Shown piece after piece: positions 1 to 64,000 of a DNA stretch of 64,000 nt. The DNA is taken from assembly GCF_014199195.1 (NCBI RefSeq), contig NZ_JACIJE010000011.1, positions 62,001 to 126,000 on the forward strand, given 5' to 3'. Numbering within the stretch: the stretch's first letter is position 1; each line of letters starts with the position of its first letter. The notes beneath the pieces are model-generated. The model saw only the letters and a program-made list of their open reading frames with translations. It made no database searches and was not told the origin of the DNA. Position numbers and translations under genes: made by a program. Source of the stretch: Neoroseomonas alkaliterrae. Lineage in GTDB: Bacteria > Pseudomonadota > Alphaproteobacteria > Acetobacterales > Acetobacteraceae.

Positions 1-1
1 C

Positions 2-475
2 GCCAAGCACGGGCTGCTGCGCGCGCGCCGAGCGGATGTCGTGCTCGACAGCGCCGAGCCCTTCCGGGACGCGGTGCGCGAGGCGACGGGCGGGCAGGGT
101 GTCGCCTGCGTGCTCGACACGATCGGCGGCGATGCCTTCGACGAGTCCCTGCGCTGCCTCGGCGATGGCGGCACGCTGGTGGTGGTGGGATTCGCGGGCG
201 GCGGCATCCCGACGGTCGCGGCCAACATCCTGCTGCTCAAGAACATCGCCGTCGCGGGGGTGAACTGGGGCACCTATGTCGGGTGGTCGCCGGGCGATGC
301 GCGCCGCCTGCACGCGCCGCGCGCGCGGGCGCTCTGGGCGCAGCTCATGGCGTGGTGGCAGGCCGGCGCGCTGCGGCCCGAGGTGCATGCCGCCTTCCCG
401 CTGGAGCGGTTCCGCGAGGCCATGGCTGAGGTGCGGGAGCGGCGCAGCGCCGGGCGGGTGGTGCTGCGGCCGTGA
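2..475 (+). CDS. Zinc-type alcohol/quinone dehydrogenase, C-terminal part (5' cut by window)
   Basis: The window opens inside this gene; about 157 residues of the C-terminal half are present. The visible part holds the end of the Rossmann NAD(P)-binding domain (GGDAFDESLRCLGDGG, then LVVVGFAGG) and the C-terminal catalytic-domain segment ending SAGRVVLRP. This is typical of NADPH:quinone oxidoreductases of the medium-chain dehydrogenase family, which usually have about 320 residues. Substrate cannot be read from this part. A GTG at 41 is in frame but is internal, because the reading frame continues upstream of it. Confidence 0.85.
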   Translation, partial: AKHGLLRARRADVVLDSAEPFRDAVREATGGQGVACVLDTIGGDAFDESLRCLGDGGTLVVVGFAGGGIPTVAANILLLKNIAVAGVNWGTYVGWSPGDARRLHAPRARALWAQLMAWWQAGALRPEVHAAFPLERFREAMAEVRERRSAGRVVLRP

Positions 476-575
476 TGGGTGGCGGCGCAGCGCGCGGCAA
501 CGGTTCTCCTGGCGCGCGCCGGATCCCGGAAGCGGCCGAGGGCGGGGAGACGTCGCCGCCGCCCGCCCGCGCCGC

Positions 576-1961
576 ATGAAGGACCATCGCGGCGTCGCGC
601 TGATCGTCGCCTCCGCGCTGTTCATGCAGAATCTCGACAGCGCGGTGCTGGCGACGGCCCTGCCGGCGATGGCGCGCGACCTGAACGAGGACCCGGCGCG
701 GCTCGGCGCGGCGATCACCTCCTACCTGGTGGCGCTGACCGTCTTCATCCCCTTCTCGGCCTGGATCGCCGACCGCTTCGGCGCGAAGCGCGTCTTCATG
801 CTGGCGATCCTGGTCTTCGTCGCCTCCTCCATCCTGTGCGGCCGGGCGCAGGGGCTCGGGGAACTCGTCGCATTCCGCGTTCTGCAGGGCGTGGGCGGGG
901 CGATGATGGTCCCGGTCGGCCGGCTGCTCCTGCTGCGGGAGGTGCCGAAGAAGGACATGCTCTCGGCCATGGCCTGGCTGACCATGCCGGCGCTGCTCGG
1001 CCCCGTGACCGGCCCGCCGCTGGGCGGCGTGCTGACGGACCTCTTCTCCTGGCGCGCGGTGTTCTGGATCAACGTGCCGATCGGGCTGGTCGGCCTCGTC
1101 CTGGTGGCCTGGAGGATCCCGCATGTACCGCCGGCGCGGCCGGGCCCGCCGGATGTGGTGGGCCTCGCGCTGACCGGCGGGGCGCTGGCGCTGCTCATGT
1201 TCGGCCTCGAGACGGTGGGGCGGCACGTGGTGCCGGGCTGGATGTCCTGGAGCGGGCTCGTCTGCGGCGGCGCGATGGGCTGGCTCGCGATCCGCCATTG
1301 CCGGCGGGCGCCGTCGCCCGCGGTGGATCTCGGGCTGTTCCGCATCGCCACCTTCCGCGACCCGGCGGTCGCGGGCAGCCTGTTCCGCACCGGCGCGGGG
1401 GCCGTGCCCTTCCTGATCCCGCTGATGCTGCAGATCGGCTTCGGGATGAGCGCGACGCAGAGCGGCTTCGTCTCCTTCGCCACCGCGCTCGGCGCCTTCG
1501 CGATGAAGCCGCTGGTGCGGCCGCTGCTCAGGCGCACGGGTTTCCGCACGGCGCTCATGGCCAATGGCGTGCTGGCGGCGGCCGGCGTGGCGGCGCTGGC
1601 GCTGGTGACGCCCGCCTGGCCGGCGGCGGCGATCTTCCTGCTGCTGGCCGCGGGCGGGCTTGCGCGCAGCCTGCAGTTCACCGCGCTGAACACGCTCGCC
1701 TTCGCCGACGTGCCGCCCGAGCGCATGTCGCGCGCGACGGCGCTCTACGGCACGCTGCAGCAGCTCTCGCCCGCGCTCGGCGTGGTGCTGGCCACCGCGA
1801 CGCTCGAGGTGTCGCAGGCGCTGGCGGGCCGGGATGCGCTGCTGCCGGTGGATTTCTCGCTCGGCTTCGTGGTGGCCGCGCTGGTGGTGGTGCTGGCCGT
1901 GCCGCTGCACGCCCGCCTGCCGGCCGATGCCGGCGCCGAGGTTTCGGGCCATCGCGGATGA
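576..1961 (+). CDS. MFS transporter, DHA2-like drug exporter
   Basis: A 461-residue polytopic inner-membrane protein. The N-terminus reads LFMQNLDSAVLATALPAMA, the usual first helix of DHA2-type drug:proton antiporters. A motif-A loop (DRFGAKRV, about residues 66-73) and a motif-C segment (LLGPVTGPPLGG, about 142-153) follow, consistent with the antiporter branch. The frame is open much further upstream, but ATG 576 begins just before the first helix; no strong ribosome site is visible. Substrate is unknown. It is followed by two hairpins and converges on livF. Confidence 0.88.
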   Translation: MKDHRGVALIVASALFMQNLDSAVLATALPAMARDLNEDPARLGAAITSYLVALTVFIPFSAWIADRFGAKRVFMLAILVFVASSILCGRAQGLGELVAFRVLQGVGGAMMVPVGRLLLLREVPKKDMLSAMAWLTMPALLGPVTGPPLGGVLTDLFSWRAVFWINVPIGLVGLVLVAWRIPHVPPARPGPPDVVGLALTGGALALLMFGLETVGRHVVPGWMSWSGLVCGGAMGWLAIRHCRRAPSPAVDLGLFRIATFRDPAVAGSLFRTGAGAVPFLIPLMLQIGFGMSATQSGFVSFATALGAFAMKPLVRPLLRRTGFRTALMANGVLAAAGVAALALVTPAWPAAAIFLLLAAGGLARSLQFTALNTLAFADVPPERMSRATALYGTLQQLSPALGVVLATATLEVSQALAGRDALLPVDFSLGFVVAALVVVLAVPLHARLPADAGAEVSGHRG

Positions 1962-1967
1962 TGGGTT

Positions 1968-2025
1968 CAAAGGGCCTTTCGACCCTTTGCGGGGTGAGGT
2001 GTGGAGAGGGGCGGTGCCCCTCTCC
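1968..2025. terminator. Two hairpins between convergent MFS and livF genes
   Basis: Two inverted repeats lie in the 74-bp gap between the convergent genes. The first pairs CAAAGGG (1968-1974) with CCCTTTG (1983-1989). The second is a perfect 10-bp stem, GGAGAGGGGC (2003-2012) with GCCCCTCTCC (2016-2025), and a 3-nt loop. No long T-run follows, as is common in very GC-rich genomes. Placement suggests a bidirectional terminator. Confidence 0.6.
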
Positions 2026-2035
2026 GCGTGCCGCG

Positions 2036-2749
2036 TCAGAACAGTTCCATCAGGCGCGTGTGGTCGTCGAGTTCGCCCGGCGCCCCTTCGAAGATGAACT
2101 GGCCCGATCGCATGACCAGCACGCGGTCGGAGACGGCGAAGGCTTCGCGCACGTTCTGCTCGACGAGCAGGATCGACATGCCGCGCGATTCCCGCAGCGC
2201 CGCGATCGGCCGGATCAGATCCTGGAAGAGTTTCGGCGCGAGGCCGATGGAGGGCTCGTCCAGCAGCAGCACCTTGGGCCGGGTCAGCAGCGCGCGGCCG
2301 ATCGAGACCATCTGCTGCTGCCCGCCCGAGAGCGTGCCCGCGCGCCGCGTGCGGAACTCCCTGATCCGCGGCAGAACCTCGAGCACTTCCTCAATGCGTT
2401 CGCGCTGCTCGCCCTTCGGCACGCTGGCGGACCAGAGGGCGAGGCCGAAGATCTCCTCCACCGTCAGGTCGGGGAAGACGCCGCGGCCTTCCGGCACGAG
2501 CGCGACGCCGAGGCCGCCGAGCGCGGCCGGCGTATGGTTCGCCGGCGTCTGCCCGAAGATGCGCATGGTCCCGGCGGAGGGCCGGTGCAGCCCGAACAGC
2601 ACGCGCAGCAGCGTGGACTTGCCCGCGCCGTTGTGGCCGATGAGGCAGAGGATCTCGCGGGACTTCAGGCTCAGCGAGACGTCCTGCAGCACTTCCCGCC
2701 CGCCATAGCCGGCGGACAGGCCCAGGGCCTGGATGGCGTAGTCGGTCAT
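2036..2749 (-). CDS. livF: Branched-chain amino acid-type ABC transporter ATP-binding protein LivF
   Basis: A 237-residue ATPase of the hydrophobic amino acid (HAAT) importer family. Walker A is GHNGAGKST (38-46), the ABC signature LSGGQQQ (140-146), Walker B LLLDEP (161-166), and the switch histidine is replaced in the usual LivF context VEQN (196-199). It ends the minus-strand block SMP-30-livKHMGF and overlaps the livG stop by four bases, implying translational coupling. The natural ligand need not be an amino acid; neighbouring lactonase and hydantoinase genes suggest an amide or lactone-related compound (inference). Confidence 0.93.
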   Translation of the reverse strand: MTDYAIQALGLSAGYGGREVLQDVSLSLKSREILCLIGHNGAGKSTLLRVLFGLHRPSAGTMRIFGQTPANHTPAALGGLGVALVPEGRGVFPDLTVEEIFGLALWSASVPKGEQRERIEEVLEVLPRIREFRTRRAGTLSGGQQQMVSIGRALLTRPKVLLLDEPSIGLAPKLFQDLIRPIAALRESRGMSILLVEQNVREAFAVSDRVLVMRSGQFIFEGAPGELDDHTRLMELF

Positions 2750-3504
2750 GCGGCCTCCTGCGGCCGGTCGCCGAAGTAGATGGCGGCGAGTGCGGGGTCG
2801 CGGAGGATCGTCTCGGGGTCACCTTCCGCCAGCACCTTGCCCTGGTCGAGGAACGCGATGCGGTTGGACAGTTCCACCACCACGTCGAGGTTGTGCTCGA
2901 TCAGGCAGATGGCGACGCCGCGCGCCTGCGCGTCCCGGAGCAACTGCCCGAAGCGGATGCGGGAGGCGAGGTCGAGCCCCGAGGCCGGCTCGTCGAGCAG
3001 CCAGATGTCGGCCTCGGCGGCGAGGATGCGCGCCATGGAGAGGAACTTGCGCTCGGCATAGGCAAGATCGACCGCGCGCGCATCGGCGAGGGCGGTCAGG
3101 CCCGTGGCCTCCATCGCCGCCTCGGCGCGTTCCTGCCGGCGGGCGCGGGCGCGGGTGCCGCCCGGCTGCCAGAACCAGGACGCCGTCTCGGTCGCGGCCA
3201 GCACATTCTCCCGCACGGTCATGTGGGTGAAGAGCCGCAGGTCCTGGAAGGACCGCGCGACGCCGAGGCGGGCCACCTGCCACGGCTTCAGCCCCATGAT
3301 CGGCTTGCCGCGGATCGAGGCGGTGCCGGAATCGGCGCGCAGGTTGCCGGTGATGAGGTTGAAGGTGGTGGTCTTGCCGGCGCCGTTCGGCCCGACCAGC
3401 GCGGTGACCTGCCCCGCGGGCAGGGAGAGCGAGACGCCCGCCACCGCCTGCAGCCCGCCGAAGGAACGCGCGAGGTTCTCCGATTTCAGCAGGATCTCGC
3501 TCAT
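2746..3504 (-). CDS. livG: Branched-chain amino acid-type ABC transporter ATP-binding protein LivG
   Basis: A 252-residue partner ATPase of LivF. Walker A GPNGAGKTT (38-46), Walker B IWLLDEP (167-173) and the D-loop SGLD are intact. The ABC signature is unusual: where LivG normally reads LSYGE/Q, this protein has LAYAERK (147-153), so both the serine and the central glycine are changed. ATG 3504 is chosen because it gives the family N-terminus (LLKSENLARSFGGLQAV) and a 4-bp overlap with livM; the open frame upstream is non-coding shadow. Confidence 0.92.
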   Translation of the reverse strand: MSEILLKSENLARSFGGLQAVAGVSLSLPAGQVTALVGPNGAGKTTTFNLITGNLRADSGTASIRGKPIMGLKPWQVARLGVARSFQDLRLFTHMTVRENVLAATETASWFWQPGGTRARARRQERAEAAMEATGLTALADARAVDLAYAERKFLSMARILAAEADIWLLDEPASGLDLASRIRFGQLLRDAQARGVAICLIEHNLDVVVELSNRIAFLDQGKVLAEGDPETILRDPALAAIYFGDRPQEAA

Positions 3505-4376
3505 GCCGTGCTCCTCCCCTTCGAGAGGTCGCCCACCAGGCCGGCGGGACGGAAGATCATCAGCAGCGTCATGGCGAGGCCGTAGATGATCTGCTGCACC
3601 GCGCCGACCTCGGTGGCCGGGATGAAGGGCAGGAAGGCGAGGCCGGCGGGCAGGGAGAGCAGGATGACCGCGCCGATGATCGGCCCCCAGAGCGTGCCGG
3701 TGCCGCCGATGATGACCATCGCCATCACCAGCACCGACTGGTCCATGGTGAAGGATTCGACGTTCACGAAGGAGAGGTGCAGGGCGAAGAGCGCGCCGGC
3801 GATGCCCGCCCCGGCGCAGGCGAAGGCCACCGCCAGCGTCTTGGCCGCGGCGACGTTCTTGCCGAGCGCCTCGGCCGCGCTCTCGGCGTCGCGGATCGAC
3901 TGCAGCGTGCGGCCGAAGGCGCCGCGCTGCAGCCGCGCCGTCAGGAACAGGATGAGTGCCAGCGCCGCGACAGCGACCGGCAGCACCCCGATCTGGACGC
4001 CCAGTAGCGTCGGGCGCGGTATGCCGACCAGGCCGCCGATGCCCCCCGTCAGCGGCTTCACCTCCGCGAACAGGGTCGCGGCCATCATCTGCAGCCCGAG
4101 CGAGGCGGCGACGAAATACTCCCCACGCACGCGCAGCGCCGGCAGGGCGAGGCAGAGCGACAGCCCGCCCGCGATGGCGGCGCCGACGAGGCAGGCGAGC
4201 AGGGCGTCGGGGACGAGCAGCAGCGCCACCTGCGCCCCGGCATAGGCGCCGAGGCCGAAGAACACCGCATGGGCCACCGAGAAGATGCCCGCGAAGCCGA
4301 TGATGAAGTTCAGGGTGGCGGCGAGGATGCCGAAGATCGCGACGATCGTCGCGAGATTCATGAGATAGGCGATCAT
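3501..4376 (-). CDS. livM: Branched-chain amino acid-type ABC transporter permease LivM
   Basis: A 291-residue permease, about eight to ten membrane helices, with the family segments NFIIGFAGIFSVAHAVFFG (about 22-40) and MVIIGGTGTLWGPIIGA in the C-terminal half. It has 4-bp overlaps with both livG and livH. The start at 4376 gives a standard hydrophobic LivM N-terminus; the longer open frame upstream lies antisense to the livH reading frame and is not used. Confidence 0.92.
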   Translation of the reverse strand: MIAYLMNLATIVAIFGILAATLNFIIGFAGIFSVAHAVFFGLGAYAGAQVALLLVPDALLACLVGAAIAGGLSLCLALPALRVRGEYFVAASLGLQMMAATLFAEVKPLTGGIGGLVGIPRPTLLGVQIGVLPVAVAALALILFLTARLQRGAFGRTLQSIRDAESAAEALGKNVAAAKTLAVAFACAGAGIAGALFALHLSFVNVESFTMDQSVLVMAMVIIGGTGTLWGPIIGAVILLSLPAGLAFLPFIPATEVGAVQQIIYGLAMTLLMIFRPAGLVGDLSKGRSTA

Positions 4377-5242
4377 CGCGTCTGCACCACGCCGAAGATG
4401 CCCGAGGGGCGGAAGATGATGAAGGCAAAAAGGACGAAGAAGGAGACGCCTTCTGCCCACTGGGTGTCCACCACCGCGAGCGCCAGGCTTTCCGCGACGC
4501 CGAGCATCAGCCCGGCCAGCGCCGCGCCGCGCAGCGAGCCGACACCGCCGACGATCGTCGCCGCAATCGAGATCAGCATGGCATGGTGGCCGATCGCCTC
4601 GTTCAGCCCCGAGGTCATGGCCGTCAGGATCGCCGCCGGTGCGGCCAGCGCCGAGCCGAGCGCGAAGGCAAGCACCGAGAGCCGGTTGGAGGACAGGCCG
4701 TAGGTGCGGATCAGGTCCGGATTCTGCGCGAGGGCACGCAGCGCCACGCCCGCCGGGTGCCGGGTGAGGAACGCCGACAGCGCCGCGAACAGCGCCACGG
4801 CCACCCCGATCGCGATCCAGAAGACCGGGGCGAGGAAGACCTCGGGCAGCACTTCGCTGGCGCGGGAGAGTTCTGTGTCCACCGAGGCGAAGCCTCGCCC
4901 GGCGAGCATGCCGATGAGATTCTGCACCACCACCGCGACGCCGAACGCGGCGACGAAGACGGTGAAGAAGGAGCCTTCGTGCCGCTGGATAGGGCGATAG
5001 ACGAGGCGTTCCATGGCGATGCCGAACAGCGTCGCCACCGCGATCCCGCACAGGGCTGCCGCCCACCAGGGCAGGCCGCCGGTGAAGCCGAACAGGAAAA
5101 CATAGCCGGCGAGCGTGAAGGCCGTGCCGTGCGCGAAGTGGAAGATGCGGGTGGCGCCGAAGATCAGGGCGAAACCCGCAGCGGTCAGCGCATACAGGGC
5201 CCCGGTCTGGAGTCCCTGCAGCAAGAGCTGCAGCAGCAGCAC
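4373..5242 (-). CDS. livH: Branched-chain amino acid-type ABC transporter permease LivH
   Basis: A 289-residue inner-membrane permease beginning with GTG. It has the LivH hallmarks GLQTGALYALTAAGFALIFG near the N-terminus and ISIAATIVGGVGSLRGAAL in the C-terminal third. It starts four bases after the livK stop, and its own end overlaps livM, so livK-H-M-G-F are almost certainly one transcription unit. Confidence 0.92.
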   Translation of the reverse strand: MLLLQLLLQGLQTGALYALTAAGFALIFGATRIFHFAHGTAFTLAGYVFLFGFTGGLPWWAAALCGIAVATLFGIAMERLVYRPIQRHEGSFFTVFVAAFGVAVVVQNLIGMLAGRGFASVDTELSRASEVLPEVFLAPVFWIAIGVAVALFAALSAFLTRHPAGVALRALAQNPDLIRTYGLSSNRLSVLAFALGSALAAPAAILTAMTSGLNEAIGHHAMLISIAATIVGGVGSLRGAALAGLMLGVAESLALAVVDTQWAEGVSFFVLFAFIIFRPSGIFGVVQTR

Positions 5243-5246
5243 GGGC

Positions 5247-6377
5247 TCAGCCCGCGATCGGCGTCATCCTGCCGCCCCGGATCTCGTTGATCTGGATGGC
5301 GGCGGTCATGCTGCCATGCTCGTCGAAGCTCGCCTTGCCGCCGACGAGGTCGAATTCGCGGATGCGCAGCAGCGTCTCGCGCAGCGTGTCGCCGTTGACG
5401 GGCTTGTTTTCCCGTTCCAGCTCGGCCGCCAGCAGCGCGAAGAGGCGCGTGCCGTTGTAGTAGTTGGTGTTGTAGATGGCCGGATCGGCGCCGTGCCGCG
5501 CCCGGAAGTCGGCGGCGAAGCGGCGCGTCAGCGCGTCGCCCGCCGAGAAGTCGAACTTCTGGCTGGTGAAGATCAGCCCCTCGGCCTCGGGCAGGGAGAG
5601 GACGGAGCCGATATTGATGCCGGAGTAGGAGATCAGCGGCTGGCGCACGCCGTTGTCCCTGAGGCCCTTGATGATCTGGGGCTGCTGCGCCCCGAAGGAG
5701 GCGATGTAGACCGCGTCCGGCCGCGCCTGACGGACCCGCGCGGCGACCGCGCCGAAGTTCTGCTGCGCGCGGGGAATGGAGAAAACACCCGCCACCGTGC
5801 CGCCGGCGGCGGGAAACTCGCGCTGCATGAGCTGCAGGATCGCGTCGCCGAACGGGTCGTCCACGTAGATCAGGGCCACGCGCTTGAGGTCGCGGCGGAT
5901 CAGGAAGGGGAAGATCGCTCGCGTCTCGAGGTGCGCGAGCGGGATGACGTTCCAGAAATACGGCGAGAGGCGTTCGAGGTCGGGGCCGACCGCCCCTCCG
6001 TTCACGGTGATGGTCCGGGCGCGGTCCGCGACCGGGGCCACAGCCTTGGAGACGGATGTGAAGCCGGTGAGCACCCAGGATGCGCGGTCCACGTTGATCA
6101 GCTTGGTCATGCCGATCACGGCCTGCTGCGGCAGCGCCTGGCTGTCCTCCGACTGCACGCGCACCGGGCGGCGCAGCAGGTTCTCCGCGCGCATGTGGTC
6201 GATCGCGAGCTGCACGCCGTCGGTGAACAGCTTGCCGTATTCGGCATTCGGCCCGCTCATGGGAAAGAGCGTGCCGATCACGTAGGGGTCGGAGCCCTGC
6301 GCGAAGGACGGGCGGATGAAGGGTGCGGCGAGCGCCGTGCCGAGCAGGGCGCGGCGCGCGATCAGCGGACCGAACAT
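5247..6377 (-). CDS. livK: Periplasmic substrate-binding protein of the liv-type ABC importer
   Basis: A 376-residue class I (Leu/Ile/Val-type) periplasmic binding protein. The N-terminus has a twin-arginine-like signal (ARRALLGTALAA, then SFAQG cleavage region), and the mature protein opens IGTLFPMSGPNAEYGK, the first strand and ligand loop of the family. It leads the transporter genes and lies 63 bp downstream of the SMP-30 gene on the same strand. Ligand is not determinable from sequence alone. Confidence 0.9.
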   Translation of the reverse strand: MFGPLIARRALLGTALAAPFIRPSFAQGSDPYVIGTLFPMSGPNAEYGKLFTDGVQLAIDHMRAENLLRRPVRVQSEDSQALPQQAVIGMTKLINVDRASWVLTGFTSVSKAVAPVADRARTITVNGGAVGPDLERLSPYFWNVIPLAHLETRAIFPFLIRRDLKRVALIYVDDPFGDAILQLMQREFPAAGGTVAGVFSIPRAQQNFGAVAARVRQARPDAVYIASFGAQQPQIIKGLRDNGVRQPLISYSGINIGSVLSLPEAEGLIFTSQKFDFSAGDALTRRFAADFRARHGADPAIYNTNYYNGTRLFALLAAELERENKPVNGDTLRETLLRIREFDLVGGKASFDEHGSMTAAIQINEIRGGRMTPIAG

Positions 6378-6440
6378 GGCGTTACTCCCTCAGGCGGTCT
6401 TGCTTGTTGCGACGCAGCGTCCGCCTGCGCCGCGCGCCTG

Positions 6441-7379
6441 TCAACCGTGCGGCAGGCGGAATCCCGGCTCGTCCCACTGCATCGCCGCGAGCTTCCCGCT
6501 GGTGGACAGCGTGATGTAGGCGGTGCGCATATCCGGGCCGCCGAAGCAGATGTTCGTCGGCATGCGTTCGGGCATCTTCACCACGCGCAGGATCTCCCCG
6601 GCGGGGGAGACGGTGGTGATCTCCCCGCTCACCAGCGTCGCGACGATGATGTTGCCGGAGGCCGCGATCGCCAGGCTGTCGAGGCGGCGATAGCCGGGGA
6701 ACTGGCAGAGCACGCGCCCGCCATTGCTCGACGGCCAGGGTTCCTTCTTCAGCCTGCCCGGGCCTTCGATGTCCCAGGCCCAGAGACGGCCGGTCTCGGT
6801 CTCCGCCACATACAGCGTCTTGCCGTCCGGGCTGATGCCGATGCCGTTGGCGCCGCCGAAGATGGGGAAGGCGGCCTCGATGACCTTCGATCCGTCCTCG
6901 GCCGCCCAGTAGGCGCCGCCATGGTCGCGGTCGCGCGCGCGCACCTTGCCGAGGTCGCTGAACCAGAAGCCGCCCCGGCCGTCGAACATCAGGTCGTTGG
7001 GGCCGCGCAGGGGGCGGCCGTCCACGGCGCGGATCAGCGTCTCGACGGCGCCTGTGGCGGGGTCCACGCGCTCGATGCGGCCGCCGGAATAATCGGGGGA
7101 CTGGCCGGTGGGGCGCAGCATCCCCGGCTCTTCATGCCAGGAGAAGCCGCCATTGTTGCAGACATAGAGCATCCCGCCCGGCCCGAGCGCCAGGCCGTTC
7201 GGCGCGCCGCCGACCGTGGCGATGGTGGTCTTCGCGCCATTCGCCGCGACGCGGGTGATGCGCCGGGCCTCGATCTCGACCAGCGCCACCGAGCCGTCCG
7301 GCATCGCGACCGGGCCTTCGGGAAAGCGCAGCCCCTCGGCGACGATGCGCAGGTCAGGGTTCTCGACGGTGACGGTCAT
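6441..7379 (-). CDS. SMP-30/gluconolactonase/LRE family protein
   Basis: A 312-residue six-bladed beta-propeller hydrolase. The family anchors are RFPEGPVAMPDGSVALVE (glutamate metal ligand, about residue 21), APNGLALGPGG, GPNDLMFDGRGGFWFSDLG and GANGIGISPDGKTLYVAET, which supply the Asn and Asp calcium-site ligands. Such enzymes open lactones. ATG 7379 gives a natural N-terminus; the open frame runs far upstream only as antisense to hyuB. It heads the minus-strand liv block and diverges from hyuB, 93 bp apart. Confidence 0.9.
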   Translation of the reverse strand: MTVTVENPDLRIVAEGLRFPEGPVAMPDGSVALVEIEARRITRVAANGAKTTIATVGGAPNGLALGPGGMLYVCNNGGFSWHEEPGMLRPTGQSPDYSGGRIERVDPATGAVETLIRAVDGRPLRGPNDLMFDGRGGFWFSDLGKVRARDRDHGGAYWAAEDGSKVIEAAFPIFGGANGIGISPDGKTLYVAETETGRLWAWDIEGPGRLKKEPWPSSNGGRVLCQFPGYRRLDSLAIAASGNIIVATLVSGEITTVSPAGEILRVVKMPERMPTNICFGGPDMRTAYITLSTSGKLAAMQWDEPGFRLPHG

Positions 7380-7472
7380 GGCGCTTCCTTCCCTCGTTGC
7401 GCCGATGATGGCGCGGCGCGCGCCGGCTGCGAAGTCTTGACGGCGGCCACGCCGCGCCGGAGCGTTGCGCGC

Positions 7473-9116
7473 ATGTCCGCGCCCGATCCCGTCACGCTCT
7501 CGGTCCTCGACAACCGCTTCCGCGCCATCGTCGAGGAAATGGGGGAGGCGATGCTGCGCACCGCCTATTCCCAGATCCTGAACTCGTCCCGCGACTTCTC
7601 GATCGCGCTCTGCGACGGGCAGGCGCGGCTCGTCGCGCAGGCCGACCACATCCCGGTCCATGTCGGCGCCATGCCCTTCGCGGTGCAGGCGGTGCTGGAG
7701 GCCTTCGGCGACGCCATCGCCGAGGGCGACATCTACCTGCTGAACGACCCCTATCACGGCGGCTCGCACCTGCCGGACCTGACCATCGTGGTGCCGGTCT
7801 TCGCGGCCGGGCGGCTCATCTTCTTCTCGGTGGTGCGGGCGCACCACACCGACATCGGCGGCGGCACGCACGGCGCCTACAACCCCGCCGCGACCGAGAT
7901 CTTCCAGGAGGGGCTGCGGCTGCCGCCGATCCTGCTCGGCCAGGGGCGCGAGCCGCGGGCCGACCTCGTGCGCATGATCGTCACCAACACCCGCCTGCCG
8001 CGCGAGGTGCGCGGCGACCTGATGGCGATGATCGGCGCGGCGCATCTGGGGGAGAAGCGCCTGCTCGCGGTGCTCGACAGGCATGGCGCCGTGGAGACGG
8101 AAGCGGCCATCGCCGCCATCCTCGCGCTGTCGGAGGCGCATGCCCGGCGCATCATCGCCTCCTGGGCCGACGGCGAATGGCGGGGCGAGGCCTTCCTCGA
8201 CGACGACGGCTTCGGCCGCGAGGACATCGCGATCCGCGCGCGCGTGGCCAAGCGCGGCGATTCGATCACCGTTGACCTGACCGAAAGCGACCCGCAGGTT
8301 CCATCCTTCCTCAATTCCTCCTGGCCCAACACCGCGAGCGCGGTGCGCATGGCGATCGCCTTCCTGCTCGACCCGGATGTGGCGAAGAACGACGGCTGCT
8401 TCCGCCCGATCGAGATCCTCGCCAAGGAAGGCACCATCGTGCTGCCGCGCGAGGGCGCGCCGGTGACGATGTGCACCTCCCACTGCTCCAACGAGATCGT
8501 GGAGGCGGTGGTCAAGGCGCTCGCCAACGCCTGCCCTGACCGCGCCATGGGCGGCTGGGGGCGGCGCTACCGCGTCGCCATCAAGGGGCGCGATCCGCGC
8601 CGGCCGGGGCGCGACTTCGTCTGGCACATGTTCCATGCCCGGCCGGGCGGCGGCGCCTCCTCGCAGGGCGATGGCTGGTCCACCGCGGGCGAATGGCATT
8701 CGGCCGGGGGTCTGAAGTTCGGCAGCGTCGAGATGGCCGAGGCGCGCTTTCCCCTCTTCTTCGCGAAGCACGAGTTCCGCCCGGGCAGCGCCGGGGACGG
8801 CACCTTCCGCGGCGGGCTCGGCGGCGAGCTGGTGATGCGGCTCGAGACCGAGGGGCCGGCGGTGGCGAACACGGCGGGCGATGGCGTGCGCTACGGCGCG
8901 GCGGGGATGCTCGGCGGGCGCGACGCGGCGCCGCACCACTACACGCTGGAACGCGCGGACGGGACCGAGCGCGTCCTTCGCACGAAGGAGGTCGGGATCC
9001 CGCTCGCGCCGGGGGATGTGCTGCATGTGCGCGCGGGCGGCGGCGGCGGCTGGGGGCCGCCCGAGGGGCGCGACCCGGCGGCGCGCGCGCGCGACGAAGC
9101 GGAGGGCCTGCTGTGA
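7473..9116 (+). CDS. hyuB: Hydantoinase B / 5-oxoprolinase beta-type subunit
   Basis: A 547-residue member of the HyuB family, which pairs with HyuA in ATP-dependent opening of hydantoins or oxoproline-like cyclic amides. Typical segments are RFRAIVEEMGEAMLRTAYS near the N-terminus, HVGAMPFAVQAV, and LLNDPYHGGSHLPDLTIV (about 90-107). ATG 7473 matches the family start. HyuA follows after a 151-bp gap. The divergent lactonase and liv importer suggest uptake and ring opening of one class of cyclic substrate (inference). Confidence 0.93.
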   Translation: MSAPDPVTLSVLDNRFRAIVEEMGEAMLRTAYSQILNSSRDFSIALCDGQARLVAQADHIPVHVGAMPFAVQAVLEAFGDAIAEGDIYLLNDPYHGGSHLPDLTIVVPVFAAGRLIFFSVVRAHHTDIGGGTHGAYNPAATEIFQEGLRLPPILLGQGREPRADLVRMIVTNTRLPREVRGDLMAMIGAAHLGEKRLLAVLDRHGAVETEAAIAAILALSEAHARRIIASWADGEWRGEAFLDDDGFGREDIAIRARVAKRGDSITVDLTESDPQVPSFLNSSWPNTASAVRMAIAFLLDPDVAKNDGCFRPIEILAKEGTIVLPREGAPVTMCTSHCSNEIVEAVVKALANACPDRAMGGWGRRYRVAIKGRDPRRPGRDFVWHMFHARPGGGASSQGDGWSTAGEWHSAGGLKFGSVEMAEARFPLFFAKHEFRPGSAGDGTFRGGLGGELVMRLETEGPAVANTAGDGVRYGAAGMLGGRDAAPHHYTLERADGTERVLRTKEVGIPLAPGDVLHVRAGGGGGWGPPEGRDPAARARDEAEGLL

Positions 9117-9267
9117 TGGCGTCGATGCCGCCCGTGGCGAGAGACATCCTCGCCAACCCGCCTTCGCTTTGGCTCATCCAGGCACCCTCCGCCGCCGTGG
9201 TGACGCCAGGATCCGAAAGCGGCGGAGGTTCCCCTCCCCCGCCCTTCCCGCATGCGGGGTGCAGGCC

Positions 9268-11328
9268 ATGACCGCGCGCTTCCGCATCGGCGTGGATGTC
9301 GGCGGCACCTTCACCGACGTGGTCTGCGTCGCTTCCGACGGCGCGACGACGCTCGCCAAGGCGTCGAGCACGCCCGCGGACCAGAGCGAGGGCGTGGTCA
9401 ACGGGCTCGGCGTGCTGGCGGACCGGCTGGGGCTGTCCCTCGCGGACCTGCTGGCGCGAACGGAACGCATCGTGCACGGCACGACGGTTGCCACCAACGC
9501 GCTGCTGGAACGGCGCGGCGCCAAGGTGGCAATGCTCACCACCGAAGGCCATCGCGACGTCATCGAGATGCGCGAGGGGCTGAAGCCCGACCGCTACAAC
9601 CTGCGCCTGCCCGCCGCGCCGGCGCTGGTGCCGCGGCGGCTGCGCCTTCCCGTGCGGGAGCGCATCCGCCCCGATGGCCGGGTGGAGGTGCCGCTCGATG
9701 CCGCCTCCCTCGATGCCGCCATCGCGACGCTGAAGGCCGAGCAGGTCGAGGCGGTGGCGGTGTGCTTCCTCCATTCCTGGCGCGACGACGCGCATGAGCG
9801 CGCGGCGGCCGAGGCGGTGCGCGCGGCGCTGCCCGGCGTCTTCGTCACCACCAGCGCCGAGGTGCTGCCGCAGATCAAGGAGTTCGAGCGCTTCTCGACC
9901 GCCTGCGTGAACGCCTATGTCGGGCCGGTGGTCTCGCGCTATCTCGCGCGGCTGCGCGGCAGGCTCGCCGATGCCGGCTATGGCGGCCCGGTCTTCGTCA
10001 TCCTCTCCCATGGCGGCGTCGCGCCGGTGGAGGAGGCCGCGCGGCTCGCCGCCGGCACCGCGCTCTCGGGCCCGGCGGGCGGCGTCGCGGCGGGGGTGGC
10101 GCTGGCCCAGCGCGGGCTGGGGCAGGACCTCATCACCTTCGATGTCGGCGGCACCTCGACCGACATCGCGCTGATCCAGGAGGGCGAGGCCGCGCTCGGC
10201 CGCGGGCGGACCGTGGGCGGGGAGCGCATCGCGCTCGAGAGCCTCGACATCGTGACGCTGGGCGCGGGCGGCGGCTCGATCGGGCATGTGGGCGCGGGCG
10301 GCACGCTGCAGGTCGGCCCGCGCAGCGCCGGCGCCGTGCCTGGCCCGGTCGCCTACGGGCAGGGCGGGACGGAACCCGCGGTGACGGATGCCAACCTCGT
10401 GCTCGGCTATCTCGACCCGGACAACTTCCTCGGCGGGGCGCGGAAACTGGACCGGGAGGGCGCGCTGGCCGCCTTCGGCCGGCTCGGCGCCGCGCTCGGC
10501 ATCACCGCGATGGAGGCGGCCGAGGGCGTGCATCGCCTCGCCAATGTCCGCATGGCGGATGGCATCCGCGTCGCGACCGTGCGGCGCGGCGTGGATCCGC
10601 GCGACTTCGCGCTGCTCTCCTTCGGCGGCGCGGCCGGGCTGCATGCGAGCGCGGTGGCGCGGGAACTCGGCATGACGCGCGTCGCGGTGCCGGTCTTCGC
10701 CGCCGGTCTCTCGGCCTGGGGGATGCTGCACACCGACCTGCGCTACGAGATGGCGCGCAGCGAGCTCGGCACCGGGGGCGTGCCCGCCGACGACGCGCTC
10801 CGCGCCATCTGGGAGGGGTTGGAATCCGAGGGCCGCGCGCGCGTCGCCGCCTGGTTCGGCGGCGCCATCGAGACGCGCCGTGCCGCCGACATGCGCTATG
10901 GCGAGCAGGTCTTCGAGATCCCGGTGCCGCTCGACGGCGTGGAATGGGACTCGCCCGGCCTTGCCGCGCGCGTGACCGAGGCCTTCCACGCCCGGCACCG
11001 CGCGCTGTTCACCTATGCGCTGCAGGGCGAGGAGGTGGTGCTGGTCAATGCGCGTCTCGCCGTGATCGGCCGGCTGCCGCCCATGCCGGCCGCGGCCGCC
11101 ACCACCGCCGCCGCGCCGGCCGAGCCCTTCGCCACGCGCCGCGCGCGCCTCGCGGGCGCGGAGCAGGCGCTGCCGGTCTTCGCCTTCGCCGCGCTGGCCG
11201 CGGGGCAGGTGGTGCAGGGCCCGGCCATCGTGGAGAGCGACACCACCACCGTGCTGCTGCTGCCGGGCGACGCGGCGCGGATGGATGGGCGCGGCTGGCT
11301 CGACATCACGGTGCCGAAGGAGGCGTGA
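9268..11328 (+). CDS. hyuA: Hydantoinase A / 5-oxoprolinase alpha-type subunit
   Basis: A 686-residue actin-fold ATPase subunit. Residues 6-16 read IGVDVGGTFTD (phosphate loop 1), HGTTVATNALLERRG comes near residue 75, and a second nucleotide motif FDVGGTSTDIALIQEG lies near residue 290. Length fits N-methylhydantoinase A. The gap between hyuB and hyuA is longer than usual for this pair and holds a pyrimidine-rich tract (9226-9247) shared with the 18.5-kb intergenic region. The physiological substrate is unknown. Confidence 0.93.
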   Translation: MTARFRIGVDVGGTFTDVVCVASDGATTLAKASSTPADQSEGVVNGLGVLADRLGLSLADLLARTERIVHGTTVATNALLERRGAKVAMLTTEGHRDVIEMREGLKPDRYNLRLPAAPALVPRRLRLPVRERIRPDGRVEVPLDAASLDAAIATLKAEQVEAVAVCFLHSWRDDAHERAAAEAVRAALPGVFVTTSAEVLPQIKEFERFSTACVNAYVGPVVSRYLARLRGRLADAGYGGPVFVILSHGGVAPVEEAARLAAGTALSGPAGGVAAGVALAQRGLGQDLITFDVGGTSTDIALIQEGEAALGRGRTVGGERIALESLDIVTLGAGGGSIGHVGAGGTLQVGPRSAGAVPGPVAYGQGGTEPAVTDANLVLGYLDPDNFLGGARKLDREGALAAFGRLGAALGITAMEAAEGVHRLANVRMADGIRVATVRRGVDPRDFALLSFGGAAGLHASAVARELGMTRVAVPVFAAGLSAWGMLHTDLRYEMARSELGTGGVPADDALRAIWEGLESEGRARVAAWFGGAIETRRAADMRYGEQVFEIPVPLDGVEWDSPGLAARVTEAFHARHRALFTYALQGEEVVLVNARLAVIGRLPPMPAAAATTAAAPAEPFATRRARLAGAEQALPVFAFAALAAGQVVQGPAIVESDTTTVLLLPGDAARMDGRGWLDITVPKEA

Positions 11329-11331
11329 GGC

Positions 11332-11970
11332 ATGGCCGGCTGGTCGCCGCCGCCGGGCCATGGCGCACGCTGGATCGCGGCCTGCGTGGGCGGGCTGGCG
11401 CTGGGCGGGCCGGTCGCGGTGCTGTGGAACGCGATGCTGCTGCCGGTGCTGTTCCCGGGCCTCGCCGGAGCCGCGGCGGCGCCGGCCATGGCGCTCGGCG
11501 GCGCGATCATCGGGGCGAGCCTCGGCGCCGCGCAGGCCTGGGCGCTGGCGCGCACCTATCGCGGCCTGCCGCCGGCGCGCTGGGTCGCGGCGAGCGCGGC
11601 GGCGGGCTTCCTTGCCGCGCTGGCGGTCAACCTCGCCTATGCGCTGATCATCGCGCGCGCGGGCAGCCTGCCGGTGATGGCGCTGGTCGTGGCCGGGGCG
11701 GCGGTGAAGGGCATCGCGGCGGGCCTCGCCTTCGGGCTGATCCAGGCGCGGGTGCTCGACGCGGTGGTGGCCGCGCGCGAGGCCTGGCTGCGCGTCGTGA
11801 CGGTGGGCTGGATGCTCGGCGCGCTGATCGGCGCGATGCGCTGGACGGTATTGCCGATGACACCGGACCAGGCCTCGCTGGTGGCCGGGGCGGCGGTGGG
11901 CGGCGCGATCGAGGGGCTGGCGCTCGGCCTCGTCACGGCCGGCGCCTTCCGCTTCATGCCGCCCCGCTGA
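11332..11970 (+). CDS. Hypothetical polytopic membrane protein
   Basis: A 212-residue, alanine/glycine/leucine-rich protein with about six predicted membrane segments, including IAACVGGLALGGPVAVLW, a glycine-rich ALGGAIIGASLGAAQA helix, a central AALAVNLAYALI helix and a similar GAAVGGAIEGLALGLVTAG helix at the C-terminus. The two glycine-rich helices look like an internal duplication. It starts four bases after the hyuA stop, so it is probably co-transcribed. I do not recognise a named family. Confidence 0.7.
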   Translation: MAGWSPPPGHGARWIAACVGGLALGGPVAVLWNAMLLPVLFPGLAGAAAAPAMALGGAIIGASLGAAQAWALARTYRGLPPARWVAASAAAGFLAALAVNLAYALIIARAGSLPVMALVVAGAAVKGIAAGLAFGLIQARVLDAVVAAREAWLRVVTVGWMLGALIGAMRWTVLPMTPDQASLVAGAAVGGAIEGLALGLVTAGAFRFMPPR

Positions 11971-12619
11971 CGGCGCGGAGGCTCGCGATCTCGGCGGCGA
12001 TGTTGGCGCGCGCCGGGGCCTCGTAGATCGCGCCGAGGCGCGTGCGGAACAGCGTCGGGGCCTGCGCGAAGCCTTCGAGCACGCGGCAGCGGCCGGCGCG
12101 CCAGCCGGCCTCCGGCACCGCGGCGTATTCCCGGCGCAGCGCGGCGGCGTTGCGCGCGAAGACCTCCTCGCGCTCGGCGAGCGGCGTCAGGTCGAGGTCG
12201 AGCAGCCACAGCACCCGGGCATCCTGCCCGGCATGGCCCAGGTGGTCGGCGGTGGCGCGGATCGCCGCCTGCGCCCAGGCGGTGTCGCCGGGCACGAGGC
12301 GCGCGAGCAGCGCGGCCGAGCGTTCCTCGTTGTCCCGGGCGAGCGGGTCGTACACCGCGTCGTGGAACAGGATGGCGAGGGCGAGGTCGCGGTCCCCGGC
12401 ATCGCCGCCATGCAGCAGGTGGCGCAGCCAGAGCAGCCCGACATGCGCCGCGTCGTGGTAGCCGCGATGCGGTTCGGCGTAGCGGCGGGCGATCTCGCTC
12501 GCCGCTTCGAGCGGAAGGTCCGCGCGCGCGAGCAGCGCGCCGAATCCCGCGCGGCACTGCGCGAGGTCCGCGGCCAGCGCGAAGCTCGCCGCACAACGCT
12601 CCTGCCTTGCCCCGGCCAT
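11954..12619 (-). CDS. Predicted metal-dependent HD-superfamily phosphohydrolase
   Basis: A 221-residue protein with an HD-type metal site: HRGYHDAAHV (about 51-60) supplies early histidines, AILFHDAVYD (about 82-91) the HD pair, and LDLDLTPL (about 143-150) a later aspartate. This pattern matches a widespread family of predicted HD phosphohydrolases of unknown substrate. It converges on the upstream membrane protein with a 17-bp overlap of the 3' ends. Confidence 0.8.
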   Translation of the reverse strand: MAGARQERCAASFALAADLAQCRAGFGALLARADLPLEAASEIARRYAEPHRGYHDAAHVGLLWLRHLLHGGDAGDRDLALAILFHDAVYDPLARDNEERSAALLARLVPGDTAWAQAAIRATADHLGHAGQDARVLWLLDLDLTPLAEREEVFARNAAALRREYAAVPEAGWRAGRCRVLEGFAQAPTLFRTRLGAIYEAPARANIAAEIASLRAVSGAA

Positions 12620-12624
12620 GGCGC

Positions 12625-13017
12625 CTATCCCGCCCTGCGCAGCGCGATGCGCCCGCCTGCATCCTCCAGCAGCAGCATGTCCGTGCCCTCCAGCCGGTAG
12701 CGGTAGGTCTCGCGCGGCAGCATGGGCACCGCCGCGCAGCCGAGCAGCCCGCAGACGCGGCGCGGCGCCCAGTCCTCGATGACGAGGCGCAGCCAGGGCG
12801 CGTCGCGGTCGAGCGTCCAGTGGCCGGAGACGGTCATGGCGCGGCCGTCCGGCCCGGCGTCGCGGCGGGCGAAGCTGCCATCGGGCGCGAAGGCGAATTC
12901 CACCGCCTGGCCGCCGAGCTCGGCACGCCAGGTGCCGGCGAGCGGGTTCGCGCCGGCAAGGCCGGGCAGCAGCGCAGCGAAGGCAGCCGCGGCAAGCGCG
13001 GCGCGACGGACGGGCAT
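12625..13017 (-). CDS. Small secreted protein, lipocalin/DUF2147-like
   Basis: A 130-residue protein with a Sec signal (RRAALAAAAFAALLPGLAGA, about 4-23) and a mature beta-rich domain starting NPLAGTWRAELGG, as in small lipocalin-like periplasmic proteins. Two cysteines (CGLLGC) could form a disulfide. Five bases separate it from the HD gene downstream. The family assignment is by pattern only; function unknown. Confidence 0.65.
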   Translation of the reverse strand: MPVRRAALAAAAFAALLPGLAGANPLAGTWRAELGGQAVEFAFAPDGSFARRDAGPDGRAMTVSGHWTLDRDAPWLRLVIEDWAPRRVCGLLGCAAVPMLPRETYRYRLEGTDMLLLEDAGGRIALRRAG

Positions 13018-13080
13018 GGCATCCTCGGCTCGGGCCGATAAGGCCCTCGCGCGGGAGGATGCCGCCGGATGCGGCCCCGC

Positions 13081-13144
13081 GCCCTGAATCGCTTCAGGGC
13101 AGGGCGCGGCATCTGCGGGGCGGGAGGCGCGAGCCCCCGCCCCG
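13081..13144 (-). terminator. Two hairpins after the Bug gene pair
   Basis: Downstream of the minus-strand gene ending at 13151 there are two inverted repeats: CGGGGCGGG (13116-13124) with CCCGCCCCG (13136-13144), and a perfect 8-bp stem GCCCTGAA/TTCAGGGC (13081-13100, TCGC loop). They probably end the Bug transcript and separate it from the secreted-protein gene. Confidence 0.5.
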
Positions 13145-13150
13145 CCAGCG

Positions 13151-14122
13151 TCAGTCGATGCTGAGGTTCAGCCTGCGGACCATGCGTTCCTCGTAGACGG
13201 CGCGTTCGCGCGCGAAGGCGGTGTATTCGGCCGGGCCGAGGTATTCGTCGGGCATGTCGTGCTGGGCCATGTAGGCCTTCACCCGCTCGTGGTTCTGCGT
13301 GCGCCGGAAGGCCTGGTGGAGGAACTCCGTCACCTCGGGGTCCATCCCCTTGGGCCCCGCGATGCCGTAGGGCGAGGTGACGACCATGTTGTAGCCGAGT
13401 TCCATCAGCGTCGGCGCGTCGGGGAAGGCGCGCAGCCGCGTGCGGGTCCAGGCGGCGAGCAGGCGGAGCTGCCCGCTCTCGACATTGGGAGCCCAGGAGT
13501 TGGCATTGGCGATCACATGGAGCTGCCCGCCCAGGATGGCGGTGATGTTCTCGGTGGCGCCGCGATAGGGCACGTGCAGCATCTGCACGCCTTCCTTCTC
13601 GCACAGCTCCTCCATGGCGAGGTGGTTGGTGGTGGCCACGCCCGAGGTGCCGTAGGTGAGCTGGCCGGGCCGGGCGCGCGCCGCCGCCCACATCTCGGCC
13701 AGCGTGTTCCACCCGGAATCCGGGCGCACCACGATGCCGAAGACGAAGCCCGTCTGCTGCATGATGTAGGTGAAGTCGTTCACCGGATCCCAGCTCGGCT
13801 GGCGCGTCAGGAAGGGGTGGCGGATCACCGAGAGGTGGTGGTGCGCGATGGTGTAGCCGTCCGGCCGCGTGCCGGAGATCAGCGCGCGGGCGGCGAGCGT
13901 GCCGCGCGCGCCCGGCCGGTTCTCGATGATGACGGGCTGGCCGTGGTTCTGCTGGAAGAGTTCGGCCTGCAGCCGGATGAAGCCGTCCAGGATGCCGCCG
14001 GGCGCCCAGGGGATCAGGAAGCGGATGGGCCGGTTGGGGAACTGCCCCTGGCCGAGGGAAGGCCGCGCGAGCAGCGGCAGGGCCGCCCCCGCGAGCAGGA
14101 GGCGGCGCGCGATCGTCGTCAT
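13151..14122 (-). CDS. Bug-family (tripartite tricarboxylate) substrate-binding protein
   Basis: A 323-residue periplasmic receptor with an N-terminal signal (MTTIARRLLLAGAALPLLA). The mature protein has the Bug motifs FPNRPIRFLIPWAPGG (about 29-44), VIIENRPGARGTLAA and RPDGYTI, and later HVPYRG. Bug proteins bind carboxylates and other small organic acids for TctAB-type transporters, but no such membrane genes are nearby. It is a close paralogue of the next gene upstream, 16 bp away. Confidence 0.9.
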   Translation of the reverse strand: MTTIARRLLLAGAALPLLARPSLGQGQFPNRPIRFLIPWAPGGILDGFIRLQAELFQQNHGQPVIIENRPGARGTLAARALISGTRPDGYTIAHHHLSVIRHPFLTRQPSWDPVNDFTYIMQQTGFVFGIVVRPDSGWNTLAEMWAAARARPGQLTYGTSGVATTNHLAMEELCEKEGVQMLHVPYRGATENITAILGGQLHVIANANSWAPNVESGQLRLLAAWTRTRLRAFPDAPTLMELGYNMVVTSPYGIAGPKGMDPEVTEFLHQAFRRTQNHERVKAYMAQHDMPDEYLGPAEYTAFARERAVYEERMVRRLNLSID

Positions 14123-14138
14123 GCTCCCCGCCCTCCCC

Positions 14139-15137
14139 TCAGCCGTCGAGGGTGATGTTGAGGCGGCGGACCATCGCCTTCTCGTATTCCACCCGCTCGG
14201 CGACGAAGGCGCGGTAGGCCTGCGTGTCGAGATAGACAAGCGGCATGTCGAAACGCGCGCGCACCTCGGCGTTCTCGGGCGTCATCAGCGCGTCGCGCAT
14301 GGCGTCGTGCAGGATGCGCACGACGCCCTCGTCCATCCCGCGCGGGCCGGAGATGCCGTAGGGGGAGGTGACGGTCATGTCGTAGCCGAGCTCCTTCAGC
14401 GTCGGCACGTTGGGGAAGCGCGGCACGCGCTCGGCGGTCCAGACCGAGAGGGCGCGCATGGTCCCGGCCTCGACGAAGGGCGCCCAGGTGGAGCTGTCGC
14501 ACACCATGTCCACCTGCCCGCCGAGCGCGGCCGTGACGGCCTCGTTGGACGAGCGGAAGGGCACATGGGTCAGCTTGATGCCCTCGCGCTCCTGGATGGT
14601 TTCCATCGCGAGGTGGTTGGTCGTGCCGATGCCCGAGGTGGTGTAGGTCAGCCGCTCCGGGTTGGCGCGGGCGAAGGCGATCATCTCCTGCCAGGTGCGG
14701 AACCGGCTGTCGGCCTTCACCGCGCAGCCGAAGAGCCAGCCCGTCAGCCCGATGATGTGGGTGAAGTCGTTCACCGGATCCCATCCGGGGGTGCGCATCA
14801 TCCAGGGCCGGCGCAGCACGGAGAGGTGCATCTGGGTCAGCGTGTGCCCGTCCGGGCGCGCCTGCTGGGCCACCTGCACCGGGCCGAGCGTGCCCGAGAC
14901 GCCGGGCCGGTTCTGCACGATCACCGGCTGGCCGAGGGCGCGGGTCATGTGCTCGCCCATCGAGCGGATCTGCAGGTCGGCCGAGCCGCCGGGCGGCCAG
15001 GGGACGATGATCTGGATCGGCCGGTCGGGGAAGCGGCCCTGGGCGCGCGGGATGCCCGGGGCGGCGAGCATGGCCCCGGCGGCCGCGAGGACCGACCGGC
15101 GGCCCGGTCGGGAGAAGGCCGGAAAAGCCTTTGTCAT
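14139..15137 (-). CDS. Bug-family (tripartite tricarboxylate) substrate-binding protein
   Basis: A 332-residue Bug receptor with a twin-arginine-like signal (GRRSVLAAAGAMLAAPG). Motifs include FPDRPIQIIVPWPPGG, VIVQNRPGVSGTLG and RPDGHTL. It shares long stretches with the downstream paralogue (DPVNDFT, TNHLAME, VTSPYGI.GP.GMD, MVRRLN), indicating tandem duplication. ATG 15137 gives the signal peptide; the open frame extends upstream without a signal. Transport partners are absent from the window. Confidence 0.9.
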   Translation of the reverse strand: MTKAFPAFSRPGRRSVLAAAGAMLAAPGIPRAQGRFPDRPIQIIVPWPPGGSADLQIRSMGEHMTRALGQPVIVQNRPGVSGTLGPVQVAQQARPDGHTLTQMHLSVLRRPWMMRTPGWDPVNDFTHIIGLTGWLFGCAVKADSRFRTWQEMIAFARANPERLTYTTSGIGTTNHLAMETIQEREGIKLTHVPFRSSNEAVTAALGGQVDMVCDSSTWAPFVEAGTMRALSVWTAERVPRFPNVPTLKELGYDMTVTSPYGISGPRGMDEGVVRILHDAMRDALMTPENAEVRARFDMPLVYLDTQAYRAFVAERVEYEKAMVRRLNITLDG

Positions 15138-15306
15138 GATGGACCTGTCCTCCGTTGGGCGGCGCGTCTGGCGGCGCCTGCCGGGGGCAGGATAGGCGCA
15201 GGCCGCGCTTCCCGCGAGGGCCATCGCCGCGCCTTGATCGCGGCCGCGCGCCCGGGCAGTTTCCGCCCGCCTTACCGACCCCCTTCGAACCCAGGACGCC
15301 TCCATC

Positions 15307-16698
15307 ATGCCCGAAACCTTCGACGTCATCGTGATCGGCGCCGGCCCCGGCGGCTATGTCTGCGCCATCCGCGCGGCGCAGCTCGGCATGAAGGTCGCCT
15401 GCGTCGAGAAGCGCGAGACGCTGGGCGGCACCTGCCTCAACATCGGCTGCATCCCCTCCAAGGCGCTGCTGCATTCCTCCGAGGTGTTCGAGGAGGCCGG
15501 CAAGCACTTCGCCGAGCACGGGATCGGCGTCGGCCAGGTCACGCTCGACCTCGCGCGGATGCAGGCGCGCAAGGCCGAGGTGGTCTCGGCCAACGTCAAG
15601 GGCGTGGAGTTCCTGTTCAGGAAGAACAAGGTCACCTGGCTGAAGGGCGAGGGGCGCATCGCCGCGCCGGGGGTGGTGCATGTCGCGGGCACGGACTACG
15701 CGGCGAAGCACATCGTCATCGCCACCGGCAGCGAGAGCACGCCGCTCAAGGGCGTGGAGGTGGACGAGAAGCGCATCGTCACCTCGACCGGCGCGCTGGA
15801 GCTGGACGCCGTGCCCGGGCATCTGGTGGTGATCGGCGGCGGCGTGATCGGCCTCGAGCTCGGCAGCGTCTGGCGCCGGCTGGGGGCGAAGGTCACGGTC
15901 ATCGAGTTCCTCGACGGCATCCTGCCGGGGATGGATGGCGAGGTCCGCAAGCAGTTCGAGCGCATCCTGGCCAAGCAGGGGATGACCTTCCGCCTCAAAT
16001 CGAAGGTGACGCGCGCAGTCGCCGACGAAGCCGGCGTGACGCTCAGCGTCGAGCCGGCCGCGGGCGGCGCTGCGGAAGAGATGCGCGCCGATGTCGTGCT
16101 GCTCGCGATCGGGCGGCGGCCGCATCTCGCGGGGCTGGGGCTGGAGGCGCTCGGCGTGGCGCTGGACGAGCGCGGCCGAGTGAAGACCGACGCGCATTTC
16201 GCGACCAATGTGCCGGGCATCTACGCCATCGGCGACGCCATCGCCGGCCCGATGCTCGCCCACAAGGCCGAGGACGAGGGCTATGCGCTGGCCGAGATGC
16301 TCGCCGGCCAGAAGCCGCACATCAACTACGACGCCATCCCGGGCGTGGTGTACACGTGGCCCGAGGTCGCCGCGGTCGGCGCGACCGAGGAGGCGCTGAA
16401 CGCCGCCGGCACCGCCTACAAGGCCGGCAAGTTCCCCTTCATGGCCAATGGCCGCGCCCGCGCGATGGGCGCCACCGACGGCTTCGTGAAGGTGCTGGCC
16501 GACAAGGCGACGGACAAGGTGCTCGGCGCGCACATCATCGGCCCCGATGCCGGCACGCTGATCGCCGAGATCGCCATGGCGATCGAGTTCGGCGCCTCGG
16601 CCGAGGACATCGCCCGCGTCAGCCATGCCCATCCCTCGCTGAACGAGGCGGTGAAGGAGGCGGCGATGGCGGCCTGGGACAAGCCGCTGCACATCTGA
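15307..16698 (+). CDS. lpdA: Dihydrolipoyl dehydrogenase
   Basis: A 463-residue flavoprotein disulfide reductase that reoxidises lipoamide in 2-oxoacid dehydrogenase or glycine-cleavage complexes. The FAD-binding start [21 protein letters not shown] (split GxGxxG), redox pair [13 protein letters not shown] (about 40-52), NAD-binding [16 protein letters not shown], and C-terminal [11 protein letters not shown] with the catalytic histidine are all present. It stands alone: no E1, E2 or lipoate genes lie beside it. Confidence 0.95.
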
Positions 16699-16861
16699 GG
16701 GCCGGCGGGCGAAGGGCCGCCCTTCCGCACGGTGCCGCCGCGCGCGGGCCTCGCGCGGCGGGCGCGGCCATCGCCCCGCTCCCTCCGCCATCGCCACGTG
16801 CGCGCCGGCACGCGGCGTCAAGGTGTTGCGCCGGCGCCGGCCGCGGCCCATCTGCCCGGCC

Positions 16862-17143
16862 ATGGTCATCCTGCGCCCCTCCCTGCCCCGCAAGGTCACC
16901 GGCTGGGCCTTCCTCGCCCTCGGCGTGCTCGGCCTCGTGCTGCCCTTCCTGCAGGGCTTCCTCTTCCTCGCCGTCGGCGTCTTCGTGCTGCGCGACCAGC
17001 ATGTCTGGGCGGCCCGCCGCTGGTCCTGGGTGCAGGGGCGCTGGCCGCAGCATGTGGCGCGGATCGAGGAGATCGAGGCGAGCGCCTTCCGCCGGCTCGC
17101 CGCCGCGCGGGAAAGGATGCGCCGGCTGTTCATCCGCGCCTGA
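16862..17143 (+). CDS. Small membrane protein, PGPGW-like
   Basis: A 93-residue protein with a tandem hydrophobic region KVTGWAFLALGVLGLVLPFL-QGFLFLAVGVFVL followed by a basic tail rich in arginine. The GW...LG..G..LP.LQG.LFL pattern resembles small putative PGPGW transmembrane proteins. ATG 16862 is preferred over the start at 16823 because the upstream residues are arginine/proline-rich and non-family. Function unknown. Confidence 0.65.
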   Translation: MVILRPSLPRKVTGWAFLALGVLGLVLPFLQGFLFLAVGVFVLRDQHVWAARRWSWVQGRWPQHVARIEEIEASAFRRLAAARERMRRLFIRA

Positions 17144-17162
17144 GCGGCGTAAGCGGTCGCGC

Positions 17163-17525
17163 ATGCATCGTCTCTGGATGGCGCTCGGCGCGCTCGCCGG
17201 GCTTGTCGCCGTGGGCCTCGCGGCCTGGGCCGCGCATGGCACGCCGGCGGGATTCGAGGGCGCGCAGCGCCGCGCCGTGGACAACGCCCTGATGATCCAG
17301 GGCTGGCACGCCCTCGCGCTGATCGTGGCCGGGCTGATGGCCGAGGGCGGCAGGCGGCTCGCGCATCTCGCCGGGGCGGCCTTCGCGGCCGGCACCGCCA
17401 TGTTCTGCGGCGCGGTGTGGTGGTCCGCGCTGGGGCATCCTTCCCTCGGCGGCGTGGCGCCGGCGGGCGGCATGCTCCTGATGGGCGGCTGGGCGCTGCT
17501 GGCGGCGGCGGCCCTGCGGCGGTGA
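17163..17525 (+). CDS. DUF423 family membrane protein
   Basis: A 120-residue protein with four membrane helices. The N-terminus LWMALGALAGLVAVGLAAWAAHG and the following middle MIQGWHALALIVAGL, then MFCGAVWWSALG and LAPAGGMLLMGGW-type C-terminus, match DUF423 (YwdK/YgdD). Its stop codon overlaps the GTG start of rlmM by four bases, so the two are translationally coupled. Function of DUF423 is not established. Confidence 0.85.
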   Translation: MHRLWMALGALAGLVAVGLAAWAAHGTPAGFEGAQRRAVDNALMIQGWHALALIVAGLMAEGGRRLAHLAGAAFAAGTAMFCGAVWWSALGHPSLGGVAPAGGMLLMGGWALLAAAALRR

Positions 17526-18430
17526 TCCGCGCCGCCTACCTCGCCGCCGAGGGGTTCGAGGCCGAACTCGCCGAGGATCTGCGCCGCGCCGGGGCCTCCA
17601 TCGCCGCCTGGCACGGCCGCCTCGCCCTCTCGCCCGAGCCGCCGGTCCCGGCGCCCTGGTCGCTCGACACCTGGACCGACCCGCGCGAGATCGCGGTGCC
17701 CTCGGTCAAGGCCGGCGCCGATGCGCTGCGGGCCATCCAGCGCAACTGGGCGCACTACCCGCTGCTGCATCATCGCCGCTCCGCCCTGCTGGCCGAACGC
17801 CTGCCGCCGGTGAAGGCACGGCCGCTCGTCTTTCCCGAACCCGCCCCTTCCGCGCATCTCGGCGCCTGGACGCTGCTCGCGCCCGAGCGGATGCTCGCGA
17901 GCCCCACCAAGACCAGCCCCTTCGTGAACGGGGAGGTGCGCTTCGCCGAGGACCGCACCGGCCCGCCCTCCCGCGCCTATCTGAAACTGTGGGAGGCGCT
18001 GACGCGGCTCGGGCGGCACCCGCAGCCGGGCGAGACCTGCCTCGACCTCGGCGCCGCCCCCGGCGGCTGGACCTGGGCGCTGGCGCGCCTCGGCGCGCGC
18101 GTCACGGCGGTGGACAAGGCGCCGCTCGACCCCGCCATCGCCGCCATGCCCGGCGTTTCCTGCCGGCAGGAGAGCGCCTTCGGCCTCGACCCCCGGCAGG
18201 AAGTGCCGGTGGACTGGCTGTTCTCGGACATCATCTGCTACCCGGCGCGGCTGCTGGCGCTCGTGCGGCGATGGATGGAAGCGGGCGCGGCGCGGAACTT
18301 CGTCTGCACCCTGAAATTCCAGGGCGAGACGGACCACGACACCGCCGCGGCCTTCGCGGCGATCCCGGGAGCCCAACTGTTCCATGGGTTCCACAACAAG
18401 CACGAGCTGACCTTCGCGCGGCTGGCGTGA
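17522..18430 (+). CDS. rlmM: RlmM-like 23S rRNA 2'-O-ribose methyltransferase
   Basis: A 302-residue SAM-dependent methyltransferase. Residues about 168-184 read CLDLGAAPGGWTWALAR, the FtsJ/RrmJ SAM motif, followed by VTAVDKAPL and a DWLFSDIICYP segment; the C-terminus has LKFQG and NKHELTF with conserved lysines. It is shorter than E. coli RlmM (366), mainly in the N-terminal THUMP-like part, as in other alphaproteobacterial homologues. GTG 17522 overlaps the DUF423 stop. A strong hairpin follows at 18436. Confidence 0.82.
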   Translation: MIRAAYLAAEGFEAELAEDLRRAGASIAAWHGRLALSPEPPVPAPWSLDTWTDPREIAVPSVKAGADALRAIQRNWAHYPLLHHRRSALLAERLPPVKARPLVFPEPAPSAHLGAWTLLAPERMLASPTKTSPFVNGEVRFAEDRTGPPSRAYLKLWEALTRLGRHPQPGETCLDLGAAPGGWTWALARLGARVTAVDKAPLDPAIAAMPGVSCRQESAFGLDPRQEVPVDWLFSDIICYPARLLALVRRWMEAGAARNFVCTLKFQGETDHDTAAAFAAIPGAQLFHGFHNKHELTFARLA

Positions 18431-18435
18431 CGCGG

Positions 18436-18463
18436 CGGGGGGAGAAGGGAACTTCTCCCCCCG
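18436..18463 (+). terminator. Strong hairpin after rlmM
   Basis: A perfect 12-bp stem, CGGGGGGAGAAG with CTTCTCCCCCCG, closed by a GGAA tetraloop, begins 5 bp after the rlmM stop. No T-run follows. It is the likely transcription terminator of the DUF423-rlmM pair. Confidence 0.65.
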
Positions 18464-18540
18464 CACCCCCCTCAACCTTCCTCGGCACTTGGGGACTGAC
18501 AGCCGGGGCCGGCGCCAAGAGATCAAAGAAGGGAGGGGGT

Positions 18541-18565
18541 GCGGGGGAGGTTCACCCTCCCCCGC
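18541..18565. repeat. GC-rich hairpin upstream of the EF-hand gene
   Basis: A 10-bp inverted repeat GCGGGGGAGG / CCTCCCCCGC with a 5-base loop. The right half and flank (18548-18570) match 9226-9247, between hyuB and hyuA, apart from one inserted base. It lies in the 230-bp gap between rlmM and the EF-hand gene; this could be a dispersed repeat or shared low-complexity sequence. Confidence 0.4.
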
Positions 18566-18660
18566 CCTTCTCTGGCACGGCACATGCAATGCCCTGCCCG
18601 CCCCAGGACGGGGCCGCCCGGCAGGATGACGGGCGCCAGACCATCACGGAGTCCGCAGCC

Positions 18661-18963
18661 ATGCCGATCATCCCGGACAGGACACTCACCGCCCCCCAGG
18701 CGATCCGGGCCTTCCGCATGCAGAGCCAGCAGGACGCGGCTCGGCTTCAGGCTGCACGCGGCGGAGAGGACTTCGCCGCCAGGCTGCAAGCAGTGCAGCA
18801 CCGCCCCGCCAACATGGCGGGGCCGGGAACCCCCACGGGCAATACGCTCGCCGCCCTGCTCCAGCGGCTCGATACCGACCAGGACGGACGGATCACGCCG
18901 CTGGAACTGCGGGCCGCCACGAGCCGCCAGCGCCCGCCCGAGGCCGCGCCGCGCGAGCGCTGA
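18661..18963 (+). CDS. Small single EF-hand protein
   Basis: A 100-residue protein ending in one EF-hand: LDTDQDGRITPLEL (about 71-84), with Asp, Asp, Asp and Glu at the calcium-ligand positions. The N-terminal part is glutamine/alanine-rich and predicted helical. No signal peptide or membrane segment is seen, so it may be cytoplasmic. A CGGAG ribosome site lies upstream of ATG 18661. Function unknown. Confidence 0.7.
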   Translation: MPIIPDRTLTAPQAIRAFRMQSQQDAARLQAARGGEDFAARLQAVQHRPANMAGPGTPTGNTLAALLQRLDTDQDGRITPLELRAATSRQRPPEAAPRER

Positions 18964-19012
18964 GGGCCCGCCGCGATTCCATCCGGGCGCCATCTGCTCT
19001 AGGTGGTGGCGC

Positions 19013-19885
19013 ATGGATGTCATGCCGCCCGCGGGAACACGACCCTCCCGTCGCGAGGGGGCTATCGCCATAGCCCGGCGGGTGATGCGCGAGGCCGCCT
19101 CGGACCGCATCTCGCTCACCGCCGCGGGCTGCGCCTTCTACGCCATGGTGGCGCTGTTCCCGAGCATCTTCCTGCTCGTCCTGCTCTACGGCATGGCCTT
19201 CGACAGCACCACCGTCGAGCCGCAACTCGAGGTGCTGCGCGAACTCGTGCCCGACGAGACCTTCGAACTGATCGCCACCCGGGTTCACCAACTGGTGACG
19301 CAGCCGCGCCCGCGCCTCGAATGGGGCGCGATCCTCTCGGGTGGCGTGGCCATCTGGTCGGCCTCGGCCGGCACGCGGGCGATGATCGGCGCGCTCAACA
19401 TGGCCCATGGCGTGACCGAGAGCCGCAACTTCTTCCACTACCACCTGCTCGCCATCGGCATCACGCTGTCCATCACCGTGGCGGTGGTGCTCGCCATCGC
19501 CTCGCTGGTCGCGCTGCCGGGCGTCGCCGCGCTGCTCGGCCTGCCGGCGCCGCGCGCCTGGACGCTGCGGGGCGCCTCCATGGGCACGCTGCTCGGCCTC
19601 GTCTTCGTCGGCCTCGTGCTGGTCTATCGGCTCGGGCCCTCGGGCCGGCATCCGGGCATCCTCTGGACGCTGCCGGGTGCGGTGGTCGCGACGCTGCTCT
19701 GGGCGGCAGCCTCGGCGGCCTTCTCGCTCTACGTCTCGAACTACGCCACCTACGACCTGATGTACGGGCCGCTCGGCGCCGCGATCGGGTTGCTGATGTG
19801 GTTCTGGGTCAGCGTCTATGTCGTGCTGCTCGGCGCCGAGCTGAATGTCGCGCTGATGGAGGCCGCCGCCTCGACGGATGGCTGA
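19013..19885 (+). CDS. YihY/BrkB-family inner-membrane protein
   Basis: A 290-residue protein with about six membrane helices. The family opening LTAAGCAFYAMVALFPSIFL (about 39-58), central IWSASAGTRAMIGALN, and C-terminal YATYDLMYGPLGAAIGLLMWFW identify the YihY/UPF0761 family. Length fits. Members were once called ribonuclease BN in error; the true role is unknown. ATG 19013 is chosen because it precedes the basic N-terminal segment seen in the family. Confidence 0.88.
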   Translation: MDVMPPAGTRPSRREGAIAIARRVMREAASDRISLTAAGCAFYAMVALFPSIFLLVLLYGMAFDSTTVEPQLEVLRELVPDETFELIATRVHQLVTQPRPRLEWGAILSGGVAIWSASAGTRAMIGALNMAHGVTESRNFFHYHLLAIGITLSITVAVVLAIASLVALPGVAALLGLPAPRAWTLRGASMGTLLGLVFVGLVLVYRLGPSGRHPGILWTLPGAVVATLLWAAASAAFSLYVSNYATYDLMYGPLGAAIGLLMWFWVSVYVVLLGAELNVALMEAAASTDG

Positions 19886-19920
19886 GCCCCGGGCAGGATC
19901 GGGCGCGGAGGACGCCGTCC

Positions 19921-21009
19921 ATGCCCTTGCCGCTGATTGCCGAGGTCCGCGTGCGCGCGGTGGATGCGCCGCTCGAGCCGCCGCTGCGCAACAGCCTCAA
20001 CGTCATCCCGCGCGCGCCGCTGGTGATCGTGGACCTGCGCACGGAATGCGGCGCGGCGGGCACCTCCTACGTGTTTCCCTACACGCCCGCCGCCCTCGGC
20101 CCCACCGCCGCCCTGGCGCGCAGCCTGGGCGCGGGGCTCATCGGGCGGCCGCTCGCGCCCGCGACGCTGTGGCGGGAGATGCACGATGCCGGGCGGATCC
20201 TCGGCACCGAGGGGCTGGTGCAGATCGCGCTCTCGGCCCTCGACATGGCGATGTGGGATGCGCTGGCGGTGCGCGCCGGGCTGCGCCTGTGCGAGGTCCT
20301 GGGCGGCGAGGCGCGGCCGGTGCCCATCTACGCCTCCCTGCGCGGCTGGGGTGCGGCGATGCTGGCCGAGGAGGCGGGCCGCGCGGTCGCGACGCTCGGC
20401 GCGCGGTGGGTAAAATTCAAGCTCGGCCACGCGCGGCTGGAGGAGGATCTCGACACCGTGCGCGCCGTGCGCGCGGCGGTGGGCGAGGATGTCGGCATCC
20501 TGGTGGACTACAACCAGGCGCTGAGCCTGCCGGAGGCCGAACGGCGCGGCCGCGCGCTGCAGGATCTCGGCGTGCGCTGGCTCGAGGAACCGCTGCCCGT
20601 GCAGGACGATGCGGGGCTTGCCGAACTCGCCCGCCGCCTGTCCATCCCCATCCAGGGCGGGGAGAACTGGTGGGGCCCGGCCGGGATGCACCGCGCGCTG
20701 ATGGCGGGTGCCGTGGATCTCTGCATGCCGGATGCGATGAAGATCGGCGGCGTCACCGGCTGGCAGCGGGCGGCGGCGATGGCCGCGGCACATAGCGTGC
20801 CGATGTCCTCCCACATCTTCGTCGAGGCCAGCGTGCATCTGCTCAACGCGACGCCGACCGCGCACCTGCTCGAGCATCTCGACGTCGCCGCGCCGCTGCT
20901 GGCCGAGCCGGTCCAGGTGAAGGACGGCATGGCCCTGGTGCCGGAGCGGCCCGGCATGGGCCTCCTGTGGGACGAGGCGGCGCTCGCGAAGCACGCCGCG
21001 GATGAGTGA
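19921..21009 (+). CDS. Mandelate racemase/muconate lactonizing enzyme family protein
   Basis: A 362-residue enolase-superfamily enzyme. Catalytic KxK is WVKFKLG (about 162-168); metal ligands are in ILVDYNQ, WLEEPLP and QGGENWW; a later PDAMKIGG aspartate and MSSHIFVE histidine form the His-Asp pair of the mandelate racemase subgroup. These abstract a proton alpha to a carboxylate, giving racemisation or sugar-acid dehydration. The reaction cannot be assigned. The 2-hydroxyacid dehydrogenase gene follows immediately. Confidence 0.88.
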   Translation: MPLPLIAEVRVRAVDAPLEPPLRNSLNVIPRAPLVIVDLRTECGAAGTSYVFPYTPAALGPTAALARSLGAGLIGRPLAPATLWREMHDAGRILGTEGLVQIALSALDMAMWDALAVRAGLRLCEVLGGEARPVPIYASLRGWGAAMLAEEAGRAVATLGARWVKFKLGHARLEEDLDTVRAVRAAVGEDVGILVDYNQALSLPEAERRGRALQDLGVRWLEEPLPVQDDAGLAELARRLSIPIQGGENWWGPAGMHRALMAGAVDLCMPDAMKIGGVTGWQRAAAMAAAHSVPMSSHIFVEASVHLLNATPTAHLLEHLDVAAPLLAEPVQVKDGMALVPERPGMGLLWDEAALAKHAADE

Positions 21010-21022
21010 AGGGAACCGATCG

Positions 21023-21943
21023 ATGCGCGCAGCCTTCGTCGATGCCAATGCCTCCCTCGCCGAGGTGATGCGCCGCCTGCACCGGCCGGACGACCTGCCG
21101 GTGGCGATCCACGAGGACCCGGACATCACGCCCGAGGCCCTGCCCGCGATGCTCAAGGGCGTGCAGATCGCGATCGACGACCACACGCATTTTCCGGTCG
21201 AGGTGGTGAAGCGCTGCCCGGACCTGAAGCACATCGTCTTCCTCGGCACCGGCGCGCGGTCCTACATGGACCCCGAGGCGCTCGCGGCCGAATGCGGCGT
21301 CAAGGTCCACATCATCAAGGGCTATGGCGACACCGCGGTGGCCGAGATGGCCTTCGCGCTGATGTGGGCGGCCGCGCGCGGCATCGGCCACATGCACCAC
21401 AGCATCGTCGGCGGCGGCTGGCCGCGCACCGATGGCATGCAACTGACCGGCAAGACGGTCGGCATCATCGGCTTCGGCGGCATCGGGGCGGAGATGGCGC
21501 GACTCTGCGCCGGGGCGGGGATGAAGGTGCTGGCCTGGAACCGCACGCCCAAGGCGCATCCCGGCGTGACCTTCACCGATCTGGACACGCTGCTGCGCGA
21601 AAGCCACGTCGTCTCGCTGCACCTGCTGCTGAACGAGGAGACGCGCGGCTTCCTCAGCGCCGAGCGGCTGGCGAGGATGCGCCCCGGCGCGCTCTTCGTG
21701 AACACCGCGCGCGGCGCCATCGTGGACGAGGCCGCGCTCACCGAGGCCTTGCGCGCGGGGCGCATCGGCGCCGCCGGCCTCGACGTCTTCGTGGAGGAGC
21801 CGCTGCCCGCGGGCCATCCGCTGGCGGCGCTTCCGAACGTGGTGCTGACCTCGCATTCCGCCTTCCGCACGCCGGAGGCGACGGACAACCTGATCGGGGC
21901 CTCGCTCGAACACTGCCGCCGGATCCTGCGCGAGGGCGCGTGA
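21023..21943 (+). CDS. D-isomer specific 2-hydroxyacid dehydrogenase
   Basis: A 306-residue NAD(P)-dependent dehydrogenase. The Rossmann motif is TVGIIGFGGIGAEMAR; catalytic Arg is in NTARGAIVDE, Glu in DVFVEEPLP and His in LTSHSAF. ATG 21023 is preferred because AAGGGA lies eight bases upstream; an in-frame ATG at 21002 overlaps the racemase-like gene and would add seven residues. Coupling with the enolase-superfamily gene suggests both act on one hydroxy- or sugar-acid pathway (inference). Confidence 0.88.
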   Translation: MRAAFVDANASLAEVMRRLHRPDDLPVAIHEDPDITPEALPAMLKGVQIAIDDHTHFPVEVVKRCPDLKHIVFLGTGARSYMDPEALAAECGVKVHIIKGYGDTAVAEMAFALMWAAARGIGHMHHSIVGGGWPRTDGMQLTGKTVGIIGFGGIGAEMARLCAGAGMKVLAWNRTPKAHPGVTFTDLDTLLRESHVVSLHLLLNEETRGFLSAERLARMRPGALFVNTARGAIVDEAALTEALRAGRIGAAGLDVFVEEPLPAGHPLAALPNVVLTSHSAFRTPEATDNLIGASLEHCRRILREGA

Positions 21944-21968
21944 TCCGCGCCCAGCCACCGATGCCGGC

Positions 21969-23678
21969 ATGACCTTCTTCGACCCGCGCGACGGCGACCT
22001 CGAGGACGACGCCTCCAGCACCTCGCGCCATTCGCTGCTCGGCCATGCCACGCACATGCTGCTCGAGATCAGCCTGCCCAAGCTCGCGCTGGCGGCGACG
22101 ATGCTGCTCGTGCTGCCCGCGCTGCTGCTCGGCGCCACGCCCAAGGCGGTGGTCTGGCTGACCGAGGCCGCCTGGCACGAGGCGGCGCGCCTCGGCCTCG
22201 CCGCCGCCGCGCTGGTCTTCGCCGCCGCGGCCGGCCTCGTCGCCTGGCGCTGGGGGCGGATCGCCTTCCTGATCGTCGAGCGGAACTTCTGGGCGCTGAA
22301 CGCGGCGCTGGTGCAGCCGCTCTACACCGCGCTGCGCGAAGCGGCGCGGCTGGCGCTGGAGCGCGCCCTCCCGGGGCGGGACCTCGCGGCGACCCGGCGG
22401 CTCGCGGGCCTGGGCGCGGGCGCGGCCATCGCGCTCGCCGCGGCCGGCATCGCCTGGTGGGCGGGGCCGCTGCCCTCCCTGCGCGTCGAGCGGTTCGGCG
22501 CCGATGCGGTGCTGGATGCCATCCGCAACGGCATCTGGGTGATCGCGGCCTATCTGACCTTCGGCGCCCCGGCCTGGAGCATCGCCGAGGCGCTGGCCGG
22601 CACGCCGCGGGATCTCGGCACGCTGCCGGAGGGCGAGGCGCGCTGGCGGGTGGCGCATCTGTCGGACATCCATGTGGTGGGCGAGGCCCATGGCTTCCGC
22701 CTCGAATGCGGGCGCGACGGCCCGCGCGGCAACGGGCGCCTCGACCGCGCCCTGGCGCTGCTGGCCGATGCGGATGCGGCCGCGCCGCTCGACTGGGTTC
22801 TGGTCACGGGCGACATCACCGATGCCGGCCGCAACGCCGAGTTCATCGCCTTCGAGGAATGCCTCGCGCGCCAGCCCGGGCTGCGCGATCGGGTGGTGAT
22901 CATCCCGGGCAACCACGACGTGAACATCGTGGACCGCGCCAATCCGTCGCGGCTCGAACTGCCGGTCGCGCCCGGAGGCGCGCTGCGGCGGCTGCGCTTC
23001 CTCGCCGCCATGGCGCGGCTGCAGGGCGATCGCGTGCATCTGGTGGAGCGCGCGACCGGCCGCGCGGGGCCGACGCTGAATGCCTGGCTGGCGGCGGAGC
23101 GGCGCGGGGAGAGGCTCGCGCGCTTCATGGACCAGGGCGGCCTCCGCGCGGGCTTCGCGGCGCGGCGGCTGTGGGGCGAGGTGTTCCCGCTGCTGGTGCC
23201 GCCCCGCACGCCGGACGGCCTCGGCCTGGTGCTGATGGATTCCAATGCGGAGACGCATTTCTCCTTCACCAATGCGCTCGGCCTCGTCGGCATGGCGCAG
23301 TGCCGCGCGGCGGAGGCGGCGATGCGCACCGAGCCCGCGGCGCGCTGGCTGGTGCTGATGCACCATCACCTGGTGGAATATCCGCGGCCGGGCGCGCCCT
23401 TGGCCGACCGCATCGGCACGGCGCTGGTGAACGGGCATTGGGTGCTGGGGCGGCTCAGGCGGCTGGCCCCGCGCATCCTGGTGCTGCACGGGCACCGGCA
23501 CATCGACTGGGCGGGGCGCAGCGGCGGCCTGCGCATCCTCTCCGCGCCATCCCCGGTGATGGGGCGGCCCGATGAGGCCGGCGGCTTCTGGATCCAGCGC
23601 CTGGCACCGGGGCCGGAGGGCGGGCTCGCGCTGCTGGCGCCGCGGCGGGTGGTGGTTCCGGGCGGATCGGGAGGCTGA
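21969..23678 (+). CDS. Membrane-anchored calcineurin-like metallophosphoesterase
   Basis: A 569-residue protein with about four hydrophobic segments in the first 205 residues (35-55, 75-93, 147-165, 188-203) and a C-terminal phosphoesterase domain. Metal-site motifs are complete and in order: LSDIHV (D233, H235), TGDITD (D282), PGNHDVN (N315, H316), MHHH (465-467) and HGHRH (507-511). The domain is probably cytoplasmic or periplasmic depending on topology. Its stop codon lies inside the first hairpin of the 23.7-kb repeat. Substrate unknown. Confidence 0.82.
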   Translation: MTFFDPRDGDLEDDASSTSRHSLLGHATHMLLEISLPKLALAATMLLVLPALLLGATPKAVVWLTEAAWHEAARLGLAAAALVFAAAAGLVAWRWGRIAFLIVERNFWALNAALVQPLYTALREAARLALERALPGRDLAATRRLAGLGAGAAIALAAAGIAWWAGPLPSLRVERFGADAVLDAIRNGIWVIAAYLTFGAPAWSIAEALAGTPRDLGTLPEGEARWRVAHLSDIHVVGEAHGFRLECGRDGPRGNGRLDRALALLADADAAAPLDWVLVTGDITDAGRNAEFIAFEECLARQPGLRDRVVIIPGNHDVNIVDRANPSRLELPVAPGGALRRLRFLAAMARLQGDRVHLVERATGRAGPTLNAWLAAERRGERLARFMDQGGLRAGFAARRLWGEVFPLLVPPRTPDGLGLVLMDSNAETHFSFTNALGLVGMAQCRAAEAAMRTEPAARWLVLMHHHLVEYPRPGAPLADRIGTALVNGHWVLGRLRRLAPRILVLHGHRHIDWAGRSGGLRILSAPSPVMGRPDEAGGFWIQRLAPGPEGGLALLAPRRVVVPGGSGG

Positions 23679-23805
23679 TACCCTGCGGACAAAGGTCGAT
23701 CCTTTGTCCGCAGGGTATCAGGATTTGGTTCCGCGCGCGGCCGCCCCACCAGCCCCGCGCGCCATGCAAGCGGGCGAAAGGCCAAACCGTTCGCCCGCTT
23801 GCATG
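23675..23805. repeat. Two-hairpin dispersed repeat element, copy 1
   Basis: A perfect 21-bp inverted repeat with a 5-nt loop (arms 23675-23695 and 23701-23721) is joined by a conserved core (23719-23763) to a second perfect 16-bp inverted repeat (23763-23778 and 23790-23805). The core contains its own GCGCGCGG/CCGCGCGC self-complementarity. The reverse complement recurs at 51142-51263. The first hairpin includes the stop codon of the phosphoesterase gene, so it can also serve as its terminator. Confidence 0.9.
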
Positions 23806-23917
23806 AGACGGAAGCACCCTGCCCGCCGCACCACCGGCGGGCAGGACTGGTTCGTCAGCGCAGGCGGGGGAACCCCGGCAGATCGCCCACCCGGGGCCTC
23901 CGCAGCCGGGCCACGCG

Positions 23918-25531
23918 CTACTGGACCTCCACCACCGTCAGGTCCTGGAACCAGGACTGCGCCGGGGTGAAGTTCCGCACGCGCCGGCTCATGGCGCGCG
24001 GGTTCAGGTCGTGGACGATCCAGAGCCAGGGCGGATTGTCCACCAGCCGCTCATGCGCCGTGCGCAGGAGCGCGGCCTGGCGGGCCGGGTCGCGCTCGAC
24101 CTCCAGTTCGGCGAAGGCGCGGTCGAAGGCCTCGTCGCGCCAATGGCCGGCATTGGACCCGGCCGGCGAGAAATTGGCCGAGAGGAACCAGCGGGCCATC
24201 TGCGACGGGTCGGAGGAGACGAGCGAGATGTTCACCGCATCCGCCCGCAGCCATTGCGGCTGGTCCGGCGCCACGCGCAGAGCGCCGAGCAGCGTGTTCC
24301 ACTCCACCACCTCGAAGTTCACGCGCACGCCGCAGTGTTCCTGCAGGGATTGCTGCAGGAACTCGTTCATCGGCAGCGGCAGCATCTGGCCCGAGCCGGA
24401 GGTGGAGATGCCGATGCGGATGGTCAGCGGCCGCTGCGGCGTGTGGCCCGCCTCGGCCAGCAGCGCGCGGCCGCGCGCGGGGTCGAGCCGGTAGCGGTTC
24501 TGCGGATTGCCGAAGTTCGGGTCGTTCGCCTTGAAGAAGCCGACCGAGGGCTCCGCCGTGCCGTTCAGGAGCTGCACCATGGCGTTGCGGTCGAAGCAGT
24601 AGTTCAGCGCCTGGCGCACGCGCACATCCGCGACCGGGCTGCCGTCGCGCCCGACGGCGAAGACCCAGGGCCAGACATGCGGATAGGAGCCGGTGCTGAT
24701 GGTGAAGCCGGCCTGCCGCAGGGACTGGATGGCATCGGGCGGCGGCACCTCGATCCAGTCCACCTGGCCCGAGCGCAGCGCGGCAAGGCGCGTATTCGCC
24801 TCCGGCATCGGCAGCAGCACGATGCGCTGCAGTCGCGCGCGGCCCTGCTCGTTCCAGTAGGTGTCGTTGCGCGTGAGTTCGGCCGACTGCCGCGGCACGA
24901 AGCGCGAGAGGCGGAACGGCCCGGTGCCCGCCGGCGGCAGGGCGGCCACGCGGCCCCAGTCGCGCCCGCCCTGCTCCCAGGAATTGGGCGAGGTGATCAG
25001 GATGTAGGTGACGAGATAGGGCCAGTAGGAGACGGGCCGCGTCGTCGTCATCTCAACCGTGAAGTCGTCCACCTTCCGGTAGGACTGCAGGACCGGGATG
25101 CGCCCGCGCGTGATGGCGCTGCCGGTGGCGTCGAATTGCGGGCTGTCGTTGCGGAAGAAGCGGTCGAGGTTCCAGATCACCGCATCGGCGTTGAAGGGCG
25201 TGCCGTCGTGGAAGCTCACGCCGCGGCGCAGATGGAAGCGCCACACCTTGGGGTCGTTCGCGTCCTGCTCGTAGCGCTCGGCGAGGCCCGGGCGCAGCCC
25301 CGCCACCTCGCGCGGGTTCGACAGGTCCCACAGCACCAGCGACTCGAAGATCGGGTAGCCGAGGAAGCGCATGCCCTCGAAGCCGTTGTTGGGCATGCCG
25401 GTGGTGGTGGGCACGTCGGTCGCCGTCATGGCGATGCGCAGCGTGCCCGGTTGCTGGGCCATCGCCCCGGCGGCGCCCATCGCGACGGCGGCGGCGACCG
25501 CGCCACCCAGAAGGCGTGAAGTCGGTTTCAT
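23918..25531 (-). CDS. ABC transporter substrate-binding protein, peptide/nickel (family 5) type
   Basis: A 537-residue periplasmic binding protein with a signal (LLGGAVAAAVAMGAAGAMAQ). The mature part starts TLRIAMTATDVP and has the family-5 segments ANDPKVWRFHLRRGVSFHDG and FDRNAMVQLLNGTAE. It stands without permease or ATPase genes. It is clearly paralogous to the protein at 30432-32063 (shared PEANTR.AALRS.QVD, PPPDA..SLRQAGF, SGSGQM.PLPMNE, QSWFQDLT). Ligand unknown. Confidence 0.9.
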   Translation of the reverse strand: MKPTSRLLGGAVAAAVAMGAAGAMAQQPGTLRIAMTATDVPTTTGMPNNGFEGMRFLGYPIFESLVLWDLSNPREVAGLRPGLAERYEQDANDPKVWRFHLRRGVSFHDGTPFNADAVIWNLDRFFRNDSPQFDATGSAITRGRIPVLQSYRKVDDFTVEMTTTRPVSYWPYLVTYILITSPNSWEQGGRDWGRVAALPPAGTGPFRLSRFVPRQSAELTRNDTYWNEQGRARLQRIVLLPMPEANTRLAALRSGQVDWIEVPPPDAIQSLRQAGFTISTGSYPHVWPWVFAVGRDGSPVADVRVRQALNYCFDRNAMVQLLNGTAEPSVGFFKANDPNFGNPQNRYRLDPARGRALLAEAGHTPQRPLTIRIGISTSGSGQMLPLPMNEFLQQSLQEHCGVRVNFEVVEWNTLLGALRVAPDQPQWLRADAVNISLVSSDPSQMARWFLSANFSPAGSNAGHWRDEAFDRAFAELEVERDPARQAALLRTAHERLVDNPPWLWIVHDLNPRAMSRRVRNFTPAQSWFQDLTVVEVQ

Positions 25532-25624
25532 CGGCCTCTCCCGTTGAGCGGGGCGCCGCGCGGGCGCCCCCGATATCTGCAGCCTAGCAAGCGCGGGGCC
25601 AGCGCCAAGCCCGCGCGGGACGGC

Positions 25625-26596
25625 TCATCCGGCGGTGATGTTCGCCTCGCGGATGATGCGCGTCCATGTTTCGAGCTCGCGCGCGAGCGTGCTGCGCAAC
25701 AGGGCGGCATCCCCGGGCCAGGCCTCGATCCCGGCGCTGGCCAGGCGCTCGATCACGCCCGGGTCGCGCGTCGCGGCCGCGGCCGCCGCCTCGATGCGCG
25801 CGACGATGGGTGCGGGCAGGCCCGCCGGTCCGAAAATGCCCTGCCAGAACAGCGTCTCGTAGCCCGGCAGGGCCTCGGCCACCGGCGGCAGGTCCGGCAG
25901 CCGCGCGATGCGGCGCGAGGCCGTCACGGCAAGCCCGCGCGAGCGGCCGGCCTCGATCGAGGGCAGCGCCTCCTGCACGGCGGCGAACATCGCCTGGATG
26001 CGCCCCGCCTGCAGGTCGAGCAGCGCCGGCGCGCCGCCGCGATAGGGCACGTGCACGGCGTCGATGCCCGCGCGCGCGCGGAACAGCTCGAAGGACATGT
26101 GGTTGATGGCGCCGATGCCGGAACTGCCCCAGCTCAGCCGTCCGGGATTGGCCTTGGCGTAGGCGATGAGCTCCTGGACGCTGCGCACGGGCAGGTCCGG
26201 ATGGACGTGCAGCACGAAGGGCGAGACGGTCGCGGTCCCGCAGGGCGTCAGCGCCGTCAGGGGATCCCGCGGCTGGGAGGTGGGCTGCAGCGCCGGCACC
26301 ACCGCGAGCGAGGTGGTGCCCATCAGCAGCGTGTAGCCGTCCGGGCGCTGCGCCGCGACATGCGCGTTCGCCACCGCCGTGCCGGCGCCGGGCCGCGGCT
26401 CGATCACGATGCTCTGGCCGAGCTCGCGTTCCATGCGCTGCGCGACGATGCGCGCGGAGAACTCCGTCGAGCCGCCGGGCGGATAGGGATTGACCAGCAG
26501 GATCGGACGATCGGGCCAGCCGGCCTGCGCCCGGGCCAGGCTGGGTGCGGAAAGCGCGGCAGCGCCGAGCAGCGCCGCGCGGCGTGTTGTCGTCAT
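25625..26596 (-). CDS. Bug-family substrate-binding protein
   Basis: A 323-residue periplasmic receptor with signal MTTTRRAALLGAAALSAPSLA. Bug motifs are WPDRPILLVNPYPPGG, VIEPRPGAGTAVAN and RPDGYTLLMG, then HVPYRGGAPALLDL. No TctAB-type membrane genes are present. It is divergent from phnC, sharing a 166-bp intergenic region that carries the Pho-box-like array. Ligand unknown. Confidence 0.9.
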   Translation of the reverse strand: MTTTRRAALLGAAALSAPSLARAQAGWPDRPILLVNPYPPGGSTEFSARIVAQRMERELGQSIVIEPRPGAGTAVANAHVAAQRPDGYTLLMGTTSLAVVPALQPTSQPRDPLTALTPCGTATVSPFVLHVHPDLPVRSVQELIAYAKANPGRLSWGSSGIGAINHMSFELFRARAGIDAVHVPYRGGAPALLDLQAGRIQAMFAAVQEALPSIEAGRSRGLAVTASRRIARLPDLPPVAEALPGYETLFWQGIFGPAGLPAPIVARIEAAAAAATRDPGVIERLASAGIEAWPGDAALLRSTLARELETWTRIIREANITAG

Positions 26597-26690
26597 GGCG
26601 TGATTCCTCCCGGGGCTGTCGTCTCCCGAAGCGATGATGGCCGCGGGCGGAGGCCGCGATCAAGCCGCGCGGCCCCGCGGTGCAACCATT

Positions 26691-26719
26691 CCGTCAAGGG
26701 CCGGTCACGCGGGCGTCAC
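26691..26719 (+). promoter_or_regulatory. Pho-box-like direct repeats upstream of phnC
   Basis: Three 7-mers, CCGTCAA, CGGTCAC and GCGTCAC, begin at 26691, 26702 and 26713, giving an exact 11-bp period with 4-bp spacers. That is the geometry of PhoB sites (CTGTCAT-like 7-mers), with GTCA common to all three. A weak TACCGC at 26730 could be the -10 hexamer, 10 bp downstream, with phnC starting at 26763. Phosphate-starvation control of the phosphonate importer is the expected arrangement. Confidence 0.6.
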
Positions 26720-26762
26720 GCCGCGGTGCTACCGCACCGCCGCAAGAAGGGACCGACCATCC

Positions 26763-27569
26763 ATGCTCGAGATCGAAAGGCTGACGCGCCGCTTCGGCGA
26801 GAAGACGGCGGTGGACGGCGTGAGCCTCTCGATCCCGGCCGGCCAGATGGTGGGCGTGATCGGGCGCTCCGGCGCGGGCAAGTCCACGCTCCTGCGCATG
26901 CTGAACCGGCTGACCGAGCCCTCGGCCGGGCGCGTACTGTTCGACGGCACCGACATCACCGCGCTGCGCGGCCAGGCGCTGCGAGACTGGCGCATGCGCT
27001 GCGCCATGATCTTCCAGCAGTTCAACCTGGTGCAGCGGCTCGACGTGCTGACCAATGTGCTGGTCGGGCGGCTGAACCGGCGGCCGGTGCTCACCTCCCT
27101 GCTGCGCATGTTCACCGCGCAGGAGCGCGCCATGGCGCTCGCCGCGCTCGACCGCTTCGACCTTGCGGAGACGGCGCTGCAGCGCGCCGACACGCTCTCG
27201 GGCGGACAGCAGCAGCGTGTGGCGATCGCACGCGCGCTGCTGCAGGAACCGCGCATCATCCTGGCCGACGAGCCGATCGCGAGCCTCGACCCGCGCAATG
27301 CCCGCACGGTGATGGACGCGCTGCGCGGCGTGAACCGCGACGGCATCACCGTGCTGGTCAATCTGCACGACCTCGCGACCGCGCGCGACTACTGCGACCG
27401 CATCGTGGCGCTCAATGCCGGGCGCGTGGTCTTCGACGGCCCGCCCCCGGCGCTCACCGCGCAGCGCATCCGCGAGATCTACGGCGTGACGGAGGAGGAG
27501 TTCGCCGAGGAGGCGGCCGCGGCCGTCGGTGCGCCCCCGCCCCGCCACCCCGCCATCGCCGCCGCCTGA
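26763..27569 (+). CDS. phnC: Phosphonate ABC transporter ATP-binding protein
   Basis: A 268-residue ATPase. Walker [10 protein letters not shown] (34-42), Q-loop [11 protein letters not shown], signature LSGGQQQRV and Walker [13 protein letters not shown] are intact. The [25 protein letters not shown] stretch is characteristic of PhnC. ATG 26763 starts the domain. It heads phnC-phnD-phnE1-phnE2 behind a Pho-box-like array. A short proline/alanine tail (about 255-268) is extra. Confidence 0.95.
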
Positions 27570-27593
27570 CCCCCCCCGCACAGGAGAGACGCC

Positions 27594-28592
27594 ATGATCA
27601 CCCGCCGCAGCCTTGCCGCGCTCGCTGCCGGCACCGCGCTGGCGCCCGCCCTTGCGCGCGCGCAGGCCTGGAACCCCCGCCGCACGGAAACCTTCACCGA
27701 AGGCTTCCCGCCGGCCGGCCGCAGGCCCTGGGCGGAGCAGGTGCCGCAGCTGCGCGTCGGCCTGCTCGGCGGGGAGAACGAGGCCGACCGGCTCGGCCGC
27801 TTCGGCGCCTATCGCGAGTTGCTGGAGCGCACCTTCGGCGTGCCGACGCGGCTGTTCCCGGCCTCGGACTACGCCGGCGTGCTGCAGGCCTTCAGCGCGC
27901 GGCAGATCGAGGTCGCGGGCCTCGGCCCCTCGGCCTATGCGGGCGCCTGGCTCGACACCAATGGCGGCGTCGAGCCGCTGCTCGCCGCCGAGGAGGCGGA
28001 CGGCTCCATCTCCTATGTCGCGGTGATGGTGGTGCGCGCCGATTCGGGCATCACCAGCCTCGAGCAGATGCGCGGGCGCTCGCTCGCCTGGGCCGACCCG
28101 AACTCCACCTCGGGCTACCTGATCCCGCGCTTCGCGCTGCGCCGCCAGGGCATCGCCGTGGACGGCACCGGCTTCTTCTCCCGCACCGGCTTCGGCGGCG
28201 GGCACGAGCAGGCGGTGGTCGCCGTGCTGCAGCGGCAATACGACGCCGCGGTGACCTGGGCCTCGGGCCAGGGCGACGTGAATTCCGGCTTCACCCGCGG
28301 CAACCTGCGCGCCATGGTGGACAAGGGCATGCTGAACATGCGCGACCTGCGCATCATCTGGACCAGCGAGCCGATCGTGAACGGCCCGCATGCCGCGCGC
28401 ACCGACCTGCCGGCCGCCTTCAAGGAGGACTGGAAGCGCTTCCACCTCGCCCTGCCCAAGGCGCATCCCGAGATCTACCGCCAGGTGGAGCGCGGCGCCG
28501 GCACCGGCTACCGCGAGGTGCGCCACGAGGACTACGAGCTGATCGTCGAGATCCGCCGCGAGGAAGCCGCCGCGCGCCGCCGTCGTTCGTGA
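27594..28592 (+). CDS. phnD: Phosphonate ABC transporter substrate-binding protein
   Basis: A 332-residue periplasmic phosphate/phosphonate-binding protein with a twin-arginine-like signal (MITRRSLAALAAGTALAPALARA). Family segments include VGLLGGENEADRLGRF, PASDYAGVLQAF and FADPNSTSG-like WADPNSTSGYLIPR, the conserved ligand loop. A CAGGAGAG ribosome site precedes the ATG. A C8 run (27570-27577) directly follows the phnC stop. Confidence 0.93.
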   Translation: MITRRSLAALAAGTALAPALARAQAWNPRRTETFTEGFPPAGRRPWAEQVPQLRVGLLGGENEADRLGRFGAYRELLERTFGVPTRLFPASDYAGVLQAFSARQIEVAGLGPSAYAGAWLDTNGGVEPLLAAEEADGSISYVAVMVVRADSGITSLEQMRGRSLAWADPNSTSGYLIPRFALRRQGIAVDGTGFFSRTGFGGGHEQAVVAVLQRQYDAAVTWASGQGDVNSGFTRGNLRAMVDKGMLNMRDLRIIWTSEPIVNGPHAARTDLPAAFKEDWKRFHLALPKAHPEIYRQVERGAGTGYREVRHEDYELIVEIRREEAAARRRRS

Positions 28593-28638
28593 TGCGCTCT
28601 CGGCCGGACACCGCCCGCATCGCCACCGGCCGCGCCGC

Positions 28639-29547
28639 ATGAGCCAGCAGGCCGCCTACGCCACCGGCCTGCCCGCGGTGATCCGCGGCGAGGAAGCCTT
28701 CCTCGCCGCGCGCCGCGCCAAGCGCCTGCAAGCGCTGCTCGGCGGCGCCATCCTGCTGGGCTGCCTCCTCGCCGCCGCCTGGATGAGCGAGGTGCGCCCG
28801 GCGACCCTCTGGGCCGGCCTGCCGCGCATCGGCGAATACTTCGCCCGCATCCTGCCGGACCTGCGCTGGGGCGTGCTCTTCGCGGATGCCGAGACGGAGG
28901 GCTCGCTCGCCTTCTGGATGTACCGGCTGCCGGAGTGGTCCTGGCTGATCCTCGAGACGGCGAACATGGCCGCGCTGGCGACGCTGATGGGCTCGGTCTC
29001 GGCGCTTCTGCTCGCCTTCCCGGCGGCGCGCAACATCGCGCCCTCGGGCATGGTGTTCCACGTCACGCGCCGCTTCCTCGAATCGCTGCGCACCGTGCCC
29101 GAGATCGTCTACGCGTTGATCTTCGTCTGGGCCTTCGGCATCGGGCCGCTCGCCGGCATCCTGGCGATCGCGCTGCACAGCGCGGGCGCCAACGGGAAGC
29201 TGTTCGCCGAGGCGATCGAGAATGCCGACCTGCGCCCCTGGGAAGCCGTGCGCGCCGCCGGCGGCTCCTGGGTGCAGGGCTGCCGCTACGCCCTCCTGCC
29301 GCAGGTGCTGCCCAACATCCTGTCCTACGTGCTGCTGCGCTTCGAGGTGAACATCCGCTCGGCCAGCGTGATCGGCTTCGTCGGCGCCGGCGGCGTGGGC
29401 GAGGAGCTCTACAAGGTGATCTCCTTCAACTACTACGAGGAGGTCAGCGCCATCGTGCTGCTGATCATCCTCACCGTGTCCTGCCTGGACCTGCTCTCGG
29501 AACGCCTGCGCCACGCCGCGATCGGGCGGCTGGAGGCGGCAAGATGA
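28639..29547 (+). CDS. phnE: Phosphonate ABC transporter permease, first copy
   Basis: A 302-residue inner-membrane permease with about six helices. The binding-protein-dependent transport loop is in ESLRTVPEIVYALIFVWAFGIGPLAGILAIALHS, followed by EAIENADLRPWEAVRAAGGSW, the EAA loop contacting PhnC. Its stop overlaps the start of the second permease (ATGA). Two PhnE proteins per importer are common in rhizobia and relatives. Confidence 0.93.
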   Translation: MSQQAAYATGLPAVIRGEEAFLAARRAKRLQALLGGAILLGCLLAAAWMSEVRPATLWAGLPRIGEYFARILPDLRWGVLFADAETEGSLAFWMYRLPEWSWLILETANMAALATLMGSVSALLLAFPAARNIAPSGMVFHVTRRFLESLRTVPEIVYALIFVWAFGIGPLAGILAIALHSAGANGKLFAEAIENADLRPWEAVRAAGGSWVQGCRYALLPQVLPNILSYVLLRFEVNIRSASVIGFVGAGGVGEELYKVISFNYYEEVSAIVLLIILTVSCLDLLSERLRHAAIGRLEAAR

Positions 29548-30410
29548 GTGACCGACGCACCGCCGGTGCGATGAGCGCGGATGTCGAGACCTGGCGCGCG
29601 CGCATGCCCGCGGCCTTCGGCGCCACGCGCGGGCGGCGCGCGCTGCGCGTGGCGGGCTGGGCGGTCTTCGCGGCCTGGCTGGTCGCCTCGCTGTGGTGGT
29701 TCGACATGACGCCGCAGCGGATCTGGGCCGGGCTGTCGGGGCTCGGCACCATCCTGGTGCTGATGGTGCCGCCCTCGCCCGGCGAGCAATGGGTCGAGAT
29801 CCTGCAGGGCATGGCCGAGAGCGTGGCGATGGCCTTCCTCGGCACCTTCCTCGCGGCGATCGTGGCGGTGCCGCTCGGCTTCCTCGGCGCGCGCAACATC
29901 GTCACCGCCACGCTCTGGCGCTTCTCGCTGCGCCGCCTGCTGGATGGCTTCCGCGGCGTGGACCAGCTGATCTGGGCGCTGGCCTATGTGCGCGCGGTCG
30001 GCCTCGGGCCGCTCGCGGGCGTGCTCGCCATCTTCACCGCCGACATCGCGGTGCTGGCGAAGCTCTATGCGGAAGCGATAGAGAATGCCGAGAAGAAGCA
30101 GGCGGAGGGCGTGGTTGCCGCTGGCGGCGGGCGGCTGGCCTCGGTGCGCTTCGGCATCCTGCCGCAGGTCGCCCCCGTGATGCTGGCGCAGGCGCTCTAC
30201 TTCTTCGAGAGCAACACGCGGTCGGCCACCATCCTCGGCGTGGTGGGCGCGGGCGGCATCGGGCTGCAGATCGCCGAGCGCATCCGCGTGCGCCACTGGG
30301 ACGAGGTGGCGTTCATCATCCTGCTGATGATCGCGACGGTGGCGGTGATCGACTTCATCTCGGGGCGGATCCGGCGGCGGCTGATCGGGGCGCAGGCCGC
30401 GCCGCACTGA
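29544..30410 (+). CDS. phnE: Phosphonate ABC transporter permease, second copy
   Basis: A 288-residue permease paralogous to the upstream one: LLDGFRGVDQLIWALAYVRAVGLGPLAGVLAIF and EAIENAEKKQAEGVVAAGGG mark the permease core and EAA loop. ATG 29544 overlaps the preceding gene by four bases. A second in-frame ATG ten codons later is possible. No C-P lyase or phosphonatase genes follow, so phosphonate breakdown must be encoded elsewhere. Confidence 0.93.
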   Translation: MSDRRTAGAMSADVETWRARMPAAFGATRGRRALRVAGWAVFAAWLVASLWWFDMTPQRIWAGLSGLGTILVLMVPPSPGEQWVEILQGMAESVAMAFLGTFLAAIVAVPLGFLGARNIVTATLWRFSLRRLLDGFRGVDQLIWALAYVRAVGLGPLAGVLAIFTADIAVLAKLYAEAIENAEKKQAEGVVAAGGGRLASVRFGILPQVAPVMLAQALYFFESNTRSATILGVVGAGGIGLQIAERIRVRHWDEVAFIILLMIATVAVIDFISGRIRRRLIGAQAAPH

Positions 30411-30431
30411 GGCGCGGCGCGGCCCTGCCTT

Positions 30432-32063
30432 TCACCCGCGGATCGTGATCGGCGTCAGGTCCTGGAACCAGGACTGCGCCTGCACGAAGCCCTGCACACG
30501 CCGGCTCATCGCGCGCGGATTGAGGTCGTGCGCGACGAACAGGAACAGCCGGTCGTCCACCGCCTTGGCGTGCAGTTCGGCCAGCAGCGCATCCTGCGCG
30601 GCCGGGTCGAAGGTGGTGTAGACGCGGTCCATGATGGCGTCATAGGCCGGGTCGCTGAAGAAGCCCCAGTTGTTGGAGGCCGGCGGCGCCATCTCGGTCT
30701 TGAGGAAGCGCACCAGCGCCGCGAAGGGGTCGTGCACCGAATAGGAGACGTTGATCGCGGTGATGCCGCGCGGCGCCAGCGCGCGCGCGCCCTCTCGCCA
30801 CAGGCCGAGCAGCGCGTTCCACTCCACCACCTCGAAGTCGATCTCGATGCCGATCTCCTTGAGGTTCTGCTGCACCGCCTCGTTCATCGGCAGCGGCTGC
30901 ATCTGGCCCGAGCCGGAGGGCGAGATCGCCACCTTGGTGCGCAGCGGGTTGCGCGCCGAGAAGCCGGCCTCGGCCATCAGCCGGCGCGCCGCCGCGACAT
31001 CGGTGCGCACCGGGTCGGAGGGGCGGCCATGCCAGGGATGGCCCGGCGGCAGCAACCCGGCCCCTTCCACCATCAGCCCGCCCAGCATGGTCTTCATGCC
31101 CGAACGATCCACCGCGAGGTTCGCCGCACGGCGCACCCTTATGTCGCGCCAGGGCGAGCCCTCGATCATGGAGAAATGCCAGGTCCAGGTGTGCGGGTAG
31201 GTGTTGGTCACGATCTGGAAGCCGGCCTGGCGCAGCGAGGGCACGGCGTCGGGCGGCGGCGCCTCGATGAAATCCACCTGGTTCGAACGCAGCGCGGCCA
31301 CACGGGTATTCGCCTCGGGCAGCGGCAGCAGGATCACGCGCTCATGCCGCGGGATGCGCGCGGCGTCCCAGTAGTCGGGGTTGCGCAGCAGCACCGCGCG
31401 CTCGCGGATGCTGAAGGATTCGAGCCGGTAGGGGCCGGTGCCGACGGCGCGGTTGAGGAAGGTGTCCCAGCTCCGCCCCGCCGCCTCCCAGGCGCCGCGA
31501 TGGGTGATGCCGATCCAGGTCAGGCCGAAGGGCACCAGGCTGTCCGGCGTGCGCGTCTCGACGATGAAGGTCTTCTCGCCCTCGGCGCGCCAGGAGGCGA
31601 TGGTGGGCATGCGGATGCGCGCCTGCGCCGCGGCGCGGTTGTCGAAATGGGGCGCGTCGCTGCGGAAGGCGCGGTCGAAGGAGAAGGCGACGTCCTCGGC
31701 CGTCAGCACCTTGCCGTCATGGAACTTCACGCCCTCCCGCAGGGTGATGATCCAGCGCTTCGTGTCCGCCGGATCCACCCGCCATTCGGTGGCGAGGCCC
31801 GGGCGGATCACCGGCGGCTTGTCGAAGGAGGAGAGGTCCCACATCGCCAGCTGGTCATAGAGCGTGATGCCCATGAACCGGTGGCCTTCCGCACCCTGGT
31901 CGGGCACGCCGTTGGACAGCGGGATGGCGGCGGCGGTCATGCCGACGCGCAGCGTGCCGCCGGGGGCGGCCTGCGCCAGGGCGATGTCGTAGGGCAGGGC
32001 GGCGGCGAGGCCGAGGCCGGCGCCCCCACCCAGAAGGAGGCGACGGCTGAGGGAGGGATTCAT
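30432..32063 (-). CDS. ABC transporter substrate-binding protein, peptide/nickel (family 5) type
   Basis: A 543-residue periplasmic binding protein with a twin-arginine signal (SRRLLLGGGAGLGLAAAL). The mature start is GTLRVGMTAAAIPLSNGVP, and RWIITLREGVKFHDGKVLTAEDVAFSFDRA is the family-5 core. It is a paralogue of the protein at 23918-25531 and has no transporter partners. Its 3' end converges on phnE, 21 bp away. Confidence 0.9.
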   Translation of the reverse strand: MNPSLSRRLLLGGGAGLGLAAALPYDIALAQAAPGGTLRVGMTAAAIPLSNGVPDQGAEGHRFMGITLYDQLAMWDLSSFDKPPVIRPGLATEWRVDPADTKRWIITLREGVKFHDGKVLTAEDVAFSFDRAFRSDAPHFDNRAAAQARIRMPTIASWRAEGEKTFIVETRTPDSLVPFGLTWIGITHRGAWEAAGRSWDTFLNRAVGTGPYRLESFSIRERAVLLRNPDYWDAARIPRHERVILLPLPEANTRVAALRSNQVDFIEAPPPDAVPSLRQAGFQIVTNTYPHTWTWHFSMIEGSPWRDIRVRRAANLAVDRSGMKTMLGGLMVEGAGLLPPGHPWHGRPSDPVRTDVAAARRLMAEAGFSARNPLRTKVAISPSGSGQMQPLPMNEAVQQNLKEIGIEIDFEVVEWNALLGLWREGARALAPRGITAINVSYSVHDPFAALVRFLKTEMAPPASNNWGFFSDPAYDAIMDRVYTTFDPAAQDALLAELHAKAVDDRLFLFVAHDLNPRAMSRRVQGFVQAQSWFQDLTPITIRG

Positions 32064-32247
32064 CGCAGGCTCCGCAATCGGTGGGCGATGGCGGAGCCTA
32101 GACGGGCGCGATCACGCCGTGGGCAGCGCGGCGGCAAATGGCGCGAAAGAAGGCGAAGATTCTTCGGCCTGCACGGTTTCCGGGCTGCGCGCGCCCGCGG
32201 TCATGCCGCCGGGGGGGGGGCAGCACGGTGCCGAGGCGCGAGACCGT

Positions 32248-32691
32248 TCAGTCGTCCCGGTCGCGCTGGGCGGCCTGGGACTGGGCCGCGAGGGCGCGGG
32301 CCATCTGGCTCAGCGCCTCCTGGTGCTTGTCGTTGTCGATCAGCGCGAAGTTGCGGGCGAGTTCGAGGAACATGCGCTGCCGCGGCGAGACCGGCTGGGC
32401 CTCCCCCGCCGGGCCGAGGCCCTCGAAGAAATAGGACACCGGCACGTTCAGCACCTGCGCGATCTCGAACAGGCGGCCGGCGGAGATGCGGTTCAGGCCG
32501 CGCTCGTACTTGTGCGCCTGCTGGTAGGTCACGCCGATCATCCGGGCGAGCTGCTGCTGGGACAGGCCCAGCATGGTCCGCCGTTCGCGGATTCGTGCGC
32601 CGACGTGATGATCAACGATGCTCGCGCGCTGCGTCGAGTGCTCCTCGTCAGCCTCTGAGGCGGCGGAGGTGGGGGGCCGTTCGGTCATCAT
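32248..32691 (-). CDS. XRE-family helix-turn-helix regulator
   Basis: A 147-residue DNA-binding protein. The HTH domain spans about 27-85: VGARIRERRTMLGLSQQQLA, then MIGVTYQQAHKYERGLNRISAGRLFEIAQVL. This form (QxxHKYERGxNRxSAGRL) is common in Rhodospirillales. ATG 32691 (MMTERP) is chosen; the frame extends 15 codons further up. The target is unknown. The 184-bp gap to the binding-protein gene holds a G10 run and otherwise nothing I can name. Confidence 0.85.
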   Translation of the reverse strand: MMTERPPTSAASEADEEHSTQRASIVDHHVGARIRERRTMLGLSQQQLARMIGVTYQQAHKYERGLNRISAGRLFEIAQVLNVPVSYFFEGLGPAGEAQPVSPRQRMFLELARNFALIDNDKHQEALSQMARALAAQSQAAQRDRDD

Positions 32692-32782
32692 GTCGTCTTT
32701 CGTACGATAACGCGAAATACGTGTGCCAGCAAACAATTCTCTCTACCATGGCGCGCATTACCATCCGGTGAACGCAGCGTCC

Positions 32783-33403
32783 CTAGGCTTTGCCGCGCGT
32801 CTGCCGGAGCGCCGCGAGTTCCCGCCGCAGCGCCTCGACCTCCGCCTTCAGGGCATCCACCTCGCCTGGACCGCCGGAAGGCGCCTCGTCGCGGCGGGCG
32901 AAAGGGGCGAACAGGCTCATCGCCCGTTCCATCATCGCCATGTTCTGCTTACCCATTTCCTCCAGGTTTGGAAAGGATGCAGGAAATGGCATGAAACCGC
33001 CCATGGTCTGCTCCATGGTCCGGCGCATCTGGTCCTGCTGCCGCCCGAAGGCGGCCATCGCGAATTCGAGGTAGCGCGGCACCAGCCCCTGCAGGTTGTC
33101 CCCGTAGTAGCCGATGAGCTGGCGCAGGAAGGTCGTGGGCAGCAGGTTCTGCCCGCCCTTGCTCTCCTCCTCGACGATGATCTGCGTCAGCACCGAGCGG
33201 GTGATGTCGTCCCCGGTCTTGGCGTCGTAGACCACGAAGTCCCGCCCCTGGCGGATCATCTTCGCAAGGTCGTCGAGCGTCACGTAGCTCGACGCCTCGG
33301 TATTGTAGAGGCGCCGGTTCGCGTATTTCTTGACCACGACCGGCGTGCCGCCGGCCTCGCCGGCCGGGGCTCCGGGTGCGGCTGCATTGCCCGCCATCGA
33401 CAT
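32783..33403 (-). CDS. phaR: Polyhydroxyalkanoate synthesis repressor PhaR
   Basis: A 206-residue regulator. The N-terminal PHB/PHA accumulation regulator DNA-binding domain is unmistakable: VVVKKYANRRLYNTEASSYVTLDDLAKMIRQG (about 22-53), followed by FVVYDAKTGDDITRSVLTQII. The C-terminus is a predicted coiled coil. PhaR senses granules and represses phasin and PHA genes. It diverges from the PhaE-like/phaC genes, 146 bp away. Confidence 0.95.
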   Translation of the reverse strand: MSMAGNAAAPGAPAGEAGGTPVVVKKYANRRLYNTEASSYVTLDDLAKMIRQGRDFVVYDAKTGDDITRSVLTQIIVEEESKGGQNLLPTTFLRQLIGYYGDNLQGLVPRYLEFAMAAFGRQQDQMRRTMEQTMGGFMPFPASFPNLEEMGKQNMAMMERAMSLFAPFARRDEAPSGGPGEVDALKAEVEALRRELAALRQTRGKA

Positions 33404-33549
33404 CTCGACTCGCTCTCCCCTCGCGACTTGCGCGATCAGTCAGCCTAGCACGCGGACCGCAGTGCAACGAAAGCCGCAAATGCCGTGAAATCCGGACGTT
33501 CCTTCCGCGGGCCGGTGCCGCTATGGTCCGCCGCGCGAGGAACCCCCCG

Positions 33550-33948
33550 ATGGAAGCCCCTGAGGATCTCGACAGCCTCGCGGAGGACTGGATCGCGCTG
33601 TGGCAGAGCGAGATCGCCGGACTGGCGGCCGATCCGGAACTGGCCGAGCAATGGGCCGCCTGGGCCGCCCTGGGCGCGGCCTGGATGCGCGCGGCCGCCG
33701 CCGCGGCGCCGCGCTTCCGCGGCCCCGACGGCCATGACGGCCCCGCTGCGCCGCCGCGGCCCGCGCCCGCTGCCGCTGCATCTGGGCCTGGCGGGGATGC
33801 GCGCGATGGCGGCGGCCGGGACGCTGCCCGGGACGCCATGGCCGCACGCCTCGCCGAGCTCGAGCGCCGGCTGGCCGATCTCGAAGGCCGGCCGGGCGGA
33901 GCGGGAGCGGATCCTAAGCGCCCTCGCGGCCGGCGGCCACGCGCCTGA
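33550..33948 (+). CDS. Acidic PhaE-like / phasin-like small protein upstream of phaC
   Basis: A 132-residue protein with an acidic helical N-terminus (DLDSLAEDWIALWQSEIAGLAADPELAEQWAAW), a low-complexity proline/alanine/glycine middle, a short coiled coil (AARLAELERRLADLEG, about 101-116) and a basic tail. Such an acidic helix plus C-terminal coiled coil resembles PHA-synthase accessory or phasin-like proteins; the call is by position and composition. Its last 215 bases overlap phaC out of frame. Confidence 0.6.
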   Translation: MEAPEDLDSLAEDWIALWQSEIAGLAADPELAEQWAAWAALGAAWMRAAAAAAPRFRGPDGHDGPAAPPRPAPAAAASGPGGDARDGGGRDAARDAMAARLAELERRLADLEGRPGGAGADPKRPRGRRPRA

Positions 33949-34969
33949 GGCCTTCCGCGGCGCGGTCCTCGCGCGCCTGATGCGCGCCGACCGCGCGCTG
34001 ATCGCCGGCATCGCCGCCTATCGCCGCCACCCCTGGACGCGACGCCTGCCCGACCCGCCCGCGATCTGGGCCGAGGGCGGCTCCCGCCTGCTCGACTATG
34101 GCGGGCAGGGGCCGGCGGTGATGTTCGTCCCCTCCCTCGTCAACCGCGCCTATGTGCTGGACCTGACGCCGGAACGCTCGCTGATGCGCTGGCTGCCCGG
34201 CCAGGGCTTCCGCAGCCTGCTGCTCGACTGGGGCTGGCCGGGGGAGGCGGAGCGCGACTTCACCCTCACCGACTACGTCGCCGGCCGGCTCGAGCGCGCG
34301 CTCGCGGCCGCCCCCGGCCCGGTGGTGCTGGCCGGATACTGCATGGGCGGGCTGCTCGCCCTCGCCGCCGCGCTGCGCCGGCCCGACCGCGTGCGCGCGC
34401 TGGCCCTGCTCGCCACGCCCTGGGACTTCCACGCCGGGCCCGACGCCGCGCGCCGCGCGCGCACCGCCGCGGCGCTGCTGCCGGGGCTCGAGGCCGTCAT
34501 GGCGCCGACCGGCGCGCTGCCGGTGGATGCGCTGCAGACGCTGTTCGCGCTGCTCGACCCCTTCGGGGTGGCGCAGAAATTCCGCGCCTTCGCCCGGCTG
34601 AGGCCGGAGAGCGAGCGCGCAACCCTGTTCGTGGCGCTCGAGGACTGGCTGAACGACGGCGTGCCGCTGCCCGCCCCGGTCGCCCGGCAATGCCTCGCCG
34701 GCTGGTATGGGCGCAACGAGCCCGGCCTGCTCGCCTGGCGCATCGCCGGCGCGGTGGTGGACCCGGCCGCCTGGGACGGCCCCGCCTTCGCCGCCATCCC
34801 GGAGCGCGACCGCATCGTGCCGCCGGCCTCGGCCCATGCGGCGGCGGCGCGGCTGCGGCGGGGCACCACCCATCTCGCGGCGGGCGGGCATATCGGCATG
34901 GTCGCGGGGGCCGGGGCCGAGACGGCCCTGTGGCGGCCGCTCGCCGCCTGGCTAGCGGGCCTCGGCTAG
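33734..34969 (+). CDS. phaC: Poly(3-hydroxyalkanoate) synthase-like alpha/beta hydrolase
   Basis: A 411-residue PHA polymerase-type protein. The lipase-like box is GYCMGG (201-206) with active-site C203; D359 (ERDRIVPP) and H386 (AGGHIGM) complete the triad. LLLDWGWPGEAERDFTLTDY is a family hallmark. ATG 33734 is preferred because the first residues (RRRGPRPLPLHLGLAG) resemble homologous N-termini; this start lies inside the upstream gene. It is shorter than class I synthases (about 590), fitting a shorter synthase class. Confidence 0.85.
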   Translation: MTAPLRRRGPRPLPLHLGLAGMRAMAAAGTLPGTPWPHASPSSSAGWPISKAGRAERERILSALAAGGHAPEAFRGAVLARLMRADRALIAGIAAYRRHPWTRRLPDPPAIWAEGGSRLLDYGGQGPAVMFVPSLVNRAYVLDLTPERSLMRWLPGQGFRSLLLDWGWPGEAERDFTLTDYVAGRLERALAAAPGPVVLAGYCMGGLLALAAALRRPDRVRALALLATPWDFHAGPDAARRARTAAALLPGLEAVMAPTGALPVDALQTLFALLDPFGVAQKFRAFARLRPESERATLFVALEDWLNDGVPLPAPVARQCLAGWYGRNEPGLLAWRIAGAVVDPAAWDGPAFAAIPERDRIVPPASAHAAAARLRRGTTHLAAGGHIGMVAGAGAETALWRPLAAWLAGLG

Positions 34970-35566
34970 CGCGGCCGCGACACTGGGCCGGTCGAGCAGG
35001 CGGTCCATCGCCTCGCGCATCGTGCGCTGCATCAGCGCATGAAGCTCATCGGGGGATGCGAAGATGCCGGTATCCACCGCGAGGAGGCTGCCGGTCACGT
35101 TCCGCACGCGTTCGCTCTCGGTCAGCAGGATGCGTCCGCTCGCGCGCTCGCGCAGACGCAGCGTCATCGCGGCCGTGGCTTCGAGGCGGACGTAGCGATT
35201 GGCGTCGAACTGCGTGATCTCGAGCAGCACATCCACCCGCGGCGCCCCGCGCGAGAGCCAGCCGCGCGCGGCGAGCGCCTCCTCGAAGGCGGCGCGCACG
35301 GCCTCGTCGATCGGCCGGTCGGCCTCGATGCCCTTGAGCGGATTCCCGTAGCCGCCCCGGATGGTCCCGAGCCATCGCGGGTCTTCCCGCCCGGTGCTCC
35401 TGAGGTTGCGGACCTCGGCCACGGCGGCGACCGGACCGGGCGCGCGCGGGCCGATGCCGCTGGTGGTGGGCGCATAGGTCAGCGGATAGGAGGAGGTCCC
35501 GCATGCCGCCAGCAGCAGCGGCAGCAGGACGAGCATGGCGCGCCGCATGGGCGGGGTTCTCGGCAT
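34952..35566 (-). CDS. YajG-like lipoprotein
   Basis: A 204-residue lipoprotein with lipobox LLLAAC after LVLLPLL. The mature part, beginning [15 protein letters not shown], contains [14 protein letters not shown] and a later [14 protein letters not shown], with a general layout resembling the YajG/lipoprotein family of unknown function. ATG 35566 or 35548 are both possible; neither has a clear ribosome site. Its 3' end overlaps phaC by 18 bp (convergent). Confidence 0.7.
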
Positions 35567-35686
35567 CGGTGCGGGCGCAAGGCTGGCATCCCTCCGGCAC
35601 GCAGGCAAACCGGCATGGCCGCTTGTGGCCGACCCCCGCCCCGGCGCATGCTGCGCCGCAAGACCTCCCAGGGAGAACACCCGGTC

Positions 35687-36859
35687 ATGACCGAGATCGT
35701 CATCGCCTCCGCCGCCCGCACGCCGGTCGGCTCCTTCAACGGCGCCTTCGCGTCCCTGCCCGCCCACGCCCTCGGCACCGTCGCCATCAAGGCGGCGATG
35801 GAGCGCGCCAAGGTCGAGGGCGCGGAGGTGGACGAGGTCATCATGGGCCAGATCCTCGCCGCCGGCGCCGGGCAGAACCCGGCCCGCCAGGCCTCGGTGA
35901 ACGCCGGCATCCCGGTCGAGCACACCGCCTTCGGCATCAACCAGCTCTGCGGCTCGGGCCTGCGCGCGGTGGCGCTGGCCGCGCAGCAGATCGCGACCGG
36001 GGATGCACGCATCGTCGTCGCCGGCGGCCAGGAGAGCATGACCCAGGCCCCGCACTGCCAGAACCTGCGCGCCGGCCAGAAGATGGGCGACCTCGCGCTG
36101 GTGGACACCATGATCAAGGACGGGCTGTGGGATGCCTTCCACGGCTACCACATGGGCAACACGGCCGAGAACGTCGCGCAGAAGTTCCAGATCACCCGCG
36201 AGCAGCAGGACGAGTTCGCCTTCCACAGCCAGCGCAAGGCCGGCGAGGCGATGAAGGCCGGCCGCTTCAGGGACGAGATCGCGCCCGTCACCGTCAAGGG
36301 CCGCAAGGGCGATGTCGTCGTTTCCGAGGACGAGTACCCCAAGCCCGAGACCACGATCGAGGTGCTGCAGAAGCTGCGCCCGGCCTTCGCCAAGGACGGC
36401 TCGGTCACCGCGGGCAATGCCTCGGGCATCAATGACGGCGCCGCGGCGGTGGTGGTGATGACGGCCGCCGAGGCCGCGAAGCGCGGCATCACGCCGCTCG
36501 CGCGCATCGTCTCCTGGGCGACCGCCGGGGTGGATCCCTCGATCATGGGCACCGGCCCGATCCCGGCATCGCGGAAGGCGCTGGCGAAGGCGGGCTGGAA
36601 GATCGACGACCTCGACCTGATCGAGGCGAACGAGGCCTTCGCCGCGCAGGCCATCGCGGTGAACAAGGACCTCGGCTGGGACACCTCGAAGGTGAACGTG
36701 AATGGCGGGGCGATCGCGCTCGGCCACCCGATCGGGGCCTCGGGCGCGCGGGTGCTGACGACGCTGCTGTTCGAGATGCAGAAGCGCGGCGCCAAGAAGG
36801 GCCTCGCGACGCTGTGCATCGGCGGCGGCATGGGTGTCGCCATGTGCCTCGAACGGTAA
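35687..36859 (+). CDS. phaA: Acetyl-CoA acetyltransferase (beta-ketothiolase)
   Basis: A 390-residue thiolase. Nucleophile C88 is in [21 protein letters not shown] (about 346) holds the catalytic histidine and LCIGGGMG (about C377) the second cysteine. It condenses two acetyl-CoA to acetoacetyl-CoA for PHA or runs thiolysis. A GGGAGAA ribosome site precedes ATG 35687, and a GGCGCA-tgc-TGCGCC palindrome (35643-35657) lies just upstream. No phaB reductase follows. Confidence 0.94.
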
Positions 36860-37253
36860 GGCGCGGTACCGCGCCGGATCGCCGGCGCGCGCCGCCCTGA
36901 CGGCCGCGCGCCGCCTGCCTGTCGCGGCATGGGGCGCTGCCGCATGGCTTGCCCTCGCCGCGCCCGGCGCGGCGGCGGCGCCCGACCGGCCGCCCGGATT
37001 GGCGGGGCGCATCCTCGCCGCCGCCGAGCAGATGGACCGCGCCGCCGGAGCGCCCGAGCGCAGCATCCTGCGCAACCGGCCCTACCGCGTCTGCCTGCTC
37101 GACCTGCTGCTGGCCAGCGACCTGCCGAATGCGCGGCTGGAGCGCCTCGCGCGCGAGACCGAGGCCGGGCGCGAGGATCCGCTGATGGCCGAACGGCCCG
37201 ACCTTTTCGCGGCCGCGACGGCGCGCTGCCCGCAGGGCGGCCTGCCGCGCTGA
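36834..37253 (+). CDS. Small secreted hypothetical protein
   Basis: A 139-residue open frame starting with GTG inside the 3' end of phaA (26-bp overlap). The segment [20 protein letters not shown] resembles a signal peptide or membrane anchor. The remaining 85 residues are mostly helical, with [12 protein letters not shown] and ARCPQGG contributing two cysteines. No other in-frame ATG/GTG precedes the hydrophobic segment. Family not recognised; it may be a genuine small periplasmic protein. Confidence 0.5.
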
Positions 37254-37371
37254 TGCCCGGCGGATGCAGGGCGCGTTTCATGGGCCGGGTATCGGCGGTT
37301 GATGGCAGGCCCCATGCCGGCGGATGAAGGGGATCTTGCCCCTCGCCCGCCGGGATGCGGCGGCGTTCGGC

Positions 37372-39756
37372 TCAGCCCGCCTCCGCCTCCGCCTCCGCGA
37401 CCCGCATCGCCGCCGCCACGAAGCCGTCCGGCGTCAGCGAGATCGAGTCGATGCCGCATTCCACGAGGAAGGCGGCGAAGTCGGGGTGGTTGGACGGCGC
37501 CTCGCCGCAGATGCCCACCTTGATGCCGCAGGCATGGGCGCGGCGGATGACGTCGGCGATCATGCGCTTCACCGCCTCGTCCCGCTCGTCGAACAGGGCG
37601 CGCAGCGCGGCCGAATCCCGGTCCACGCCGAGCACGAGCTGCGTCAGGTCGTTCGAGCCGATCGAGAAGCCGTCGAAGCGCGCCGCGAACGCCTCGGCGA
37701 GGATCACGTTCGCCGGGATCTCGCACATCACGTAGACCTGCAGCCCGTCCTCTCCGCGCGTCAGGCCGTTCTCGGCCATCAGGGCGAGGACGCGGTCGGC
37801 CTCGGCCGGGGTGCGGCAGAAGGGGATCATCAGGATGATGTTGTCGCAGCCCAGTTCCCGGCGCGCCTTCAGCATCGCCCGGCATTCCAGCGCGAAGCCC
37901 TCGCGGTAGAGATCGGAATAGTAGCGCGAGGCGCCGCGCAGCCCGAGCATCGGGTTCTCCTCCGCCGGCTCGAACTGCGGGCCGCCGATCAGGTGCGCGT
38001 ACTCGTTCGACTTGAAGTCCGACATCCGCACGATCACCGGGCGCGGATGGAAGGGGGCGGCGATGCGCGCCACGCCGCGCGCGAGCGTGTCCACGAAGTA
38101 GGACGCCTTGTCGGGGAAGCGCCGCGTCAGGCGCCGGATCTCGCGCTTCGCCGCGGCGTCCTCGATCTCGTCGAAGCGCAGCAGGGCGACGGGATGCGCC
38201 TTCACCACCGCGCTGATGATGAATTCCATCCGCGCAAGGCCGACGCCGGCCGCCGGCAGCCGCCACCAGCGCATCGCCGCCGCCGGTGTGGCGATGTTCA
38301 GCATCATCGCGGTGCGCGTCGCCGGGATGGCGGCGAGGTCGATCTCCCGCGCCTCGAAGGGCAGGCTGCCGTCATAGACATGCCCTTCGCTCCCTTCGGC
38401 GCAGGAGAGGGTGACGGCCTGGCCGTCCCGCAGGCGCGCCGTCGCTTCCCCGGTGCCGATCACCGCGGGCACGCCGAGTTCGCGGCTGACGATGGCCGCA
38501 TGGCTGGTGGTGCCGCCATGGTCGGTGACGATGCCCGCGGCCTTGCGCATCAGCGGCACCCAGTCGGGGTCGGTCGCCTCGGCCACGAGCACGGCGCCAT
38601 CCGGGAAATCGGCGATGCCCGAGGGGTCGTGCACGATGCGCACCGGGCCGGCGGCGATCGCCTCGCCCACCGCCGCGCCGGAGAGGATCGGCCGCGCCTT
38701 CGCCTTCAGGTGGAAGGAGCGCAGCGTGCCGCCGCGATCGGCGCCATGCACGGTCTCGGGGCGGGCCTGGAGGATGAACAGCGCGCCGCTCTCGCCGTCG
38801 CGGGCCCATTCCATGTCCATCGGGCGGCCGTAATGCGCCTCGATCGCCACCGCCCAGCGGGCAAGCGCGAGGATCTCCTCATCCGCCAGGACGAAGGCCT
38901 CGCGCTCGGCGCGGCGTGTGGCGACGAGGGCGGTGCGGGCGCTGCCGCCGCTCGCGTAGATCATCTTGCGCGCCTTGGCGCCGCAGGCCTTCTCGAGGAT
39001 CGGCCGCTTCGCAGGGTCGGCCAGCGGAGCCTTGAACACCAGGTAGTGGTCGGGATCCACGAGGCCCTGCACCACCGTCTCGCCCAGGCCCCAGGCGGCG
39101 CTGATGCTGACCACGCCGGGGAAGCCGCTCTCGGTGTCGAGGGAGAACATCACGCCCGAGGCGCCGGTGTCGGCGTGGACCATGAGCTGCACGCCGACCG
39201 AGAGCGCCACCTTGCCGTGGTCGAAGCCCTGCATCTCCCGGTAGGCGATGGCGCGGTCCGTCCACAGGGAGGCGTAGCAGGCGCGGCAGGCCTCGAGCAG
39301 CGCGCGCTCCCCGCGCACGTTGAGGAAACTCTCGTGCTGGCCGGCGAAGGAGGCGGTGGGCAGATCCTCGGCCGTGGCCGAGGAGCGCACGGCGACCGCG
39401 GGGTCGGGCCGGCCGGCCCTGCGGCCGAGCTCGCGGTAGGCGGCGCGGATCGCCTCGGCGATGGCGGGCGGGATCTCGCTGTCGAGGAAGCGGCGACGCA
39501 GGGCAGCGCCGGTCTCCTGCAGGCTGGCGGCGCCGGCATGGAAGGCGGCGAGCGCCTCGGCCACGGGCGCGGCGAGCGCATTGGCCGAGACGTGCTGGCG
39601 GAAGGCATCGGCGGTGGTGGCGAAGCCGTCGGGCACGCGCACCCCGGCGGCGGCGAGGCCGCGCAGCATCTCGCCCAGGGAGGCGTTCTTGCCGCCGACC
39701 CGCGCGACATCGGCGATGCCGACATCGCCGAACCACAGCACAGGGGTGTCGGTCAT
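37372..39756 (-). CDS. ppsA: Phosphoenolpyruvate synthase
   Basis: A 794-residue pyruvate, water dikinase. The N-terminal ATP-grasp part has GGKNASLGEM (about 21-30), VAVRSSATAEDLPTASFAGQ and the nucleotide segment QARPETVHG. The swivelling phosphohistidine domain has GIVTDHGGTTSHAAIVSRELG. The C-terminal PEP/pyruvate barrel has GLRGASRYYSD and SIGSNDLTQL. It makes PEP from pyruvate for gluconeogenesis. ATG 39756 starts the domain; the frame is open upstream without homology. Confidence 0.95.
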   Translation of the reverse strand: MTDTPVLWFGDVGIADVARVGGKNASLGEMLRGLAAAGVRVPDGFATTADAFRQHVSANALAAPVAEALAAFHAGAASLQETGAALRRRFLDSEIPPAIAEAIRAAYRELGRRAGRPDPAVAVRSSATAEDLPTASFAGQHESFLNVRGERALLEACRACYASLWTDRAIAYREMQGFDHGKVALSVGVQLMVHADTGASGVMFSLDTESGFPGVVSISAAWGLGETVVQGLVDPDHYLVFKAPLADPAKRPILEKACGAKARKMIYASGGSARTALVATRRAEREAFVLADEEILALARWAVAIEAHYGRPMDMEWARDGESGALFILQARPETVHGADRGGTLRSFHLKAKARPILSGAAVGEAIAAGPVRIVHDPSGIADFPDGAVLVAEATDPDWVPLMRKAAGIVTDHGGTTSHAAIVSRELGVPAVIGTGEATARLRDGQAVTLSCAEGSEGHVYDGSLPFEAREIDLAAIPATRTAMMLNIATPAAAMRWWRLPAAGVGLARMEFIISAVVKAHPVALLRFDEIEDAAAKREIRRLTRRFPDKASYFVDTLARGVARIAAPFHPRPVIVRMSDFKSNEYAHLIGGPQFEPAEENPMLGLRGASRYYSDLYREGFALECRAMLKARRELGCDNIILMIPFCRTPAEADRVLALMAENGLTRGEDGLQVYVMCEIPANVILAEAFAARFDGFSIGSNDLTQLVLGVDRDSAALRALFDERDEAVKRMIADVIRRAHACGIKVGICGEAPSNHPDFAAFLVECGIDSISLTPDGFVAAAMRVAEAEAEAG

Positions 39757-39956
39757 GGCGCTCCTACCGGTCTGGCGCGCGGGGCGGCCGGTGCGGCCCG
39801 TGCCCTGCCGCGCAAGGACCCGCACCGCCGGCGCTCCGCCGGTCCGGCGCAGCAGGCGGCGGATGCGCCGGCTTCGCCTTGATCCCGCGCAAGGTGGCGC
39901 GGCGGCATCACTGGGAGCATGATCGCGGTGCACGGGCGCCGCAGCGGGAGAGCATC

Positions 39957-40247
39957 ATGGCCAGCAAGGACATCCTCGCCGAGGTCGCGGCCGAGCGCAG
40001 TCGGCAGGACGCCCGCTGGGGCGGGTCCGGCCACGACGACGCGATGACGATGACGGAATTCGCCCGGCTGATCGCCGACTACGCCGGCTGGGCGCGCGTC
40101 AAGGCGCGGGAGGGGGCGCTCGATGAGGCGCGGCTGCGTTTCCTGCAGGTCGCGGCACTCGCGGTGGCGGCGGTCGAGCGCCTGGATCGCGACCGCAGCG
40201 GCGCCTCCGCCCCCGCGCCGGCGCCGCGCGACATCGATTGGGAATAG
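39957..40247 (+). CDS. Small hypothetical protein with phage-like ERxRQ..WG..HDD motif
   Basis: A 96-residue cytoplasmic protein. The segment AAERSRQDARWGGSGHDD (about 11-28) matches a motif common in small phage-encoded proteins (AAERRRQ..W...HDD). The rest is helical, with a proline-rich tail ending DIDWE. A GGGAGAG ribosome site precedes ATG 39957. No phage genes are adjacent. A 282-bp gap follows (40248-40529) in which I see no gene. Confidence 0.6.
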   Translation: MASKDILAEVAAERSRQDARWGGSGHDDAMTMTEFARLIADYAGWARVKAREGALDEARLRFLQVAALAVAAVERLDRDRSGASAPAPAPRDIDWE

Positions 40248-40529
40248 GCGCGCCCGCACTCCGTTCCGGCCGCCAAAGGCCGCCCGCCGTCTCGCGGCGT
40301 GCTGTCACGACGTGGCGGTTGCTGCGAGGGGCCTGCCGGCGCGGGCCGGTCTCGTGCCTGGCGGATGATGGTCGGACCCTCGCCCGCCGGTCATCGCGGC
40401 GCGGTTCCGCGCTCGGCCGCCCCGCCTGCCCTGCCCGATGGCATGATTGCCGCGTTCTCCGATGGGGCTTGATCGACGGGCGTTCCGCGCGATGGCGGCG
40501 GGCGGCAGGGTCTTGCCCACTGGCCGGCC

Positions 40530-41876
40530 TCACCCCCGCCCCGGCCAGACCCCCGGCCGCACCGCCGCCGCGCAGAGCGCCCCATAGGCGGTGATGCCGA
40601 GCGCCACCGCCACGAACTGCCCGGTCAGGCCGAGGCCCAGCAGGTCGGCCAGCACCCATCCGCCGCCGACCGCGAGCGCGATCCGCGCCAGCCCCGCCAT
40701 CACCGGCCAGCCCATCCGCCCCGCCCCCATCGCCGCGAAATAGAGCGCCATGCCGAGGCCGAAGACCGGCATCGCCCAGGCGATGACCGACAGCGCGCGG
40801 GTCGCGACCGCCTGCACGGCGGGGTCCGCGGTGAAGGCGGCGGCGGTCGTCGCGGGGAAGATTGCGACGGGGATGGCGATCAGGCTCGTCACCGCGACGG
40901 CGAGCGCGCCGCCGGTCCAGGCGATCCGCCGCGCCTCCGCCCAGTCCCCCGCGCCGACCGAGCGCCCGACCAGCGCGGTCAGCGCCGAGCCGACGCCGAA
41001 GGCGAGCGGGATCATCAGGAACTCGATGCGCGCCGAGATGCCGTAGCCCGCCACCGCCGCCGGCCCGTGCGCGGCGATGCGCGCCGTGACGAGGATGGTC
41101 GCGAGGTTGGCGATGGTCGCCATGGCGCAGGCCACGAGGCCGACCGAGAGGATGCGCGAGAAATGCGCCGCACGGATCGGCGTCCGCAGCGCCGGCGCGA
41201 AGCCCGCGCCGCCGGCGAGGAAGACCGCGGCCATCAGCACCGCCGAACCCGTCATCGCCAGCGCGAAGGCCATCCCCGCCCCGGCGAGGCCAAGGCCGAA
41301 CGGCTCCATCAGCAGCCAGGCGAGCGGCGGATAGGCGAGCCAGCCGCCCACCACCCCGCGCGCCGCCAGCGCATGCCGCCCCCCGCCGCGCAGGATCGAG
41401 GCGAGGGTATTGGTCAGCCAGGCCGGCAGCGCGCCGGCCCCGAAGGTCCAGGCGGCATAGGCGGCCGCCGCGGCGGCCGTCTCCGCGCCGCCGATCAGGC
41501 CGAGCACGGCATGGGGGAAGATCGCGAGCGGGACGGCGAACAGCGCCGCCCCCGCGCAGGCGATGATCAGGGCATGGGTGGCGAGCGCGGCCGCCTCCTC
41601 CGGCCTGCCGGCGCCGAGCGCCCGGGCGATGGCCGAGACCACGCCGCCGCCCATGGCGCCGGCCGACATCTGGCTGAGCAGCAGCGCGAAGGGCAGCACC
41701 AGCGACCAGCCGGCGAGCGCGAGCGTGCCCTGCCGCGCCGCCAGCCAGGGCTCGATGAGCTGCGCGGCCACCTGCGTCGCGACCAGGAGCGTGGTCGGCG
41801 CGGCGAGGGCGAGGATGCGGCGCAGCCGGTCCCCTGCCGTGGCCCGCGCGGGCGCGAGGCCGGCGGCGTCAGTCAT
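40530..41876 (-). CDS. MATE-family multidrug efflux transporter
   Basis: A 448-residue inner-membrane antiporter with about twelve helices in two homologous halves. Family segments include ILALAAPTTLLVATQVAAQLIEPW at the start of half one and RIEFLMIPLAFGVGSALTALVGRSVGAGD in half two. It begins inside the end of the HxlR gene (8-bp overlap) on the same strand, so the regulator and pump form an operon. Substrate unknown. Confidence 0.9.
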   Translation of the reverse strand: MTDAAGLAPARATAGDRLRRILALAAPTTLLVATQVAAQLIEPWLAARQGTLALAGWSLVLPFALLLSQMSAGAMGGGVVSAIARALGAGRPEEAAALATHALIIACAGAALFAVPLAIFPHAVLGLIGGAETAAAAAAYAAWTFGAGALPAWLTNTLASILRGGGRHALAARGVVGGWLAYPPLAWLLMEPFGLGLAGAGMAFALAMTGSAVLMAAVFLAGGAGFAPALRTPIRAAHFSRILSVGLVACAMATIANLATILVTARIAAHGPAAVAGYGISARIEFLMIPLAFGVGSALTALVGRSVGAGDWAEARRIAWTGGALAVAVTSLIAIPVAIFPATTAAAFTADPAVQAVATRALSVIAWAMPVFGLGMALYFAAMGAGRMGWPVMAGLARIALAVGGGWVLADLLGLGLTGQFVAVALGITAYGALCAAAVRPGVWPGRG

Positions 41877-42384
41877 GGCGGCCGGGATCCTCGGCGGGCG
41901 CGGCGCGCTCGGCAGCGGCGCCGAAGCGGCGGCGGATGGCCTCTCCCGCGCCGGGGCCCGGAAGGATGCGGACATCCTCGGGCCCGATCTCGCTGCCATC
42001 CGCCCGGCAGGGCCGAGGGGCCATCACCGGCGCGCCGGTTGCGCGGTCGAGCATGATGGTGGGCGGGCCTTCGCCTTCGAAGAAATGGCGGACGCCCCAG
42101 TCGCGGATCGCGAGGTAGAGGGGGAATGCGTCGCGGCCGCGCGCCGTCAGCCTGTAGGCATGGCGGCCGCCTTCGGGGATGCGCGCGAGCAGCCCATGCC
42201 GGACGAGATGCGCGAGCCGCGCCGAGAGGATGTTCGGCGCGATGCCGAGGTTGCGCTGGAAGGCGTCGAAGCGGGTGGTGCCGGCGAAGGCCTCGCGCAG
42301 GATCAGGAGGGTCCAGCGTTCACCGAGCACGGCCATGGCGCGGGCGACCGGGCAGCGCATGGCGGCGAAATCGGTGGGGCGCAT
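41869..42384 (-). CDS. HxlR-family winged-helix transcriptional regulator
   Basis: A 171-residue regulator. The HxlR core runs about 9-100: CPVARAMAVLGERWTLLILREAFAGTTRFDAFQRNLGIAPNILSARL, where Cys10 is the residue used for redox or electrophile sensing in some members. A C-terminal extension (about 110-171) is variable. ATG 42384 lies 14 bp from two identical palindromes, the probable operators. It is followed directly by the MATE pump gene. Confidence 0.9.
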   Translation of the reverse strand: MRPTDFAAMRCPVARAMAVLGERWTLLILREAFAGTTRFDAFQRNLGIAPNILSARLAHLVRHGLLARIPEGGRHAYRLTARGRDAFPLYLAIRDWGVRHFFEGEGPPTIMLDRATGAPVMAPRPCRADGSEIGPEDVRILPGPGAGEAIRRRFGAAAERAAPAEDPGRHD

Positions 42385-42398
42385 GGGGGCTCCGGCGG

Positions 42399-42438
42399 GC
42401 TTGCATGATGCAAGCATGCTGGCTTGCATGATGCAAGC
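42399..42438 (-). promoter_or_regulatory. Twin palindromic operators upstream of the HxlR-MATE operon
   Basis: Two identical 17-bp palindromes, GCTTGCATGATGCAAGC, lie at 42399-42415 and 42422-42438. Arms GCTTGCAT/ATGCAAGC are perfect around a central G. Centres are 23 bp apart, about two helical turns, so dimers would bind on one DNA face. Position just upstream of the HxlR start suggests autoregulation. Confidence 0.75.
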
Positions 42439-42566
42439 CTGTCCGCACCGGCGCTGCCGGGCCTTGTCCACAGGAAATTGCGGCACGGTTGCATCGCAGA
42501 ACTTGTGTCGCGCCGCGGCTTTGCCCTACCGTATCTTGTGTCAGGGGGACACAGGGGGACCACCGG

Positions 42567-43058
42567 ATGGACTGGACCGCGGAAGCGATCGAGCGCCTGA
42601 AGGCGCTCTGGGCCGAGGGGCATTCCACGGCCGAGATCGGCCGGCGCATGGGCATCTCGAAGAATGCGGTGGTGGGCAAGGCGCACCGGCTGAACCTGCC
42701 GGCGCGGCCGAGCCCGATCCGCCGCGACGCCCAGCCGCGCCCCGCGCCCGTTCCGCGCGCGCCGCGCCCGGTGGCGCCGGCGCGGGCAGCCGTGCCGCCG
42801 CCGATGCTGCGGGCCGCCCCCGCCGTCGCGCCGGCCGCGCCGCCGCCCGCGCCGGCCGCTCCGGTGCTCAGGGCCTTCCCCGCGCCCGCCGCGCGGCCGC
42901 GCCTGGGCAGCCGCACCTGCTGCTGGCCGATCGGCGAGCCGGGAACCTCGGCCTTCCGCTTCTGCGGCGCCGAGCCGATGGCGGGCAAGCCCTATTGCGC
43001 GGAGCACGCCGCGCTCGCCTATGTGAAGCCGCGCGACCGGCGCGAGGACGCGGCGTAG
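42567..43058 (+). CDS. gcrA: Cell-cycle regulator GcrA
   Basis: A 163-residue GcrA protein. The N-terminal HTH domain is MDWTAEAIERLKALWAEG...ISKNAVVGKAHRLNLPAR (1-47). A proline/alanine linker follows (48-125), then the sigma70-contacting C-terminal module CCWPIGEPGT...FCG...YCAEH. GcrA works with CcrM-methylated promoters in alphaproteobacteria. ATG 42567 is chosen; the upstream 26 codons are non-family. An inverted repeat TGTGTC-N5-GACACA (42537-42553) lies just ahead of the ribosome site. Confidence 0.95.
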   Translation: MDWTAEAIERLKALWAEGHSTAEIGRRMGISKNAVVGKAHRLNLPARPSPIRRDAQPRPAPVPRAPRPVAPARAAVPPPMLRAAPAVAPAAPPPAPAAPVLRAFPAPAARPRLGSRTCCWPIGEPGTSAFRFCGAEPMAGKPYCAEHAALAYVKPRDRREDAA

Positions 43059-43289
43059 GGAACGCGGCCTGCCCTGGCGCCACCCGCCAAGGCGCGCCGG
43101 CACCGCGGCTGCTTTCGCGACGGCAGGCTCGGTCCGTCGCCGTCGGTCGGTTTCGTGATGCGGCGTCTTGCCGCGGAGCGGAGCCAGACCTGACGCGCCG
43201 GGATCCTTCGCCCGCGGCGGCGGATCGCAGCGCCGCGCGTGGCGTGTGTGCGCCCGGTAGGGCGAACCGACATGCGTCCTCGGCGCGGC

Positions 43290-43890
43290 GCGCATTGGCG
43301 GCGTGCTCGAGGGCAGTGCCGCCCTCCACGCGGCGACCATCGCCGTGGGCGCGAGCGGGCAGGTGATCGAGGTCTTCGCCGTCGGCAACCACACGCCTCC
43401 GGGGGAGGAGACGGTGCGGCCCGAACTGACGAAGGCCGTCGCGAACGGCGTGTGGGGGCATCGCCTCGGCCTCCGGGGGCGTTCCTCAACGACGAGGTGC
43501 TCCCCGCCATCGCCTTCCGTAGCCTTGATGCCAGCACGACGCTTGGGCAGGAACGAGCGGCGTCACGCCGCAGAGCGTCCTGCTCATCGTGGTGGAGAGG
43601 AGCGGTGACCTCACCTACCCCACCGTCGTGACCCTCGAGAACGGCGGCACCGCCTCGCCTGGCGACATCGTCCTCATCGCCGCGACGAGTGGCGGCACCT
43701 TCGCCGCCAGCCCCTGGTGAGCCCGGCCGCTGCATGCTCACCTTGCTAGGCGGGCTGGGCGAGCCCCGACATCGGGGTATTCGTCGCGCCGGATGCCGAG
43801 GAGGAGGCGCCCGAGACCGTCACCCTGGCACTGATCGCGGCCTCGGGCACCGAATGCTGGATGGTGGAGGTCACCCGCGCCCGGCAGCGC
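43290..43890 (+). pseudogene. Decayed Calx-beta-containing gene remnant
   Basis: This 1,063-bp gap between gcrA and azlD has no intact gene. Frame 2 at 43562-43720 reads VTPQSVLLIVVERSGDLTYP followed by VTLENGGTASPGD, then a stop; frame 1 from 43768 reads FVAPDAEEEAPETVTLALIA. Both are typical of adjacent strands of a Calx-beta domain, as found in large surface proteins. The frame change and stop show decay. Pieces further upstream (43303-43470) also look protein-like but I cannot place them. Confidence 0.6.
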
Positions 43891-44121
43891 GCGGCCGGTG
43901 GGCGGTTTCAATCCGGACATCCCCCTTCGGCTACGCCCCCGGGCAAGGGGCGCATGCACCCGATTTCGCGCCGTTCCGATCGCAGGGCATCCGCCTGCCG
44001 CGGTCATCGCGCGAGGCCGGCTCCCGCGACCATCCGGGGCGCGCGCCGGGCTGGCGGGCGGCCGCGCGCCCGAGGCAAGGCCGTGTCGGGAAACCGAGGC
44101 CGGACCCTTCTCCCCCTGCCG

Positions 44122-44424
44122 TCAGATCACCAGCCCGAGCAGCCATATCGCCGCCACCCCGGCGGCGATCGCCGCCGCCAGGTTGCGCGTCGCCGCCTGC
44201 GCGGCCACCACCGCCAGCGCCGCGAGGAAGCCCTTGCTTCCGTGTGTCGCCAGCGCCGGCGCGACATAGGCGACGAAGATCGGCCCCGGCAGGTGCTGCA
44301 GCATCACCTCGACGAAGCGCGGCGGCCGCACCGCGCGGAACAGCGCATACCCCCCGGCGCGGCAGAGATAGGTCGCCAGCGCCATGCCGAGGATGGCGAG
44401 CAGGACATCGAGGCGCAGCGTCAT
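44122..44424 (-). CDS. azlD: AzlD-like branched-chain amino acid exporter subunit
   Basis: A 100-residue membrane protein with about four helices: LAILGMALATYLCRAGGYAL at the N-terminus, then LPGPIFVAYVAPALA and a C-terminal AAIAAGVAAIWLLGL. It matches the AzlD family, which works with AzlC in exporting branched-chain amino acids or analogues. It overlaps azlC by four bases. Confidence 0.88.
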   Translation of the reverse strand: MTLRLDVLLAILGMALATYLCRAGGYALFRAVRPPRFVEVMLQHLPGPIFVAYVAPALATHGSKGFLAALAVVAAQAATRNLAAAIAAGVAAIWLLGLVI

Positions 44425-45128
44425 CGCCGCCGCATCTCGAGCCAGGCCCCGAGCGCCGCGCCGCCGAGCGCGCCCGCCAGCAGCGGCCAGGGCGCCGCAA
44501 GGCCCAGCCACCAGGCCGCCAGCGACAGCGCCGCCGCCAGCAGCCACGGCGCGAGGTCCCGCCGCACGCCCTGCCAGACCGGGACCAGGATGGCGCAGAA
44601 GGTCGCGATGGCGGCGAAATACAGCGGATGGCCCGGCGGCAGCCGCACCACCGCGCCCGCCACATGCCCCACGCCCACCGCGACCAGCCAGAAGCACCAC
44701 AGCGCCAGCGCCACGCCGAGCAGGTAGCCCGCATCGCGCCCGCCGCGCCGCATCTCGGCCGCCGAGAGCGCGTAGGAATGGTCCACCAGCGTCGAGAGCG
44801 TGCCCCACAGCCGCAGCCCGCGCAGCCGGTCGAGCCAGGGCGCGAGGGCCGCGCCCATCGGCGCGAGGCGCATGTTCACCACCAGCGCCGCCACCGTCGC
44901 CGCCGCGACCGGCGCGGGATCGGTCCAGAGTTCCAGCGCCAGCAGCTGCGAGGACCCGGCGAAGACCAGCGCCGACATCAGCAGCGTCTCAAGCAGCGAA
45001 AGCCCCTTGGCGTCGGAGATCACGCCCACCACCAGGCCGAAGGGAAAGGTGCCGATGACGAGCGGCACCGCATCGCGCGCGCCGCGCAGCACGCCCTTGC
45101 GCGTGAAGACGACGGCGCTGCCGCTCAT
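44421..45128 (-). CDS. azlC: AzlC-family branched-chain amino acid exporter
   Basis: A 235-residue permease with the family core RDAVPLVIGTFPFGLVVGVISDAKG (about 18-42) and MSALVFAGSSQLLALELW. About seven helices are predicted. ATG 45128 overlaps the recX stop by four bases, and its own end overlaps azlD, giving a recX-azlC-azlD coupled unit. The frame is open further upstream only as a shadow of recX. Confidence 0.9.
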   Translation of the reverse strand: MSGSAVVFTRKGVLRGARDAVPLVIGTFPFGLVVGVISDAKGLSLLETLLMSALVFAGSSQLLALELWTDPAPVAAATVAALVVNMRLAPMGAALAPWLDRLRGLRLWGTLSTLVDHSYALSAAEMRRGGRDAGYLLGVALALWCFWLVAVGVGHVAGAVVRLPPGHPLYFAAIATFCAILVPVWQGVRRDLAPWLLAAALSLAAWWLGLAAPWPLLAGALGGAALGAWLEMRRR

Positions 45129-45748
45129 GCCCGCCGCGCCGCCAGCAGGCGCTCCTCCGCCGCCTCGGGCGCCATGGCGAGCGCGCGCCGCGCCACCGCC
45201 TGGGCGAAGCCGCCGCGGGCGAGCGCGGCGAGCGCCTTGCGGCGCGCCTCGGCATCCTCGGGCGCGCGCGCGAAGGGGCCGATGCGGCGGCGGCGGCAAT
45301 AGGCGAGGGCGGCGTCGAGCTCGGCCTCCTCGTCCGCGGGAATGGCCGTGGCGCTGGTTTCCGCATCCACGCCCTTCGCGGCGAGATGCGCGGCGACGGC
45401 CCGGCGCGAGCGCCCCGCACGCATCAGCCGCCGCGCGCGGCTCTCGGCGAAGGCGACGTCGTCCACCGCGCCGGCGGCGACCATGGCGCGCGCCACCCGC
45501 GCGGCAGCGGCGCGGGCAGCGGCGGCGGCGGCGGCGATGGCCTCGCGCGGCCGGCCCTCGGCCTCGGCGGCGCGGGCCCAGCGCTCCACGCGCCGTTCGA
45601 GCACCCGCCGCAGCCCCGCCTCGGTCGCGGCGAAACGCGCGAGATGCGCGAGCGCGGCCTCGCGCAGCCGCGCCTCGGTCGGGGCCTCGCCGGCGGGGTG
45701 CCGCACCCGCGGGCTGCGCGGCGCGCCACTGTGCTCGTGCTGGGACAT
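45125..45748 (-). CDS. recX: RecX-family regulatory protein
   Basis: A 207-residue helical repeat protein. The RecX-type segments are ALAHLARFAATEAGLRRVLERR (about 32-53), VDDVAFAESRARRLMRAGRS and a later helical repeat ending LARGGFAQAVARRAL. RecX inhibits RecA filament growth. It is longer than E. coli RecX (166) because of alanine-rich linkers. recA is not adjacent; instead azlCD follow with overlapping starts. Confidence 0.82.
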   Translation of the reverse strand: MSQHEHSGAPRSPRVRHPAGEAPTEARLREAALAHLARFAATEAGLRRVLERRVERWARAAEAEGRPREAIAAAAAAARAAAARVARAMVAAGAVDDVAFAESRARRLMRAGRSRRAVAAHLAAKGVDAETSATAIPADEEAELDAALAYCRRRRIGPFARAPEDAEARRKALAALARGGFAQAVARRALAMAPEAAEERLLAARRA

Positions 45749-45979
45749 CCCCGCCTTCTGGCACGGCCGGCGGCGGGCGGCGAGATCGGGCGGCGGCGGT
45801 ATGCCGGAGCGGGCCGCGGCCACCCCGCCCCCCCCGGGCGCGAGGCGGATCGCGCCCCGCCACCGCGGGAAACGGGCACGCGGCCACCACGACCCGGTCG
45901 CTAAGGCCAACCCTCACGCGCAAATCGGCAACGGATCTTCCACCACGCACGATGACGCGGCCCGGCCTAGCATCGCCCC

Positions 45980-46276
45980 ATGGACCGACGCCTTGCGCGC
46001 CATGCCACGGCGATGGCGCGCGCCTGTTTCCTTTCCATCGCGGTGGCGCTGACGGCCGCCGGCGCCGCCTCGGCGCAGCCGGCGCCGCGCCGCGAGCCGC
46101 CGCCCGCCTCCGGCTTCGCCTGCGGCACCAAGCGATACTGCACGCAGATGACGAGCTGCGCCGAGGCGATGTTCCATTTCCAGGTCTGCGGCCTGCGCAG
46201 GCTCGACGGCGACCAGGACGCCGTGCCCTGCGAGCGGCTCTGCGGCCAGGGGCGCGGCTCGACACGCCGCCGCTGA
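45980..46276 (+). CDS. Small secreted Excalibur-domain protein
   Basis: A 98-residue exported protein. The signal is ARACFLSIAVALTAAGAASA; the mature C-terminal part has CGTKRYCTQMTSCAEAMFHF and CGLRRLDGDQDAVPCERLC, the Excalibur calcium-binding fold with six cysteines and a DGDQD acidic loop. It probably acts in the periplasm or cell envelope. Its role is unknown. Confidence 0.85.
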   Translation: MDRRLARHATAMARACFLSIAVALTAAGAASAQPAPRREPPPASGFACGTKRYCTQMTSCAEAMFHFQVCGLRRLDGDQDAVPCERLCGQGRGSTRRR

Positions 46277-46314
46277 ACCCCTATCGGCGGGGAAACCGCC
46301 CAAGGGAGACGCCC

Positions 46315-46782
46315 ATGCCCCAGCCCGCCCATCCGGCCGCGATCAACGGCCTGACCCTCGCCCAGGCCGAGACGATCGCCGATGCCGCGCTCGCCAAGGG
46401 CCGCGCGCTCGGTCTGCTGCCGCTCTGCGTCGTGGTGCTCGATGCCGGCGGGCAGTTGAAGGTGGCCAAGCGCGAGGACGGCGCCTCGATCCTCCGGCCC
46501 GAGATCGCGACGGGCAAGGCCTTTGGCGCGCTCGCCATGGGCTTCGGCACGCGGGAACTCGCCCGCCGCGCCCAGGCGGTGCCGGGCTTCACCAATGCGC
46601 TGTCGGACCTGACCGGCGGCAGGGCGGTGCCCGTGCAGGGCGGCGTGCTGGTGCGCGACACCGACAACGTGCTGCTCGGCGCCGTCGGCATCAGCGGCGA
46701 TGCCTCGCCCAAGGACGAGGAATGCTGCATCGCCGGCATCGAGGCCGCGGGCCTGCTCGCCGACACGGGCGACCCGGCCTGA
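46315..46782 (+). CDS. GlcG/HbpS-family heme-degrading-like protein
   Basis: A 155-residue protein of the GlcG/HbpS family: LTLAQAETIADAALAKG at the N-terminus, CVVVLDAGGQLKVAKREDGA (about 42-61), and VLLGAVGISGDASPKDEECCIAGI near the end. No signal peptide is present. Members bind heme or are encoded with glycolate or other oxidase genes. A CAAGGGAG ribosome site precedes ATG 46315. Confidence 0.88.
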   Translation: MPQPAHPAAINGLTLAQAETIADAALAKGRALGLLPLCVVVLDAGGQLKVAKREDGASILRPEIATGKAFGALAMGFGTRELARRAQAVPGFTNALSDLTGGRAVPVQGGVLVRDTDNVLLGAVGISGDASPKDEECCIAGIEAAGLLADTGDPA

Positions 46783-46843
46783 GGGGACGGCGGCACAACC
46801 CCGGAAGCGTGAGCGGCGTGGCATCGGCAGCGCAACCGGAAGG

Positions 46844-47161
46844 ACGATCGCGAGGCGCTTCACCCTCCGGCCCCGCCCCGCCGCGGCGCCGGTCCTCGCC
46901 GGCGGCCTCGCCGCCCGCGACGTGATGGACCGCCAGCAAGGTGACCCGCCGGGCAGCACGCTCGGCGGCGCCACCGACCGGGTGCTCGGCACCAACACGT
47001 CCGGCGCCTCTGCGCAGCAGCGCGACGGCAGGCGCAGCAAACCCGCCGGCACGGCGCTCGAACGCGCGGCCGGCGCGCAGCCGGCGCCACGCCGCTACCC
47101 GGACGCACCCGGCCTCCGAGGCGCGGGCATGGGGTCGCGCGGCCGTGCCGCTCGGGCGTGA
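46844..47161 (+). pseudogene. Possible degraded small secreted-protein gene
   Basis: This frame lies in the 522-bp gap before argD. From ACG 46844 it reads TIARRFTLRP, then [21 protein letters not shown] and [21 protein letters not shown]. The GNPPGT...A.DR.LGTN pattern with a second repeat ([10 protein letters not shown]) resembles small exported repeat proteins of Acetobacteraceae. The apparent start is ACG rather than ATG and the signal peptide is proline-rich, so it may be dead; a GTG/ATG pair near 46921 could rescue a short cytosolic form. Confidence 0.3.
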
Positions 47162-47304
47162 CGATTCAGCCACGGCTGGCCCGGCCCCGCCGTGCGGCCT
47201 TTCGCAGCCGCGCCGTTTCCGGCATTGTCCTCGCTTTCCCTCGCGCCGGCACCGCGATGGTCGCGCCTGCCCGCGCGGGGGAAGCAAGCGGAGAGTGGTT
47301 TCCC

Positions 47305-48507
47305 GTGATCCCCGCCCTGATGCCGACCTACAACCGCGCCGACCTCGCCTTCGAGCGGGGCGAGGGCGCGCGCCTGTGGACGGTGGACGGGCGACGATTC
47401 CTCGATTTCGGCGCGGGCATCGCCACCTCCAGCATCGGCCACGCCCATCCGCACCTGACCAAGGCCATCGCCGAGCAGGCGGCGCGGGTGATGCATGTCT
47501 CGAACCTCTACCGCATCCCGGAGGCCGAGCGCCTCGCCGCGCGGCATGTCGAGAACTCCTTCGCCGACAGCGTGTTCTTCGGGAACTCCGGTGCGGAGGC
47601 GAACGAGGGCATGATCAAGGCCGTCCGCAAGTATCACGCGGAGACCGGCCACCCCGAGCGCTACGAGATCATCTGCTTCGAGGGCGCCTTCCACGGCCGC
47701 ACGCTGGCGACGCTGGCCGCGACCGGCAACGAGAAGTACCTCGCCGGCTTCGGCCCGCCGGTGGACGGCTTCCAGCACGTGCCCTTCGACAACATGAACG
47801 CGCTGCGATCGGCCATCAGCGAGAAGACCGCCGGCATCATGATCGAGCCGGTGCAGGGCGAGGGCGGCGTGCGCCCCTGCCCCGACCGCTTCCTGCAGGA
47901 GATCCGAGCGGTCTGCGACGAATACGGGCTGCTGATGGCGCTCGACGAGGTGCAGTCCGGCATGGGGCGCACCGGCAAGCTCTGGGCCCATCAGTGGGCC
48001 GGGATCGAGCCCGACGTCATGTCGGCGGCCAAGGGCATCGCCGGCGGCTTCCCGCTCGGCGCGGTCTTCGCGAAGGAGAAGGTCGCGCAGTACCTCAAGC
48101 CCGGCACGCATGGCTCGACCTATGGCGGCAATCCGCTCGCCTGCGCGGCGGGCAACGCGGTGCTCGACGTCATCCTGGCGCCGGGCTTCCTCGAGGGCGT
48201 GCAGCGCGTCGCCGCGCATCTCTGGCGCGGCCTCGAAGGCCTCGCGGCGAAGCACCCCTCCGTCGTGGAGGGCGTGCGCGGCCGCGGCCTTCTCGTCGGC
48301 CTCAAGCTCAAGCCGGAGGTCAGCAACGGCGACATGCAGGCCGCCGCGGTGGCGGAGGGGCTGCTGACGGTGGCGGCGGGGATGAACGTGCTGCGGCTCG
48401 CGCCGCCGCTCATCATCACCGAGGCCGAGGCGGACGAGGCGGTGGAGCTGCTCGACCGCGCCTGCCGCCGCATGACGCCCTCGACCGCGAAGGTGGCGGC
48501 GCAGTGA
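47305..48507 (+). CDS. argD: Acetylornithine aminotransferase
   Basis: A 400-residue class III PLP aminotransferase. [15 protein letters not shown] (about 91-105), the [12 protein letters not shown] loop (about 213-224) and the PLP lysine K243 in [14 protein letters not shown] are present. GTG 47305 gives the usual start [20 protein letters not shown] and has GGAGAG nine bases upstream; ATG 47320 is the alternative. It overlaps argF by four bases. It converts N-acetylglutamate semialdehyde to acetylornithine. Confidence 0.95.
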
Positions 48508-49454
48508 GTGCCGTGCTGAAGCCTGTCAGCGGGGGGCCGAGCGCCCCCCGCCACTTCCTCGAGATCATGGATTTCGACGCCGCCACGCTGCGGCGCATGC
48601 TCGACCTCGGCGCCCGCGCCAAGCGCGGGGAGGTGACGGGCCGCCCGCTCGCCGGCAAGACGGTGGCGCTGATCTTCGAGAAGCCCTCGACGCGCACCCG
48701 CGTCTCCTTCGAGGTCGGCATCCGCCAGCTCGGCGGGGATGTGGTCGTGCTGTCCTCGAGGGACATGCAGCTCGGCCGCGGCGAGACGCCGAAGGACACC
48801 GCGCGCGTCCTCTCGCGCTACGTGGACGCGGTGATGCTGCGCACCGACGACGTGCGCAAGATCCGCGAGCTCGCGGAACACGCGACCATCCCGGTGATCA
48901 ACGGCCTGACGGACGTCTCCCACCCCTGCCAGATCATGGCCGACGTGATGACCTTCGAGGAACATCGCGGCCCCATCGCCGGCCAGGTCGTGGCCTGGAC
49001 GGGGGATGGCAACAATGTCGCGCAATCCTTCATCCAGGCCGCGGCGCGCTTCGACTTCACGCTGCGGATCGCGACGCCGCCGGAGCTCGCCCCGCCGCCC
49101 GCCCTCATCGAATGGGCCCGCGGGCAGGGCGCGCGCATCGAGCTGACCAACGACCCCGCCGCGGCGGTGAAGGGCGCGCGCTGCGTCGTCACCGATGCCT
49201 GGGTCTCCATGTCGGACGAGAAGGAGGGCCGGGCGCCGCAGCGGCACAACCTGCTCGCGCCCTATCAGCTCAACGCCGCGCTGCTGGCCAAGGCCGCGCC
49301 GGATGCCATCGTCATGCACTGCCTGCCCGCCCATCGCGGGGAGGAGATCACCGACGAGGTGATGGACGGCCCGCAATCGGTGGTGTTCGACGAGGCAGAG
49401 AACCGGCTGCACGCGCAGAAGGGCGTGCTGCTCTGGGCGCTCGCGGGCGGCTGA
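48504..49454 (+). CDS. argF: Ornithine carbamoyltransferase
   Basis: A 316-residue transcarbamoylase starting with GTG, coupled to argD by a GTGA overlap. The carbamoyl-phosphate loop [15 protein letters not shown] (about 57-71), [14 protein letters not shown], and the ornithine-binding [16 protein letters not shown] motif are intact. It forms citrulline from ornithine. The argD-argF-hslO order is common in alphaproteobacteria. Confidence 0.96.
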
Positions 49455-49523
49455 AGCCGCGCCCCGGAGGGAACGCGGCGGCGCCCCCTCGCTGCCGCCC
49501 CCGGCCTGCCCTATCTAGGTCCC

Positions 49524-50498
49524 GTGTCCAGCCCCACCGATCCTTCCCGCACGCCCGACTTCCTCAACCATGACCGCCCGCCGGTGCCCGATCTCGTGGT
49601 GCCGCGCGGCGTGCAGCCCTTCCACCTGCACCATAAGCCGGTGCGCGGGCGGCTGGTGCGGCTTGGGCCCCTCGCCGATGCGCTGCTGACCCGGCACGAG
49701 AACCACCCCGCCGTCACCAGGCTGGCCGGCGAGGCGCTGGCGCTGACGGCCGGCCTCGCGGCGGCGCTGAAGTTCCGCGGCTCCTTCTCCCTCCAGGCCA
49801 AGGGCGACGGGCCGGTGCCCATGCTGCTCGCCGACTGCACCGATGGCGGGGCGCTGCGCGGCTATGCGCGGCCCGATGCCGCGCGCTTCGCCGCCCTGCT
49901 GGAGGAGGAGGCCTCGCCCTCCGCCGCCCGGCTGCTCGGCAAGGGATACCTCGCCTTCACCTGCGACCAGGGCCCGGAGATGGACCGCTACCAGGGCATC
50001 GTCGCGATCGAGGGCGAGAGCCTCACCGCCATGACCGGCAGCTATTTCCGCACCTCGGAACAGCTCGCGACCCATGTCCACCTCGCCTGCGCCCCGACCC
50101 CGGCGGGCTGGCGCGCGGGCGCGCTGATCCTCGAACGGGTTGCGGGCGAAGGCGGCATCGCTGCCGGCATGGATGCCGAGGCGCAGGACGAGGCCTGGCG
50201 CACCGCCGTCGCGCTCGCCGCCACCCTCACCGATGCCGAGCTGCTCGACGACGCGCTGCCCGGGGAGAGGCTGCTGCACCGGCTTTTCGCGCTGGAGGGG
50301 CTTGCCCTCGACCGCGCCCGCGCCCTCTCCTACGGCTGCCGTTGCTCGCGCGCGCGGCTCGCGGGCGTGCTGTCCGGCTTCGGGGCGGAGGACCTCGACC
50401 ACATGGCCGAGGAGGGGACCATCACCATGACCTGCGAGTTCTGCAACCTGGGCTTCCGCTTCGACCGCGCGGAGATCCGCGGCGCGGCGCAGGGCTGA
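49524..50498 (+). CDS. hslO: Redox-regulated chaperone Hsp33
   Basis: A 324-residue holdase. The C-terminal zinc centre is complete: YGCRCSRARL then MTCEFCNLGF, the C-X-C and C-X2-C pairs that release zinc on oxidation. Substrate-binding core segments include FSLQAKGDGPVPMLLADC and GKGYLAFTCDQG. GTG 49524 is the start. It lies 69 bp after argF and is probably co-transcribed. Confidence 0.94.
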   Translation: MSSPTDPSRTPDFLNHDRPPVPDLVVPRGVQPFHLHHKPVRGRLVRLGPLADALLTRHENHPAVTRLAGEALALTAGLAAALKFRGSFSLQAKGDGPVPMLLADCTDGGALRGYARPDAARFAALLEEEASPSAARLLGKGYLAFTCDQGPEMDRYQGIVAIEGESLTAMTGSYFRTSEQLATHVHLACAPTPAGWRAGALILERVAGEGGIAAGMDAEAQDEAWRTAVALAATLTDAELLDDALPGERLLHRLFALEGLALDRARALSYGCRCSRARLAGVLSGFGAEDLDHMAEEGTITMTCEFCNLGFRFDRAEIRGAAQG

Positions 50499-50503
50499 GG
50501 GCC

Positions 50504-51139
50504 ATGGCGCTGCCGCGACGCGCCGCGCTCGGCGCCCTTCTCGCCACCGCCGCCTGCGGCGGGCGGCAGGAACCGCCGCCGGCACCGGCGCGCCCGCCCT
50601 CCTATGCCCATCTGACCCCGCTGCGCCTTGCCGTCGCGCGCATCGAGGTCATCCCCCCGACCGACCCGGCCGCCACGCGCACCATGCCGCCCGCGCCGCT
50701 CGCCCCGGCGGAGGTGGTGCGGATCATGGCCGAGGACCGGCTCTCCGCGGCCGGCGGGCCCGGCCATGCCCGCTTCCTGACCCGGGCCGCGACGCTGACG
50801 CGCGAGACCACCGCGGCCGGCGGCGTCTTCACCTCCGGCAGCGAGCGCATCACCTGCATCATGCGCTGCCGCCTCGAGGTCCTGACCGAGGAGGGCGGCC
50901 CGGCCGGCTTCGCCGAGGCCGAGGTCCGCCGCACCGCGGTGCGCCCCATGGGCAGCCCGGCCGAGCGCGCCCGCGCCGCCGAGGAGGTCGTGCGCCAGGC
51001 CGGGGACGAGCTGAATGTCGAGTTCGAGTTCCAGCTCCGCCGCAACCTGCGCGCGCTGATCCTGCCCCCGCCCGGCGCGGCGCCCGCCGGGACGCCGGGC
51101 GAGGGAACGCCCGCGCCGGTGATCGAGCCTGCCGGCTGA
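50504..51139 (+). CDS. Hypothetical lipoprotein
   Basis: A 211-residue predicted lipoprotein: lipobox LLATAAC ends the signal RRAALGALLATAAC. The mature protein has LRLAVARIEVIPPTDP, two cysteines at ITCIMRC and a long helix near 155-175, ending in a proline-rich tail. It resembles small outer-membrane-associated lipoproteins of alphaproteobacteria; no named family. It starts five bases after hslO. The dispersed repeat begins three bases after its stop. Confidence 0.7.
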   Translation: MALPRRAALGALLATAACGGRQEPPPAPARPPSYAHLTPLRLAVARIEVIPPTDPAATRTMPPAPLAPAEVVRIMAEDRLSAAGGPGHARFLTRAATLTRETTAAGGVFTSGSERITCIMRCRLEVLTEEGGPAGFAEAEVRRTAVRPMGSPAERARAAEEVVRQAGDELNVEFEFQLRRNLRALILPPPGAAPAGTPGEGTPAPVIEPAG

Positions 51140-51141
51140 TG

Positions 51142-51263
51142 CCAGCGGGCGAAAGGTTTGACCTTTCGCCCTCTGGCGCGGCGCGCGGGGCTGGTGGGGC
51201 AGCCGCGCGCGGAACCAAATCCTGCTACCTTGCGGACAAAAGTTGATCCTTTGTCCGCAGGGT
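51142..51263. repeat. Two-hairpin dispersed repeat element, copy 2
   Basis: This is the reverse complement of the 23675-23805 element. A 16-bp inverted repeat with one mismatch (51142-51157 and 51161-51176), the core (51180-51224, 44 of 45 bases identical to copy 1), and a 14-bp hairpin with one G-T-type pair (51227-51240 and 51250-51263) follow in that order. In the first hairpin an A-T pair of copy 1 is C-G here, a compensatory change. It lies between the lipoprotein stop and ridA. Confidence 0.88.
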
Positions 51264-51286
51264 CTGAGCCCGAGGAAGGAACCGCC

Positions 51287-51676
51287 ATGTCCCGCGTGAG
51301 CCTCTCCAACCCGCCCGGCGCGCCGCAGCCTGCCTCGCGCTATTCGCAGGCCGCCCTGATCGAGGGGGAGGGCCGGCGGCTCGTGCTCTCCGGCCAGGTG
51401 GGCGTGCGGCCCGACGGCAGCACGGTCGAGGATCCGGTCGCGCAGATCGACCAGGCGCTGGCCAATCTCGGCGCGCTGCTCGCGGCCCATGGCATGGGGC
51501 CTGCCAACATCGTGAAGGTCACGGTGTTCCTGACCGACGCCGCCCTGATCGGCCCCTGGCGGGCGAAGCGCGACGCCTTCATGCAGGGCCACGCCCCGGC
51601 CAGCACGCTGCTGATCGTGGCCGGCCTCGCCAGCCCTGCCTTCAAGGTCGAGGTGGAGGCCGAGGCGGTCGCCTGA
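51287..51676 (+). CDS. RidA-family protein
   Basis: A 129-residue Rid-family protein (imine/enamine deaminase or relative). It has RLVLSGQVGVRPDGSTVEDP, QIDQALANLGALLAAHGM and IVKVTVFLTDAA, then the family end VEVEAEAVA. AGGAAGGA eight bases upstream supports ATG 51287. The dispersed repeat lies directly in front, so it may sit in the leader of this gene. A 256-bp gap after it (51677-51932) shows nothing I recognise. Confidence 0.85.
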   Translation: MSRVSLSNPPGAPQPASRYSQAALIEGEGRRLVLSGQVGVRPDGSTVEDPVAQIDQALANLGALLAAHGMGPANIVKVTVFLTDAALIGPWRAKRDAFMQGHAPASTLLIVAGLASPAFKVEVEAEAVA

Positions 51677-51932
51677 GCGCGGGTGGAGGGGACTCCGGCC
51701 CGTCGTCCACCAGGCATCCGGCCGCAGCCGTCCCGTCAGCCCCGCGAGCGGCAGGCGCAGGAAACGCGCGTGGGCCGGTGCGGCGGATCGAGGCCCCCGC
51801 AGGCAGGCGCGCGAGCGCGCAACCCTCGCCGGGTGCGGCCGGAACCCGGCTGCGGCCTGCCGCTGGCATCGCATCGCGGCCGGCCGGAACGGGCCAATCC
51901 CGCGCCCGGCGCGCGACGGCGCCCGTCGCCCC

Positions 51933-52952
51933 CTACCAGCGGCCTTCCAGGGGCGACCGCGCGAGCGGGCCCAGCCGCACCGGCTCGGGCGGCTCGAAGC
52001 CCTCGTTCTCCGGCACCAGCGCGGCCCCCGTCTCCTGCCCGAAGGCGACGACGGATTTCAGGCCCGCAAGCGTCGCCGAACCCGCCTTGGCGGGACGGTC
52101 GCCATACCATTCGAACCAGGGCAGCCCGGCGCGGGCGTAGTCCGCCGCGGTGGGCGGGACGGTCGGCGGCGCCTCCCCGGCGATGGCCTGCCAGGCGAGG
52201 CTGTTGGCCAGATGCACGAAGCAGCGGGAGCGCGCGGAAAGGTCCCAGGCATCGGGCCGCTCCTGCGCCTCGGCGATGCTCTGGACGATCGAGCCGCCGG
52301 GGGCGAGGCCCATGTCCGACAGCACGCAAGCGCGCACGCTGGAGGCCGAGGCCATGATGCTGGTGGTGCACTCCTCGGTTTCCCAGCGCCGCCGTTCGGC
52401 CAGCCGCGCCTCCCACAGCGCCGCCTTCAGCGGATGGGCGAGCAACTGCACCCCGCCATGCTCGGCCCGGCCGGTGATCTGCTCCTCGGCGGTCGCGCCC
52501 GCGCCGAGCGGCATGGCGACGAACTGCCGCACCACACCCTTCTCCACGCAGAAGCCATCGAGCCAGGGCTGGCCGGGCACCTCGACATAGTCCTGGTCCT
52601 CGAAATCCGGCGCATTGTCCCAGGGCTTGCCGTTGACGGCGTTCACCTTGCCCGCCGCGACCTTGAGCAGGAAGGGATAGCCGCTCGGCGAGGAGAAGTT
52701 CAGCCAGCACGCCTCGGCCTGCCACATCGGCATCGCCACCCCGCCGCGGCGCTTCCAGCCCGCGGGCAGGCGCGCGGGGTCGAGGTCATCCACCGCGCGC
52801 AGCGGGAAGCGGCCGAGGCCGGGCGGCAGGAAGTGCCGACGGCCATCGTCGGGGACGCGCAGCGTGCGCTGGAACTCCACCCGCAGCACGGCGTCGGGGT
52901 GGATCTCGGGGAACGCGAAGACCAGCACGTCGCGGTCGAGGCCAAGGGCCAT
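51933..52952 (-). CDS. Conserved protein of unknown function, second gene of XRE cassette
   Basis: A 339-residue cytoplasmic-looking protein without signal or membrane helices. Distinctive segments are MPMWQAEACWLNF, GYPFLLKVAAGKVNAVNGKPW, QDYVEVPGQPWLDGFCVEKGVVRQFVAMPLG, TAEEQITGRAEHGGVQLL and SDMGLAPGGSI. Tryptophan and conserved GxxW patterns suggest an enzyme or beta-rich fold. I believe similar proteins exist in actinobacteria and myxobacteria but no function is known to me. GGAAGG lies eight bases before the ATG. It follows the XRE gene by 19 bp. Confidence 0.75.
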   Translation of the reverse strand: MALGLDRDVLVFAFPEIHPDAVLRVEFQRTLRVPDDGRRHFLPPGLGRFPLRAVDDLDPARLPAGWKRRGGVAMPMWQAEACWLNFSSPSGYPFLLKVAAGKVNAVNGKPWDNAPDFEDQDYVEVPGQPWLDGFCVEKGVVRQFVAMPLGAGATAEEQITGRAEHGGVQLLAHPLKAALWEARLAERRRWETEECTTSIMASASSVRACVLSDMGLAPGGSIVQSIAEAQERPDAWDLSARSRCFVHLANSLAWQAIAGEAPPTVPPTAADYARAGLPWFEWYGDRPAKAGSATLAGLKSVVAFGQETGAALVPENEGFEPPEPVRLGPLARSPLEGRW

Positions 52953-52971
52953 GGCGGTGTCCTTCCCGTGG

Positions 52972-53346
52972 TTACCAGTCCCCGTCGCGGATGCGGCGGA
53001 GGGTTCGTTGCAGTTCGGGCTCGGGCAGGTCGCGCAGGGCGCGCACGGCCTCGGCCAGGGCGGGGCGGGCGAGCAGGGCGGCGGTCACGTCCTCCGCCAC
53101 CCGGCCCGCGAGCGGGAGCAGCGCCTCGGCATCGAGGCCGAGATCGGCCGCGAGGGCGCGCAGGAAGGCCTCGGTCGGCCGCTGCGCGCCGCGTTCGACG
53201 AGCGAGAGATAGGCCGCCGAGACGCCGAGCCGGCCGGCGACGGCGCGGACGGAGAAGCGGCGCGGCTCCTCCGCCGCCCGGGCCAGCCGGGCACGGCGGA
53301 GGCGCTCGCCGAGGCCGTCCGTGGCGGGGCCGGTTTCGCTGCTCAC
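52972..53346 (-). CDS. XRE-family regulator, first gene of a two-gene cassette
   Basis: A 124-residue regulator with one HTH domain: LGERLRRARLARA, then FSVRAVAGRLGVSAAYLSLVERGAQRPTEAFLRALAADLGL (about 31-71). The rest is helical. The start is GTG 53346; the protein has no internal methionine. The -10 hexamer TAGTTA ends six bases before this GTG, so the mRNA would be leaderless. It is followed by the unknown 339-residue protein. Confidence 0.85.
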   Translation of the reverse strand: MSSETGPATDGLGERLRRARLARAAEEPRRFSVRAVAGRLGVSAAYLSLVERGAQRPTEAFLRALAADLGLDAEALLPLAGRVAEDVTAALLARPALAEAVRALRDLPEPELQRTLRRIRDGDW

Positions 53347-53381
53347 AAGTGTTAACTAGACACTTGACATCACAATGTCAA
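53347..53381 (-). promoter_or_regulatory. Sigma70-like promoter with two overlapping palindromes
   Basis: On the minus strand TTGACA (53381-53376) and TAGTTA (53358-53353) are separated by exactly 17 bp. Two palindromes overlie them: AAGTGT-N7-ACACTT (53347-53365) over the -10 and TTGACAT-N4-ATGTCAA (53364-53381) over the -35. This stretch is much richer in A/T than its surroundings. The XRE protein is the likely repressor. Confidence 0.75.
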
Positions 53382-53382
53382 G

Positions 53383-53408
53383 AAAAGGGCCCGGCCGAGC
53401 CGGGCCCT
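53383..53408 (-). terminator. Intrinsic terminator after folE
   Basis: A perfect 10-bp stem AGGGCCCGGC / GCCGGGCCCT with a 3-base loop is followed on the minus strand by TTTT, the classical rho-independent form, 18 bp after the folE stop. The T-run directly abuts the TTGACA of the XRE promoter, so the downstream cassette is insulated from folE transcription. Confidence 0.8.
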
Positions 53409-53425
53409 GGCGGCCGGCGCGGGGC

Positions 53426-54070
53426 TCAGCCCTCCCCGCCCGCGCCGCGGCCGCCCTGGATCATCGCCATGAACTCCCGCCGGGTGGAGGCATCGTCGCG
53501 GAAGGCGCCGAGCATGCGGGAGGTCACCATGGACACGCCGGTCTTGTGCACGCCGCGCGTCGTCATGCACTGGTGCACCGCCTCGATCACCACGGCCACG
53601 CCCTTGGGCTTGAGCACGTCGTTGATGACGTTCGCGACCTGCGCGGTCATCTTCTCCTGGATCTGCAGCCGCTTGCCGTAGGCCTCGACCACGCGGGCGA
53701 GCTTGCTGATGCCGACCACGCGCCCGTTCGGCAGGTAGCCGACATGCGCCTTGCCGATGATGGGGCACATGTGGTGCTCGCACATGCTCTCGACGCGGAT
53801 GTCGCGCAGCACGACCATCTCGTCATAGCCCTCGACCTCCTCGAAGGAACGGGCGAGCAGCTCGACCGGGTCCTCCTCGTAGCCGCAGAACCATTCGCGG
53901 TAGGCCTTGGCGACGCGCTTGGGCGTGTCGATCAGCCCCTCGCGGTTCGGGTCGTCGCCGGCCCAGAGAAGCAGGGTGCGGATGGCCGCCTCGGCCTCGT
54001 CCTGGGTCGGGCGCGGGAGGGTGGAGGCCTTGTCGTCCGCGGGGCTCGAAGCGGGCAGGTGGATGTTCAC
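53426..54070 (-). CDS. folE: GTP cyclohydrolase I
   Basis: A 214-residue enzyme making dihydroneopterin triphosphate for folate. Zinc ligands sit in [21 protein letters not shown], and EVVHQCM-type [16 protein letters not shown] supplies the third cysteine. GTG 54070 (start NIHLPASS) has GGAAAG upstream; the frame continues another 35 codons without homology. It lies head-to-tail downstream of apaG on the same strand, 112 bp away. Confidence 0.95.
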
Positions 54071-54182
54071 GGGGATCGTCTTTCCAAGGGCGCGGGGCGC
54101 CGGGCGTTGAACCGTGCCGGCGCATGACGGCGCCTTCCTCTTGCCGGGATGTGGGGGCATGCGCGGGGCGCGCAAGCCGCCG

Positions 54183-54596
54183 TCAGTGGAAGCGGCCGGA
54201 GGGCTGGTGCGGGCTGTCGAGGCTGAAGGCCGGGATCTCCGCGTCGAAGGCCTCGCCGCTTTCGGTCACCACCATGTGATAGGCGCCATGCATGAAGCCC
54301 GAGGCGGTGGGAAGCGGCGTGCCGGAGGTGTATTCGAAGCGCCCGCCGGGTTCGAGCACCGGCTGTTCGCCGATCACGCCGGCGCCATGGACCGTCTGGG
54401 TGCGGCCGAGCGCGTCGGTGATGTGCCAAGTGCGGCGCAGCAGTTGCACCGTCTCCCGACCCAGATTGGCGATCTCGACGCGATAGGCCCAGACGAACTG
54501 ACCACGCTCGGGTTCCGACTGGTCGGCGAGGTAGAAGGCGCGCACCGAGACGCGGATGTTCCGCGTGGTCGCGCTGAACTCGTCCCTGCTTGCCAT
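54183..54596 (-). CDS. apaG: ApaG protein
   Basis: A 137-residue fibronectin-III-like beta-sandwich protein. [29 protein letters not shown] and [36 protein letters not shown] carry the ApaG hallmarks, including the glycine-rich GxGxxGxxP loop. ApaG is linked to Co2+/Mg2+ efflux and diadenosine tetraphosphate levels but its activity is unclear. ATG 54596 begins [11 protein letters not shown]. Confidence 0.95.
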
Positions 54597-54659
54597 GGCG
54601 GCGTTGCTCCCCGGAGAGCCAGTCAAGCCCTTCCGGCCCCCGTTTGTCCATGGCGATGC

Positions 54660-55274
54660 TCAGCCGCCCTGGCGCATCGCCGCCGTCGCCGCGCCGGCGC
54701 CCATCAGCAGCGCGCCGCCGCCGCGGTTGAAGGCCCGCCGCACGCCCGGCCGGCGCACGGCACCCGAGAGCCGCGCGGCGAGCAGCGCATAGATCGCCGC
54801 ATTCGCCGCCGCCAGAGTCACGAAGCTCGCCACCAGCACCGCCGCCTGTGCCGGGAAGGGCCGCGCCGGGTCGAGGAACAGCGGCACGAAGGCGACGAAG
54901 AAGGCGACGGATTTCGGGTTCAGCGCCGTCACCACATAGGCGTCGCGGAAGGCGCGGCGCGCGCTGAGGGGCGGCAGCGCCCCGGCCTCGACCGGCGCGC
55001 GCCACAGCCGCAGGCCGAGCCAGACCAGATACGCCGCGCCGGCGAATTTCAGCACGGTGAACAGCGTCGCCGAGGCGGCCAGCAGCGCGCCGAGCCCGGC
55101 GAGCGAGAGCGTCATCGCCGTGAGATCCCCGAGCGCCACGCCGGCCACCAGCGGCAGCGCCGCCCGCCGCCCCGCACCGAGCGACTGGCCGATCACCAGC
55201 AGGATGGTCGGCCCGGGAATGGCGAGCATCACCGCCGTCGCGGCGAGGAAGGCGAGCCAGGTGTCGAGCGCCAC
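54660..55274 (-). CDS. LysE-family translocator
   Basis: A 204-residue amino acid exporter-like protein with about six helices. It opens FLAATAVMLAIPGPTILLVIGQSLGAGRR (about 8-36), which holds the PGP signature, and has ALNPKSVAFFVAFVPLFLDP (about 117-136). GTG 55274 is the most natural start and lies 5 bp after the metZ stop, so metZ and this gene are probably one transcript. Substrate unknown. Confidence 0.88.
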   Translation of the reverse strand: MALDTWLAFLAATAVMLAIPGPTILLVIGQSLGAGRRAALPLVAGVALGDLTAMTLSLAGLGALLAASATLFTVLKFAGAAYLVWLGLRLWRAPVEAGALPPLSARRAFRDAYVVTALNPKSVAFFVAFVPLFLDPARPFPAQAAVLVASFVTLAAANAAIYALLAARLSGAVRRPGVRRAFNRGGGALLMGAGAATAAMRQGG

Positions 55275-55279
55275 GCCGC

Positions 55280-56500
55280 CTAATCCGCCGCCCGGGCCGC
55301 GCCGGCATGGGCCGCGTCGAGCGCCTGGCTGAGGTCGTCGATGATGTCCGCGACATCCTCGAGCCCGACCGAGAGCCGCACCGTCCCGTCGGTGATGCCG
55401 AGCCGGGCGCGTTCCTCGGCGCCGACGCGCATATGCGTGGTGGTCGCCGGATGCGTCGCGAGGGACTTGGAATCGCCGAGGTTGTTCGAGATGTCGATGA
55501 GCTGCAGCGCGTCCATGAAGCGGAAGCAGGCCTCCTTGCCGCCCTTGAGGTCGAAGGTGACCAGCGTGCCGCCCGCCGACATCTGCGCCATGGCGAGCCT
55601 CTGCTGCGGATGGTCGGCGCGGAAGGGGTAGAGCACGCGCGCGACCTCGGCGCGCTCGGCCAGCATGTCCGCGACCGCGGCGGCGGAGCGGCACATCGCC
55701 GGCACGCGCAGGTGCAGCGTCTCGAGCCCCTTCAGCACCACCCAGGCGTTGAACGGGCTGATGGAGGGGCCGGTGTTGCGGATGAAGGGCTGCAGCGTGT
55801 CCTCGACCCATTTGCGCGAACCGAGCACCGCGCCGCCGAGCACGCGGCCCTGGCCGTCGAAATGCTTGGTCATGGAATAGACGACGACATCGGCGCCGAA
55901 CTGCAGCGGCCGCTGCAGCAGCGGCGTGGCGAAGACGTTGTCCACCACCACGATCGCCCCGGCCCGGTGCGCGAGGTCGCAGACCGCGCGCAGGTCCACG
56001 ATCTCGAGCATCGGGTTGGACGGCGTTTCCAGCAGCACGAGGTTCGCGGGCTTCGACAGCGCCGCCTCCCACTGCGCGAGGTCCGCGCCGTCCACGAATT
56101 CGGTCGCGATGCCGTAGCGCGGCAGCAGGGTGGAGACGATCCAGTGGCAGGAGCCGAACAGCGCGCGGGAGGCCACCACGCGATCGCCGGTCTTGAGGTG
56201 GGACAGCAGCGCGGCATGCACCGCGGCCATGCCGGTGGCGGTGCAGCGGCAGGCCTCCGCCCCTTCGAGCGCCGCGATGCGGCCTTCGAGCATCGAGACG
56301 GTGGGATTGCCGAAGCGGGAATACTGGTAGTGCTGCTCGGTGCCGGCGAAGGTCGCCTCGGCCTGGGCGGCGCTGTCGTAGACGAAGCCGGAGGTGAGGA
56401 AGAGCGCCTCGGCCGTCTCGTCGAAGCCCGAGCGCATCTGGCCGCCGCGCACGAGCAGCGTCGCGGGGCGGAGCGGGCGGTTCGGACGGGGCTTTGCCAT
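55280..56500 (-). CDS. metZ: O-succinylhomoserine sulfhydrylase
   Basis: A 406-residue Cys/Met-metabolism PLP enzyme. YSRFGNPTVSMLEGRIAALEG (about 60-80), the substrate tyrosine region, and the PLP lysine K212 in YSMTKHFDGQGR are present. The SRFGNPT and SCHWIVSTLLPRYG forms are typical of MetZ, which makes homocysteine directly from O-succinylhomoserine and sulfide. ATG 56500 is chosen. A structured leader precedes it. Confidence 0.93.
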   Translation of the reverse strand: MAKPRPNRPLRPATLLVRGGQMRSGFDETAEALFLTSGFVYDSAAQAEATFAGTEQHYQYSRFGNPTVSMLEGRIAALEGAEACRCTATGMAAVHAALLSHLKTGDRVVASRALFGSCHWIVSTLLPRYGIATEFVDGADLAQWEAALSKPANLVLLETPSNPMLEIVDLRAVCDLAHRAGAIVVVDNVFATPLLQRPLQFGADVVVYSMTKHFDGQGRVLGGAVLGSRKWVEDTLQPFIRNTGPSISPFNAWVVLKGLETLHLRVPAMCRSAAAVADMLAERAEVARVLYPFRADHPQQRLAMAQMSAGGTLVTFDLKGGKEACFRFMDALQLIDISNNLGDSKSLATHPATTTHMRVGAEERARLGITDGTVRLSVGLEDVADIIDDLSQALDAAHAGAARAAD

Positions 56501-56520
56501 GGGACGGACCTTCACGGATC

Positions 56521-56640
56521 GGCGTCCGGCCCCTTCGCGGGCGGCGGGCAGGGGCGCCCGCGCGGCCGTTTAGCGCGCTTGTTTTCCGCATCGTCGCCGA
56601 TGCGGCCCGAAGGGACCTCGCCGCAAGCTGGCCGGACAAA
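56521..56640 (-). other. Possible structured leader upstream of metZ
   Basis: On the minus strand, ahead of metZ, an 8-bp hairpin CCGCATCG-GCGA-CGATGCGG (GNRA-type loop, 56607-56588) is followed by AAAACAAGCGCGCTAAAC. The CAAG-n-GCTAAA string resembles the 3' conserved part of SAM-II riboswitches, which often precede met genes in alphaproteobacteria. The 5' loop of SAM-II could not be fitted, so a riboswitch call is not justified. The rest of this 245-bp gap holds no gene. Confidence 0.3.
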
Positions 56641-56745
56641 TCGCGAGGGGCGTCTCCGCCGGCGCCGTCGTTACGCCGTGCACGGCCGCCGGGTCAAGCC
56701 GCCGTCTTGCGGAGGATGCGCCCCCCCGCCTATACGAGACGGCAT

Positions 56746-56820
56746 GCGGGCGTAGTTCAGAGGTAGAACGTCAGCTTCCCAAGCTGAATGTCGTGGGTTC
56801 GATTCCCATCGCCCGCTCCA
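56746..56820 (+). tRNA. tRNA-Gly (anticodon CCC)
   Basis: A 75-base tRNA with encoded CCA. Acceptor GCGGGCG/CGCCCGC, D stem GTTC/GAAC, anticodon stem TCAGC/GCTGA with loop TTCCCAA (anticodon CCC), and T arm GTGGG-TTCGATT-CCCAT are all formed. Discriminator base is T, usual for bacterial glycine tRNAs. Confidence 0.97.
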
Positions 56821-56959
56821 TCCCCGAGCCCTCGCTTCGCCGCGTGCCCCGCGCCGCCGCCACGCGGTGCGGCATCGGCTTGCGCATTCCTCGACCGATC
56901 TTGAGCGCAGGCGACGCCCATTCCACCATGCGCGCGGCCTGCGGGCCGCCGCATGCCGC

Positions 56960-57046
56960 GCGGGCGTGGCGGAATTGGCAGACGCAGCGGACTTAAAATC
57001 CGCTTCTGGCAACAGAGTGCCGGTTCGAGACCGGCCGCCCGCACCA
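56960..57046 (+). tRNA. tRNA-Leu (anticodon UAA)
   Basis: An 87-base class II tRNA with encoded CCA. Acceptor GCGGGCG/CGCCCGC, anticodon stem GCGGA/TCCGC around loop CTTAAAA (anticodon TAA), a long variable arm, and T arm CCGGT-TCGAGA-CCGG are present. Discriminator is A, as needed for leucyl-tRNA synthetase. It lies 139 bp after tRNA-Gly on the same strand. Confidence 0.97.
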
Positions 57047-57057
57047 TGGCGCAGGCC

Positions 57058-57087
57058 GGGGCCGGCAGGCTTCCACCCGCCGGCCCC
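57058..57087 (-). terminator. Hairpin after clpB
   Basis: A 9-bp inverted repeat GGGGCCGGC (57058-57066) / GCCGGCCCC (57079-57087) with a 12-base loop lies just downstream of the clpB stop on the minus strand and just past tRNA-Leu on the plus strand. It may serve both directions. Confidence 0.45.
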
Positions 57088-57098
57088 CCGTGCCCCGG

Positions 57099-59684
<2,586 letters not shown>

Positions 59685-59756
59685 GCGTCCCTCTCCAGAG
59701 CGGACAGGCGGAACCCGCCCCCATCAGGGCGGCAGGCACGCCTCTATCGGCCACCC

Positions 59757-59786
59757 ATGTGGTATGCGTCCTTGATCTGCTTCAAG
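59757..59786 (-). promoter_or_regulatory. Candidate RpoH-type promoter for clpB
   Basis: On the minus strand CTTGAA (59786-59781) is followed after 18 bp by CCACAT (59762-59757), similar to heat-shock sigma factor elements (CTTGAA and CCCCAT). It lies 73 bp upstream of the clpB start. Spacing is slightly long and the -10 is imperfect, so this is a weak call. Confidence 0.3.
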
Positions 59787-59794
59787 GGGCCGCC

Positions 59795-60559
59795 ATGCGC
59801 ATCGAGACGATCTATCGCTATCCGGTGAAGGGCCTCACGGCGGAAGCCCTGGAGGAGGTGGCCCTCAGCCCCGGCGAGACGCTGCCCGATGACCGGCGCT
59901 TCGCCCTGGCCCAGGGCGATTGCGCCTTCGATCCGGCGAACCCCGCCTGGCTGCCCAAGCGCAATTTCGGCTGCCTGATGGCCAATGCCAGACTGGCGCT
60001 GGTGCATTCCGCCTTCGATGCCCGCAGCGGCGAACTGCTCCTGCGCATCCCGGGCCATCCGCCGCTGCTCGCCAGCACCCGCACGGAGGAGGGGCGCGCG
60101 GCCATCGCCGCGGCGCTCGCCGCATTCCTCGGCGAGGAGGCGCGCGGCACGCCCCGGCTCGTCGAGGCGCCCGGCCATTCCTTCTCGGACGTGGCGCGGA
60201 AGGTCGTCTCCATCATCGGCCTCTCCAGCCTGCACGCGCTCGAACAGGCGGCGGGCATGCCGCTCGATCCGCTGCGATTCCGCGCCAATGTCTATGTCTC
60301 GGGCGGCAGCCCCTGGGCCGAGTTCGACTGGATCGGCCAGGAGATCATGCTCGGCCAGGCGAAGCTGCGGGTGGTCAAGCGCATCGTCCGCTGCCCCGCC
60401 ACCGAGGTGAACCCGGCGACCGGGGAGCGCGACGCCGAACCCCCGCGCTGGCTGCGGGCGCATTTCGGCCATGCCGATCTCGGCGTCTATGCCGAGGTGA
60501 TCGAGGGCGGCCGGGTCGCGGTGGGCGACGCACTGGAGGCCCTTGCGCCGGCCGACTGA
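59795..60559 (+). CDS. MOSC-domain protein
   Basis: A 254-residue protein with an N-terminal beta-barrel (MRIETIYRYPVKGLTAE) and a MOSC domain. FRANVYVSGGSPWAEFDW and KRIVRCPATEVNPATGERD, with the conserved cysteine that binds the molybdenum-cofactor sulfur in family members, are clear. AAGGGGC upstream supports ATG 59795; an in-frame GTG at 59759 would add twelve residues. Substrate unknown. Its upstream region overlaps the clpB promoter candidate. Confidence 0.9.
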   Translation: MRIETIYRYPVKGLTAEALEEVALSPGETLPDDRRFALAQGDCAFDPANPAWLPKRNFGCLMANARLALVHSAFDARSGELLLRIPGHPPLLASTRTEEGRAAIAAALAAFLGEEARGTPRLVEAPGHSFSDVARKVVSIIGLSSLHALEQAAGMPLDPLRFRANVYVSGGSPWAEFDWIGQEIMLGQAKLRVVKRIVRCPATEVNPATGERDAEPPRWLRAHFGHADLGVYAEVIEGGRVAVGDALEALAPAD

Positions 60560-60701
60560 AGGGAAACCCCGGGGCGGCGCGGCGTCAGGCCGGCGGGCGA
60601 TCGGGCGAACCGTCCGGCCGCTGGCAGGGCGCGCGGGGGTGCCGCGCGCGACATCCGACACCGAGGCCGGGCGTCAGGGCCCGAGCCTCGGGCGGCGGGT
60701 A

Positions 60702-61157
60702 TCAGGCCGGCTCGCGCGCCTCGCCCGCCGCTTCGCCGGCCTCGGCCTCGGCGAGGTCGCCGCCCGCCTGGCCGTTCATGTCCATGGCGGGCTCGCCCTG
60801 GCCTTCGCCCTCGCCGCCCTGCTCCGCGCCCGGGAAGCGGCGCTGCTGCTGGCCCTGCTGGTGCTGCGCCGCCGCCTGGTTCATGGCGTTGAGGATGCGG
60901 AAATAATGCTCGGCGTGCTGGAAGTAGGATTCGGCCATCACGCGGTCGCCCGCGCTGGTCGCGTCGCGGCCGAGCTGGAGATACTTCTCGGACAATTGCT
61001 GCGCGGTGCCGCGCAGGCGCATGTCCGGGCCGCTCGAATCGAAGACGTGGTTGCGGTTCAGGGGCTGGCGGTCGCCGCCGCCTCCGCCGCCGCCGTGCCT
61101 GAACTGCCCGCCCCCATGGCGATGGCCGCCGCGGCCGCGCATGCGCTTCATGTTCAT
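60702..61157 (-). CDS. DUF4167 protein
   Basis: A 151-residue protein: an arginine/glycine/histidine-rich N-terminus (MKRMRGRGGHRHGGG), then the conserved DUF4167 domain RNHVFDSSGPDMRLRGTA and ATSAGDRVMAESYFQHAEHYFRIL, then a glutamate/glycine-rich tail. It is restricted to alphaproteobacteria and usually lies beside prmC and clpB, as here. RNA binding is suspected from the basic N-terminus but not established. A 258-bp gap separates it from prmC. Confidence 0.93.
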   Translation of the reverse strand: MNMKRMRGRGGHRHGGGQFRHGGGGGGGDRQPLNRNHVFDSSGPDMRLRGTAQQLSEKYLQLGRDATSAGDRVMAESYFQHAEHYFRILNAMNQAAAQHQQGQQQRRFPGAEQGGEGEGQGEPAMDMNGQAGGDLAEAEAGEAAGEAREPA

Positions 61158-61415
61158 CGTGTCGTGTGTCGCTGTCCCGCATCCGCTCCGCCCTGCGCAG
61201 CGCGGGCCTTCTGGGGCCAGCCCTGCGGAACGGCGGTCGGCGTTGTTTCGTCCTGGCGGTCCCGACCACGGCGCGGGCGGCGCCCGCTGCTTGCCTGGTC
61301 CGGGCAGGGAGGGGCGCGCCGCCCATTCCCGACCGCTGCGCCACCATAGCGGCGGGCGGCCCGGCCGCCAAACGCTTTCTCGGCCGGGCCGGCGGCCTGC
61401 CCGGCGCCCCCCGGA

Positions 61416-62291
61416 TCAGGCCGGACGGCCCGCCAGGGTCAGGGCGCGCTCGATCCCGCCGAGATCCCGCCTGGCGCCGAGCGGCACCAGCCCCGCCGCG
61501 CGCGCGAGGGCCTCGACGGCCTCCCGCTGGCCGGCCCCGATCTCGAACACCGCCCGTCCGCCGGGCGCCAGCAGGCGGGGCAGCGCGGCGACGAGCCGCC
61601 GATAGGCATCGAGCCCGTCCGCCCCGCCATCGAGGGCGAGCGCCGGCTCATGGCGGGCGACCTCCGGCATCAGCCCTGGCACCGCCGCGCTCTCGACATA
61701 GGGCGGGTTGGAGAGGACGAGGTCGAAGCGGCCCGTGAGCGCCTCGGCCCAGTCCCCGCACAGGAAGGCGGCCCGCCCGGCCAGCCCGTTCGCCGCCGCG
61801 TTGCGGGCGGCAAGCGCCGCCGCCCCGGGCGCGAGGTCCACGCCCACGCCGAAGGCCGCGGGGCATTCGGCGAGGACCGCGAGCAGCAGGGCGCCCGTCC
61901 CGGTGCCGAGGTCGAGCACCCGGGCGATGCCCGCCGGCGACTCGAAGGCCGCAAGCGCGGCCTCCACCACCGCCTCGGAATCCGCGCGGGGGATCAGCGT
62001 CTGCGGCGAGACCGCGAGGTCGAGCGTCCAGAACCCCGCGCGCCCGGTCAGATGCGCCATCGGCTCGCGCGCCGCCCGCCGCCGCAGCAGCGCGCCGAAG
62101 GCCCTGGCGGCGGCCTCGGGCACGGTGGCGCGCGGGTCGCGCAGCAGGTCGGCCTCGCGGCAGGCCATGGCATGGGCCAGCAGCAGGCGTGCCTCCTGGC
62201 GCGGCGCCTCGATGCCGGCGGCCCGCAGCACCTGCCCGGCCTGGCAGAGGAAGGCGCCGACCGTCCCGCCCGGATCGGCGCAGCGGCTCAC
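61416..62291 (-). CDS. prmC: Release factor glutamine methyltransferase PrmC
   Basis: A 291-residue SAM-dependent enzyme that methylates the GGQ glutamine of RF1/RF2. The N-terminal helical domain ends before [13 protein letters not shown]; the SAM motif is [18 protein letters not shown], and the catalytic NPPY motif is in [14 protein letters not shown] 62291 overlaps the prfA stop by four bases, so both proteins are made from one coupled message. Confidence 0.94.
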
Positions 62292-63343
62292 GAGGCCTCC
62301 GCGGCCAGCCGCGCGGCCTGGTCCTCGGCGATCAGCGCGTCGATGATCTCGTCGAACTCGCCGAGCATCACGCGGTCGATCTTGTGCAGCGTCAGGCCGA
62401 TGCGGTGGTCGGTCACGCGGCCCTGCGGGAAGTTGTAGGTGCGGATGCGCTCGGAGCGGTCCCCGGTGCCGACCTGCGAGCGGCGGTCCGCGGCGCGGGC
62501 GGAATCGGCCGCCTGGCGCTGCGCGTCGTAGAGCCGCGCGCGCAGCACCTTCATGGCCTTGGCGCGGTTCTTGTGCTGCGACTTCTCCTCCTGCATCGCG
62601 ACCACGATGCCGGTCGGGATGTGCGTGATGCGCACGGCGGAATCCGTCTTGTTCACGTGCTGGCCGCCGGCGCCGCTCGCGCGGTAGGTGTCCACGCGCA
62701 GGTCGGCCTCGTTGATCTGCACCTCCACCTCCTCGGCCTCGGGCAGCACGGCCACCGTCACGGTCGAGGTGTGGATGCGGCCCTGCGTCTCGGTCGCCGG
62801 CACGCGCTGGACGCGGTGCACGCCGCTCTCGTATTTGAGGCGCGCGAAGACGCCGCGGCCGGTGATCTCGGCCGTGGCGCCCTTGATGCCGCCGAGGTCG
62901 CTCTCGTCGTAGTCCAGCACCTCGAAGCGCCAGCCGCGCGATTCCGCGTAGCGCTGATAGGCGCGGAACAGTTCCGCCGCGAAGAGGCCGGCCTCGTCGC
63001 CGCCGGCCGCCGGGCGCACCTCGAGGATGGCGCTGCGATCGTCCGCGGCGTCGCGGGGCAGCAGCATGATGCGGATCTCGCGCTCGAGGGCGGGCACGCG
63101 CTCCTTCTGCTCGCGCCATTCGGCCTCGGCGAGGTCGCGCATCTCGGGGTCGGCCATCAGCGCCTCAGCCTCGTCGCGGGCGCGCTCGGCGGCGCGCAAC
63201 GCGCTCACCTTCTCGACGAGCGGCTCGAGCTCGGACAGTTCCTTCGAGAGCGCGCCGATATCCGCCCCCGGCGCGGTGGAGAGGATGTGCCGCAACTCCT
63301 CCGCGCGGGCGAGGAGGCGGTCGAGGCGGGCCGGCAGGCTCAT
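62288..63343 (-). CDS. prfA: Peptide chain release factor 1
   Basis: A 351-residue RF1. The stop-codon reading PxT motif is in [14 protein letters not shown], and the peptidyl-hydrolysis GGQ is in [16 protein letters not shown]. Length and motifs are those of RF1 rather than RF2. ATG 63343 gives [13 protein letters not shown]; the upstream frame is not conserved. Reads UAA and UAG. Confidence 0.96.
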
Positions 63344-63785
63344 GCGCGGCGGCCCCGCATCTGGCGATGAGATGCGCCTCCGCCGCCGGGCCGCGCCACG
63401 CCCGGGCCGCCTGCCATGCGCCGCGCGGCGGGACGGGAAGTGCCGGGGGTGGCGACGGAGTTTCGCAGGCGATGAGGTGAGGCAAGCATGGCGCCCTTCT
63501 ATCCCGTCCGCTCCGGCGCGACAGGGGGGGGGGGGAATGCGCGAGGACGGCGGGGGGCGATGCCGCCCCCCTCCCGCGACCGGACACCGTCGCCGTCGGC
63601 TCGAATCCCGGAACGCGGCGCCCATATCGCTCTCGTGCCAGAGCCAGTGACCGATACGCGCCGGTGCGACGGACCGCACGCGGCCTGCCCGCGCCGCGCC
63701 TCGCGCCCGCACGCCGCCTGCCGCGCGGCCGGGCCATTCACGCGCGCGCCTTCCGCGGGCCTGCGCGGCCGTCGCAGGCCGCCGC
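63344..63785. other. 442-bp gap between prfA and the symporter gene
   Basis: No gene is convincing here. It contains a G12 run (63524-63535) and an 8-bp hairpin GGGGGGCG-N4-CGCCCCCC (63552-63571). It is the divergent promoter region for prfA-prmC and the symporter, but I could not identify promoter elements. Confidence 0.5.
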
Positions 63786-64000
63786 GATGATCCCCAGCCG
63801 CGCGGCGCTCGAACGCCATCAGGTCTGGCTCTATCTCGCGGCGACGCTTGCGGGCCTTGCGGCCGGGGCCGCTTCGCCGGGCCTTGCGGGCGCGGCGGAT
63901 GCGCTGCTCTGGCCCCTGCTCGGCCTGCTGCTGCTCGCGACCTTCACCCAGGTGCCGCTGACGCATGTCGCCGATGGGGTTCGGGACCTGCGGCTGCTGG
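63786..64000 (+). CDS. ACR3/bile acid:sodium symporter family protein, N-terminal part
   Basis: The first 71 residues before the window ends. [20 protein letters not shown] (about 8-27) and [19 protein letters not shown] (about 41-59) are the first two helices of the BASS/ACR3 fold, closest in pattern to proteins annotated as arsenic resistance transporters. No arsR or arsC gene is visible in the window, so the substrate is open. Confidence 0.75.

Follow-up and report, generated by a model that had tools for sequence, protein, structure and literature searches.

A probable MITE-like transposable element with hairpin ends, mostly seated on stop codons in Neoroseomonas alkaliterrae

A 64,000-nucleotide stretch of the Neoroseomonas alkaliterrae genome (contig NZ_JACIJE010000011.1, positions 62,001 to 126,000; hereinafter the window; 73.1% GC) carries two non-coding segments with near-identical cores, each at the 3′ end of a gene, raising the question of what kind of element they represent and how they came to occupy these sites. 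The first-pass annotation had described them as a dispersed two-hairpin element, either REP/BIME-like or acting as RNA. The window sequence confirms both copies at their reported places, in opposite orientation and with 45-base cores differing at a single position (1/45). Their location stands but their extent needs correction: each complete element measures 125 bp (23679-23803 and 51140-51264), with a TGA direct repeat on each side, and with these repeats included the copies span 23676-23806 and 51137-51267. Likewise, the two flanking hairpins are present in each copy, but the core also folds as a hairpin, bringing the total to three; and the overlap with a stop codon, noticed earlier for copy 1 alone, extends to copy 2, the TGA stops at 23676-23678 and 51137-51139 each constituting one flanking repeat of their copy.

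On the forward strand, copy 1 follows a gene coding for a protein with a calcineurin-like phosphoesterase domain (21969-23678; PF00149, E-value 4.6e-12), whose stop, recognized by the stop test detailed below, is the left 3-bp target repeat TGA (23676-23678). The element itself (23679-23803; recovered by blastn and the covariance model) comprises a left end hairpin of the form TACC...GGTA with a 17-bp stem and a 5-nt loop (23679-23717), a linker read from the sequence (23718-23732), a core hairpin common to other genera (23733-23762) and a right end hairpin delineated by folding (23765-23803), followed by the right 3-bp target repeat TGA (23804-23806). Copy 2 is inverted (51140-51264, reverse strand; core hairpin 51181-51210) and lies downstream of a forward-strand gene that matches no Pfam family and whose start codon is unsettled (50342-51139); the TGA stop of this gene (51137-51139) is again a target repeat, with the second TGA at 51265-51267. 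Both copies fold far more stably than shuffled sequences (z = -9.7 for copy 1 and -8.0 for copy 2). Just downstream of copy 1 there is another GC-rich inverted repeat (window 23815-23850), perhaps the gene's own terminator.

The element is not confined to two places, as had first appeared: the family occupies at least 85 in the 4.2 Mb genome. A whole-genome search, which the first-pass annotation had proposed for the core, found many further copies, with copy 1 recovering at least 74 matches in blastn (40 of 143 first-look candidates scored). A covariance model, likewise proposed there, was built from 26 aligned copies of the same genome and retrieved at least 139 matches (150 of 11774 candidates scored), which fall into at least 85 clusters of overlapping matches. 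A core pattern allowing up to 3 mismatches occurs 61 times, and its reversed control is absent (0 occurrences). Reading a copy from left to right, a TNA repeat precedes the left hairpin, which a linker of about 15 nt joins to the 30-nt core hairpin; the right hairpin and an identical TNA repeat follow. The stem of the left hairpin starts with TACC (or TGCC) and closes at GGTA (GGCA), and both end hairpins set in immediately next to the target repeat. The spacing between target repeats is 125 bp in most well-preserved copies, and this unit codes for no gene. A shorter class of about 85-89 bp lacks the right hairpin and varies in its junctions; its members are presumably palindrome deletions, for which differing junctions are expected. 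The loops fall into 21 types, among which TCGAT is found in 4 copies and its inverted form ATCGA in 5.

The flanking triplets point to transposition. We read them at set positions of the model, without imposing a pattern, in the 26 best or in all 71 copies, and compared them with 10000 shuffles. Among the 26 best copies, TNA stands on the left in 26/26 and on the right in 21/26, and the two triplets are identical in 20 (shuffles: mean 12.0, maximum 18). Across all 71, the left triplet is TNA in 62 and the right in 36, the right ends being frequently decayed, and 30 pairs are identical (shuffles: mean 19.5, maximum 26). A stricter pattern with TNA required at both ends, which tests the middle base only, recognized both ends in 38/71 copies and dropped the 33 with an unrecognized end; 34 of the 38 pairs match (TGA 27, TCA 6, TTA 1; 10000 shuffles: mean 23.7, maximum 32). 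A pattern of the same kind was applied to related groups, each with 5000 shuffles, and matching pairs were found in 29/31 copies of Elioraea (shuffle maximum 26), 12/16 of Acidocella (maximum 11), 8/10 of Hyphomicrobiaceae (reached by 15 shuffles), 6/6 of a UBA8620-like group (reached by 28) and 4/5 of a mixed group, where the result is not significant (reached by 494). The non-matching Acidocella pairs are TAA/TTA (twice), TCA/TGA and TTA/TCA. Single-strand transposition by Y1 enzymes is not expected to give such concerted target repeats.

Sites without the element bear on the same question. The two genes flanking copy 2 lie side by side in 14 relatives, and reading these loci by eye we found that 9 of the 14 keep the stop without the element, with the next start within about 45 bases of it (L131, L132, L134, L135, L136, L138, L140, L142, L144), the other five having other or longer spacers (L133, L137, L139, L141, L143). 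In two of the latter (L133 in G028 and L141 in G030), there are apparent remnants of other family elements at the stop codon of copy 2. An Elioraea genome harbors 33 copies that are 95-100% identical to one query, and their near-identity indicates that the family was recently active there. Left and right end arms are also alike within a family, agreeing at 5.36 of 9 positions vs 3.76 across families (permutation p=0.0001; 14 hand-chosen families).

The spread of the family among relatives is patchy. Blastn matches are found in 13 of 59 relatives (own genome included), all within the genus, whereas the core pattern reaches further, with at least 110 stretches in named genomes; genera among the matches listed include Neoroseomonas, Roseomonas, Plastoroseomonas, Elioraea, Acidocella, Rhodopila, Rubritepida, Hyphomicrobium and others, along with bins labelled Devosia, Hyphomicrobiaceae and Rhodobacteraceae. 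Among 385 genomes sampled evenly over the class, just 2, including that of N. alkaliterrae itself, contain the core at up to 2 mismatches, which rules out class-wide conservation; at that threshold, the four other genomes sampled from its own taxonomic family lack it. A plasmid collection yielded one weak core match, in Rhodovastum, with no transposase among the five adjacent genes. Some occurrences depart from the standard anatomy: in an Acidocella MAG (RAIPG19) and another record (L271, L303), two or three cores follow one another in tandem, spaced at a period of about 44 bp and lacking end hairpins; a single core is situated between same-strand genes for tRNA-Gly and tRNA-Tyr, perhaps in one transcript (L294, between 4179 and 4236); and elsewhere a left hairpin stands alone, with no core and palindromic through its flanking TAA/TTA (L244, minus strand near 5083).

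Across Acetobacterales and some Hyphomicrobiales relatives, the element keeps its core and both hairpins with stems that differ and yet remain self-complementary. To quantify this, end segments were cut from 24 hand-chosen representatives (19 left, 18 right). Most form one stem, starting within the first bases of TACC and closing at GGTA. The 7 nt after TACC are of 15 different sequences in 18 left segments, and they match the inner arm of their own segment at 5.7 of 7 positions vs 2.9 for those of others (18 of the 19 segments; L209 left out), the left segments L034, L069 and L298, whose inner anchor differs, scoring 0-1. The corresponding values for the right segments are 5.9 and 3.2 (15 of the 18 together with that of copy 1; L088, L233 and L209 left out). 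With no anchor imposed, all 19 left segments give 6.6 for own and 4.8 for cross comparisons, and 17 of the 19 reach 6 or more vs 17% of the cross pairs. A comparison over 14 nt, a window too long for the short stems, gives 10.7 vs 7.4 on the left and 9.8 vs 6.5 on the right. Thus, the arms differ between families but match their own partner, indicating that elements which spread retain their end palindromes.

Taken together, these observations argue that the element is a non-autonomous, MITE-like transposable element, a reading to which we assign a probability of roughly 0.86. Like MITEs, it is short (125 bp), devoid of a transposase gene, dispersed in high copy number, extragenic and bounded by a target-site duplication and similar terminal arms, here TACC/GGTA terminal inverted repeats with family-specific arms. 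Unlike them, its ends are complete hairpins with a family-specific stem, a 30-bp core is common across genera, and no parent insertion sequence was found in the own-genome sequence searched. An ordinary MITE requires neither hairpins at both ends nor a core that is invariant, and this part of the anatomy is left unaccounted for, as is the core's slower decay, described below. Mechanistically, a transposase acting in trans would cut at TACC/GGTA and join the element to a TNA target staggered by 3 bases. Since TAA and TGA are themselves TNA sites, the duplication would restore the stop upon insertion there, no gene would be harmed, and such insertions would survive. The end hairpins and the core may serve as cis signals for transposition, given that both are retained by the family across genera even as individual genomic copies decay.

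The predicted enzyme would be a DDE-family transposase with TNA targets, the nearest published rule being that of the IS1031 group of IS5, which is described as having a TNA target and a 3-bp repeat (PMC12016507). Our element shares this 3-bp TNA target duplication with the IS1031 group but differs from it in that its ends begin with TACC rather than the GAACCTG given there for ISLrh, the single member compared (PMC12016507), and in that no such transposase is tied to it. All 82 left-end sites in the assembly (up to 2 mismatches; some small contigs read as N) lie inside copies, so the assembly shows no autonomous element bearing this left end; free ends of either side are absent from 488,723 bases of overlapping loci of the same genome. 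PF13586 has three matches in the genome. Of two IS5-type genes inspected as candidate partners, on contigs C33 and C23, one has other ends and one is without clear terminal repeats, and neither was retained. We also considered target choice through pairing of a base inside the hairpin with the middle base of TNA, which fits N. alkaliterrae and Elioraea by eye but not Acidocella or Hyphomicrobiaceae, and was dropped.

Most copies in this genome sit on stop codons. We mapped the copies relative to stop codons, as the first-pass annotation had suggested, by asking whether an open frame of 60 codons or more, with third-position GC typical of a gene, ends exactly at the repeat. Among the first 63 of the 71 copies, the flanking TGA or TAA is exactly a gene stop in 55, 49 at the left repeat and 6 more on the opposite strand at the right repeat (the raw tally of 7 on the right includes C2:230976, already counted on the left). 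By comparison, 56 of 1065 TGA triplets in the window pass this test; for those with a preceding C, the count is 30 of 337. Outside coding sequence, a crude gene call counts 32 stops vs 213 other TGA sites, and 19 vs 74 for C-preceded TGA; as this call misses genes, the expected share of stop codons is put roughly at 0.2-0.45. Against an expectation of 0.32-0.45, 55/63 has a p-value between 1e-19 and 3e-12, given the crude gene calls. In other groups, the share differs: 18/31 Elioraea copies pass (p=0.002 vs 0.32), 17 with the right end and 1 with the left, as do 1/16 in Acidocella and 2/10 in Hyphomicrobiaceae, the gene test being weaker in these last two; the orientation of the element toward the gene accordingly flips between genera. 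The plainest reading is that the target is TNA, including TAA and TGA, and that in a compact GC-rich genome the harmless TNA sites are often stops. By sitting exactly on a stop codon, the element can thus spread without breaking genes. Because the share of stops varies between the genome at hand, Elioraea and Acidocella, TNA targeting combined with selection in GC-rich genomes probably explains the pattern.

Two alternatives assign a more specific cause to this seating. In one, the transposase would seek out translation stops or termination sites as such, beyond mere TNA; the large excess over the rough expectation would be in keeping with it, as would the 18/31 share in Elioraea, where the copies are near-identical. 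The low counts in Acidocella and Hyphomicrobiaceae speak against it, within the limits of the gene test there, and selection against other sites can itself raise the share of stops. We therefore regard such a directed enzyme as unlikely. The other alternative, that of a 3′-end RNA module (a terminator or an mRNA-stabilizing stem) whose spread or retention is due to what it does to the upstream transcript, possibly as a second role atop mobility, might also draw upon the 55/63 copies that start or finish at a stop codon, and has to be weighed on the conservation of pairing and of the core.

The pairing evidence points both ways. The A-T pair of copy 1 and the C-G pair of copy 2 in the outer hairpin, which had been taken as a compensatory change, do exist (alignment columns 97/129); in 26 copies these columns hold C-G in 21, A-U in 1, unpaired bases in 3 and a gap in 1. 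The A-T form is hence private to copy 1 and gives no evidence of maintained pairing, and we rejected it as proof of selection on an RNA. Over the 26 copies, 86.3% of the cells are paired vs 85.3% in shuffled alignments (5 of 500 shuffles as high). Three of five pairing measures lie above nearly all of the 500 shuffles, counting this one together with two-sided cells (7 at least as high) and the covariation score (8), while the number of pairs with two-sided change and that of further pair types are reached by 77 and 107 shuffles, respectively. Covariation among the copies of this genome is thus weak.

The core hairpin decays more slowly than the rest. In the 26 copies, mismatches amount to 4.9% in the core and 13-15% elsewhere. 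G/C columns decay more slowly than A/T columns, and base composition, first considered as the full cause, accounts for part of the difference, but the G/C columns alone still differ: their identity in core, left and right hairpin is 0.960, 0.881 and 0.906 in the top 26 copies, 0.942, 0.902 and 0.870 in a set of 37 long copies selected through the left end, and 0.925, 0.887 and 0.829 in all 71. Change in the core G/C columns is thus lower than in those of the hairpins by a factor of about 1.5 to 3. Constraint, the way the copies were found or alignment errors are possible causes of this slow decay. Further, six relatives (G009, G010, G018, G020, G021, G032; loci L063, L071, L072, L065, L067, L064) share an old copy that has lost its end hairpins in three (G009, G010, G018) and kept the core with few changes in 6/6. 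Judging from their translated ends, we take the flanking genes to code for a substrate-binding protein-like product, whose stop lies at the copy, and a permease-like product. This placement recalls the REP between malE and malF of Escherichia coli, a stem-loop that likewise separates a binding-protein gene from a permease gene; the two sequences are not known to be related, and any function of our element is putative. Given the slower decay of the core and its retention in the old copy where three relatives lost the hairpins, there may be a secondary function.

The left hairpin and linker also score as terminator-like, with 2 overlapping sites vs 0.1 in shuffles, the score coming from the left hairpin with GATTTGGTT; no T run follows the right hairpin. 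Against Rfam, the segment 23500-24000 has 11 matches, none of which reaches the gathering score. The RNA module is further opposed by the Elioraea copies, which face their genes with the opposite end (17 right, 1 left), an end without a T run, and by Acidocella, where just 1/16 copies pass the stop test. As a general explanation, the RNA processing or termination module of the first-pass annotation is not supported, with pairing only slightly above shuffled and orientation flipping between genera, and we consider it improbable; what survives of it is the slower core decay, the terminator-like left hairpin with linker, and the one old copy keeping the core.

The comparison with REP/BIME sequences holds in outline, as the element is palindromic, extragenic and present in high copy, lies at the 3′ ends of genes and has a linker framed by two end hairpins; like GTAG REPs, whose termini overlap stop codons (PMC3733652), its termini supply stop codons. 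It does not hold in the RAYT sense: the check for a RAYT gene proposed earlier gave no Y1_Tnp match in the genome, and 34 of 35 genomes of the genus, the copy-rich ones included, have none either (one match, in G027). A REP/REPIN moved by a RAYT tyrosine transposase on single-stranded hairpins is consequently very improbable, this absence of Y1_Tnp from the own genome and copy-rich relatives, the want of a GTAG or CGTC tag (representative ends being TACC/TGCC...GGTA/GGCA) and the 3-bp TNA duplication varying in concert at both ends leading us to reject it.

Returning to the MITE-like transposon, the literature searched, mostly outside subscription papers, yielded no earlier description of the element, and a search with the letters of the core gave unrelated work. 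We accordingly present it as a new family of hairpin-ended MITE-like elements, ordinary as a non-autonomous transposon but set apart by end hairpins that are maintained, a core that hardly varies and insertion at stop codons. More speculatively, and with the odds rather against it, the family might form a separate class of hairpin-ended mini-transposons, whose transposase would read folded or palindromic ends together with the core, prefer TNA at stops and seed 3′-end core hairpins that some lineages may keep as a regulatory stem in an operon.

For the biology of these bacteria, the family exemplifies a simple route by which a compact GC-rich genome can be filled harmlessly: target TNA, land on a stop, and let the duplication restore it. 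Hairpins kept by structure, a slow-decaying core and no visible transposase together pose a testable question on the enzyme that moves the element. At the same time, the family provides natural presence/absence tests of the effect that a new 3′ hairpin has on a gene, and the binding-protein-like/permease-like locus with the old copy is the best place to seek a function.
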